DNA from: Bacillota bacterium
GTDB taxonomy: Bacteria > Bacillota > Negativicutes > Sporomusales > Sporomusaceae
NCBI GenBank assembly: GCA_017889675.1
Contig: JAGGAA010000003.1
Coordinates: 1 to 36,002, forward strand
Length of the DNA stretch: 36,002 bases
Reading direction: 5' to 3'
A model generated the notes under the pieces. The model saw only the letters and a program-made list of their open reading frames with translations, was not told the origin of the DNA and searched no databases. Positions 1-36,002 of this stretch are shown here, in pieces; the stretch's first letter is position 1, and every line of letters starts with the position of its first letter. Both the position numbers and the translations under genes were made by a program.

Positions 1-30
1 CTCTTAGTCGTTCAATCCAAGTTATACTTT

Positions 31-561
31 TTATCCAGCAGGGCTGGTAGGCAATAAACTGGCAATAGTCGGCAAATCATCGAGGCTTTTTAAACCGAAA
101 CATTGCAAGAATTCATTAGTAGTACCATATAAAATCGGGCGACCTACTGCTTCTTTGCGTCCCATTTCCTTAATCAATAGACGATCAAGCAAGGTTGCAA
201 TTACTCTGTCGGCATTAACGCCACGAATGCTTTCAATCTCCTGTCTGGTTACAGGTTGCTTAAAGGCCACAATGGCCAGTGTTTCCAAAGCAGCTGTCGA
301 CAACCGGTTGTCTTGTATATCAGCCAATTTACTAACAATGGGAAACAACAGCGGTTTAGTGCATAGTTGATACCCACCAGCTACCTCAACAATTGTTAGT
401 CCCCGTTTTTCATCAGCCATTGAGCTTATCATATCGTTAATCAGCGTCTGGACATGATCATTATGAATGTCGAGTATCCCGGCAATTCTTTCTGGTAAAA
501 GCGGTTGCCCGCTAGCAAACAACAGAGCCTCAATGGCTCCACACAAATGCCGGTTAAACAT
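31..561 (-). CDS. scpB: Segregation and condensation protein ScpB
   Basis: ScpB is the winged-helix subunit of the Smc-ScpA-ScpB condensin complex that compacts and segregates the chromosome. The 176-residue protein starts with the family's helical segment (GAIEALLFASGQPL) and contains the conserved stretch ALETLAIVAFKQPVTRQEIE and the ending GRPILYGTT, both typical of ScpB. It is slightly shorter than the Bacillus protein at its C-terminus. The ATG start has an AGGAG ribosome site that lies inside the last codons of scpA, so the two genes are translationally coupled. It is the last gene of the leftward M50 protease-trpS-scpA-scpB run visible here. Confidence 0.95.
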   Translation of the reverse strand: MFNRHLCGAIEALLFASGQPLLPERIAGILDIHNDHVQTLINDMISSMADEKRGLTIVEVAGGYQLCTKPLLFPIVSKLADIQDNRLSTAALETLAIVAFKQPVTRQEIESIRGVNADRVIATLLDRLLIKEMGRKEAVGRPILYGTTNEFLQCFGLKSLDDLPTIASLLPTSPAG

Positions 562-570
562 ACTCTCCTG

Positions 571-1284
571 TCACTCCTTTAACATAAGGCTAATAGGTGC
601 AAACGGCTTATCCTGGGAAATTACTATCTGTTTTAATCTGATTAGTTCCAGTAGCGCTAAAAAGGCAGCAATAAATTCCGAGCGGGAGCCTGTCCGGATA
701 ATAGTCCTGCTAAAATCCAGACTCCCATTGTTATTTCTTAAGAGGGTAATAATATCGTACATTTTATCTTTAACACTAATTTGTTCAGGGGTAATAACGG
801 CAAATTCTGGAATAGAACTTTCCCATAGTGCGGCAAACGCCTTCAGCAGATCGTCAAGACAAAGTCCTTCTGGCAGCGGGAACTGCTTGGCAAATTCCTG
901 AGGAAAGCGGGTAACAAAATGCTCCCGCTCCTGGCTTAATGTATTGAGCATCAAGGAAATTTCTTTGAATTTACGGTATTCAAGCAATCGTTCTACTAGT
1001 TCTTGACGGGGATCAATACCTTCTTCTATCTCTTCCAAAACAACTGGCCGCGGCAATAACATACGTGATTTTATTTGTAGCAGAGTAGCTGCCATAACTA
1101 AAAATTCGCTGGCCACATCCATGTTAAACTGTTCCATAGTCGTAAGATAATCCAAGTATTGCTCAGTTATTGCGGCTATAGGAATATTATAAATATCAAC
1201 CTGATTTTTTTCTATCAGATGCATCAAGAGGGCTAAGGGCCCCTCAAAGGCTTCTAGTTTAATAGTATAACCGGCGCTAGACAT
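571..1284 (-). CDS. scpA: Segregation and condensation protein ScpA
   Basis: ScpA is the kleisin subunit that bridges the Smc heads and binds ScpB. The 237-residue product begins with the family signature FEGPLALLMHLIEKNQVDIY, followed by ASEFLVMAATLLQIKSRMLL, and ends with a winged-helix-like segment. The ATG lies three bases after the trpS stop, with only a weak ribosome site, which suggests coupling to trpS translation. Length and both conserved ends look intact. The identification is secure from sequence motifs and from the adjacent scpB. Confidence 0.95.
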   Translation of the reverse strand: MSSAGYTIKLEAFEGPLALLMHLIEKNQVDIYNIPIAAITEQYLDYLTTMEQFNMDVASEFLVMAATLLQIKSRMLLPRPVVLEEIEEGIDPRQELVERLLEYRKFKEISLMLNTLSQEREHFVTRFPQEFAKQFPLPEGLCLDDLLKAFAALWESSIPEFAVITPEQISVKDKMYDIITLLRNNNGSLDFSRTIIRTGSRSEFIAAFLALLELIRLKQIVISQDKPFAPISLMLKE

Positions 1285-1287
1285 AAA

Positions 1288-2265
1288 TTAGCCCAAATTC
1301 ATAACTGACCGGACTTCTTCCATGGTTACTGCTGCTATTTTGCGGGCGCGTTCGGCACCATAGGCTAGTATTTCTTTTATCTTGTCAGGTTTTCCAGCTA
1401 GTTCTTTACGACGGCCGTGAACATCGGCAAGCGTAGTGATCATTTTTTGGGCTAGCCGTTTTTTGCAGTCTACACAGCCAATGCCCGCGTTGCGACAATA
1501 TCCGGCAATCTCACTATGTTCTGGACTGAAAATTTTATGAAACGTATAGACTGTACAAATATCCGGATCACCAGGATCGGTTTTCTTGACACGTTGTGGA
1601 TCGGTAATCATGAGTCTTACCCGGGCCTGTAGCTCATCCGGTTCAGCGGCATAAGGAATTTCGTTGCCATAGGACTTGCTCATCTTGCGTCCATCAATAC
1701 CTGGCAGCAGCGGACTTAAGATCGCCTGAGGTTCAGGGAATATAGGCTTGTACAAATGAGCGAAACGGCGAATAATCTCTCTTGTTAGTTCAAGGTGCGG
1801 TATTTGATCTTCAGCTACTGGCACAGCCGCAGCTTTATAGAGGATGATATCGGCAGTCATTAGCTCAGGATAGCCTAGAAATCCGTATGTATTGATTTCT
1901 TTACCCATTTCACCTAATTGCTGTAATTTATCTTTATAAGTGGGAACCCGTTCTAGCCAGGATAAGGGAGTCATCATCGATAATAACAAATGCAATTCGG
2001 CATGCTCTTTTACATGTGACTGAATAAAGATAATGTTTTTTTCTGGATCAAGACCAGCACTTAACCAGTCAAGGGCCATATTTTCAATACGTTCAGGCAG
2101 TTTGCTGGTATCTTCATAGGAAGACGTAAGCGCATGCCAGTCGACTATCGCATATACGCAATCATATTCTTCTTGCATTTTAATCCAATTGGCAAGCACC
2201 TGATAGTTCCCCATATGAAAGTTTCCTGACGGCTGCATACCACTAAAAATACGTTTTTTAGTCAA
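1288..2265 (-). CDS. trpS: Tryptophanyl-tRNA synthetase with Fe-S type cysteine motif
   Basis: This class I synthetase charges tRNA-Trp. The HIGH-type motif is HMGN (residues 17-20) and the KMSKS loop is at 194-198. Four cysteines sit at residues 237, 257, 264 and 267, the last two within IGCVDCKK. The spacing (X19, X6, X2) closely resembles the C-X22-C-X6-C-X2-C motif that holds a [4Fe-4S] cluster in the Thermotoga maritima enzyme; that a cluster is bound here is inference. The start is a TTG (MTKKRIF) with a strong AGGAGG site. Only 15 bases separate it from the upstream protease gene, so no T-box leader fits. Confidence 0.97.
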   Translation of the reverse strand: MTKKRIFSGMQPSGNFHMGNYQVLANWIKMQEEYDCVYAIVDWHALTSSYEDTSKLPERIENMALDWLSAGLDPEKNIIFIQSHVKEHAELHLLLSMMTPLSWLERVPTYKDKLQQLGEMGKEINTYGFLGYPELMTADIILYKAAAVPVAEDQIPHLELTREIIRRFAHLYKPIFPEPQAILSPLLPGIDGRKMSKSYGNEIPYAAEPDELQARVRLMITDPQRVKKTDPGDPDICTVYTFHKIFSPEHSEIAGYCRNAGIGCVDCKKRLAQKMITTLADVHGRRKELAGKPDKIKEILAYGAERARKIAAVTMEEVRSVMNLG

Positions 2266-2280
2266 GTGTATCTCCTCCTA

Positions 2281-2901
2281 TTACAAAATTGTCATAACTA
2301 TTGCATTAATTACATAAGCCAAGCCTCTTTCCAGTGGATAAGTAATCATGCCAATAAAGCCGATATAGACAAGCCCCATTAATATAAATGGCCCATACTG
2401 TTCCAATTGATCAAAGATACGTCCCTGTTGACCTGGAAGTATGCTTGCCAGTACTTTGGCGCCGTCTAACGGTGGAATCGGCACTAAATTAAAAATAGCC
2501 AAGATGATGTTATAAGTATAGGTCATCCACAACACCTTAACCCAGCCTCCACTCAAAAGCTGCATTTTAGCCAAAATGCCAATAAGAAAAGCGGTTAAAA
2601 GCGCAAGTACCATATTTGACACCGGACCAGCTAAGGAAACAACTAACATATCTTGGCGATAATTCTTAAAGTAGCTGGGGTTGATGGGTACCGGCTTAGC
2701 CCAGCCAAATTTGAACAGCCATAACATTATCAACCCGATCGGATCAAGGTGTGCGACTGGATTTAGCGTTAACCGCCCCATAAGCCTTGGTGTCGGATCA
2801 CCTAAAATCACAGCAGCCCTCGCATGCGCGTATTCGTGTACAGTCAGTGCAATTAATAGCGCCGGAATCCGAAATATCATATCGGCATCAAAACCAAACA
2901 A
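2281..2901 (-). CDS. Site-2 protease family (M50) membrane metalloprotease
   Basis: This is a polytopic zinc metalloprotease of the short site-2 protease group (YwhC-like). The zinc motif HEYAH is at residues 22-26 in the first hydrophobic segment. The second active-site motif NLVPIPPLDG, with its Asp at about 146, lies in a later one. At 206 residues it has the usual length of the group, without a PDZ domain. Its substrate is unknown. The start is TTG with an AAGGAGG site 7 bases upstream. It appears to be the first gene of the trpS-scpA-scpB transcription unit, an arrangement common in clostridia and Negativicutes. Confidence 0.92.
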   Translation of the reverse strand: MFGFDADMIFRIPALLIALTVHEYAHARAAVILGDPTPRLMGRLTLNPVAHLDPIGLIMLWLFKFGWAKPVPINPSYFKNYRQDMLVVSLAGPVSNMVLALLTAFLIGILAKMQLLSGGWVKVLWMTYTYNIILAIFNLVPIPPLDGAKVLASILPGQQGRIFDQLEQYGPFILMGLVYIGFIGMITYPLERGLAYVINAIVMTIL

Positions 2902-2941
2902 TAGACAGCCTCCTTATTACCTTCGCTTAACGTACTACTAA

Positions 2942-2969
2942 ATTATACTAAAAAAGCAGTAAAAAGCAA
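2942..2969 (-). promoter_or_regulatory. Putative sigma-A promoter of the M50-trpS-scpAB unit
   Basis: On the minus strand a perfect TATAAT (2942-2947) is preceded by TTGCTT (2964-2969) with a 16-base spacer. It lies about 40 bases before the M50 start. The -35 box is poor, so confidence is moderate. Confidence 0.5.
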
Positions 2970-3079
2970 AATGAAATAGCCGATTATTTCTATACTAAAA
3001 TCAGTAATAACTGTTCAGACTAAGTCTATGTGGCACAATTGCTGACTTTTATCCGAAAATGAAGGAGGTATTTACTTTT

Positions 3080-3838
3080 ATGCGGCTATCATTTCCCGTA
3101 AAAATCAGTATAATTTCGGTACTGTTCATGCTCATATTGCTAACAGGCTGTGGTTTTTTATCTGGATTACTGTCTGAACCTGCTCCTAAACCTGAAATAG
3201 GTCCGGCAGGCAAACCAGCAGAGTCAAAAGCAAACCCACCTTTTATGGAACGTTTTTTTTCAGCACCTGCAGAATTGTATGACCTAGAAGCAACAGCTGG
3301 GGTTGTGTTCGAAGGAATTAACAAAGAAAACTGGTCACAGGCTCAGGCAGGCCTTACTAATCTACAGACTTTGTGGCAGCAGGTCAAAGCCGCAGTCGGC
3401 GATAAAAAAGGGGTAAAAGAAGGCGATGCAGCCATTGAAAAATTAACAGCAGCCATCAATGCTAAAAAGGTAACCGACTCTTACGAAAGTCTAATTAAGT
3501 TTATGGGAAGCGTAAGTGATATTGGCAAATCATACAAACTATCCCCTATTGCCGATATTATTGCCGTCAGCAATGGGATTCGCAATGTCAGCTTCTTTGT
3601 CGAGGATAAGAATTGGGGGAAAGCTGCCGCCAAGGTAAAAGAATTACAGGGAACCTGGGAAAAAGTAAAGCCAAGTATGGAACAAGTCGGCATTTTGGGT
3701 GAAATCACCAGAACGCATGCAACAGTAAATCAAATGAAAGACGCCATAACTGCTGAAAACAATGGGGCATTCCAAGAACAACAGGCTACTATCAATGAAA
3801 GCATGGCACGCATACGTGAATTTTTCAGAGGTAAATAA
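3080..3838 (+). CDS. Predicted lipoprotein with two tandem helical repeats (DUF4363-like)
   Basis: The protein is 252 residues long when started at the ATG at 3080, which has an AAGGAGG site at 3062-3068; an upstream in-frame ATG at 3059 overlaps that site and is rejected. A basic N-terminus and hydrophobic core end in the lipobox LLTGC, so it should be lipidated and surface-anchored. After a Pro-rich linker come two similar helical blocks: NKENWSQAQAGLTNLQTLW and EDKNWGKAAAKVKELQGTW. This Trp-containing pattern resembles DUF4363-type proteins by eye. Function is unknown. It is one of only two plus-strand genes, divergent from the M50 unit and convergent with spoVAF. Confidence 0.82.
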   Translation: MRLSFPVKISIISVLFMLILLTGCGFLSGLLSEPAPKPEIGPAGKPAESKANPPFMERFFSAPAELYDLEATAGVVFEGINKENWSQAQAGLTNLQTLWQQVKAAVGDKKGVKEGDAAIEKLTAAINAKKVTDSYESLIKFMGSVSDIGKSYKLSPIADIIAVSNGIRNVSFFVEDKNWGKAAAKVKELQGTWEKVKPSMEQVGILGEITRTHATVNQMKDAITAENNGAFQEQQATINESMARIREFFRGK

Positions 3839-3847
3839 ACAAACGGC

Positions 3848-3891
3848 AACTTAAATGCCGCCCGTAGTGGGCGGCATTAAGTTATTTTTTT
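3848..3891 (+). terminator. Intrinsic terminator after the lipoprotein gene
   Basis: A 15-bp stem (arms 3848-3863 and 3869-3883, one bulged A, five-base loop) is followed by ATTTTTTT. On the minus strand the same hairpin directly follows the spoVAF stop codon, but with a poor T-run, so it may serve both convergent genes. Confidence 0.85.
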
Positions 3892-5402
3892 GTATTACTG
3901 TTACCCTCTTTGGTATCTTCATCTTCTTGTACACCGGCAGTGTTAAGTCGATCCTTATCTTGCGGTTTGAGCACTGCGGGCCGCAAGATCTTGTTTGGTA
4001 TGGGGAGACGAAATAATACATCTTTCATCGCATTAAAATTGAAAGGCAGAGCCGGCCATAAGTAAGGAATATTAAAGGATTTTGTTGTTAGCATTAATAG
4101 AAATACTGCAAATAACCCTCCAAGTAAGCCTGGCAGTTTAAACAGCATGACTAAAGTAATAATGATAACCCGAAAGAGTCGTATTGCCATAGCAAATTCC
4201 ATACTGGGAGTAGCAAAAGCACCGACTGCAGCTACTGCAGTATAAAAAATAGTCTCATTGCCAAATAGCCCAACCTTGGTGGCAATATCGCCCAGCATGA
4301 AGGCCCCAATAAAACCGAGAGCAGTAGACTGCGCCGTTGGAACATGCACTGTTGCCATTCTGACTAACTCAACGCCAAATTCTGCTAATAGAAATTGGAT
4401 ACCAATAGGTATAATCCCTGACTCCTGTGGACCAAGGAACGCAAGCGACTCAGGTAATAATTGACGATTCAATACTAGTGCTAACCATAAAGGCGGCAGA
4501 ATTAAAGATAGTAACACACCAGCCAACCTAATGAGTCGCAGATAGGAGCCAATAACCACATTCTGATGAAATTCTTCGACGTGTTGTACATGATGCCACA
4601 GTGTTGTTGGCAAAATCATGATATTAGGTGAAGTATCCACAATTATGCATACATGACCTTCTAGCAAGTGGACTGCTGCTACATCAGGACGTTCCGTGTA
4701 CCGTACTTTAGGTAAAGGATTCCACTTATTGCCGCCGACAATGTATTCTTCAATAGCCTTTTCTGCCATAGGTACGCCATCAATATTGATATTGTTAATC
4801 CTGTCTTTAACGGTAGTAACTAACTCTGTATTGGTGATATCTTTAATGTAGCAAACAGCAATGTCGCATTGAGACCGTGTACCAACCTTAACTATTTCAA
4901 ATCTCAAATTAGGATCGCGTAACCGCCTGCGGATTAATGCAGTGTTAAATACGATGGTTTCGACAAAAGAATCACGCGAGCCTCTTGTAACTTTTTCAAT
5001 GTTAGATTCGGCAGGTGCACGGGCGGGATAAGCGCGGGCATCTATTACAATCACTTGTTCGGCACCATCCACAAAAAAGAGCATCTCGCCTGATAAAAGA
5101 CTAGTTATTGCATCATTCATATTTGCTACTAATTTGGTTTGTGAATGGGTTGCTCGTGAATAAAATAATTTGTCCAGCGTATTAATTGTCAATTCTTCCT
5201 GGTTATAGGCAGTCAATTCTTCCAGTACATTTGATAACACAACATCATTAGTCATACCATTTATCGAAAAAGAAGCCGCACGTTTCCGCCCTGCTTTGTA
5301 TTCACGAAAAACTATATCAAATGTTTCGCCAACCCCAAGTTTGTCTTTTATATAATTTATATTGCTGTCAATTTCTTTGGCAATTGTTTTTTCCTCAGCC
5401 AT
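3882..5402 (-). CDS. spoVAF: Stage V sporulation protein AF (GerA-family membrane protein)
   Basis: SpoVAF is a GerA-type subunit associated with the SpoVA dipicolinic-acid channel of the spore inner membrane. The product has the family layout: a soluble N-terminal half (with NTALIRRRLRDPNLRFE) and a C-terminal half with about five hydrophobic segments (LLSLILPPLWLALVLNR onward), ending in a charged tail. The ATG at 5400-5402 overlaps the spoVAEA stop by 8 bases; a GTG 12 bases upstream lies too close to the ribosome site. The 506-residue length fits the family. It is the last gene of the spoVA cluster, as in Bacillus subtilis. Confidence 0.93.
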   Translation of the reverse strand: MAEEKTIAKEIDSNINYIKDKLGVGETFDIVFREYKAGRKRAASFSINGMTNDVVLSNVLEELTAYNQEELTINTLDKLFYSRATHSQTKLVANMNDAITSLLSGEMLFFVDGAEQVIVIDARAYPARAPAESNIEKVTRGSRDSFVETIVFNTALIRRRLRDPNLRFEIVKVGTRSQCDIAVCYIKDITNTELVTTVKDRINNINIDGVPMAEKAIEEYIVGGNKWNPLPKVRYTERPDVAAVHLLEGHVCIIVDTSPNIMILPTTLWHHVQHVEEFHQNVVIGSYLRLIRLAGVLLSLILPPLWLALVLNRQLLPESLAFLGPQESGIIPIGIQFLLAEFGVELVRMATVHVPTAQSTALGFIGAFMLGDIATKVGLFGNETIFYTAVAAVGAFATPSMEFAMAIRLFRVIIITLVMLFKLPGLLGGLFAVFLLMLTTKSFNIPYLWPALPFNFNAMKDVLFRLPIPNKILRPAVLKPQDKDRLNTAGVQEDEDTKEGNSNTKK

Positions 5403-6000
5403 GACTAATGTCACTCCGTTTCAGTATCTCTTCAATTGCTCTCCGGGTGATGGGAGCACCCCGACTAAGATCGTCATGTTTATCCATTTTCCCGATGTCG
5501 CCAACACCGATAATAACCGGTATTTCAACATCATTAAGCACATCCACAGTATCACCAGTAATCACCGGTTGGCAGATACAATCCTTTTTGGTTTTTATCT
5601 CGCCTTTCTTATCAACTGAAAGATCAATTACATGACCTTGGCAGTCAATACAGGCATCAGCATGGACTCCATCAATCCCAGTAGTATTAGAAGCTACGGC
5701 TACTGCTCCAAGGACTTCAATGTCAGGATGATTGGCAACATACTCAAGCGCCTGTTCTCCTTCGGCTTTTTCGCTGTGACCTTTATCATCAAACATAACT
5801 AACACCGGATCATAGGGGACGGTTTTCAAAAGCTCTACGATTTTTTTGCCACTGATGGGGGTTGGATTACCTGCTGAAGCTGAAATGCAGCGTAATCCCA
5901 AAGAGGACCCTATTGTTTCAACGGCTTGTTGAGCAACCTTGTCTCCATCAGTAACAAGAATAACCCGGATCTTTTTATTAATTTCAGTTACCTTGTCCAA
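5395..6000 (-). CDS. spoVAEA: Stage V sporulation protein AE, soluble subunit (SpoVAEa)
   Basis: This 201-residue soluble protein matches the SpoVAEa family in size and in motifs such as IRVILVTDGDKVAQQAVE, the stretch DPVLVMFDDKG, and the C-terminal GAPITRRAIEEILKR. It has several cysteines (ACIDCQGH and DCICQP). Its biochemical role in the SpoVA system is not established; it is found in spores. The TTG start has a GAGG site 7 bases upstream. The gene sits between the Gln/Asn-rich gene and spoVAF, and overlaps spoVAF by 8 bases. Confidence 0.92.
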   Translation of the reverse strand: MDKVTEINKKIRVILVTDGDKVAQQAVETIGSSLGLRCISASAGNPTPISGKKIVELLKTVPYDPVLVMFDDKGHSEKAEGEQALEYVANHPDIEVLGAVAVASNTTGIDGVHADACIDCQGHVIDLSVDKKGEIKTKKDCICQPVITGDTVDVLNDVEIPVIIGVGDIGKMDKHDDLSRGAPITRRAIEEILKRSDISHG

Positions 6001-6009
6001 TTCAACACC

Positions 6010-6690
6010 TCATTGCTGTTGATTATTTTCTTCACCTAATAAATTGCTGATTTTATTAGCGATTTTTTCACTTTCACTGATTACTTGTTTGAGACTTTGC
6101 AGGCTTGCTTCTAACTCATTGGATAGTTCATACTGTGCTTGGGAAAGTACTTGTGCAGCTGTTTGTACGGCAATTGAGGAATTCTGCTTGCTATTTTGCT
6201 GATTGTTCTTGCCTTGTTGCTGCTGCATTTGTTGTTGGGCGTTTGCACTTTGCTTCTGATTGCCGCCTGCTGTGGTGTTTGCTTGCCCGCCTGTTGCAAG
6301 TAACGTGCTGAATAATTTTTTTAATTCTTGGGATACATCTGATTCAGATGTTGTTGCTTGTGCATTTTTTTGAGTTTGTTGCTGTTGGTTTATATTATTT
6401 TGTCCAGCTTGTTGAGTATTTTGTTGAGACTGATCAGCTGACGTACTACTATCAGACGAACCTTGTAAGCTTTCTAGTTTACTATTAATTTGGTTTAATA
6501 ATTCTAGTACTTCCTGCGAATTATTTGTTGGCTGATTATTGCTAGTTACCATATTGGCTTGTGTTTGCATAAAAATTCTTGCCATATCTTCGATAGCACT
6601 TTCATCTATCTGTGAATATTCAGGACGTTGCGACCGTAACGGGCTAGGCTTAATGCAACTTGCTATCTTACTGGAAACTCGCTTTGGCAC
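6010..6690 (-). CDS. Gln/Asn-rich hypothetical protein inside the spoVA operon
   Basis: I do not recognise this gene. The 226-residue product is about 30% Gln plus Asn, with runs such as QQQMQQQQGKNNQQNSKQN. Short helical, more ordinary segments lie on either side: SQEVLELLNQINSKLESL near residue 60, a middle block SDVSQELKKLFSTLLATGG, and a C-terminal heptad-like helix LQSLKQVISESEKIANKI. There is no signal peptide and no membrane segment. The start chosen is the GTG at 6688-6690 with a GAGG site 8 bases before it; a GTG 9 bases upstream is less well placed. Spacing within the operon is tight (9 and 18 bases), so it should be co-expressed in the forespore. A structural or assembly role in the spore is possible but unproven. 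Confidence 0.85.
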   Translation of the reverse strand: MPKRVSSKIASCIKPSPLRSQRPEYSQIDESAIEDMARIFMQTQANMVTSNNQPTNNSQEVLELLNQINSKLESLQGSSDSSTSADQSQQNTQQAGQNNINQQQQTQKNAQATTSESDVSQELKKLFSTLLATGGQANTTAGGNQKQSANAQQQMQQQQGKNNQQNSKQNSSIAVQTAAQVLSQAQYELSNELEASLQSLKQVISESEKIANKISNLLGEENNQQQ

Positions 6691-6708
6691 ATGTATCACC
6701 TCAAAAAT

Positions 6709-7065
6709 TCATTTACCTTTTGGATTAAACACAATTGCTATGGCCAGGCCGAAAACGACGGCAGCAGTTATGCCGGCTGCCGTTGCTTTAACAGCTCCGG
6801 TAAATATTCCCCAAAACCCTGCTTTGTTTACTTCTTCAATAGTGCCGGAGACTAGGGAGTGACCAAACCCAGGTAAGGGAACCGTTGCTCCTGCACCACC
6901 AATATCAATCAACGGCTGATATAGACCTAAACTGCTGAACACACAGCCTAAGACGACAAATAGTACTAAAACATGAGCAGGTGTAAGCGGGGTGAGATCC
7001 ATGAGCAACTGCCCAAGTACACAAATCAAACCGCCGATGACAAAGGCCATAAGATATGTTTGCAA
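6709..7065 (-). CDS. spoVAEB: Stage V sporulation protein AE, membrane subunit (SpoVAEb)
   Basis: SpoVAEb is a small polytopic membrane protein of the SpoVA channel that moves dipicolinic acid into and out of the spore core. The 118-residue product has the hallmark FVIGGLICVLGQLLMD at the N-terminus, then GAGATVPLPGFGHSL, and ends in two hydrophobic helices with GIFTGAVKATAAGI. It is paralogous to SpoVAC and here is complete, giving an internal yardstick for what the neighbouring SpoVAC lacks. The start is a TTG 12 bases after GGAGG, a rather long spacing. Confidence 0.94.
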   Translation of the reverse strand: MQTYLMAFVIGGLICVLGQLLMDLTPLTPAHVLVLFVVLGCVFSSLGLYQPLIDIGGAGATVPLPGFGHSLVSGTIEEVNKAGFWGIFTGAVKATAAGITAAVVFGLAIAIVFNPKGK

Positions 7066-7083
7066 TGAATAATGTTACCTCCT

Positions 7084-8016
7084 TCACATTTCGATCGCTA
7101 CAGCATGCGCAATACAGGGTATAGATTCTTTTTGTTGATATGATGTTGTACTATGCAAACTACCTGTACCGACAAGTAGTACCTTATGCAGCTTTTGTTG
7201 CATAAGCAATCGGTAAATATAGCCGGTAAATACTATCGCTGAACTGGCACAACCACTGGCACCGGCATGGGCATCCTGATCTTTACTGAAAATCATGCAG
7301 CCACAATCTTCATAATTTGTCGATAAATCTACACCTTTTGCTTTAAACAGCTCGATAACCAACGCTTTACCGACACTGCCAAGATCACCAGTGTAAATCA
7401 TGTCATAATAATTTGGCTGGCGGCCAGAGTCGTCAAAATGATGCCATAACGTATCAGCAGCTGCAGGGGCCATTGCCGGTCCCATTGCGTTAGGATCCTT
7501 GATCCCCATGTCTACTATTTTACCCACTGTTGCTGCTGTAATCCGCGGTCCATTGCCAATAGCAGAAATAACTACAGCACCTGATCCTGTCACTGTCCAC
7601 TGCGATACCATTGGCCGTTGTACACCCTGTTCTGTGGGAAAACGGTACTGCCGTTCGGCTGCATCATGGTGGCTAGAAGCGGCGGCAACAATCTTATTGG
7701 CAAATCCTCCATCAATAAGAGTAGACCCTACCAGCATACTTTCTGCCAAAGTTGAGCAGGCACCATACATACCTAAAAAAGGGCGTCCAATACCTCTAAT
7801 CGCAAAATGGGTACTCATTAACTGATTAAGCAAGTCGCCGGCAAGTACATAATCAATATCATCAATAGCACTAGTTTCTTTAAATACGGCTGTTTTTATT
7901 GCCCATTCCATCATGGTGGATTCGCATTTTTCCCAGCTGGAATTATTATCAAGAGTATCTTTGAGTATTCGGTCATAGAACTCAGCTAAGAGGCCTTCCC
8001 CTTCCATCGGCCCCAC
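7084..8016 (-). CDS. spoVAD: Stage V sporulation protein AD, 5' end disturbed
   Basis: SpoVAD is the thiolase-fold, dipicolinic-acid-binding subunit of the SpoVA complex. The family is clear from GACSTLAESM, TVTGSGAVVIS, NAMGPAMAPAAADT and the C-terminal QQKESIPCIAHAVA. The listed start is a GTG without a ribosome site, falling inside the conserved segment IVGPMEGEG. Upstream in the same frame the homology continues for about 20 more codons (QQSIVFASPPVITSTAN, matching the usual SpoVAD N-terminus). However, no ATG, GTG or TTG precedes it before a stop, and this stretch overlaps the end of spoVAC. The natural start therefore appears to have been deleted. Confidence 0.9.
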   Translation of the reverse strand: MGPMEGEGLLAEFYDRILKDTLDNNSSWEKCESTMMEWAIKTAVFKETSAIDDIDYVLAGDLLNQLMSTHFAIRGIGRPFLGMYGACSTLAESMLVGSTLIDGGFANKIVAAASSHHDAAERQYRFPTEQGVQRPMVSQWTVTGSGAVVISAIGNGPRITAATVGKIVDMGIKDPNAMGPAMAPAAADTLWHHFDDSGRQPNYYDMIYTGDLGSVGKALVIELFKAKGVDLSTNYEDCGCMIFSKDQDAHAGASGCASSAIVFTGYIYRLLMQQKLHKVLLVGTGSLHSTTSYQQKESIPCIAHAVAIEM

Positions 8017-8033
8017 GATATTGGCTGTACTTG

Positions 8034-8393
8034 TTATAACTGGTGGCGAGGCAAAAACAATACTTTGTTGTCCGCTACAATTGAATTGGCAAAACCAGTA
8101 ATCGGTACAATGGAACCAGCTCCTGCAAGGCGGCCTAGTTCATCATAAACTCCTAATCCAGTAAACAAAGCACTCAAGAATATTAGTACAACCGAAGTCG
8201 GCCCAGCAGCTTCTTTGTTACTAAATCCCAAACTCATAAAATAATTCATAAAAAACTGGCCTAACATACATATTAAACCACCGACAATAAATGCCCATAT
8301 TACATTTTTCAGAATAGGGGTTTTGGGTTTTAGTTGTTCAAATTTTTCCTGATATTGCTGTTGCTCAGTCTGACTGACTTTACTGTCAAACAT
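8034..8393 (-). CDS. spoVAC: Stage V sporulation protein AC, C-terminally truncated by a deletion
   Basis: SpoVAC is a membrane subunit of the SpoVA channel; in Bacillus it also acts as a mechanosensitive channel. The start ATG at 8391-8393 has a strong GGAGGT site. The first 108 or so residues are normal (AFIVGGLICMLGQFFMNY, then AGAGSIVPITGFANSIVA). After that, where the family and its paralogue SpoVAEb continue with two more helices, the frame runs 11 residues through what is spoVAD coding sequence in another frame and stops. The 119-residue product is about 30 to 40 residues short of the family's usual length of roughly 150. It is probably non-functional unless a second copy exists. Confidence 0.85.
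   Translation of the reverse strand: MFDSKVSQTEQQQYQEKFEQLKPKTPILKNVIWAFIVGGLICMLGQFFMNYFMSLGFSNKEAAGPTSVVLIFLSALFTGLGVYDELGRLAGAGSIVPITGFANSIVADNKVLFLPRHQL
8065..8078 (-). other. Apparent deletion junction joining spoVAC to spoVAD
   Basis: Reading leftward, SpoVAC homology ends at the codons for SIVA and SpoVAD homology begins at GQQSIVF in a different frame. Roughly 40 codons of spoVAC, the intergenic gap and the first few codons of spoVAD are missing (an estimate from family lengths). It could be a true deletion or an assembly error. Confidence 0.7.
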
Positions 8394-8423
8394 GGGTATG
8401 TCACCTCCACACGAGTATTTTCT

Positions 8424-8453
8424 AACAAGAAAAGACACCAAAAGAGGTGTCTT
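8424..8453 (-). terminator. Intrinsic terminator after the dodecin gene
   Basis: An 8-bp perfect stem AAGACACC/GGTGTCTT (8432-8439 and 8446-8453) is followed on the minus strand by TTCTTGTT. It lies between the dodecin stop and the spoVAC start, so spoVAC needs read-through or its own promoter. I see no clear sigma-G promoter there. Confidence 0.75.
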
Positions 8454-8473
8454 CCCTGTATTTTCAAAGAATT

Positions 8474-8674
8474 TTAGTGGTGGATCTGGAAAGCAATCTT
8501 TACATCTGCTTTGTATTCTTCAATATGTCCTTTGCCAACTTTCGCGGTAAAATTGGTGACTTCTACTCCCATAATGTCGTCTACAGTTTTAGATGCTTCT
8601 AAAACTGCATTATCTACTGCATCAGTCCAATTATGGTGGGAAGTTCCTACTAGCTCAATGACTTTTACAACCAT
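8474..8674 (-). CDS. Dodecin (small flavin-binding protein)
   Basis: Dodecins are about 66-residue proteins that form hollow dodecamers binding flavins, thought to store or protect them. The product matches in length and layout: a first strand VVKVIELVGTS, a helix with WTDAVDNAVLEASKT, and paired strands ending ADVKIAFQI. The Trp at residue 16 is close to the position used for stacking flavin in some dodecins. The ATG has an AGGGGGT site. It lies downstream of sigF and just before spoVAC, where Bacillus carries spoVAA and spoVAB, so expression in the forespore is plausible but inferred. Confidence 0.9.
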   Translation of the reverse strand: MVVKVIELVGTSHHNWTDAVDNAVLEASKTVDDIMGVEVTNFTAKVGKGHIEEYKADVKIAFQIHH

Positions 8675-8694
8675 TATATTACCCCCTGTAATGA

Positions 8695-8895
8695 TTATAT
8701 TGGCTTGACACTTTTAGTTTGTACCGTATTTTGATTGTTATGCCAAAGTAAAACTTGTTTCGCTCTTAGCGGAGTTTTCTTGGGAATGTCTGAGCTAAAA
8801 TAAAGCCAGGCGGCTGTACTGCTGACCATTAACAAAAATACTATAGCTAGGTAAAGGATACCTTTGGTTTTTAAAATATCAAGGATATGATTCAC
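8695..8895 (-). CDS. Small single-pass membrane protein (66 aa), unknown function
   Basis: I do not recognise a family. The GTG at 8893-8895 follows AGGAGGTGATCAGC, a good ribosome site; a GTG 9 bases upstream lies inside that site and is rejected. The product has one hydrophobic segment (ILYLAIVFLLMVSSTAAWLY, about residues 13-32) with a short N-terminal and a 30-residue, mostly polar C-terminal side. It lies between the sigF terminator and the dodecin gene and is probably co-transcribed with dodecin. A role in the spore is only suggested by the location. Confidence 0.75.
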   Translation of the reverse strand: MNHILDILKTKGILYLAIVFLLMVSSTAAWLYFSSDIPKKTPLRAKQVLLWHNNQNTVQTKSVKPI

Positions 8896-8940
8896 GCTGA
8901 TCACCTCCTATTTATTATGTCCGTAAATTCATTTATTAGT

Positions 8941-8972
8941 AAAATATAAACAGACCTCAGTTATGAGGTCTG
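8941..8972 (-). terminator. Intrinsic terminator of the spoIIA operon
   Basis: A perfect 9-bp stem CAGACCTCA/TGAGGTCTG (8951-8959 and 8964-8972) with loop GTTA is followed on the minus strand by TTTATATTTT. The sigF stop codon lies in the loop. Confidence 0.85.
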
Positions 8973-9710
8973 CAATAGTTCTCTAATTATTTTGAGTGCT
9001 TGTTTTTCTATTCGTGATACCTGTACCTGAGATAACCCAATTGTCGTTGCAATTTCAGCTTGGGTTTTATCTGCAAAAAAACGCAAATAGATCACAGTAC
9101 GTTCCTTTACAGGCAAACGGGTTAATACCTCTCTCAAAGCTAACTTATCAAAGTAGCCATTGTCCTGACCATCAGAAAGTATAAGCTGATCTAACAGGTG
9201 GATAGCATCGCCGCCATCACTACTTTGAAATGTTTGTTCATACAAGGATACTTGGGGCTGAACGGCTTCTAGTGCTGAAACGATTTCCTGGGGGGCGAGC
9301 GATAGTTCTTTGGCAATTTCAGTAATTGTTGGCTCACGACCCAAGTTTCCCTGCAGCTTTTCCTGGGTTTTATGGACTCGAAAGGCAAGCTCTTTTAACG
9401 GCCGGCTCACCTTAACCGGATTATCATCTCTAATAAATCGTCGGATTTCACCAATGATCATCGGAACAGCATAGGTGGAAAATTTGACATTAAAATTTTG
9501 ATCAAACCGCTCAATCGCTTTTAAAAGGCCAATACAGCCGATTTGGAACAAATCATCCCATTCATAGCCGCGATTGGTAAAGCGGTGAACAATGCTGCGT
9601 ACTAAATTCAGGTTGGCTTCCAAAATACGTTCTTTCGCTTGTTCACTTACCGATAAGTCAGCAGCTTGTGCCTTAGTTAACAGTTCTTTAAATTCTTCTT
9701 CTTTGAGCAT
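8961..9710 (-). CDS. sigF: RNA polymerase forespore sigma factor SigF
   Basis: SigF is the first forespore-specific sigma factor, held inactive by SpoIIAB until the asymmetric septum forms. The protein has region 2 (NLNLVRSIVHRFTNRGYEWD, DLFQIGCIGLLKAIERFD, FSTYAVPMIIGEIRRF), region 3, and the region 4 helix-turn-helix (LSQVQVSRIE). The ATG at 9708-9710 is favoured, since AGGTGA lies 6 bases before it and overlaps the spoIIAB stop; a GTG at 9719 lacks a site. The product is then 249 residues, the usual size. The stop lies in the terminator loop. Confidence 0.97.
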   Translation of the reverse strand: MLKEEEFKELLTKAQAADLSVSEQAKERILEANLNLVRSIVHRFTNRGYEWDDLFQIGCIGLLKAIERFDQNFNVKFSTYAVPMIIGEIRRFIRDDNPVKVSRPLKELAFRVHKTQEKLQGNLGREPTITEIAKELSLAPQEIVSALEAVQPQVSLYEQTFQSSDGGDAIHLLDQLILSDGQDNGYFDKLALREVLTRLPVKERTVIYLRFFADKTQAEIATTIGLSQVQVSRIEKQALKIIRELLQTS

Positions 9711-9719
9711 ACTCTTCAC

Positions 9720-10166
9720 CTAATGCTCGGTACGTGGTACAAGCAGTTTAACCATTCTTACGGTTGTACCTTGCCCAAGTTTAGATAAAACCTCCAACTC
9801 ATCCATAAATGAGTCCATAAAGACAAAACCCAGCCCCATCCGTTCTGGATCACTTGAAAATGAAGGCTGCCGCGCTTCTTCCACATTGGCAATTCCCCGA
9901 CCATAATCAGTTATGATAAATTCCAGTTTATCTTGATATAAGTTCATTACTAATTCAACATAATTTTGCTTATGAGGATCGCTGCCATAGCCATGAATAA
10001 CGGCATTAGAGACCGCTTCGGAAACAGCGACTTTAATTTCGTCAATTTCCGTGAGTGTCAAATCTACTTGTGCTGAAAAGGCGGCGGTAGAGGCTCTAGC
10101 AAATGCCACATTTTCATTGATACTTAAGATCGCGAGCTTTATCTGATTTTTTACTTGAATTTCCAC
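9720..10166 (-). CDS. spoIIAB: Anti-sigma F factor SpoIIAB (serine kinase)
   Basis: SpoIIAB binds SigF and phosphorylates SpoIIAA. It is a GHKL-type ATPase with the N-box EAVSNAVIHGY, the G1 box DYGRGI and the G2 motif RMGLGFVFM, all visible. The GTG at 10164-10166 (MEIQVKNQIKL) is preceded by AAGGAGG at a proper distance, giving 148 residues as in the family; an open frame extending further upstream runs into spoIIAA and is rejected. There are 13 bases between it and spoIIAA, and its stop is followed at once by sigF. Confidence 0.96.
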   Translation of the reverse strand: MEIQVKNQIKLAILSINENVAFARASTAAFSAQVDLTLTEIDEIKVAVSEAVSNAVIHGYGSDPHKQNYVELVMNLYQDKLEFIITDYGRGIANVEEARQPSFSSDPERMGLGFVFMDSFMDELEVLSKLGQGTTVRMVKLLVPRTEH

Positions 10167-10179
10167 TGGCCAAGCCTCC

Positions 10180-10518
10180 TTATAAAAAGTCGAGCGCTTG
10201 CTCTTCATTTTGATAGATTGTCAATATTTTCAGTAATCCAGCCAATTCAAAAATCCGCTTTATTTGTGGTTCAAGGTAAACGACAAGTATTTTCCCTCCC
10301 AACTGCGTAATCCGTTTGTACCGCCCTAGAACAACCCCCAACCCTGAACTATCAATAAAACTAACGCCTTGCATATTAAGCAAGATATGTTTGGCACCAG
10401 TTGCAGTCAGTGCCTCGTCAACTGCAGTACGAAATTCATTAGCCCCACAAACATCTAACTCACCCTCAAGTCTTACAACCAGGATGCCTTGCTTCATAAA
10501 TGTAACGACTTTCAACAA
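10180..10518 (-). CDS. spoIIAA: Anti-anti-sigma factor SpoIIAA
   Basis: SpoIIAA is a STAS-domain protein which, when dephosphorylated by SpoIIE, frees SigF from SpoIIAB. The phosphorylated serine lies in FIDSSGLGVVLG (Ser57/Ser58). Two adjacent TTG codons (10516-10518 and 10513-10515) follow AGGAGG and either could start; the product is 111-112 residues. It is the first gene of the tricistronic operon and has a close sigma-H promoter match 35 bases upstream. Confidence 0.96.
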   Translation of the reverse strand: MLKVVTFMKQGILVVRLEGELDVCGANEFRTAVDEALTATGAKHILLNMQGVSFIDSSGLGVVLGRYKRITQLGGKILVVYLEPQIKRIFELAGLLKILTIYQNEEQALDFL

Positions 10519-10552
10519 TATAACCTCCTATGTAACAGTATTTATAAATAGT

Positions 10553-10581
10553 TCATTCGGTAAAAGGAAAAAATTTCCTGC
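10553..10581 (-). promoter_or_regulatory. Sigma-H promoter of spoIIAA-spoIIAB-sigF
   Basis: The minus strand reads GCAGGAAAT (10573-10581), 11 bases, then ACCGAATGA (10553-10561). This fits the sigma-H consensus RNAGGAWWW-N11-RNNGAAT at every fixed position. The expected start is near 10545, 27 bases before the first codon. spoIIA is a sigma-H operon in Bacillus. Confidence 0.85.
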
Positions 10582-10619
10582 TAAATTAAAATAAAACTGC
10601 AGAAATTTTCCTGCAGTTT
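10582..10619 (-). terminator. Intrinsic terminator of dacF
   Basis: A 9-bp stem AAACTGCAG/CTGCAGTTT (10594-10602 and 10611-10619) is followed on the minus strand by TTTTATTTTAATTT. It abuts the -35 box of the spoIIA promoter and so separates dacF from spoIIA. Confidence 0.85.
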
Positions 10620-10639
10620 ATAAATATCAGGCTTATAAG

Positions 10640-11806
10640 TTAGTTAAAAATAGTAAACAGGTTAGTAATCATCGTTTGAAAAATTCGTACTAAACCCGCT
10701 TTAGGAATGGATTTTTCAGCAAGTAAATCAACTTTACCTACTTCTTTACCATCCTTGAGTACAATCAGTTCACCGCACTTTTGCCCCTCGACGATCGGCG
10801 CGTTAACACTGGAATCGGCTGCAATCTTTTTCTGTAAGTTTTTGCTTTGTCCTTTGGTGATAAGTAGATTTAAGTCTTGAGCGGCTATCAATTGGATGTC
10901 TGGTTCAATGCCTTTATTTACTTTTAGCCGTTCTACCACTGCTCCCTGATTTACAATTGGTACAGCACTAAAATTAGCAAAACCCCAATCAAGTAATTTC
11001 ATACTTTCCCGAAGATGTGAGCGTGGTTCAGGCGTGGCAAATACTGACGAAATAAGTCGGAGGCCATCACGTTTGGCAGTTCCAACAAAACAATACTTTG
11101 CTTCTTCCGTCCAGCCGGTTTTTAAACCATCACCGCCTTTATACCACCATAATAGCTTATTGGTATTAACAAGCCAATTCTTACCATCACGTAGCCACGC
11201 TTCCTTGATACCGCACATATCCATATATAGTGGGTGGGTGACCGCTTCTCTAGCAATGAGCGCAGCATCATAGGCGCTCATATAATGATCAGTTGTTGGC
11301 AGCCCATTTACATTGTTAAAATGGGTATCAGCAAGGCCAAGTGATTCAGCCCGCTTATTCATCGCTTCAACAGCTGATGTTTCACTTCCATAGATATGCT
11401 CCATCAGCGCTACGGCAGCGTCATTAGCACTAACAATGGCTACAGCTGAAAGCATATCCTTAACTGTCATTTTTTCTCCAGGCTCCAACCAAATCTGTGA
11501 CCCCCCCTGGCGCCAGGCAGTTTCACTGGTATACACTTCGTCAACAAGATTAATTCGGCCTTGTTCAATGGCTTCAACAGCTAAGAGCAACGTCATAATC
11601 TTAGTTACACTGGCAGGTGGCAGCCGCCGATGAGCATCCTTTTCAAAAAGCAATGTGCCATTTTCATCCATGAGCACAGCTGATACAGCACTTGTCTGCA
11701 GCTTTGAGTCAGATAGTGTTTTTGCTGGCGCGGCCGGAGCACCAAAGACTGTTGTAACAGCTAATGCAAACAATACTAATGTTACCAGCGCAGTTTTTCG
11801 AATCAA
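10640..11806 (-). CDS. dacF: Sporulation D-alanyl-D-alanine carboxypeptidase DacF
   Basis: This low-molecular-weight penicillin-binding protein trims peptide stems of peptidoglycan, in Bacillus during spore cortex synthesis. An N-terminal signal peptide ends near VFGAPAAPA. The three active-site motifs are SVTK (residues 66-69), SAN (126-128) and KTG (229-231). A C-terminal PBP5-type domain and an amphipathic tail (about residues 370-388) for membrane attachment follow. The start is a TTG with AAGGAG 8 bases upstream; the length of 388 residues matches DacF. It lies just before spoIIA, as in Bacillus, but has its own terminator and a candidate forespore promoter. Confidence 0.95.
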   Translation of the reverse strand: MIRKTALVTLVLFALAVTTVFGAPAAPAKTLSDSKLQTSAVSAVLMDENGTLLFEKDAHRRLPPASVTKIMTLLLAVEAIEQGRINLVDEVYTSETAWRQGGSQIWLEPGEKMTVKDMLSAVAIVSANDAAVALMEHIYGSETSAVEAMNKRAESLGLADTHFNNVNGLPTTDHYMSAYDAALIAREAVTHPLYMDMCGIKEAWLRDGKNWLVNTNKLLWWYKGGDGLKTGWTEEAKYCFVGTAKRDGLRLISSVFATPEPRSHLRESMKLLDWGFANFSAVPIVNQGAVVERLKVNKGIEPDIQLIAAQDLNLLITKGQSKNLQKKIAADSSVNAPIVEGQKCGELIVLKDGKEVGKVDLLAEKSIPKAGLVRIFQTMITNLFTIFN

Positions 11807-11831
11807 TTATAACACTCCTTTCCTTTATATC

Positions 11832-11861
11832 TATAGTTTCCCGGATTAAAACGGATTAAAC
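11832..11861 (-). promoter_or_regulatory. Candidate sigma-F type promoter of dacF
   Basis: The minus strand has GTTTA (11857-11861), 15 bases, then GGAAACTATA (11832-11841). This matches the sigma-F pattern GYWTA-N16-GGNRANAHTR except for one -10 base and one base of spacing. dacF is a sigma-F gene in Bacillus. The start would be about 20 bases before the TTG. Confidence 0.45.
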
Positions 11862-11872
11862 AGGAATTTAAA

Positions 11873-11903
11873 GCAAAAAAATGACTGGCATTATACCAGT
11901 CAT
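11873..11903 (-). terminator. Intrinsic terminator of xerD-deoB-pdp
   Basis: An 8-bp stem ATGACTGG/CCAGTCAT (11881-11888 and 11896-11903) is followed on the minus strand by seven T. The pdp stop codon TGA is inside the stem. Confidence 0.88.
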
Positions 11904-13222
11904 TTATGAAATCCGTTTTTATCAACAAATCCTAATAATAGTGGTAATGGCACAACAGGCTGAGTATCAATCCGAACGGCCTGTTGTATTGTTGCACTGG
12001 CTTCTGCAAGCCTTGACTTGTCATTTGTATAGATGGTTGCCATTGGCTGGCCGCAGTGGAGAACCTGACCTATCCGGCACTGCATGACTACACCAGCAGA
12101 CAAGTCAATTGCTTGTCCTTTATATTCCCGGCCTGCTCCCAGCCGCATGGCGGCATACCCAATCTGAGCAGCACTAATAGCTGTAACATAACCTTGACTC
12201 AAACTGCTAACTTCTTGAATAAAGCAGGCCTGCGGCAGTTTAGTATCATCTTGCACAATAGCAGCATCACCACCCTGAGCAGTAATGAATTCACCAAACT
12301 TGGCTAAAGCCTGTTTGTTATCGATCAGGGCGGTTAGCTGGCAATAACCAGCTTCCGGGGTTGACGCTTTCCCGCCTAGTACCAGCATATGTGAACCAAG
12401 TATTAGGCAAACCTCTTTGAGCGTTCGTTCACCCTGTCCTGACAGTATTTTAATAGCCTCCTTAATCTCGAGGCTATTACCAACAGCCCTACCTAATGGC
12501 TGTTCCATACTTGTTAATACTGCCATCGTTTCTCGACCAACAAGTTGTCCAATACCAACCATGGTTTCAGCCAAACGCAAGGCATCTGTTTGATTTTTCA
12601 TAAAAGCACCGTTGCCAACTTTGACATCTAACACAATTTTATCGGCACCAGAAGCAATTTTTTTACTCATTATGGATGAGGCAATAAGCGGTATACTTTC
12701 CACAGTGGCCGTAACATCTCGAAGTGAGTAAAGTTTACCATCTGCAGGAGCAATGGCAGCTGACTGACCAGTTATTGCAATAGTACATGCTTGCAGATTG
12801 GCAATAAATTCGTGACGCTCCAAGGTGGTCTTAAAACCGGGAATAGCCTCCAATTTATCAATAGTACCGCCGGTAAAACCCAAACCCCGCCCAGACATCT
12901 TAGCCACAGGTACCCCGGCAGCAGCCACCAGCGGCGCAAGTACCAATGTAGTAGTATCACCTACCCCGCCGGTGCTATGTTTGTCCACCTTGATCCCCGG
13001 TATTTGACTTAGATCAACCATATCGCCAGAAACAGCCATAGCCATGGTAAGAGCAGCTGTTTCTTTATCTGTCATTCCCTGAAAGAAGACTGCCATAAGC
13101 CATGCAGCGATTTGATAGTCTGGTATCTCATTGTTCGTATATGATTTTATCAACCATTCAATTTCATGATCTGAAAGTTCTATCCCATCGCGTTTTTTTG
13201 TAATTATATCAGTAGCCCGCAT
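11900..13222 (-). CDS. pdp: Pyrimidine-nucleoside phosphorylase
   Basis: This enzyme splits uridine, thymidine and deoxyuridine with phosphate to the base and (deoxy)ribose-1-phosphate. The family pattern is clear: KVDKHSTGGVGDTTTLVLAP, MSGRGLGFTGGTIDKLEAIP, then LYSLRDVTATVESIPLIASS and SGADKIVLDVKVGNGAFM. At 440 residues it has the family's length. The ATG shares one base with the deoB stop (TAATG), so translation is coupled. With deoB upstream it forms a nucleoside salvage pair whose sugar-1-phosphate product is passed to phosphopentomutase. Gene order xerD-deoB-phosphorylase-dacF parallels Bacillus. Confidence 0.96.
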   Translation of the reverse strand: MRATDIITKKRDGIELSDHEIEWLIKSYTNNEIPDYQIAAWLMAVFFQGMTDKETAALTMAMAVSGDMVDLSQIPGIKVDKHSTGGVGDTTTLVLAPLVAAAGVPVAKMSGRGLGFTGGTIDKLEAIPGFKTTLERHEFIANLQACTIAITGQSAAIAPADGKLYSLRDVTATVESIPLIASSIMSKKIASGADKIVLDVKVGNGAFMKNQTDALRLAETMVGIGQLVGRETMAVLTSMEQPLGRAVGNSLEIKEAIKILSGQGERTLKEVCLILGSHMLVLGGKASTPEAGYCQLTALIDNKQALAKFGEFITAQGGDAAIVQDDTKLPQACFIQEVSSLSQGYVTAISAAQIGYAAMRLGAGREYKGQAIDLSAGVVMQCRIGQVLHCGQPMATIYTNDKSRLAEASATIQQAVRIDTQPVVPLPLLLGFVDKNGFHK

Positions 13223-14409
13223 TAGGTATTCACCACTAGGTCTTTTAGAAAACTTTGTCCATACGCCAATGGCGGCAAACCGAAATTGGCAGCTATTGTT
13301 GCTCCCAGGTCGGAAAAAGTTGACCGTATTCCTAGATTTATCACCTGTCCCGTCAGGCGTGGGTGATAAGCTAACAGCGGCACATATTCTCGTGTATGAT
13401 CGGTGCCTGCGGTTGTAGGATCACAGCCATGGTCAGCTGTGATCAATAATAGATCATTCTCGGTGAGTTTAGATTTGAAATTTGCTAACGCAACGTCAAA
13501 CTCTTCCAGTGCCTGAGCATAACCGATTATATCGTTGCGATGTCCGTAAGCACTATCAAATTCAACAAGGTTGGCCATTATTAGTCCATCTGCCGAGTCT
13601 TTTTCAGCTAGGTCTGTGATGATTTCCATTCCCTGCTTATTAGACTTAGTAGGATAAGATTGAGTTAAGCCCCTGTTGGCATAAATGTCGGAAATTTTAC
13701 CAATGCCAGTCACTGTTAATCCAGATTCTTTCAACATATCAAGCACTGTTGGTGCCGGCGGCTGCAAACTATAGTCATGGCGGTTAGCCGTCCGGGTAAA
13801 GCTTCCCGGTTTACCTACAAAAGGCCTGGCAATAATCCGCCCGACAGCATGGTCACCTATGCAAACCTTCTCTCTGACAATTTTACATAATTCATATAAA
13901 CGTTCCAGCGAGATTACTTCTTCATGGGCCGCAATTTGAAAAACACTATCCGCAGAAGTATATACAATAGGTTGGCCTGTACGCAAATGTTCTTCGCCTA
14001 ATTCCACGATAATTTCTGTACCTGATGCCGCTTTATTACCTAAAACCTGGAGTCCGGTATAAGCGGTAAACTTTTCGATAACTTCAGGTGGAAAACCCTT
14101 TGGGTACACGGGAAATGCGGCAAAAAGTGGACAGCCCGCTAATTCCCAATGGCCACTTGTCGTGTCTTTACCCTTAGAAAGCTCAGCCATCTTCCCAAAA
14201 GCAGCAATAGGACGGGAAACTTCCGGAATACCAGCAATGGGTTCAATTAAACCTAACCCCATGCTGGCTAATACCGGCAAAGTAAGCCCGCCCTTATATT
14301 CAGCAATATGTACCAGCGTATTGGCTCCGGTATCGCCATATTGAAAGGCGTCAGGCATAGCTCCAATCCCTACACTGTCAAGTACAATCACAAATATTCG
14401 TTTAAACAA
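13222..14409 (-). CDS. deoB: Phosphopentomutase
   Basis: DeoB interconverts (deoxy)ribose-1-phosphate and (deoxy)ribose-5-phosphate. It is an alkaline-phosphatase-fold metalloenzyme with two Mn ions. The N-terminal metal motif VLDSVGIGAMPDA, the phosphoacceptor region KGKDTTSGHWELAG (Thr) and the C-terminal metal motif LLITADHGCDPTTAGTDHTR are all present. At 395 residues it is full length. The start is TTG with GAGGAG upstream. It lies 36 bases after xerD and overlaps pdp by one base. Confidence 0.97.
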   Translation of the reverse strand: MFKRIFVIVLDSVGIGAMPDAFQYGDTGANTLVHIAEYKGGLTLPVLASMGLGLIEPIAGIPEVSRPIAAFGKMAELSKGKDTTSGHWELAGCPLFAAFPVYPKGFPPEVIEKFTAYTGLQVLGNKAASGTEIIVELGEEHLRTGQPIVYTSADSVFQIAAHEEVISLERLYELCKIVREKVCIGDHAVGRIIARPFVGKPGSFTRTANRHDYSLQPPAPTVLDMLKESGLTVTGIGKISDIYANRGLTQSYPTKSNKQGMEIITDLAEKDSADGLIMANLVEFDSAYGHRNDIIGYAQALEEFDVALANFKSKLTENDLLLITADHGCDPTTAGTDHTREYVPLLAYHPRLTGQVINLGIRSTFSDLGATIAANFGLPPLAYGQSFLKDLVVNT

Positions 14410-14445
14410 ATTTTTATAGCTCCTCTGTAAAGTAGTATAGTACTA

Positions 14446-15333
14446 TTATGCGCGAGGATGTGTTTTATCATATACTTCTTTTAGATGATTTTTAGTTACA
14501 TGAGTATAAATCTGTGTTGTTGATATATCAGCATGACCAAGCATTTCCTGGACAGAGCGTAAATCGGCGCCGTTTTCCAATAAGTGAGTAGCAAAGGAAT
14601 GCCTCAGAGTATGAGGGGTAATGTCTTTGGTGATATTGGCTTCCAACGCATATTTTTTAATAATTTTCCAAAATCCTTGACGAGTAAGCCGATTACCATG
14701 ATGGTTGACAAATAGGGAGGATTCTTCATAAGTACGTACTAATTTAGGACGGCCTTTACTTATATATTCCTGCACACATTTGGCAGCAATAGAGCCTAGT
14801 GGTACAATTCGTTCTTTAGCACCTTTGCCATAACATTTGATATATCCCATATCAAGATTTACATCAGATATATTGAGATTGATTAACTCGGAGACTCTGA
14901 TACCAGTAGCATATAACAATTCCAGCATAGCTTTATCCCTAAGGCCTGTAGATTGAAAACTATTAGGTTGCTTTAATAACTCTTCCACTTCTGCAATACT
15001 AAGAATCTTTGGTAGTTTCTTTTCTAATTTAGGTGATTCCAAGTTAACTGCCGGGTCTTTTTCAAGATGACGTTCCCGAACAAGATATTGATAAAATGAC
15101 TTTATCGCAGCAAGATTGCGTGATATTGTTGAAACAGCCCGTCCCTTGCCTTGGAGATTATTAAGATAACTTAGGATGGTATCACGGTTTGAGTTCCGTA
15201 AAAAATCTAATTGACTATTTTGCAAAAACGTCTGAAACTGTCTTAAATCCCGCCCGTAAGATTCTAGCGTGTTTTGAGCTAATCCCCGCTCAACTGCAAG
15301 ATAGTTAATAAATTCATTAACATACGATTCCAT
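14446..15333 (-). CDS. xerD: Tyrosine recombinase XerD
   Basis: XerD resolves chromosome dimers at dif with XerC. The core-binding domain covers about residues 1-90 and the catalytic domain follows, with Arg146 (ATGIRVSEL), Lys170 (YGKGAKER), His241 and Arg244 (HTLRHSFATHL), His267 (LGHADI) and Tyr276. The 295-residue length is standard for XerD. No integrase-like extension, attachment site or mobile gene lies nearby, and the xerD-deoB neighbourhood is the conserved chromosomal one, so this is the housekeeping enzyme. A sigma-H-like promoter lies 71 bases upstream. Confidence 0.95.
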   Translation of the reverse strand: MESYVNEFINYLAVERGLAQNTLESYGRDLRQFQTFLQNSQLDFLRNSNRDTILSYLNNLQGKGRAVSTISRNLAAIKSFYQYLVRERHLEKDPAVNLESPKLEKKLPKILSIAEVEELLKQPNSFQSTGLRDKAMLELLYATGIRVSELINLNISDVNLDMGYIKCYGKGAKERIVPLGSIAAKCVQEYISKGRPKLVRTYEESSLFVNHHGNRLTRQGFWKIIKKYALEANITKDITPHTLRHSFATHLLENGADLRSVQEMLGHADISTTQIYTHVTKNHLKEVYDKTHPRA

Positions 15334-15403
15334 TTTATACTACCACCCTTTTTTCTCCACAGATTTCCGGCCAACACATTTTTCAGTATCTTGTCTACGT
15401 ACC

Positions 15404-15432
15404 TTATTCAACATTAAGTTTACTTTTCCTTT
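15404..15432 (-). promoter_or_regulatory. Candidate sigma-H promoter of xerD-deoB-pdp
   Basis: The minus strand reads AAAGGAAAA (15424-15432), 11 bases, then GTTGAATAA (15404-15412). It fits RNAGGAWWW-N11-RNNGAAT at every fixed position. Transcription would start about 60 bases before xerD. Confidence 0.6.
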
Positions 15433-15486
15433 ATTTGTCTACTGTGTTTTGTAAAGTTTTAGCACTTTTTTGTAAGAACTGCTAAT

Positions 15487-15708
15487 CTATGTCATGCTAT
15501 AACGGTCAATTACATCGTAAGTCACCATAACCCGTAAAGGCTTTTCCAGTAGATGCTGGTCGCGTATCTTCAGACCTGGATTACTGCCTTCCCACAGTAT
15601 AGTCATCAACTTTGGTAGAATATAGAAGATAATAAGCGTTAATAAGATAATCTTTATATATAATTTAGATTTTTTAAAGATACTTCGCCAAGAAAATGTT
15701 ATTATCAT
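15487..15708 (-). CDS. Small membrane protein (73 aa), unknown function
   Basis: The 73-residue product has a basic N-terminus (WRSIFKKSKLY), one hydrophobic segment (IKIILLTLIIFYILPKLMTI, about residues 19-38) and a C-terminal domain with alternating hydrophobic residues, LRVMVTYDVIDRYSM. The ATG follows GGGAGGGAAGTAGAGGCGT, a plausible ribosome site. It lies between spoIIM and xerD, where Bacillus has fur and the small gene yqzK; I do not claim homology to either. It reads as a real gene because of its site, hydrophobic profile and otherwise empty surroundings. Confidence 0.65.
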   Translation of the reverse strand: MIITFSWRSIFKKSKLYIKIILLTLIIFYILPKLMTILWEGSNPGLKIRDQHLLEKPLRVMVTYDVIDRYSMT

Positions 15709-15873
15709 ACGCCTCTACTTCCCTCCCACCGCATCACGTTTTATGGTTTCTGACTTAACTTAATAGTATTCCTTATAACTACTATTTATCTATGCCTAAC
15801 AATGCTTGATTATGCAGGCTTATTAACTTTTTAGCTTTTAAATTAACAAGGTCGAGCACAGTTGTCGACTTTG

Positions 15874-16512
15874 TTAGCAAATAAAATGTGCTGCCATTTT
15901 CATAAATACCGGCGAAATATATACTTCTATTAGTGCCGCGCCCAACATAAGCACCAGCATAGCTAAACAAAATATCGAGTAGGCAATGGAGTTGTAAAAT
16001 AGATTATCTTTGTTATTATGCTTACGCCGCACTAACATTAAGGAGAAAGTTGTTGCTGCCACTCCTGTTGCTAAAATAGCGGGTACCGCCAAAAAATTGT
16101 GCGGCAAAACTGCAGCAATAGCAAATAACAGCCCTTTCATTACATATTCATGGACTAAAAAACCAACAGTAAACCCAATGATAAAGCCTCGTAAGCATAC
16201 CATAAACAGGACAAACGGTATACCCACAATAGTAAAGCCAAGCAGCCACATAATACCAATAATTCTAATATTATTACCCATCACACTCGCTAGCAGAGTA
16301 TGGGTATTACTGATTCCGTCTGGTTGTTCAGTCAGGCCTTGAAAAAACACTCGTAAATAGCCGACAAGCTCTATCTTTTGTTCTTCAGGTAGTGTTTTTA
16401 CAGCCATAGCTCCAATAACTATTCCGATAACAAAAATAAGAATCATAAAAAAATAAGCCACAATATTCGCACGAATATAATCGGCGGCATTCCGGCGAAG
16501 AAGTTTCAGCAT
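15874..16512 (-). CDS. spoIIM: Stage II sporulation protein M
   Basis: SpoIIM is part of the SpoIID-SpoIIM-SpoIIP complex in the mother-cell membrane that remodels septal peptidoglycan and drives engulfment. The product is a polytopic membrane protein with about five hydrophobic segments, including the conserved FVLFMVCLRGFIIGFTVGFL and GLLFAIAAVLPHNFLAVPA (the PHN motif). A GGGAGG site precedes the ATG by 7 bases. Its length of 212 residues is typical. It follows endoQ by about 90 bases, in the Bacillus-like order nudF-...-spoIIM-...-xerD. Confidence 0.95.
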   Translation of the reverse strand: MLKLLRRNAADYIRANIVAYFFMILIFVIGIVIGAMAVKTLPEEQKIELVGYLRVFFQGLTEQPDGISNTHTLLASVMGNNIRIIGIMWLLGFTIVGIPFVLFMVCLRGFIIGFTVGFLVHEYVMKGLLFAIAAVLPHNFLAVPAILATGVAATTFSLMLVRRKHNNKDNLFYNSIAYSIFCLAMLVLMLGAALIEVYISPVFMKMAAHFIC

Positions 16513-16566
16513 GCATGTACCTCCCTGTCAGTACCTGCTACAATATATGTCTTGCTAAAACTGTTT

Positions 16567-16605
16567 AGACCTATTTGTCCATTATAGTTATCCGGAAATA
16601 GGCCT
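16567..16605. repeat. 10-bp inverted repeat between endoQ and spoIIM
   Basis: AGACCTATTT (16567-16576) and AAATAGGCCT (16596-16605) can pair over 10 bp with one G-T pair, starting at the endoQ stop. No T-run follows on the minus strand (AAACAG), so this is not a clear terminator; it may be a weak one or an operator. Confidence 0.4.
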
Positions 16606-17789
16606 CACTGCAGCATCCGTCCATAAATTCCGCCGCCGCCAGCACTAATCGCAGCAGTTCCATTACGTGCCGTCATAATAAAGTGAGCAATTTTATTACC
16701 AGCGATGTTGGACAAAGCCTCATATGTCGCAAAATGCAAAATATTCATTTCGGTTTCAAATGCTGTCAGCAGTTTAGCCATGCATTTTTTACCTAGTCCA
16801 GGGATAAATTCTAGCGGTATTTGATAACTATACTGGGGCCGGAAGGCAGGATGATGAGGTTCAGCGTAATCGGCTATTTGATTAATACGCTCAAATACCC
16901 CTGCAGTCAAAGTACTGCTGCTGCATTGTGGGCAGTACTTATCAGTCAGACCCTCGGCAGCAGTAAAACCGCACTGGCGACAGAAAGTACGGTGATACTT
17001 TCCTAACCGGGGATCAAGTCCATAGTTGGCGATAACCTGACGCCCGTCTGTACGGGACAAGGCTTTACTTAATTCGAGAAATGACAATGTTTCCATAGAA
17101 AATACATTGTATTCACGAGCAATTTTGTCAAGTGAGTGAGCATCGGAATTGGTTATAAATGTGTAACCAGCTAACTCACTGATTCTGTCTGCTAAGTTGC
17201 TGTCCGCACTTAAGCCAAGTTCAATTGCTGCTAGTTTAACCATATCCTGATCAGATAGAATATGTGATAATCTTTGACAACATACGCCATAAAGGCTTTT
17301 ATGGGGGGTAAAAACATGAGCGGGAATGATAAGTGAATTAAAACTGCTGGCAATTTGAATAAGCTGTGTTAGGGGCATATGGGCATTTTGTGAGCTAAGA
17401 TTAATATTACGGATAAATTGGCTCATATAGGTAGAGAAAGTAGTCATTGTTTTAATATCAGGCATAAATATCAATGTATGTGCCAAACCGCCGTTGACTT
17501 CCCTGGTTTCAATCTCCGCACCAAGTATAAGCAACGTATTATTCTGGTAAAGATATCCACCACTACTAACCGGCACAAGAATTTCTTCTTCGATAAGCGC
17601 TTTTAAATCTGCAAGAACTAATGGCGACAAGGCATCTATGATGCCGATGATATTCATACCCTTGCGCTCAGCGGCCTCCGCTAAGATGCTACGAACGGTC
17701 AACCGACGTGACGTAGGAATTTTTACCCATTTACCGCTGTGACTCATGCCTACATGAATGTGCAGGTCAGTAAAATACTGATTTAGCAT
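16605..17789 (-). CDS. Endonuclease Q-like PHP-domain protein
   Basis: The product combines a PHP metallo-phosphoesterase domain (FTDLHIH at residues 6-12, GAEIETR, PAHVFTPHKS, NSDAHS), a four-cysteine zinc finger (CRQCGF ... KYCPQC), and a C-terminal helix-hairpin-helix-like part (IPGLGKKCMAKLL) ending GGGGIYGRM. This layout is that of EndoQ (TIGR00375 family), which nicks DNA 5' to deaminated bases and abasic sites in archaea and some Bacillota. The ATG at 17789 matches the usual start (MLNQYFTDLHIH). A longer form from 17810 would overlap nudF by 19 bases. It is likely co-transcribed with nudF. Confidence 0.88.
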   Translation of the reverse strand: MLNQYFTDLHIHVGMSHSGKWVKIPTSRRLTVRSILAEAAERKGMNIIGIIDALSPLVLADLKALIEEEILVPVSSGGYLYQNNTLLILGAEIETREVNGGLAHTLIFMPDIKTMTTFSTYMSQFIRNINLSSQNAHMPLTQLIQIASSFNSLIIPAHVFTPHKSLYGVCCQRLSHILSDQDMVKLAAIELGLSADSNLADRISELAGYTFITNSDAHSLDKIAREYNVFSMETLSFLELSKALSRTDGRQVIANYGLDPRLGKYHRTFCRQCGFTAAEGLTDKYCPQCSSSTLTAGVFERINQIADYAEPHHPAFRPQYSYQIPLEFIPGLGKKCMAKLLTAFETEMNILHFATYEALSNIAGNKIAHFIMTARNGTAAISAGGGGIYGRMLQ

Positions 17790-17791
17790 AC

Positions 17792-18328
17792 TTATATTCC
17801 CGCCAAACATAGCGCCACTAAACTCTTGGCATCACATAACTCACCACTAATAATCATTTGGTGAATTTGTTCGGGAGTATAAATTTCGGTATTAATAAAC
17901 TCATCTTCATCAGGATGCTTATCTGATTCAATAAGATCTTCTGCCAGATATACATGAATAATCTCATTGGAAAATCCAGGGGTAGTATACATAGATGTCA
18001 ACTTGCGCAGCGTATTCGCCGTAAAGCCAGTTTCCTCTGCCAATTCACGCACTGCACAGGCTGCGGGATCTTCACCGGAATCAAGTTTGCCAGCAGGTAC
18101 TTCGAGTATAACCTGGCCAATCGGATGACGGAATTGCCGCACGAGGATAACATTGCCTTCCGTTGTTAGCGGCACAATAGCAACTGCCCCCGGGTGTTCT
18201 ACCACTTCCCTCATCCCAGTTCGTCCATTAGGGAGAATTACCTCATCACGCCGCAGGTTAATAATTTTACCTTCAAATAAACGTTCCGAATTTGTTAGTT
18301 TTTCATAAAGATCTGTATCGTTTGGCAT
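17792..18328 (-). CDS. nudF: ADP-ribose pyrophosphatase (Nudix hydrolase)
   Basis: The 178-residue protein hydrolyses ADP-ribose to AMP and ribose-5-phosphate. The Nudix box GX5EX7REUXEEXGU is complete at residues 80-102 (Gly80, Glu86, Arg94, Glu95, Glu98, Glu99, Gly101). The N-terminal NLRRDEVILPNG and the segment VRQFRHP are typical of the NudF/YqkG subgroup. A strong AGGAGG precedes the ATG. It is divergent from the MciZ-like gene and overlaps or abuts endoQ. Confidence 0.94.
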   Translation of the reverse strand: MPNDTDLYEKLTNSERLFEGKIINLRRDEVILPNGRTGMREVVEHPGAVAIVPLTTEGNVILVRQFRHPIGQVILEVPAGKLDSGEDPAACAVRELAEETGFTANTLRKLTSMYTTPGFSNEIIHVYLAEDLIESDKHPDEDEFINTEIYTPEQIHQMIISGELCDAKSLVALCLAGI

Positions 18329-18349
18329 ATGACCCTCCTATTATTTAAA

Positions 18350-18380
18350 CATATATTACCAAAACGCTTCATATATTACC
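18350..18380. repeat. Direct repeat CATATATTACC in the nudF / MciZ-like divergent region
   Basis: CATATATTACC occurs at 18350-18360 and 18370-18380, 20 bases apart (about two helical turns). On the plus strand ACATATA, 14 bases, CATATATT also resembles a sigma-E promoter (KMATATT-N14-CATACAMT), so the repeat may be promoter boxes or an operator. Confidence 0.5.
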
Positions 18381-18392
18381 TCCATAAGGAGG
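18379..18392 (+). promoter_or_regulatory. Hairpin covering the ribosome site of the MciZ-like gene
   Basis: CCTCC (18379-18383), loop ATAA, GGAGG (18388-18392): the Shine-Dalgarno sequence is the 3' arm of a perfect 5-bp GC-rich stem. It could hide the site if the transcript starts upstream of 18379; a start near 18383 would free it. Confidence 0.45.
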
Positions 18393-18401
18393 AATGTCTG
18401 C

Positions 18402-18527
18402 GTGAAATTGATTGCTAAACATGGCTTTTATTTTAGTGGTAGAATCAAGGATTTACTTAAAGAATTACATACCATGAGTAAAAAGTATAAAACTTTGCGC
18501 GAACTGCTTAATAATAATCGACAGTAG
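18402..18527 (+). CDS. MciZ-like small protein (41 aa), candidate FtsZ inhibitor
   Basis: This short gene starts at GTG 18402 after AAGGAGG (18386-18392, 9-base spacing) and encodes 41 residues: a hydrophobic start (HGFYFSGR), then one long basic helix (IKDLLKELHTMSKKYKTLRE). Aligned by eye without gaps to Bacillus MciZ from the shared Gly, it keeps the pattern G-[KR], E/D, I/L, Leu, F/Y, V/L, K/R, D/E and I/L. MciZ is the mother-cell peptide that caps FtsZ filaments during sporulation, and in Bacillus subtilis its gene is next to nudF, as here. The match rests on remembered sequence and position, so it is a candidate. No terminator is seen before the convergent buk. Confidence 0.6.
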   Translation: MKLIAKHGFYFSGRIKDLLKELHTMSKKYKTLRELLNNNRQ

Positions 18528-18563
18528 CAAGTAGAAGTATGTCTATCATTGCCCTGCCCTCTT

Positions 18564-19634
18564 CTATTCATATACCTTAGGCTGCTCTTCACCACGTAAT
18601 ACCCGTAAGGCGCCTTCAACTAAAGCCTGCAGTTCATCTTCCCCAGGATGCACAATAACCGGACCGATAAATTTCACGCGGTCGGTAATCATTTTCACAA
18701 GTCTTTGTGAATAAGCCAACCCGCCGGTAAGAACAATAGCGTCCAATTGTCCATATACGACAGTAGCCATTGCACCAATCTCTTTTGCAACTTGATAAGC
18801 CATTGCCTCATAAATGAGAGCAGCGCTAGTATCACCACTCGCAATGCGGCTTTCCACTTCTCGTCCATCACTTGTACCCAGATGAGCCATTAAACCCGCA
18901 TTACCAATAAGCTTCTTCTTGATTTCATCAAGGGTATATTTACCAGAATAGCATAAGTTAATTAAACCATAAGACGGTACAGCACCAGCACGTTCTGGAG
19001 AAAATGGACCTAGGTCATTCGGATTGGTTACATCAATCATTTTGCCATTTTGCTGCACTCCAACTGAAATACCACCACCAAGATGGATGAGAATTAGGGT
19101 AAGAGTATTGTATTCTTTATTTAAATCGTTGGCAACTCTATGGGCAACAGCTTTTAAATTGAGGGCATGAAACAAGCTGCGACGAGGCACTTCTGGTAAA
19201 CCGGAAATTCTGGCTAATGGTTCGAGCTCATCTACGCTTACCGGATCTACAATAAAAGCCGGAATATTAACTTGGTTGGCGATCCCCCTTGCCAAAATAC
19301 CCCCTAGATTGGAGGCATGTTCAGTTTGCACTTCTCTTTTTAAATCGCAGATCATACTATCATTTACTGCATATGTGCCACTACCTAGCGGTTTCAATGG
19401 CCCGCCCCGCCCAACAACAGCTGCTAAACTGCTAATGTTGATATGGTGGTCTGAAAGTGCTTTTCTCACTAACTGCAGACGATAATCATACTGGTCGTAA
19501 ATTTTTGCGAAAGGCGTAAGTTCGTTAATACTATGACGGATAACTTGTTCAAAATCAATTACATCATTAGTATATACAGCTATTTTGGTTGAAGTTGAAC
19601 CAGGATTAATTGCAAGAATTTTATACTGCTGCAT
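18564..19634 (-). CDS. buk: Butyrate kinase
   Basis: Butyrate kinase makes ATP and butyrate from butyryl phosphate, the last step of one butyrate route; branched-chain acids are also used by some relatives. The acetokinase-family motifs are present: ILAINPGSTSTKIAVY at the N-terminus, VVGRGGPLKPL, LIHLGGGISVGV, and the later VLTGGLAYS. The ATG at 19632-19634 follows CGGAGG; a longer frame adds 6 residues without a site. The 356-residue length is standard. No phosphotransbutyrylase gene lies in the window. It stands alone between the spo0A terminator and the MciZ-like gene, with a sigma-H type promoter. Confidence 0.95.
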   Translation of the reverse strand: MQQYKILAINPGSTSTKIAVYTNDVIDFEQVIRHSINELTPFAKIYDQYDYRLQLVRKALSDHHINISSLAAVVGRGGPLKPLGSGTYAVNDSMICDLKREVQTEHASNLGGILARGIANQVNIPAFIVDPVSVDELEPLARISGLPEVPRRSLFHALNLKAVAHRVANDLNKEYNTLTLILIHLGGGISVGVQQNGKMIDVTNPNDLGPFSPERAGAVPSYGLINLCYSGKYTLDEIKKKLIGNAGLMAHLGTSDGREVESRIASGDTSAALIYEAMAYQVAKEIGAMATVVYGQLDAIVLTGGLAYSQRLVKMITDRVKFIGPVIVHPGEDELQALVEGALRVLRGEEQPKVYE

Positions 19635-19675
19635 TGTGAACCTCCGTATCAAATAAGATGATATGTTATGTTATT

Positions 19676-19704
19676 TTATTCATTATTAGGTTGAAAAATC
19701 CTGC
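19676..19704 (-). promoter_or_regulatory. Candidate sigma-H promoter of buk
   Basis: The minus strand reads GCAGGATTT (19696-19704), 11 bases, then AATGAATAA (19676-19684), fitting RNAGGAWWW-N11-RNNGAAT at every fixed position. The start would lie about 35 bases before the buk ATG. Confidence 0.7.
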
Positions 19705-19705
19705 A

Positions 19706-19746
19706 ATAAAAAAAACAAACCCCCAAGACAATCGTCAAGAGGGTTT
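19706..19746 (-). terminator. Intrinsic terminator of spo0A
   Basis: On the minus strand AAACCC (19741-19746) pairs with GGGTTT (19717-19722), helped by an inner GAC/GTC pairing, and is followed by GTTTTTTTTATT. It lies just upstream of the buk promoter. Confidence 0.82.
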
Positions 19747-19757
19747 ATAATTTAATC

Positions 19758-20543
19758 TTAGCTAGCCCGCATTTCCATTCGCAATTTATCGGCAATCATC
19801 GCCATAAATTCCGAATTAGTGGGTTTACCTTTATCAAGCTTGATCGTATAACCAAAGAGTCTATTGATCATCTCAATGTTACCGCGGTTCCAGGCGACCT
19901 CAATCGCATGGCGAATAGCTCGTTCTACCCGGCTGGGGGTAGTCGAGTATTTTTCAGCAATCATTGGATAAAGAACTTTGGTTACAGCGCCTAATAACTC
20001 CACTTCTGCTACAATCATCATAATTGCATCGCGAAGATATTGATAGCCTTTAATGTGTGCAGGAATGCCAATTTCTCTAATAATATTAGTAACTTCCACA
20101 TCTATGGGGCGGGATTTGACAACAGGCATGGTGGCCGCAGCAGTAACTGGGTGTGAAAGAGTAACAGTACCAGCTAATTGTCTGATTCTATTAATAAGTA
20201 CATCCATGTTAAACGGTTTTAAAACATAATAGTCGGCACCTAATTCTACTACTCGTTGCGTGATAGTCTCCTGACCAAACGCAGTCAGCATAATGATTTT
20301 GGGGCGTTTAACATTAGAGACATTAAGTCTCTCCAAAACGCCAAGTCCATCCAAATGTGGCATGATGATATCGAGAACGATAACATCTGGCGACTTTTCC
20401 TCGATAATGGATAATATTTGCTCTCCATTATAAGCTACACCGACTAATTTAATATCGGGTTCTCGGTTAAGGCACTCTTGCAAAATATCCGAAAACTCTT
20501 TGTTGTCGTCAGCAATAGCTACTGTAATTGTTTCGCTCACCAT
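19758..20543 (-). CDS. spo0A: Sporulation master regulator Spo0A
   Basis: Spo0A is the response regulator that commits the cell to sporulation. The receiver domain (about residues 5-125) has the acidic pair ADDN, the phosphoacceptor Asp58 ([13 protein letters not shown]), the conserved Thr in MLTAFGQ and Lys in YVLKPFN. A linker is followed by the Spo0A C-terminal DNA-binding domain, including the recognition-helix region [18 protein letters not shown]. At 261 residues it is full length. It lies between spoIVB and buk; recN-spoIVB-spo0A is the conserved Bacillota order. A sigma-H promoter with a 0A box lies upstream, suggesting positive autoregulation. Confidence 0.98.
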
Positions 20544-20595
20544 TACTTCCCCATCCTCTCAGCACATCTTATATATGTATTATATGTATAATAAC

Positions 20596-20624
20596 CCATT
20601 CGACAAACGCACGCCAATTCCTTC
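20596..20624 (-). promoter_or_regulatory. Sigma-H promoter of spo0A overlapped by a 0A box
   Basis: The minus strand reads GAAGGAATT (20616-20624), 11 bases, then GTCGAATGG (20596-20604), a full match to the sigma-H consensus. TTTGTCGAA (20599-20607) is a near-consensus 0A box (TTGTCGAA) overlapping the -10 box. A Spo0A-responsive sigma-H promoter is also known before Bacillus spo0A. Confidence 0.82.
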
Positions 20625-20727
20625 CTCGTATGGAAAAAAAAACCATATTTAATTGATTATTTTCACAATATATATTTAATTATATATTATGAAGATTGTT
20701 TATGACAAGTAACAACTACTTCTTTAC

Positions 20728-22083
20728 TTAAAATCTGCCAGAAAAACTAAATAGTTTTCTGGCAGATTGACGGTCTTTTTTGGGAATTATACCGCTTTCC
20801 ATTAACATCCAATCGACAAAACAGCCATAACCGCTTGTTGGATCATGGACAAATACATGAGTTACCACACCGACAAGTTTACCATTTTGAATAATCGGAC
20901 TGCCACTCATACCTTGAACAATTCCACCTGTCTTTTCTATGAGTCGTTGATCAGTAACTTTAATAACCAATCCCTTGCTTTCAGGAAATTCCTGGAGATT
21001 TATCTTTTGAATTTCTATACTAAACTGATCAATGGTTTGACCATCCACTACTGTTAACATCTGCGCTGGTCCTACTTGAACCTGACTCATAGAAGCTACA
21101 GGAATTGATTCTGGATATTGTTCATTTACTAACTTTCCATTTAATTCTCCATAAATACCAAACGGAGTATTTTTTCGGATGTTTCCTAATAATTGATCTT
21201 CTTCAATAAAAATACCAATTTTCTCACCGGGCTGTCCTCTTTTGCCATGTTGAATACCTGATACTGTTGCCAATACAATTTTCCCTTGTTCACAGTCGAT
21301 AGGCTGATTGGTGTCACTATCAGTAATGACGTGACCTAAGGCTCCATACAGCTTGGAGTCTGGTTCGTAAAATGACAAGGTTCCAACTCCCGCTGCACTA
21401 TCACGCACAAATAAGCCAATACGATAGCGTTTAGTATCTGTACATAGAATGGGAGCTATCGTGACATGTTGTTGTCCTTCGGTGCGTTTAAGCAAAATAT
21501 CAATAGTATGGTTATTTTTACCACTTTCATCAATTACCTCGGCCACCTGGGCATCACTTTGCACAGGTATGCCATTAATGCTGAGGATTACATCCCCTAC
21601 CACTATGCCCGCATCCTTAGCCGGCGTAGTATATTGTCCCTGCATATTTAATACTGGCGAATTACCAACAACGATGACACCCTGAGACCGGAGAACAACC
21701 CCAATTGAGTGTCCGCCGGGAATTAAGCGGATAGGTGGTAATACATCGACTTGAACACTGCGAAACGGTATAATACCAAATAGTTTAAACTCTACGGTGG
21801 ATTGTCCTAGCTTCACTGGTTGCAGTGATACCGACCGCGACAGTGCCATCGTTGGTAAAAATTCCGGAGTTTGTACATGAATACTTTCGCTATCATGTCT
21901 TAAAGTAACCGTAAGTGGAAAATTTACATCAAATAGCGCTGTCTCTCCTTCAATAATTCTGATATGCAGGGGAAGACCGTAAATATTTCGGAATTGGGGA
22001 GAAACACAAAATGCTAAGATTGCGCTGATAATCAACATTGCCCAAATTAGCCTGCTGTTGAATAACCGATTAAATCTTGTCAT
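20728..22083 (-). CDS. spoIVB: SpoIVB serine peptidase (sigma-K checkpoint signal)
   Basis: SpoIVB is made in the forespore, secreted into the intermembrane space, and cleaves SpoIVFA to trigger pro-sigma-K processing. An N-terminal membrane anchor (LIWAMLIISAILAFCV) precedes a PDZ domain (about residues 115-200) and the SpoIVB peptidase domain. Counted from the 22083 start, the likely catalytic residues are His251 (YGALGHVITD) and Ser393 (VQGMSGSPIIQNGK), with a conserved Asp378 (KVTD). The start is uncertain: ATG at 22083 has GGAAG 5 bases before it, while an ATG/GTG pair at 22095/22098 sits too close to GGGAG. The last codons form the stem of its own terminator. Confidence 0.95.
   Translation of the reverse strand: MTRFNRLFNSRLIWAMLIISAILAFCVSPQFRNIYGLPLHIRIIEGETALFDVNFPLTVTLRHDSESIHVQTPEFLPTMALSRSVSLQPVKLGQSTVEFKLFGIIPFRSVQVDVLPPIRLIPGGHSIGVVLRSQGVIVVGNSPVLNMQGQYTTPAKDAGIVVGDVILSINGIPVQSDAQVAEVIDESGKNNHTIDILLKRTEGQQHVTIAPILCTDTKRYRIGLFVRDSAAGVGTLSFYEPDSKLYGALGHVITDSDTNQPIDCEQGKIVLATVSGIQHGKRGQPGEKIGIFIEEDQLLGNIRKNTPFGIYGELNGKLVNEQYPESIPVASMSQVQVGPAQMLTVVDGQTIDQFSIEIQKINLQEFPESKGLVIKVTDQRLIEKTGGIVQGMSGSPIIQNGKLVGVVTHVFVHDPTSGYGCFVDWMLMESGIIPKKDRQSARKLFSFSGRF
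20732..20768 (-). terminator. Probable terminator formed by the spoIVB 3' end
   Basis: Arms 20732-20749 and 20752-20768 pair over 17 bp with one bulged A. The hairpin lies within the last dozen codons of spoIVB and is followed on the minus strand only by TTTTAAG, so the T-run is weak. Confidence 0.6.
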
Positions 22084-22175
22084 GTTTTCTTCCATCACTC
22101 CCTATTACATTCTTCCCCAAATTACTGCTGAGCCTTTCACCTCTTGATTTTTTAAGTTTTAATCTGTTGTAAAAT

Positions 22176-22206
22176 TAGAGTTTCCCTAATTCAGAGGGGA
22201 TTATTC
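22176..22206 (-). promoter_or_regulatory. Candidate forespore (sigma-F/G) promoter of spoIVB
   Basis: The minus strand has GAATA (22202-22206), a 16-base spacer, then GGAAACTCTA (22176-22185). It is nearly the same -10 as the dacF candidate (GGAAACTATA). spoIVB is forespore-expressed in Bacillus. The start would be about 85 bases before the coding region. Confidence 0.45.
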
Positions 22207-22256
22207 CGGAAATATTAGCATTTATTGTCTTGGAAGCTGAAAAACAAGCTTTTTTT

Positions 22257-22288
22257 CAATAAAAATAGCGCAAGCTCACGCTTGCGCT
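22257..22288 (-). terminator. Intrinsic terminator of the dxs-recN unit
   Basis: A 9-bp stem AGCGCAAGC/GCTTGCGCT (22267-22275 and 22280-22288) with loop TCAC is followed on the minus strand by ATTTTTATTG. The recN stop codon TGA lies in the loop. Confidence 0.88.
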
Positions 22289-23991
22289 TTATTTTTCCAA
22301 TTTGCTTTTTTTATCTTAGCCATTTCCAGCATTTGAGCTGCATTATCCCTTGAAAGTTGTGTTATTTCACCAGAAGCCATCCTAGCCAATTCGGTTCGTT
22401 GAGAGTCTGGGGTAAGGATAGTAACTCTGGTCATTGTTCGTTCCTCTTCGATAACTTTCGCAATATAAATATGGCAATCGGCCATTGCTGCAATTTGCGG
22501 CAGGTGAGTTATACATAATACTTGCTTATCAGCAACAGCAATTCCAGCAATTTTTTCTGCTATTTTTTGAGCTGTTTGTCCACCAATGCCGGCATCAACT
22601 TCATCAAATACCATCGTAGGTGTTTCCTCGCGCTCTGAGCATACTGTTTTGATAGCCAGTGCTATCCGCGATAATTCACCGCCTGATGCAATTTTTTGTA
22701 ATAACTTAGGTTCCTCGCCTAGGTTTGCTGAAAACAAAAAAACAACGTCATCAGCACCATTCGCTGTGTAGTGTTGACTCTGATTAACATCCACTAAAAA
22801 TTTGGCCTTAGGCATACCTAAATCAGCCAAATGAGCTGATATTTGCCATGCCATTTCCTGACCTGCTGTCTGCCGCAGGCTGGTAAGAACCTCAGCTAAT
22901 TTTGCTACTTCACTTGCAAGGCTAGCTTCTGCTTGTTCAAGCTGGCTTAGTCGTTCATCAAAATTTGTGATAGTAGCCAGTTCAGCAGTAGCTTGTTCGT
23001 AATAAGCAAGGATGTCTTCGACTGTGGCACCATACTTTTTTTTGAGTTTGTGAATTACATCAAGCCGTTCTTCCAGTTTAGCTAATCTAGCTGGATTAAA
23101 ATCAATATTCTCTCGATAATCCCTGAGTTCACCCATAGTTTCTTCCAACTGGTATAAAGCCTCAGTTACGACAGCTAATTGTGCATTAATAGCCGTATCA
23201 TAACGCACTGCCATTTCAAGATCACGTTTAATATCAGCAAGACAAGCTACGACACCGCTAAATCCCTTATTTCCTTGACTTAAAAGCATATAAGAACGCG
23301 ATACGGCATTAGTGATTTTTTCGGCATTAGCCAGAATCGTGATTTGACTTTCAAGCTTTGCCTCTTCATCTACTGTCAAATTAGCGGTGGCAATTTCCTG
23401 TGTTTGCCAGGAAAGCATCTCTTCGCGCTGCAGCCGTTCCCGCGAATCTTGTGTAAGAGAAGCTAGTTCAGCCTTAGTTTTATGCCATTTTCGATATGCG
23501 TGCTGGTATTCTTCAAGTTTGGGGCTGATTTCCGGTGCAAACGTATCAGTAAGCGCTAGATGTACCTCAGGTCTTAATAATGCCTGGTTTTCATGCTGGC
23601 CATGCATATCAACCAACTTTTCGCCAATTTTTCGCAAAGTGGTTACTGTTGTCTGACAGCCATTGATATGAATAGAATTTTTGCTGTGCTTGGTTAAACG
23701 TCTGGTAAGGATTAACGTACCATCTTCTTCCAAGGTAATGCCTTGTTCTTCTACAATGTCTTTTATCGAAGTAAGGTTAGCTATATCAAAAACGGCTTCG
23801 ATACGGAAGTGGTCCGCTCCGGAACGAATGGAATCTGCGGAAGCTCTGCCGCCAACAATGATAGACAAGGCATCAATTAGAATCGATTTACCAGCTCCTG
23901 TTTCTCCAGTCAAGATATTAAGGCCTGGCACAAATTCGATATAGGCTTTATCAATAAGTGCAAAATTGGTGACCGTCAGCGATTTTAGCAT
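22276..23991 (-). CDS. recN: DNA repair protein RecN
   Basis: RecN is an SMC-like ATPase that acts early in double-strand-break repair. The Walker A motif GETGAGKS is at residues 29-36, a long coiled-coil middle with a short hinge follows, then the signature LQKIASGGELSRIALAIK and Walker B TMVFDEVDAGIGG. At 571 residues the length is normal. A GAGGAG site precedes the ATG. It ends the argR-recN pair, a conserved arrangement across Bacillota, and its stop is inside the terminator loop. Confidence 0.97.
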   Translation of the reverse strand: MLKSLTVTNFALIDKAYIEFVPGLNILTGETGAGKSILIDALSIIVGGRASADSIRSGADHFRIEAVFDIANLTSIKDIVEEQGITLEEDGTLILTRRLTKHSKNSIHINGCQTTVTTLRKIGEKLVDMHGQHENQALLRPEVHLALTDTFAPEISPKLEEYQHAYRKWHKTKAELASLTQDSRERLQREEMLSWQTQEIATANLTVDEEAKLESQITILANAEKITNAVSRSYMLLSQGNKGFSGVVACLADIKRDLEMAVRYDTAINAQLAVVTEALYQLEETMGELRDYRENIDFNPARLAKLEERLDVIHKLKKKYGATVEDILAYYEQATAELATITNFDERLSQLEQAEASLASEVAKLAEVLTSLRQTAGQEMAWQISAHLADLGMPKAKFLVDVNQSQHYTANGADDVVFLFSANLGEEPKLLQKIASGGELSRIALAIKTVCSEREETPTMVFDEVDAGIGGQTAQKIAEKIAGIAVADKQVLCITHLPQIAAMADCHIYIAKVIEEERTMTRVTILTPDSQRTELARMASGEITQLSRDNAAQMLEMAKIKKANWKNKAQA

Positions 23992-24012
23992 CTCTTATCT
24001 CTCCTCAAAACG

Positions 24013-24474
24013 CTACATTCCACTGCCCATGAGGGAACGAAATTTTGCAATGACTGGCAAAACAGCTTCAAGCGGTTTAACCAAAACAAAAATAGTATCA
24101 TCACCAGCCACTGTGCCGATAATTTCCGGCCATTTCACATAATCGATAGTATAGGCGACTGCCTGAGCAGTACCTGGCAATGTACGCAATACGACGATGT
24201 TCTGGCTATAATCGATAGTTACAATAGAATCTCGAAACGTACGTTCTAAACGGGCTTGGGTGAAAACAATATTTTGCTCTGGTGGAAAAGCATAACGATA
24301 TCGTCCATCGCCTGTAGGAACTTTAATAAGCATAAGTTCTTTAATGTCTCTCGAAACAGTAGCCTGAGTAATGTCAATACCATGTTTACTTAGCGCATCT
24401 GCCAATTCTTCTTGGGTTTCAATGATATAGCGATCAATAATTTCTTTAATCTTTGAGTGACGTAGAGCTTTCAA
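24013..24474 (-). CDS. argR: Arginine repressor ArgR
   Basis: ArgR/AhrC is a hexameric regulator of arginine synthesis and breakdown. The N-terminal winged helix is RHSKIKEIIDRYIIETQEEL with TQATVSRDIKELMLIKV; the C-terminal arginine-binding and hexamer domain has GTAQAVAYTIDY and GTVAGDDTIFVLV. The start is TTG with AAGGAG 9 bases upstream, overlapping the end of mnmM by 29 bases. At 153 residues it is full length. No arginine genes lie in this window; the dxs-tlyA-nadK-argR-recN order is the conserved Bacillota one. Confidence 0.96.
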   Translation of the reverse strand: MKALRHSKIKEIIDRYIIETQEELADALSKHGIDITQATVSRDIKELMLIKVPTGDGRYRYAFPPEQNIVFTQARLERTFRDSIVTIDYSQNIVVLRTLPGTAQAVAYTIDYVKWPEIIGTVAGDDTIFVLVKPLEAVLPVIAKFRSLMGSGM

Positions 24475-25045
24475 GGCTATTCACTCCTTTTTTTTCAATT
24501 ATATAGAGAACTGGCGGACTATTTGTCTGATTTACCATGGCCCAGCTGGCAACCGTAAATATTTGCTGACTTAGACCTGCTAGATATTGGTGCACGGCAT
24601 GACATTCTTGCTTTCCATGCTCATAACCGGGATAAGCAGCAACAGTCAGTAAGCCACCAACAGTTAGCAGTTGCAGGGTTTGGCTTATGGCTTGTTTCGT
24701 GATTTCCGAACAAGTACTTAGCGTGTGATCCCCACCTGGTAAATAGCCAAGGTTAAACATAGCAACATCGATTGGCTGATCAATATAATTAGCGATATTA
24801 GCATGACTATCTAAGATAAGTTGAGCTTTCGGAAGCAAATGATGTTGGTTTAACAGTAACTCGGTGTTAGCAATCGCTTGCGGTTGAATATCGAAAGCGA
24901 AAACTGTAGCATTCGGGGGAGTATGCTTTGCCAAAAATAGTGTATCTTTACCATTGCCGGCAGTAGCATCAATCACGAGCTTAGCCGCTGTTAACCGGGA
25001 AATTATGAACTTGTGAGCCATTTCAACGGCATTAACAACTACCAT
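24446..25045 (-). CDS. mnmM: tRNA-modifying class I SAM methyltransferase, MnmM/YtqB-like
   Basis: The 199-residue protein has the SAM-binding motif VIDATAGNGKDTLFLA and the family signature MFNLGYLPGGDH, followed by GLLTVAAYPGYEHGK and QTNSPPVLYIIEKK. These match Bacillus YtqB, identified as MnmM, which methylates the wobble uridine of some tRNAs to complete mnm5s2U. The start used is ATG at 25043-25045 with GAGG 8 bases upstream; a longer frame would overlap nadK deeply. It overlaps nadK by 14 bases and argR by 29 bases. Confidence 0.87.
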   Translation of the reverse strand: MVVVNAVEMAHKFIISRLTAAKLVIDATAGNGKDTLFLAKHTPPNATVFAFDIQPQAIANTELLLNQHHLLPKAQLILDSHANIANYIDQPIDVAMFNLGYLPGGDHTLSTCSEITKQAISQTLQLLTVGGLLTVAAYPGYEHGKQECHAVHQYLAGLSQQIFTVASWAMVNQTNSPPVLYIIEKKGVNSLESSTSLKD

Positions 25046-25901
25046 CCCGATCGCCTCGTCGTAGTTTAGTCCGCAAGGTTTCATAATAGCTTTTACCAAT
25101 AAATTTAATAAACCGTGCTCTAAAGGGGGAACGCCGCACAACAACGATATCATCAGGCAACAAATTATATACTGTCTGGCCATCTACCGTAAGCACAATA
25201 TCATCATGAGTAGCCTGCATCCGTACTTTTATTTCCTCCCGTTCGGAAATAACCAATGCGCGAGAATGCAACGTATGCGGACAAATGGGGGTAATAACAA
25301 TTACCTTTAATTTCGGGTTGATAATCGGTCCGCCTGAGGATAATGAATAGCCAGTCGAGCCAGTTGACGTAGCAATAATAAGTCCATCTGCAGGATATTC
25401 CGCAGTAAGCTCCTCATCAATAAATAATTTTAGTTTTATCATGCGGGAAAAACCGCCTTTGGCAACAACCACATCATTAAGTGCAGGCGAAATATAGATG
25501 GGACTTCCATTACGGATAACAACAGCATCCAACATGAGCCGTTCTTCGATATAGTAATCGCCTTTAACCAACCGGTCTAAGGCGGCGCTCAAATCAGGCA
25601 ACTCAATCTCTGTCAAAAAACCTAGATTTCCCATGTTTATTCCACAAACAGGAATGCCAAAAGGAGCAATCTCCCTGGCCGTATTAAGCAGTGTCCCATC
25701 ACCGCCCAGGGTGATGCCAAATGTAACATCGTTTCGCATGTTTTCTAGCTTTCCGGCTAGGTTTTTATAGTTAAGTTCTAGTGCTGCATCTTCTGGCAAA
25801 ACCACTTTTACATTTCGTTCTTTAAAATACTGCACAATCCAACCAAGTACAGTACCAATACTATGCTTTTTCGTATTAGGAAACAGTCCTACAGTCAACA
25901 C
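25032..25901 (-). CDS. nadK: NAD kinase
   Basis: NAD kinase makes NADP from NAD. The GGDGT motif is at residues 66-70, and INMGNLGFLTE, ATSTGSTGYSLSSGGP and ITPICPHTLHSRALV are all typical. The start is a GTG (MLTVGLFPN) with GGAGG 9 bases upstream. At 289 residues it is complete. It lies 15 bases after tlyA and overlaps mnmM. Confidence 0.96.
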   Translation of the reverse strand: MLTVGLFPNTKKHSIGTVLGWIVQYFKERNVKVVLPEDAALELNYKNLAGKLENMRNDVTFGITLGGDGTLLNTAREIAPFGIPVCGINMGNLGFLTEIELPDLSAALDRLVKGDYYIEERLMLDAVVIRNGSPIYISPALNDVVVAKGGFSRMIKLKLFIDEELTAEYPADGLIIATSTGSTGYSLSSGGPIINPKLKVIVITPICPHTLHSRALVISEREEIKVRMQATHDDIVLTVDGQTVYNLLPDDIVVVRRSPFRARFIKFIGKSYYETLRTKLRRGDRDGSC

Positions 25902-25916
25902 ACCCGTGTTCCTCCG

Positions 25917-26735
25917 TCATCCCGTTAAGTTGGCATGAGCTTCTGCTACTACCGTCGCAACATATAACTCATCCACTATTTCTATGGCAGAATAATTAGC
26001 CATATATAGTAGGTATTCAATATTACCTTCCGGGCCTTTTACTGGCGAATAAGTCAGCCCTAAAGGTGTAAACAGTTTCAAATTAGCATCATGTATGACA
26101 TTGTTAATAACTTCACGATGAATGGCCGGATCACGGACTACTCCTTTTTTCCCCACTTTATCTCGGCCTGCTTCAAATTGTGGTTTGATAAGTGCCACTA
26201 CTATCCCCTGTGGGCTGAGTAATGTTTTTACTACAGGCAGTACTTTCGCAAGGGAGATAAAAGCCACATCAATGGAAACAAAATCTAATAATTCAGCTAG
26301 ATCTTCTGGGCGAACATTACGAATATTTGTACGTTCCATATTGATTACTCGCTCATCTGTTCGTAGCGACCAAGCAAGTTGTCCATAACCCACATCAATT
26401 GCATATACTTTACGGGCACCATTTTTTAAAGCACAATCAGTAAAGCCGCCTGTTGAAGCACCTATATCAGCCATAACTTTACCTGTTAAGTTAAGACCAA
26501 AATATTCTAGGGCTTTAGCTAGCTTGAGGCCTCCCCTGCTAACATAACCAATATTGTCACCATGAACAACAATATTGGCTTTAGTAGGAACTACGGTACC
26601 GGCTTTATCAATTTTTTGTCCATTAACAGTAACAAGACCAGCCATAATATAGGCTTTGGCTCGTTCCCGGCTAGCTGCTAACCCTTTCTCCACTACTAAG
26701 ATATCAAGCCGTTCTTTCGTACGTTCTCCTGTCAT
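25917..26735 (-). CDS. tlyA: TlyA-family rRNA 2'-O-methyltransferase
   Basis: The protein has an N-terminal S4 RNA-binding domain ([20 protein letters not shown], about residues 8-70) and an FtsJ-like methyltransferase domain with SAM motif [16 protein letters not shown] and the later [15 protein letters not shown]. TlyA methylates 2'-hydroxyls of 16S and 23S rRNA in mycobacteria; in Bacillus the homologue is YqxC. The 272-residue length fits. Its ATG overlaps the dxs stop by 4 bases (ATGA). Confidence 0.93.
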
Positions 26736-28681
26736 TTTCGTGCTCCAAACTGCCGCAGAAAAATTTCAATACTATCGGCAATACCTTGGTCATTCAAGCT
26801 ATATTTATTCAATAAGTAACTCCGCGGTCCATGTTCAATAAACTTGTCTGGCAGTCCGAGTCGTAATACCTTTACCCAATTAAGGTTTTGTGAGTTAATA
26901 TATTCTAGTACGGCTGAGCCAAAACCTCCTGTAATAACATTATCTTCCACCGTAACAATAATACCAGTATTGCGAGCAATTTGTCGAATCAATTCTCCAT
27001 CCAGCGGTTTGACAAATCTACTATTTACTACGCCTGCCACAATTCCCTTATCAGCTAAAAATGCGGCCGCTTTTTGGCAAGGATTGACCATCGCGCCAAC
27101 TGCCAGCAAAACCACATCTTTTCCGGAACTCAAATTTTCTGCTTTGCCTATTTCGAGTTTAGTATATTCAGGCTGTAACTCTACCCCAACACCGCTTCCG
27201 CGCGGATAGCGAATAGCTACCGGTGAATTAAGTTCAGTTGCCGTATATAACATATTTTGCAATTCATTCTCATCTTTAGGAGCCATAATTACAATATTAG
27301 GAATATGCCGTAAGAAAGAATAATCAAACACACCATGATGGGTTGCCCCATCTTCACCAACAATACCAGCCCGGTCCAGCATAAAAGTTACAGGTAAGTC
27401 TTGCAGGCATACATCATGAAGAATCTGATCATAAGCACGTTGCATAAAGGTTGAATATATAGAAATTACTGGGCGTTTCCCCTGGGTAGCCAGGCCAGCG
27501 GCCATGGTAACAGCATGTTGCTCCGCAATACCAACATCGAAAAACCGTTTAGGGAATTTGTTGGCGAAGTTTCTCAAACCTGTACCATCAGGCATAGCAG
27601 CCGTTATTGCTACAATATTAGGATTCCGCTCTGCCAGCTTGACAAGCGTATTACCAAAGACTTGCGTATAGGAAGGTGGTGCTCCACTTGGTTTTATTAT
27701 TTCACCTGTTTCCACACAAAAGGGTCCTACCCCATGAAACTTATCAGGATTAGTTTCTGCAGGCAAATAGCCTTTGCCTTTGTGAGTCAACGTGTGAATA
27801 AGTATCGGCCCATTAATGCTCTTGGTTTTATTAAGTACATCCAAAATTAACGGGATATTATGTCCGTCAATGGGACCAAAATAAGTAAAACCCAGCTCTT
27901 CAAATAATATTCCGGGAACCAAAAGATATTTAAGGCTGCCCTTAAGGCGATCAACCGCTTTGGCAACACTCTCACCGATTGCTGGAATACTACGCAGCAA
28001 AAAATCAATATCTCGTTTGACTTTTGAATAGGTTGGTGCTGTACGCATTTTGGCTAGGTATTCTGAAATAGCACCTACATTTTTGGCAATAGACATCTCG
28101 TTATCATTCAAGATTACCGTAAGATTGGTACCAAGATGTCCAGCATGATTAAGTGCTTCATACGCTTCACCGCCTGTTAATGAGCCATCACCGATTATAG
28201 CAACAACATTGTATTTTTCACCTGATAGATCCCGCGCTAAAGCTATTCCTAAGGCTGAAGATATTGAGGTACTTGAATGTCCAGCACCAAAAGCATCATG
28301 CGGACTTTCGCAGCGTCTGGGAAAACCACTGATGCCATTCACAGTACGAAGTGTAGAAAAATTTGTGCAGCGCCCTGTCAAAATTTTATGTACATAGGCT
28401 TGATGTCCAACATCCCAAATAAATTTGTCTTGGGGACTATCAAACATTTTATGTAAGGCCAGCGTCAGTTCTACAACCCCTAAATTAGGTGCCAGGTGGC
28501 CGCCAGTAGCAGCTACTGTATGTATAAGAAGCTCGCGGATCTCCTCAGCGAGCTTTTCCAATTGGGATAAGGAAAAATGTTTAATATCCTGTGGTCCATC
28601 AATACTGTCAAGCAATCTACTCAAACTAGTTCCCCGCTTTCTCTGACTGGGGTCAGGTAAGTTACTATTCATGCATGGCAT
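26732..28681 (-). CDS. dxs: 1-deoxy-D-xylulose-5-phosphate synthase
   Basis: Dxs condenses pyruvate and glyceraldehyde-3-phosphate, the first step of the MEP isoprenoid pathway. Thiamine-diphosphate motifs are clear: [33 protein letters not shown], and the pyrimidine-domain [16 protein letters not shown] and [15 protein letters not shown]. From the ATG at 28681 it is 649 residues, but no ribosome site precedes it and the ATG sits in a palindrome. A TTG at 28624 after GGGGA would give 630 residues starting MSRLLDSI, closer to the family. ispA lies nearby in the same pathway. Confidence 0.96.
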
Positions 28682-28709
28682 TTCTTAGAAATGTCTATTT
28701 ACCACACAT

Positions 28710-28718
28710 ATTATAGCA
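28710..28718 (-). promoter_or_regulatory. Extended -10 promoter for dxs and downstream genes
   Basis: The minus strand reads TGCTATAAT (28710-28718), a perfect extended -10. The -35 position has only TGAATG. Transcription would start near 28703. Confidence 0.55.
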
Positions 28719-28735
28719 TATCTAAAGATTAACAT

Positions 28736-29194
28736 TCATCTATAAAATACATAAAATGCGTAGGCCACAAGTGTACCTTGAATAGCACCACCCAGTACCT
28801 CGATCGGTGTATGGCCTAAAAGTTCTTTAAGACGGGTCTCCCGGACCTTATGTTCAACCCGCATCTCACGCACCAATTTGTTTATGACCTTAGCCTGTCG
28901 GCCTGCCGCCCGGCGTACTCCTGCAGCATCATACATAACTATACCCGCCAATATTACAGCTACCGCAAACAGGTCTGATTCAATTCCGTCTCTAAGCGCG
29001 ATACTAACAGCAAGGCTTACTACTAATGCTGTATGTGAGCTGGGCATACCTCCAGCACCAACAAGCCGTTCGGCGTTAAAGGCGCCATGCCGCCAATAGG
29101 ATGTCATGGTTTTTAACACTTGTGCCGTAAACCAAGCGGTCAAAGCTGTCATTAAGATAATATTCTGTCCTATTCCAACCAGGAACTCGGCCAT
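28736..29194 (-). CDS. Divergent PAP2 family membrane protein (YuiD-like)
   Basis: The 152-residue membrane protein has the acid phosphatase/vanadium haloperoxidase-related motifs AGGMPSSHTALVVSLA and MYDAAGVRRAAGRQAKVIN, followed by LLGHTPIEVLGGAIQG. These are the signatures of the divergent PAP2 (DUF212) family; the substrate is unknown. Since it directly follows ispA, a role in prenyl-phosphate or phospholipid metabolism is possible but only inferred. A GAGGTG site precedes the ATG by 6 bases. Confidence 0.88.
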   Translation of the reverse strand: MAEFLVGIGQNIILMTALTAWFTAQVLKTMTSYWRHGAFNAERLVGAGGMPSSHTALVVSLAVSIALRDGIESDLFAVAVILAGIVMYDAAGVRRAAGRQAKVINKLVREMRVEHKVRETRLKELLGHTPIEVLGGAIQGTLVAYAFYVFYR

Positions 29195-29204
29195 AGATTA
29201 CACC

Positions 29205-30092
29205 TCAGGTTTCACGATTTATTAGGTGTTCAACAAGTTCACGCAGTATGTTAGCTTCAGGTCCAAAGCCTAACAGGCTGTTACATGCCTTATCCACAGC
29301 TTGCTGCGCTAATTGTTTAGCTCCAGCAAGCGTATGTAGTGTTACATAGGTTACTTTATGATTTTTTACGTCACTGCCAATCGGCTTGCCGATTTTTTCC
29401 TGAGTACCAATCACATCAAGAATATCATCGGTAATTTGAAATGCTAAACCAAATTGGCAAGCATATGTAGTCAAAGCATCAATTTGCTGTTGGCTGCCGC
29501 CAGCTAACGAAGCCCCTGAACGCAAAGCCGCTTTGAATAAGGCTCCCGTTTTTGCCTGGTGGATATATTGCAAAGTTTTGGCATCAATGATTTGCCCTTC
29601 AGAAATAAGATCAATCGCCTGACCGCCAACCATTCCGGCCGGTCCGGCTGCGGCAGCTATTTCTTTTACCACGTTAATCAATACTAGCGGTTCCACCTTG
29701 CTCTGGGATAGCATTGTGCCAAAGGCAACTGTCAACAGACCATCACCAGCTAAAACTGCCATCCCATCGCCATATACCTTATGGTTAGTAAGTTTTCCAC
29801 GTCGATAGTCATCATTATCCATGGCCGGTAGATCATCATGAATAAGTGAATAGGTATGAATCATTTCCAGGCCGCAAGCTACAGGCAAATAATCACTGCC
29901 GTTGCCACCAACGGCCTCTGCAGCTGCCATAAGCATAATTGGCCGAAGTCGTTTTCCACCAGCAAACAGACTGTAACGCATAGCTTCATACATAATGGGG
30001 GGATAGGTATCACTGGGAATATATTGCGACAGCGCAGCCTCAATCAACCGCATTTTCTCCTGACAGTACTGTCCAAATGTAACTGTTGTCAT
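29205..30092 (-). CDS. ispA: Farnesyl diphosphate synthase / short-chain polyprenyl synthase
   Basis: This enzyme adds isopentenyl diphosphate to allylic primers. The first Asp-rich motif lies in HDDLPAMDNDDYRRGK and the second in FQITDDILDVIG; GGKRLRP is present near residue 50. At 295 residues it matches IspA-type farnesyl/geranyl synthases; exact chain length cannot be read by eye. The gene follows xseB by two bases and lies with xseA, xseB and dxs, the classical xseA-xseB-ispA-dxs neighbourhood. Confidence 0.95.
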   Translation of the reverse strand: MTTVTFGQYCQEKMRLIEAALSQYIPSDTYPPIMYEAMRYSLFAGGKRLRPIMLMAAAEAVGGNGSDYLPVACGLEMIHTYSLIHDDLPAMDNDDYRRGKLTNHKVYGDGMAVLAGDGLLTVAFGTMLSQSKVEPLVLINVVKEIAAAAGPAGMVGGQAIDLISEGQIIDAKTLQYIHQAKTGALFKAALRSGASLAGGSQQQIDALTTYACQFGLAFQITDDILDVIGTQEKIGKPIGSDVKNHKVTYVTLHTLAGAKQLAQQAVDKACNSLLGFGPEANILRELVEHLINRET

Positions 30093-30094
30093 AG

Positions 30095-30352
30095 TTATTT
30101 ACCCTCCACTAGGTTAAGTGGCTGTTCGACTAACTGGCCTTGTTCTTGCTGAAGAATTTTATCCACTTGTGTTTCTGCAATGTTCAGTTGCTCAAAACAT
30201 AATTTAGCATGGGAAATACCTTCGCCAAATTTATCTAACGCTTCTTCCAGCGGTAATTCACCTGTTTCTAATTGTTTTACAATTACCTCTAATTTGCCAA
30301 GAGCCTCCTCAAAACATACATTTTTTTGCTTGCTGCTTGTTTTATTAGCCAT
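30095..30352 (-). CDS. xseB: Exodeoxyribonuclease VII small subunit
   Basis: XseB binds the large subunit to form exonuclease VII, which degrades single-stranded DNA. The family pattern FEEALGKLEVIVKQLETGEL with PLEEALDKFGEG is complete. The ATG at 30350-30352 follows AAGGAGG and overlaps the xseA stop by 8 bases; a longer frame is rejected. Length is 85 residues. It is followed directly by ispA. Confidence 0.96.
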   Translation of the reverse strand: MANKTSSKQKNVCFEEALGKLEVIVKQLETGELPLEEALDKFGEGISHAKLCFEQLNIAETQVDKILQQEQGQLVEQPLNLVEGK

Positions 30353-31556
30353 GTATATCCTCCTTTTCCTTACTAACAACAACAGTAAGGCGCCCTTGAT
30401 GCAAAATAATTTCTAATGGCTGTTGGTGTTCTACCTGACTAGTATTTTTTACAACTTGCCCATCAAGAGTGCGAACAAGACTGTAGCCTCTAGACAGGAC
30501 AGCCAACGGGTTTAATACTGTCAGTTTTTCTGCATTGATTTTTAAGATATGCTGTTTAGTTACTATTATTTTTCGTACCGACTGTCCCAATCGTTCCATA
30601 TAGGAATCAAGTAGTTGTCTTTTATCAGCAAACAGTTTTTCTGGCTGATTAAATACTCTGTTAGCTCGCAATTGGCCGACAGCTTGGCGGCGTTGCTTGA
30701 TATATAACCGCATATTGCTTTCTAGCATGGTTTGAAGTGTAGTAATATGCCGTTTAAGCTCATAAACATCGGGCACGACAATCTCTGCTGCCTGCGAGGG
30801 CGTTGCCGCCCGGCAATCAGCGGCGAAATCTGCTAAAGTATAATCGGTCTGATGCCCAACGGCCGATACAATTGGGATGTGAGAAGCTGCTATTGCCCGT
30901 ACTACTTTCTCATCATTAAAGGCCCACAATTCCTCGATAGAACCGCCACCACGACCGACAATAATTACATCTACACTTTTTAAACGGTTAAATCCGTGGA
31001 TTGCCTGTACAATCTGACCTGGCGCATCTACTCCCTGAACTTGAACTGGATATAAGGTGAGTGGTATACCCGGGTGACGGCGTTTGGCAACGGTAATAAT
31101 ATCACGCAGAGCAGCGCCGGTAGGTGAAGTAACGATACCTATTGCTTTAGGTAACAGCGGCAACTTTTTTTTGCGGCAGTCATCAAACAGACCTTCTGCC
31201 GCCAACTTCTCTTTTAACTGATTAAATGCAATACTTAGTTCGCCTACACCGTCAGGTATTAATTGCTCAGCATAAAGCTGGTACAGCCCGTCTCTTTCAA
31301 ACACGGTAATCTGACCGCAAGCTACAACCTTCATCCCATCACGCGGCTCAAATTTTAAAAATTGTGCCCGGCTTTTGAACATGACTCCTTTAATCTGTGA
31401 ACCAGAATCTTTGAGAGTAAAATAACAGTGACCAGAATAATGACTTTTGAAGTTAGATATTTCCCCTTTTACAAAAATTGAAATTAGGTTGGCATCCCGG
31501 TCAAATACATTTTTGATATATTTAGTTAACTCACTAACGGTATAGATGTTATTCAT
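30345..31556 (-). CDS. xseA: Exodeoxyribonuclease VII large subunit
   Basis: XseA is the catalytic subunit of exonuclease VII. The N-terminal OB-fold (ISIFVKGEISNFKSHYSGHC, YFTLKDSGSQIKGVMF), the catalytic domain (GIVTSPTGAALRDI, VIIVGRGGGSIEELWAFND, VSAVGHQTDYTLADFAAD) and a coiled-coil C-terminal part ending LAVLSRGYSLV are in order. At 403 residues it is within the family's range. A GGAG site precedes the ATG by 7 bases. It heads xseA-xseB-ispA-yuiD-like. Confidence 0.97.
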   Translation of the reverse strand: MNNIYTVSELTKYIKNVFDRDANLISIFVKGEISNFKSHYSGHCYFTLKDSGSQIKGVMFKSRAQFLKFEPRDGMKVVACGQITVFERDGLYQLYAEQLIPDGVGELSIAFNQLKEKLAAEGLFDDCRKKKLPLLPKAIGIVTSPTGAALRDIITVAKRRHPGIPLTLYPVQVQGVDAPGQIVQAIHGFNRLKSVDVIIVGRGGGSIEELWAFNDEKVVRAIAASHIPIVSAVGHQTDYTLADFAADCRAATPSQAAEIVVPDVYELKRHITTLQTMLESNMRLYIKQRRQAVGQLRANRVFNQPEKLFADKRQLLDSYMERLGQSVRKIIVTKQHILKINAEKLTVLNPLAVLSRGYSLVRTLDGQVVKNTSQVEHQQPLEIILHQGRLTVVVSKEKEDIHG

Positions 31557-31608
31557 AACAATACTCCATATTTCAAATACACTGTTAATAATAATAACCT
31601 AAAAATGC

Positions 31609-31632
31609 AAAAAAAACCAGACATAAGTCTGG
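31609..31632 (-). terminator. Intrinsic terminator before xseA
   Basis: A 6-bp stem CCAGAC/GTCTGG (31617-31622 and 31627-31632), extendable at its base, is followed on the minus strand by eight T. It ends the unit of the 45-aa protein. Confidence 0.82.
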
Positions 31633-31680
31633 CTAAAGAATTTTTGAAGCCTTCTGCCCGGCTTGAGGTTTTGCTTATAC

Positions 31681-31818
31681 TTAAAAGCGGGCACCAAAAA
31701 AGCGTTGCGCTACGTATCCGCCTACACTTCCCACCACGAACCAGAAAAGATACCCAGGGGGAATTAGATGTCCAACAATTGAACCAATTACTGCACCTGC
31801 CAGAATATAAGGTACCAT
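31681..31818 (-). CDS. Tiny glycine-rich membrane protein (45 aa)
   Basis: The ATG at 31816-31818 is preceded by GGAGGTGACACC, an excellent ribosome site, which supports translation of this 45-residue protein. It is two hydrophobic segments with glycine-zipper spacing (ILAGAVIGSIVGHLIPPG, then LFWFVVGSVGGYVAQRFFG) and a short basic end. No family is recognised. It lies between the broken TsaD-like gene and a strong terminator. Confidence 0.72.
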   Translation of the reverse strand: MVPYILAGAVIGSIVGHLIPPGYLFWFVVGSVGGYVAQRFFGARF

Positions 31819-31890
31819 GGTGTCACCTCCAGGCATATAATCTTTTTGTATTCTATGCAAAAAAGGCGACACTGGTGAGGCATAAGAAAA

Positions 31891-32746
31891 TTATTGGCTG
31901 GTAACTGCAAAATAAGCAGCACCTGTTGCATTGTCAGGACTATAACTAGGTTTAGGAAAGTATAATTTTGCAAGCCCGATATCTTCAAGCTGCTTGAAGA
32001 GGTAGTTTCTGAGAAATTGATTCGCAGTTACGCCACCAACCAGTAATACATCAGTAAGACCAGTGCTGGCAATAGCCTGTTTTATCATAGCAGTCACAGC
32101 TTTGGCAATACATAACTCAACGCCAGCGGCAATTGTGGCTGGCGCAATACCTTGTGCCACTAGCTTGCGAATATGGGTCTCCGGGCCGGCAAAACTTACA
32201 GATGCTTCACGCACTGTTACAGGCACGTGAAGCGCCGGTTCGTATGCCTGCAGCGCCAACGCTTCCAGGTGAGCTCCGGCCGGAAAGTTTAGCCCTAAAA
32301 GAACGCCAATGCGATCCACTAATTGTCCGGCATGAATGTCCTTTGTACCGCCCAGAATATCAATAGACAGACGCTTTATGTCAGGTGTAGTTGTATTTTT
32401 TTTAGTTGCTCGGACAATCTCAGTTGTTCCACCAGATAAATGCACAGCTAGAAAGCTGGGAGCAGTAGGGCCACCAGCAGACCAAAGCCCGGCTAATATG
32501 TGATTTTCCTGATGACTTATACGATAAAGCGGGATATTCTGGGTAAGCGCGAGCACCTTAGCATAGCCTTCGCCTACCAAAAAAGCTGGCATATAGGAAT
32601 CAGGTAATGGCCGAGGAAAAGCTGATACCCCTATAGCATTAAAGCATAGGGGCTTGTCAATCGGCAACTAGTTGAGCATGCTCATCAAGTATAGCCACCG
32701 AAGTAGTATAACAGCTGGTATCTATCCCTAATGAAACCTTCATCAT
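31891..32746 (-). pseudogene. TsaD-like (Kae1/M22 glycoprotease family) gene broken by an internal deletion
   Basis: The start at 32746 overlaps the nusB stop and gives MMKVSLGIDTSCYTTSVAIL ... LVAD, a typical N-terminus of the TsaD-like paralogue family, then stops at 32657-32659. Another frame (31891-32667) continues with the rest of the protein: AIGVSAFPRPLPDSYMPAFL, SHQENHILAGLWSAG, VHLSGGTTEIV and VLLVGGVTANQFLRNYL. Between the two parts the family normally has about 40 residues (including a RGLRQSEA-like motif), which are absent. A deletion with frame change, not a single-base slip, explains this. A TTG-started C-terminal fragment of 258 residues could still be made. This paralogue is not the essential TsaD itself. 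Confidence 0.75.
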
Positions 32747-33156
32747 AATTCTTTGTTTTTTACGATTGACCCTAAAATTCCGTTAATAAAGCGGCTTGAA
32801 TCCTCGGTGCCAAAAGTTTTAGCAAGTTCAACTGCTTCATTAATAGCAACACCTGGCTGCATACGTTCCTGGCTGTATCTCATTTCATAAATAGCCATTC
32901 TGGCAATATTACGGTCAACACCAGCCATCCGGTCAATTTTCCATTCCCGTGACAGTTCAGATATATATTCGTCAATTGCTGCAAGGTTTTGCTTAGTACC
33001 TTCTACTAATGATTGGGCATACAGTCGAGTACTCTCATTCGTATCTTCCCGCTCACTCAGTACTGAATTAAGTGCCTCTTCACTGGTAGCACCTGAGTTA
33101 AAATCTAATTGAAATAATGCTTGGACAGCCATCTCACGGGCCTTTCTACGACTCAT
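32743..33156 (-). CDS. nusB: Transcription antitermination factor NusB
   Basis: NusB binds boxA RNA with S10 (NusE) in rRNA antitermination. The 137-residue protein starts MSRRKAREMAVQALFQLDF, has DRMAGVDRNIARMAIYEM and ends VELAKTFGTEDSSRFINGIL, all typical. The ATG at 33154-33156 is preceded by AGAGGG; the longer open frame upstream reads through DUF2273 and is rejected. It lies 22 bases after the DUF2273 gene and overlaps the TsaD-like gene start. Confidence 0.96.
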   Translation of the reverse strand: MSRRKAREMAVQALFQLDFNSGATSEEALNSVLSEREDTNESTRLYAQSLVEGTKQNLAAIDEYISELSREWKIDRMAGVDRNIARMAIYEMRYSQERMQPGVAINEAVELAKTFGTEDSSRFINGILGSIVKNKEL

Positions 33157-33178
33157 AATTTCCCTCTTTCCAAAGCAG

Positions 33179-33406
33179 CTACCGATTATAACCTGGCGGC
33201 AGCAGCTTGTCCAGTATTTCCATGATATCTTCTTTTTGATCAATGCGTTTACCAACAATATAACCAGCAGTAACGCAGAGTGCAATAAATAGTGTGCTGA
33301 AAAAACCAAAAGTAAGGACGAGAATACCAAAGACAAAGCCGAATACTCCCCCTAGAAGTTTACCACTATGTTGTTGCCAGATTTCCTCCAAGAGTTTGGA
33401 ATTCAA
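33179..33406 (-). CDS. DUF2273 small membrane protein
   Basis: The protein of about 75 residues has two hydrophobic segments with the motif GKLLGGVFGFVFGILVLTFG, then FSTLFIALCVTAGYIVGKRI, and a short acidic end. DUF2273 proteins are regularly encoded between amaP and other Asp23-related genes and probably sit in the membrane with them. The TTG at 33404-33406 has AGGGG 8 bases before it; a GTG at 33415 overlaps that site. Confidence 0.88.
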   Translation of the reverse strand: MNSKLLEEIWQQHSGKLLGGVFGFVFGILVLTFGFFSTLFIALCVTAGYIVGKRIDQKEDIMEILDKLLPPGYNR

Positions 33407-33417
33407 TGCTGTCACCC

Positions 33418-33957
33418 CTATTCAACACGTTGCTTAGTTTTAAAGTCATTGCTAATGTTTTCTACCGTAACTTGCACATCGGCTAATTCAATACCAACCG
33501 TATTCTTTATGTATTCATGAACACGACTTTGAATATCACCGGCAACTGTTGGAACATGACTTTCCGGGCTGACTACTGCGGTCAACCTCACAGTTATTCC
33601 CGCCTCAACTAATGAAACTTTGACCTTAATGCCACGAACACCACGAATATGTCTTGCCACCTTCTCTACCAAATTTTCCACAGCAGTAAGAGAAATATGC
33701 ACATCTCCCATATCATTATGGTGAACAATGGTATCCTTCACTTTGCGAGAACGAAGTCCGGCCAAAAGCAGTCTGATACTTACCAGAAAAAAAACGGCTC
33801 CAACCAGCGAAGCTTCCCATTGACCATACACGTAAGCAAGACTTGTCCCAGCCAATTCCAAAGGAATAAGGCGTAAAGACAGGAGAATAACGGCAATTGA
33901 CAAGAACGCCAATAAAAATGTGTAAATAGACAAAATGATGCGGTCAATGATCCTCAT
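33418..33957 (-). CDS. amaP: Alkaline shock response membrane anchor protein AmaP
   Basis: AmaP anchors Asp23 at the membrane in staphylococci. The product has two N-terminal membrane segments (IILSIYTFLLAFLSIAVILL and ASLVGAVFFLVSIRLLLAG) and a soluble domain related to Asp23 itself (HISLTAVENLVEKVARHIRG, then VRLTAVVSPESHVPTVAGDI). At 179 residues it is typical. An AAGGAG site precedes the ATG by 5 bases. It lies between asp23 and DUF2273. Confidence 0.92.
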   Translation of the reverse strand: MRIIDRIILSIYTFLLAFLSIAVILLSLRLIPLELAGTSLAYVYGQWEASLVGAVFFLVSIRLLLAGLRSRKVKDTIVHHNDMGDVHISLTAVENLVEKVARHIRGVRGIKVKVSLVEAGITVRLTAVVSPESHVPTVAGDIQSRVHEYIKNTVGIELADVQVTVENISNDFKTKQRVE

Positions 33958-33988
33958 AGCGTCTCCTTTCTTTGGCCTTTCCCAATTA

Positions 33989-34390
33989 TTATCTTACCCT
34001 AATATCTTCTTCTTTACCTTCGATGGCAAAACCTACGCCTTGAACATGAATATTAACCTCAACAACATCAAGACCAGTCATAGACTCAATGCCACGTTTA
34101 ACATTTTCCTGGACTCGTAAGGCTACATCTGGTATACGGACACCATATTCAACAATGATATATAGATCGACAGCTGCTTCCCTTTCACCGACCTCAACCT
34201 TAACCCCTTTTGAAAGGTTTTTCTTGCCCAGCATCTCAGCAATACCGCCAACTAAGCCAGCGCTCATGCCAGCAACACCGGCCACCTCAGTTGCTGCAAG
34301 TCCAGCAATTATACCCACTACTTCATCAGCTATCCGAATCGAACCAACATCATTATGCTCAGTCTTTTCTATGTGTTCTCTCTTTTCCAC
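33989..34390 (-). CDS. Asp23/Gls24 family envelope stress protein
   Basis: The 133-residue product has the Asp23 family core: GSIRIADEVVGIIAGLAATE, the Gly-rich GVAGMSAGLVGGIAEMLG, VKVEVGEREAAVDLYIIVEY and VQENVKRGIESMTGLDVVEV. These proteins associate with the envelope and respond to cell-wall stress. The start is GTG with a GGGGGG site. It is first in the asp23-amaP-DUF2273-nusB unit and has a strong sigma-A promoter. Confidence 0.93.
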   Translation of the reverse strand: MEKREHIEKTEHNDVGSIRIADEVVGIIAGLAATEVAGVAGMSAGLVGGIAEMLGKKNLSKGVKVEVGEREAAVDLYIIVEYGVRIPDVALRVQENVKRGIESMTGLDVVEVNIHVQGVGFAIEGKEEDIRVR

Positions 34391-34429
34391 TCCAACCCCC
34401 CTAACGCTCAGCTACCTTATAACTATATT

Positions 34430-34458
34430 ATTATACCAAGCTTTTTCCACTTTTACAA
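34430..34458 (-). promoter_or_regulatory. Sigma-A promoter of asp23-amaP-DUF2273-nusB
   Basis: The minus strand has TTGTAA (34453-34458), a 17-base spacer and a perfect TATAAT (34430-34435). The start would be about 33 bases before the asp23 GTG. This separates the unit from spoIIIA. Confidence 0.82.
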
Positions 34459-34494
34459 TTTTGGTCAGAAAAATATACTATAGCCGTACGCATT

Positions 34495-35040
34495 TTATGG
34501 TTTTGCACTAACCGTTATATCACCTGGCTTAATCCCGGAAATACGACTGATTACTTCAGCCACCTGAATAACCTCTTCTCGGGTAAGGGCTGTTGTCTTT
34601 ACTACTGCACTTACTGAATTGTCGCGAACAAAGACCAGCGCATCGGCAAATCCTTTTGCTTTAATTAAGTTTTCCATTTCCACTTCTCGTTGTTTTTCTA
34701 AAGTCATTTTGAGAATTGTTTCTTGCGCTTGTTGTTTAGTATCTTGCGTGGGAGCGTTCTGGATGATTTCCCGCAAAAGGTCGGACCGTTCACTGCGTAT
34801 TTTATCTCGTTCTAGACGATATTCAGTAAAAAAATCAGGCTCCATAACCGGAACAACTTGTTCAGTAAATATCGGTTTTGTAACCTGCATCGCATTAGAA
34901 CGATTTGCCCTAACTTGGATCATATCCTGGTAATAGTTCCATACACCGCTAATTATCAGTAAAAGTAACCCTACTGCGACTAGCAATGAGGCAAGTTTCC
35001 CTAGTTTATTTATAGAAAAAACGGATATTATTTTCATCAC
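34495..35040 (-). CDS. spoIIIAH: Stage III sporulation protein AH
   Basis: SpoIIIAH is the mother-cell ring protein that meets SpoIIQ across the intermembrane space and forms part of the feeding channel. One membrane segment (LASLLVAVGLLLLIISGVWN) is followed by a linker helix and a C-terminal YscJ/FliF-like ring-building domain (ENLIKAKGFADALVFVRDNS ... GIKPGDITVSAKP). At 181 residues it is somewhat shorter than the Bacillus protein, mainly in the linker. It starts at GTG or the next-codon ATG after GAGG. It is the last gene of the spoIIIA operon, as in Bacillus. Confidence 0.93.
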   Translation of the reverse strand: MMKIISVFSINKLGKLASLLVAVGLLLLIISGVWNYYQDMIQVRANRSNAMQVTKPIFTEQVVPVMEPDFFTEYRLERDKIRSERSDLLREIIQNAPTQDTKQQAQETILKMTLEKQREVEMENLIKAKGFADALVFVRDNSVSAVVKTTALTREEVIQVAEVISRISGIKPGDITVSAKP

Positions 35041-35048
35041 TTGTTACC

Positions 35049-35660
35049 TCACTTTCTTTGGGGTAAAACAGTTATTTTATAGGAAGGAATTCCGAGTCCT
35101 GCTTCAATGGCTCTAGTTAGACTGGCTTTAACAGTTGAGTCATGGGCGCCCTCAGCCACTACCAGTACTCCTTTAATAATTGGCTTATACTCTTGCACCA
35201 TTACTGGTCGATCAGCCCCATTTTCTTTGCTTAACAACACCTGCTGTGATTCTTTGGTTTCGGTTGTGGTACGGATACCGCCGGTATTATCTTTCTCTTG
35301 TATTGTTTTTGTTTCTTTGATGGTGTTTCTAGCATGCTCCTGCTTACTGCTTCTTTCTAGCGTTATGCTTACAGATACCGCTCCTGCACCTTTAATTTGC
35401 GCTAACAAGTTGCCGACCTTGCTCTCTAGAGCTTCTTCATAAGTACGGTTCACTGCCGGAGTACTTTTGACTGTTTCGGCGGGAATAATTGATTTAGGTG
35501 TGGCAGTAAAAGGTTCATAGAAGCTGCCAACTACCAGCAGAATAATTCCAAGTAGTCCCAACCATACTAGTCTAGCGTTAACTACCCCAGCTTTTAACAA
35601 TTGACTGGGCATAATTTTTTTTGCTCCAACTAGCCATTCTTTCAGGGATGTTCCTTGCAT
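35049..35660 (-). CDS. spoIIIAG: Stage III sporulation protein AG
   Basis: SpoIIIAG forms the large ring of the mother-cell side of the channel. It has one membrane segment (VWLGLLGIILLVVGSFY, about residues 33-49) and a ring-building domain with YEEALESKVGNLLAQIKGAG and the C-terminal KASLTRAIEAGLGIPSYKIT. The region between (NTIKETKTIQEKDNTGG) is the family's beta-triangle insertion. AAGGAGG precedes the ATG. Length is 203 residues. It lies 14 bases after spoIIIAF. Confidence 0.94.
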   Translation of the reverse strand: MQGTSLKEWLVGAKKIMPSQLLKAGVVNARLVWLGLLGIILLVVGSFYEPFTATPKSIIPAETVKSTPAVNRTYEEALESKVGNLLAQIKGAGAVSVSITLERSSKQEHARNTIKETKTIQEKDNTGGIRTTTETKESQQVLLSKENGADRPVMVQEYKPIIKGVLVVAEGAHDSTVKASLTRAIEAGLGIPSYKITVLPQRK

Positions 35661-35674
35661 AATCAGTAACCTCC

Positions 35675-36002
35675 TTAATTCATCCGCCTAACTTCAACCT
35701 GGCTGGATTTAATCTGATACAATTCTGTTATCGCCCGCGTAACTTTATCTACCACTACTGTAGACAACAGCTTTGATTCTTGGGCCGCTTCAGGGATAGT
35801 AATACCAACAGTTACTTTAGCAATTTTTTGTTCGTTAGCAGTAATTCCTGGTTCAATATATATCACTACATTTTTAATTTTGCCCATTTTTTTATTTGGT
35901 TGGGGTGTATCAGTTTCAATATTCACTGTCACTTTAGCATCAGCAACGCCACTAATGGCCATAACCGTTGCCCTAATTTGTTTGGATAAATCTCTTACAT
36001 AT
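35675..36002 (-). CDS. spoIIIAF: Stage III sporulation protein AF, C-terminal part (cut by window edge)
   Basis: The frame is open to the right edge, so the N-terminal membrane helices of SpoIIIAF lie outside. The visible part is the soluble C-terminal domain (IKNVVIYIEPGITANEQKI ... VTRAITELYQIKSSQVEV), which fits SpoIIIAF in pattern and in position immediately before spoIIIAG. An internal ATG at 35962 is not the start, since coding similarity continues upstream of it (VRDLSKQIRATVMAISG). Confidence 0.85.
   Translation of the reverse strand, partial: YVRDLSKQIRATVMAISGVADAKVTVNIETDTPQPNKKMGKIKNVVIYIEPGITANEQKIAKVTVGITIPEAAQESKLLSTVVVDKVTRAITELYQIKSSQVEVRRMN

Follow-up and report, generated by a model that had tools for sequence, protein, structure and literature searches.

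The sigF-linked spoVA operon studied here raises a simple question: has a spore former lost the end of spoVAC together with the start of spoVAD, or were the two genes joined on the way from DNA to contig? The window, meaning the whole stretch of 36,002 nucleotides that was analysed, is the entire contig C96 of a Sporomusa sp. draft (2.69 Mb, 382 contigs, 58% complete), and its closest relatives are Sporomusa silvacetica, Sporomusa sp. KB1 and S. ovata. The operon lies on the minus strand in the order spoIIAA, spoIIAB, sigF, a dodecin-like gene, spoVAC, spoVAD, spoVAEb, spoVAEa and a GerA-family spoVAF-type gene (Table 1); the names outside the spoVA genes (spoIIAA, spoIIAB, sigF and dodecin-like) are those that we presume from reading the sequence. 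The small dodecin-like gene sits between sigF and spoVAC, at about 8480-8680 of the minus strand.

Alignment with S. silvacetica, Sporomusa sp. KB1 and S. ovata shows that a single clean block of 168 bp is absent at 8073/8074, and DNA identity to these relatives is 85-90% on either flank. The absent block comprises the last ~44 codons of SpoVAC and its stop codon, a spacer of ~20 nt that carries the ribosome site, and the SpoVAD start codon with the first few codons. The original prediction, that a deletion had taken the end of the one gene and the start of the other, is thus borne out in the assembled sequence, and its guess of 100-200 bases agrees with the alignment. SpoVAC begins with the ATG at 8396, resembles its relatives through TGFANSIVA, loses its frame at 8073/8074, where SpoVAD codons are read in another frame, and runs on to a chance stop at 8034; it matches the Pfam family SpoVAC_SpoVAEB (PF03862) only in part, and the ~44 missing residues fit the predicted loss of the last SpoVAC helices, present in the complete paralogue SpoVAEb. 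The SpoVAD frame is homologous to its relatives from GQQSIVFASPP on and matches its domain over the full length (PF07451, 476 bits; TIGR02845, 448.7 bits against a cut-off of 411.8). No start codon precedes its conserved N-terminus; a start-like codon first occurs at 8016, a GTG within the conserved segment. The change of frame in SpoVAC, its missing last helices and the lack of a SpoVAD start codon had been foreseen from the sequence. Either side of the junction, SpoVAC and SpoVAD share 90-92% identity with KB1, and neither carries any further lesion.

Table 1. Positions in the window of the spoVA genes, of the junction between spoVAC and spoVAD, and of a second clean gap
Feature	Position	Strand	Basis
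Junction; ~168 bp of the relatives absent, placement ambiguous by 2-3 bp	8073..8074	-	Alignment to relatives
spoVAC; 3' end missing, ORF continues out of frame to a chance stop	8034..8396	-	PF03862, 1-78 of 117
spoVAD; lacks start codon, ribosome site and first few codons, the rest complete and conserved	7084..8073	-	PF07451, 1-329/329
spoVAEb; complete SpoVAC paralogue	6709..7065	-	PF03862, 2-117
spoVAEa (SpoVAE)	5395..6000	-	PF14097
GerA-family (spoVAF-type) gene	3882..5414	-	PF03323
Another clean gap, of 107-113 bp, in a TsaD-like gene (31891 to ~32745) whose frame it shifts	32657..32658	-	Alignment to relatives

The relatives carry the ordinary arrangement. The sigF-linked spoVA operons of S. 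silvacetica, KB1 and S. ovata are identical to that of the window in gene content, order and orientation; they differ from it in having ~168 bp more, a complete SpoVAC (~151 aa), a spacer of ~20 nt and a SpoVAD that begins with ATG. Both genes are complete in all eight congeners, in each of which SpoVAC spans at least positions 1-116 of the PF03862 model. Both genes could be located at 56 other loci, with some genomes counted twice; at 55 of these both are complete, the two matches lying mostly 11-72 nt apart, and the remaining locus is not comparable. None of the relatives compared over these 56 loci has the joined form, and a shared ancestral arrangement was therefore rejected. The comparison with the nearest relatives that had been proposed as a check thus returned two complete genes in every case in which they could be compared, with ~168 bp more in S. 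silvacetica, KB1 and S. ovata. Relocation of the missing piece was also considered and set aside, as the ~168 bp, sought across the rest of the assembly, gave no match of significant score in any other contig. Because it is sharp and missing from every relative, the 168-bp gap is far from a chance difference.

The junction is not the only one of its kind. The comparison was extended to a sample of 61 contigs (384 kb in all); 127 kb of this sequence could be aligned to 1.25 Mb of KB1, and gaps were counted as clean when their flanks abut within 8 bases. This yielded 14 clean gaps, from 67 to 518 bp long, and 11 of them remove coding sequence; this amounts to about one per 10 kb, in unrelated genes, and two or three of the non-coding ones may be insertions specific to KB1. 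The sampled contigs are without Ns (four contigs were left out), and scaffold gaps made of N runs were thus discarded as a source. The 11 coding gaps include both window sites, 8073/8074 and 32657/32658; the latter frameshifts a TsaD-like gene of the carbamoyltransferase family, near a nusB-like gene, that is complete in the three close relatives. The genes that are cut have nothing in common. By our reading, the KB1 products concerned are presumably a U32-type peptidase, a molybdopterin-type dehydrogenase, a porin with an S-layer domain, an HsdR-type subunit, FlhA, EF-P, a penicillin-binding protein and a formate dehydrogenase (two cuts). In EF-P, the conserved C-terminal ~34 residues are gone at the clean gap and foreign codons follow (L186, G000 contig C28, ~2264); the formate dehydrogenase-like genes have gaps of 157 and 176 bp within 1.3 kb of each other (L189, G000 contig C31, ~1176 and ~2479). 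The deletion in spoVA is not special to spoVA, as like gaps break many other genes of this assembly.

As controls, 44 kb of S. ovata and 40 kb of S. silvacetica (84 kb together) were aligned to KB1, and no gap was found there in the coding sequence of conserved genes. If the rates were equal, the chance that all eleven coding gaps fall in the present assembly would be about 0.004. The differences that the controls do show are a non-coding gap of ~101 bp and a transposase-like block of 1.7 kb, both of them insertions in KB1. This transposase-like block of KB1 corresponds to ~19730 of the window and is missing from the window, S. ovata and S. silvacetica alike. The window contig itself has two clean gaps longer than 100 bp; over the same region there is none specific to KB1 or to S. 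ovata, and none specific to S. silvacetica inside the part of the region compared.

We propose that the 8073/8074 junction is most likely a recurrent join error of the assembly or the library, to which we give a probability of about 0.8 from the comparison of sequences. What favours an error of assembly is that clean gaps of this type turn up again in unrelated genes of the present assembly and are lacking in the relatives. In such an error, a short stretch of ~70 to 520 bp would be skipped and its flanks fused without Ns, during either library preparation or assembly; chimeric reads or library molecules, amplification chimeras and local re-assembly are candidate steps. In the source population, spoVAC and spoVAD would then probably be ordinary, complete genes. 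At two junctions (C92/C25 and C119/C105), the overlap between contig ends is exactly 99 bp, as a de Bruijn assembler leaves it; a plain k=99 graph would not be expected to join flanks that share only a few bases, and this counts against a join error. Multiple-displacement amplification, in which inverted chimeras dominate, is mildly disfavoured as the source, since no inversions were found.

A second point against a join error comes from five long essential genes, dnaE, polC, ileS, valS and secA, which contain no clean gap over ~15 kb. With 1.3 gaps expected in that length, zero arises about 27% of the time, and thus the observation does not decide. SecA had at first been a candidate for an additional cut, its match being split at model position 473/511, and was dropped, as the protein is complete (840 aa) and the gap is in the model.

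The same intact essential genes can be held in favour of the next reading, namely a genuine recent 168-bp deletion in the strain or in part of the population, which would inactivate spoVAC and block the normal initiation of spoVAD. We consider it unlikely. In its favour, the junction is clean, lies inside the contig at least 8 kb from either end and contains no Ns, and a second locus could compensate for the loss: six of the eight congeners have a second gene pair of the SpoVAC/SpoVAEb family away from the sigF-linked operon (for example G001:C2:217371-219106, with equivalents in five other Sporomusa genomes). Against it, no relative has the deletion, and gaps like it interrupt unrelated genes at a rate of about one per 10 kb, in the present assembly only. 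The original prediction had offered a second spoVA cluster as a way out; the congeners lend this idea some ground, but neither a second spoVAC nor a second cluster was found in the assembly, which covers ~58% of the genome.

Nor do the sampled contigs look like a genome in decay. By a protein-based count, 108 of the 119 aligned genes are intact; the clear gene breaks are the clean gaps themselves, the few stop calls sit in frames that resemble shadow ORFs, and one such call in a doubtful frame was flagged in the control genomes as well. The deletions come without accompanying stops or small frameshifts, and pseudogenes made by point mutation are almost absent, which also speaks against a genuine deletion. 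A real loss of the SpoVAC C-terminus and the SpoVAD start, as one event in a burst of short deletions without repeats, with a second spoVA cluster or spores free of dipicolinic acid, appears more doubtful still. The crippled SpoVA channel that had been suggested is accordingly less well supported than an assembly error, given the clean gaps in unrelated genes.

Two further readings fare worse. A functional minimal channel, with SpoVAC cut short and SpoVAD initiated at GTG 8016, would fit the good conservation of what remains of both proteins; nevertheless, the end of this SpoVAC consists of out-of-frame codons, the part of the family found in all relatives is gone, a start at GTG 8016 omits the conserved N-terminal segment of SpoVAD, and both genes are complete in all but the one locus that could not be compared. 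We regard this unusual channel, which the original prediction had also raised, as very improbable. A k-mer collapse between repeat copies flanking the missing piece would likewise leave a clean gap, but the edges at 8073/8074 have at most 3 bases in common in register (in KB1), far below any assembler k-mer, and it can practically be dismissed. Indeed, no gap edge has a repeat longer than 5 bp (measured in KB1), and for this reason the gaps cannot be put down to repeat recombination or to k-mer repeat collapse. The earlier suspicion of an assembly collapse is thus the best supported of its readings as regards an error of assembly, given the recurring gaps, and fails as regards the strict collapse of a repeat.

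The immediate consequence is one of caution. With genes corrupted by about one clean gap in every 10 kb, those that look truncated or missing in this assembly should not be given a biological meaning. A real deletion, on the other hand, would allow a test of whether a spore former of the Negativicutes manages without its main dipicolinic-acid channel. SpoVAC and SpoVAEb form a membrane complex in which SpoVAD is the cytoplasmic plug (PMC13059800), and spoVAC mutant spores are devoid of dipicolinic acid and heat-sensitive in Clostridium difficile and unstable in B. subtilis (PMC4959285); thus, if the deletion is real, this operon would be expected to load dipicolinic acid no longer, giving spores without dipicolinic acid unless a second spoVA cluster serves.

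Such an arrangement has a counterpart in the Bacillus cereus group, which has two SpoVA loci, spoVA1 and spoVA2 (PMC13059800). The six Sporomusa congeners with a second SpoVAC/SpoVAEb-family pair resemble this group, although the likeness is one of family only, and the present assembly, at ~58% of the genome, differs in showing no second locus. For the junction itself, there is a parallel with metagenome drafts, in which local assembly errors without read support make genes incorrect or incomplete (PMC7111523). Those errors are defined by missing read support, whereas the present junction is judged from the comparison of assembled sequence alone; in both, short faulty joins within draft contigs spoil protein-coding genes.

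Follow-up and report, generated by a model that had tools for sequence, protein, structure and literature searches.

In Bacillus subtilis, MciZ is produced under sigmaE control, caps FtsZ filaments, and helps to block a second polar septum, as described previously (PMC5045927, PMC6126333, PMC4929429, PMC8192124). A review places MciZ beta2 on FtsZ beta9 and the MciZ helix H1 on H10, and calls the salt bridge between MciZ Arg20 and FtsZ Asp280 essential (PMC10089256). Searches of an open-access library turned up no title or abstract on MciZ homologues outside the Bacilli. Here, we analyzed a small gene within a 36,002-nucleotide stretch of Bacillota DNA (the window), for which an earlier note, made from the sequence alone, had proposed an MciZ-like product. 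The window peptide shares several traits with B. subtilis MciZ (PF13072; PDB 2MRW, and 4U39 with FtsZ): its length (41 versus 40 residues), an invariant Gly followed by a helix with a Leu nine residues later, a gene divergent from nudF-yqxK, and an occurrence tied to sporulation; the GTG start is found also in B. spizizenii. It departs from B. subtilis MciZ in sequence (∼10% identity in the profile alignment, with GFYFSGR in place of GVVLVGK), in a Leu at the position of Arg20, in a score below the Pfam cut-off, and in a different promoter sequence. Other Bacilli MciZ proteins (PF13072, e.g., L095 to L100) likewise have nudF as neighbor, and their C-terminal TLQEYL is nearer to the TLRELL of the window peptide than is the B. 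subtilis end, whereas their GKAWEIR/K core (Arg/Lys at 20), basic tail, and lack of a spoIVA-like promoter match set them apart from the window. Our main reading, to which we assign a probability of about 0.8, is that the gene encodes a divergent MciZ orthologue that would be made in the mother cell and cap FtsZ. The features of the locus are as follows.

15874 to 16512, minus strand: spoIIM, a sporulation gene of the same gene run (PF01944, E 1.6e-31)
16605 to 17810, minus strand: yqxK-type gene, the second conserved neighbor (TIGR00375, E 7e-79 though below its cut-off)
17792 to 18328, minus strand: nudF-type Nudix hydrolase gene, the conserved divergent neighbor (PF00293, E 2.6e-21)
18349 to 18355, plus strand: predicted -35 element ACATATA, weaker than that of several relatives, with a 14-base spacing to the -10 element
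18370 to 18377, plus strand: predicted -10 element CATATATT of a sigmaE-type promoter, found with a spoIVA-trained matrix
18379 to 18392, plus strand: palindrome CCTCC-ATAA-GGAGG, between the -10 element and the start codon, conserved in the genus
18386 to 18393, plus strand: ribosome binding site AAGGAGGA; relatives also have a GGAGG-type site
18402 to 18527, plus strand: mciZ-like gene, 41 codons, GTG start, TAG stop

The stretch from 18402 to 18527 is a conserved protein-coding gene. Its frame of 126 bases encodes the 41-residue product VKLIAKHGFYFSGRIKDLLKELHTMSKKYKTLRELLNNNRQ and overlaps an antisense frame of 63 residues at 18428-18619(-). The plus-strand gene of 41 codons with a good ribosome site, as the earlier note had described it, was confirmed as a GTG-started ORF preceded by AAGGAGGA. 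Failure of the frame to persist among close relatives had been named there as grounds for abandoning the idea, and the frame proved to be conserved: a search of 60 genomes found the ORF in every one of the nine genus members, the window's own genome among them, and in all three other members of the family. Among the nine genus members, pN/pS was 0.31 in the mciZ-like frame versus 1.05 and 2.18 in the other two frames. When the alignment columns were shuffled 200 times, the ratio averaged 0.79 and did not drop under 0.44. In the window peptide, the invariant Gly is Gly13 and the near-invariant Leu is Leu22. An AlphaFold2 model of the peptide alone, computed from a 6-row alignment, consisted of a single helix spanning residues 3 to 39 (mean pLDDT of 77) and was uninformative; since MciZ has been described in complex with FtsZ, this model says little on an anatomy of strand, Gly hinge, and helix.

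Single-sequence scans of the window peptide yielded no Pfam or NCBIfam match and nothing useful among solved structures. A PDB search with a profile of 17 relatives failed to retrieve MciZ, and its best matches were rejected as helical stretches of unrelated proteins. When the Pfam MciZ model (PF13072) was run over the 60 genomes, none reached the gathering cut-off of 22.2 bits; the best match was the same ORF in G010 (21.2 bits, E 4e-4), this ORF was also met under the cut-off in G044, G057, and G004, and the window's own copy was not among the matches. Most of the remaining matches covered only a short part of a long frame (positions 12-33 of the profile; frames of ∼455 residues). The one such case examined, a long frame in L027 that we presume to resemble a nitrogenase-family protein, was taken as a chance match. 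Scanned one by one against Pfam, six of 17 class members matched MciZ (best E, 7.5e-5), while any other family matched at most one. The same held for the members of a broader profile (A5), made up of class members plus 23 of the 27 context-bearing matches from the phylum: MciZ matched 29 of the 54 at E <=1, the next family matched 2, and no NCBIfam model matched more than one. Alignment of 26 class members (A3) with 24 Bacilli MciZ sequences (A4) in hhalign extended end to end over 42 columns, with a Prob of 96.1 and an E value of 3.1e-9. The profile-profile score was 40.5, compared with a maximum of 18.5 in 200 shuffles of the Bacilli columns and 10.9 for the reversed profile. At the level of sequence profiles, this establishes full-length homology of the predicted peptide to Bacilli MciZ. 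The profile-profile match, the sub-cut-off Pfam MciZ matches in relatives, and the identical divergent place next to nudF together make it near certain that the ORF is a divergent mciZ orthologue, so that the identity put forward in the earlier note is supported by a search with a Bacilli MciZ alignment.

The neighborhood points in the same direction. In the window, the mciZ-like gene and nudF are 73 bases apart and transcribed in opposite directions; the opposite flank carries an acetate-kinase-family gene, spo0A, and a SpoIVB-type gene. The order matches that in Bacillus spizizenii (L064), where mciZ starts at 3001(+) and is followed on the other strand by nudF (2918-2412) and then a yqxK-type gene; the claim that nudF is the neighbor here as in Bacillus was thus right. 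A divergent nudF adjoined mciZ in five of five Bacillus loci named by the MciZ search and in all 30 Bacilli loci read (i.e., 29 of the best matches above the Pfam cut-off plus L064; 56 of 250 Bacilli genomes were above that cut-off). In the window's class, a divergent nudF was close by in all 27 genomes with the mciZ-like gene, although one of them, G009, retains only its first 42 residues. At this locus (L012, 1637-1822 and 1899-2537), nudF is a 61-codon remnant, yqxK is missing, spoIIM comes next, and the mciZ-like gene is intact. Some relatives carry a 220-residue gene between mciZ and the kinase gene (e.g., L008, 1633-2295, minus strand), with an ATP-binding-like start, GEFGSGKT; it has no NCBIfam match and is absent from the corresponding spot in the window.

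A class-level profile search recovered the gene in 27 of 299 genomes at E <1e-4. The A5 profile returned the same 27 at E <=1.4e-8, and the next match, at 1.2e-3, was weaker by about five orders of magnitude. Occurrence was strongly associated with spoIVA, which is present in 48 of the 299 genomes: the gene was found in 25 of these 48 versus 2 of the 251 spoIVA-negative genomes (Fisher p 5e-21). Only G055 and G061 thus carry the gene without spoIVA, and 23 spoIVA-positive genomes are without the gene, which makes it dispensable. A hidden, diverged copy in the latter was rejected, as no MciZ-like frame with a ribosome site was seen in the 21 in which nudF was found; frames upstream of nudF were judged by eye, and two gene-carrying genomes checked alongside did show an MciZ-like frame. 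Two spoIVA-positive genomes have mciZ-like frames with altered or cut C-termini, due to frame-shift or decay (L055 in G023 and L057 in G018).

We extended the search to a sample of 199 genomes from the phylum, unlabelled by class. The profile of 26 class members matched 35 of them at E <=1e-3, the window included; among the 34 other matches, 23 were divergent to nudF, 4 to yqxK, and 7 to neither. With A5, 62 of the 199 matched at E <=0.01, a threshold at which ∼2 are expected by chance. The 29 further matches outside the profile comprised 16 divergent to nudF, 4 divergent to yqxK, and 9 without context, the last group including weak second matches in L215 and L216, one of them with stops. Matches again followed spoIVA (61 of 173 positive versus 1 of 26 negative genomes; p 5e-4), the exception being G627. 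Apart from this genome, G055, and G061, the mciZ-like gene is confined to spore-formers. Across the phylum, the peptides keep their length, the invariant Gly, and the helix Leu. Altogether, 16 of the 63 phylum matches lie beside neither nudF nor yqxK, and MciZ-like frames of this kind (L170, L171, L175-L177, L182, L186, L190, L193, L196, L199, L200, L202, and L214) are either moved copies or chance matches. The expectation that MciZ would reach one other spore-former lineage was borne out but understated its extent. The presence of the gene beside nudF in many other spore-formers suggests that this brake is older and more widespread than the Bacillus record.

The region upstream of the gene was compared with that of the classic sigmaE gene spoIVA. 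In 18 of 20 stretches from class genomes, spoIVA is preceded by TAATATT-N13-CATATATT or a closely similar site, and a matrix was built from 15 distinct spoIVA sites and set against a background of 17016 random 90-mers. Of 28 class mciZ upstream regions, 19 scored above the 99th percentile and 8 above the 99.9th. The site in the window itself scores only moderately (16.1, shuffle p ∼0.02) and, being only joint third best in the 36 kb, is weak on its own. CATA(T/C) occupies the expected -10 place in 24 of the 28 class members, compared with 3.7% of the background, and CATA stands there in 23 of 47 upstream regions of the wider phylum set, compared with 7.8%. The matrix placed none of 30 Bacilli mciZ upstream regions above the 99th percentile. 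By these scores, the mciZ-like gene has a predicted sigmaE-type promoter resembling the spoIVA promoter of these genomes, and such a promoter fits a role in the mother cell. The full arms of the palindrome occur in 10 of the 28 class members, and the element was not seen upstream of spoIVA. We discarded the idea of an RNA hairpin around the ribosome site because transcription probably starts at or after the CCTCC arm and only those 10 members have the palindrome in full. In two further loci (L110 and L111, from G031 and G067), a CATATATTAC element like the mciZ promoter stands upstream of nudF with no MciZ-like frame after it, possibly a relic of a lost mciZ-like gene.

These data bear on readings in which the frame would not act as a peptide at all. 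That the frame is open merely by chance in intergenic DNA would be in keeping with its shortness and with the overlapping antisense frame, but the conserved frame, the codon-level selection, and the gap that separates the 27 true matches from the next one contradict this explanation, to which we give hardly any credence. Alternatively, the ORF could encode a leader peptide or be a cis-regulatory element for the nudF promoter region. This would account for its position, divergent to nudF and no more than 400 bases away in almost all genomes with context, as well as for the overlap of palindrome and ribosome site in some class members. Transcription, however, runs away from nudF, selection acts at the protein level, and 8 phylum copies have yqxK as their neighbor, no nudF having been found in the space between. 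Furthermore, in G009 the small gene, its ribosome site, and its -10 element are whole next to a decayed nudF and in the absence of yqxK, which argues that the mciZ-like gene is kept for itself. A leader or cis-regulatory role is therefore very improbable.

A weightier alternative concerns what the peptide binds. Although an MciZ orthologue by origin, it could have changed in target or strength, with no capping through Arg20-Asp280 outside the Bacilli, and act weakly or on another division partner in the mother cell. We asked 80 genomes for the two contact residues; 77 had FtsZ, and 76 pairs could be read. FtsZ has D or E at the 280 position in 72 of the 76 pairs, while MciZ has R or K at the Arg20 position in 17 of 18 Bacilli pairs, 10 of 25 pairs from the window's class, and 11 of 33 other phylum pairs. 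The window follows this pattern, since its genome has ftsZ with Asp at 280 and the small peptide has Leu19 opposite. The failure of Arg20 to be conserved outside the Bacilli while the FtsZ acidic residue is, together with the strong divergence from Bacilli MciZ, favors a changed target or strength. The acidic residue, however, may persist for polymerisation alone, and the Gly, the helix Leu, and the length have been kept phylum-wide. A Bacilli member above the Pfam cut-off (G528) also has Leu at 20, so Arg20 is not family-defining. On balance, we regard a change of target or strength as unlikely, though deserving of serious attention. The counts identify the Arg20-Asp280 bridge as a Bacilli-centered feature, and its absence from the window means that any capping must rest on other contacts. 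The absence of Arg20 lowers the claim of B. subtilis-like binding and leaves the claim of orthology intact; having failed both at the Pfam cut-off and at this contact, the ORF is best placed as an orthologous variant that the family model, as it stands, does not cover.

For the preferred reading, a divergent MciZ orthologue that caps FtsZ, a mechanism can be outlined by analogy with B. subtilis. sigmaE would switch the gene on in the mother cell once the polar septum has formed, and the peptide would dock on the C-terminal polymerisation face of FtsZ, adding a strand to the FtsZ beta sheet and laying its helix against H10. Lacking Arg20-Asp280, the interface would depend on different contacts, probably those made by the strand that precedes Gly13 and by the hydrophobic helix face of Ile15, Leu18, and Leu22. 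Capping of the filaments would then keep a second polar septum from being built. That the 41-residue peptide caps FtsZ is probable. SulA and MinC are larger, unrelated FtsZ inhibitors that are not known to be sporulation-specific. The face of FtsZ proposed here for the window peptide is also theirs (PMC11938149).

On a larger scale, we lean toward the view that MciZ is ancestral to the endospore program: a nudF-linked, sigmaE-driven FtsZ cap that would predate the split of the window's class, the Bacilli, and the other sampled lineages, that was lost many times among spore-formers, whose contact with FtsZ was rewired, and most copies of which escape both the Pfam cut-off and NCBIfam. In practical terms, a gene of some 40 codons can be traced across a phylum by profile and neighbor where curated family models miss it. 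The face of FtsZ that MciZ binds is also a target of antibiotic research, and the natural variants, above all those without Arg20, offer a ready set for finding what MciZ needs to cap FtsZ. If the reading is true, the block of a second septum by FtsZ capping would be old and general in sporulation rather than a refinement peculiar to Bacillus, and could be tested in many organisms.
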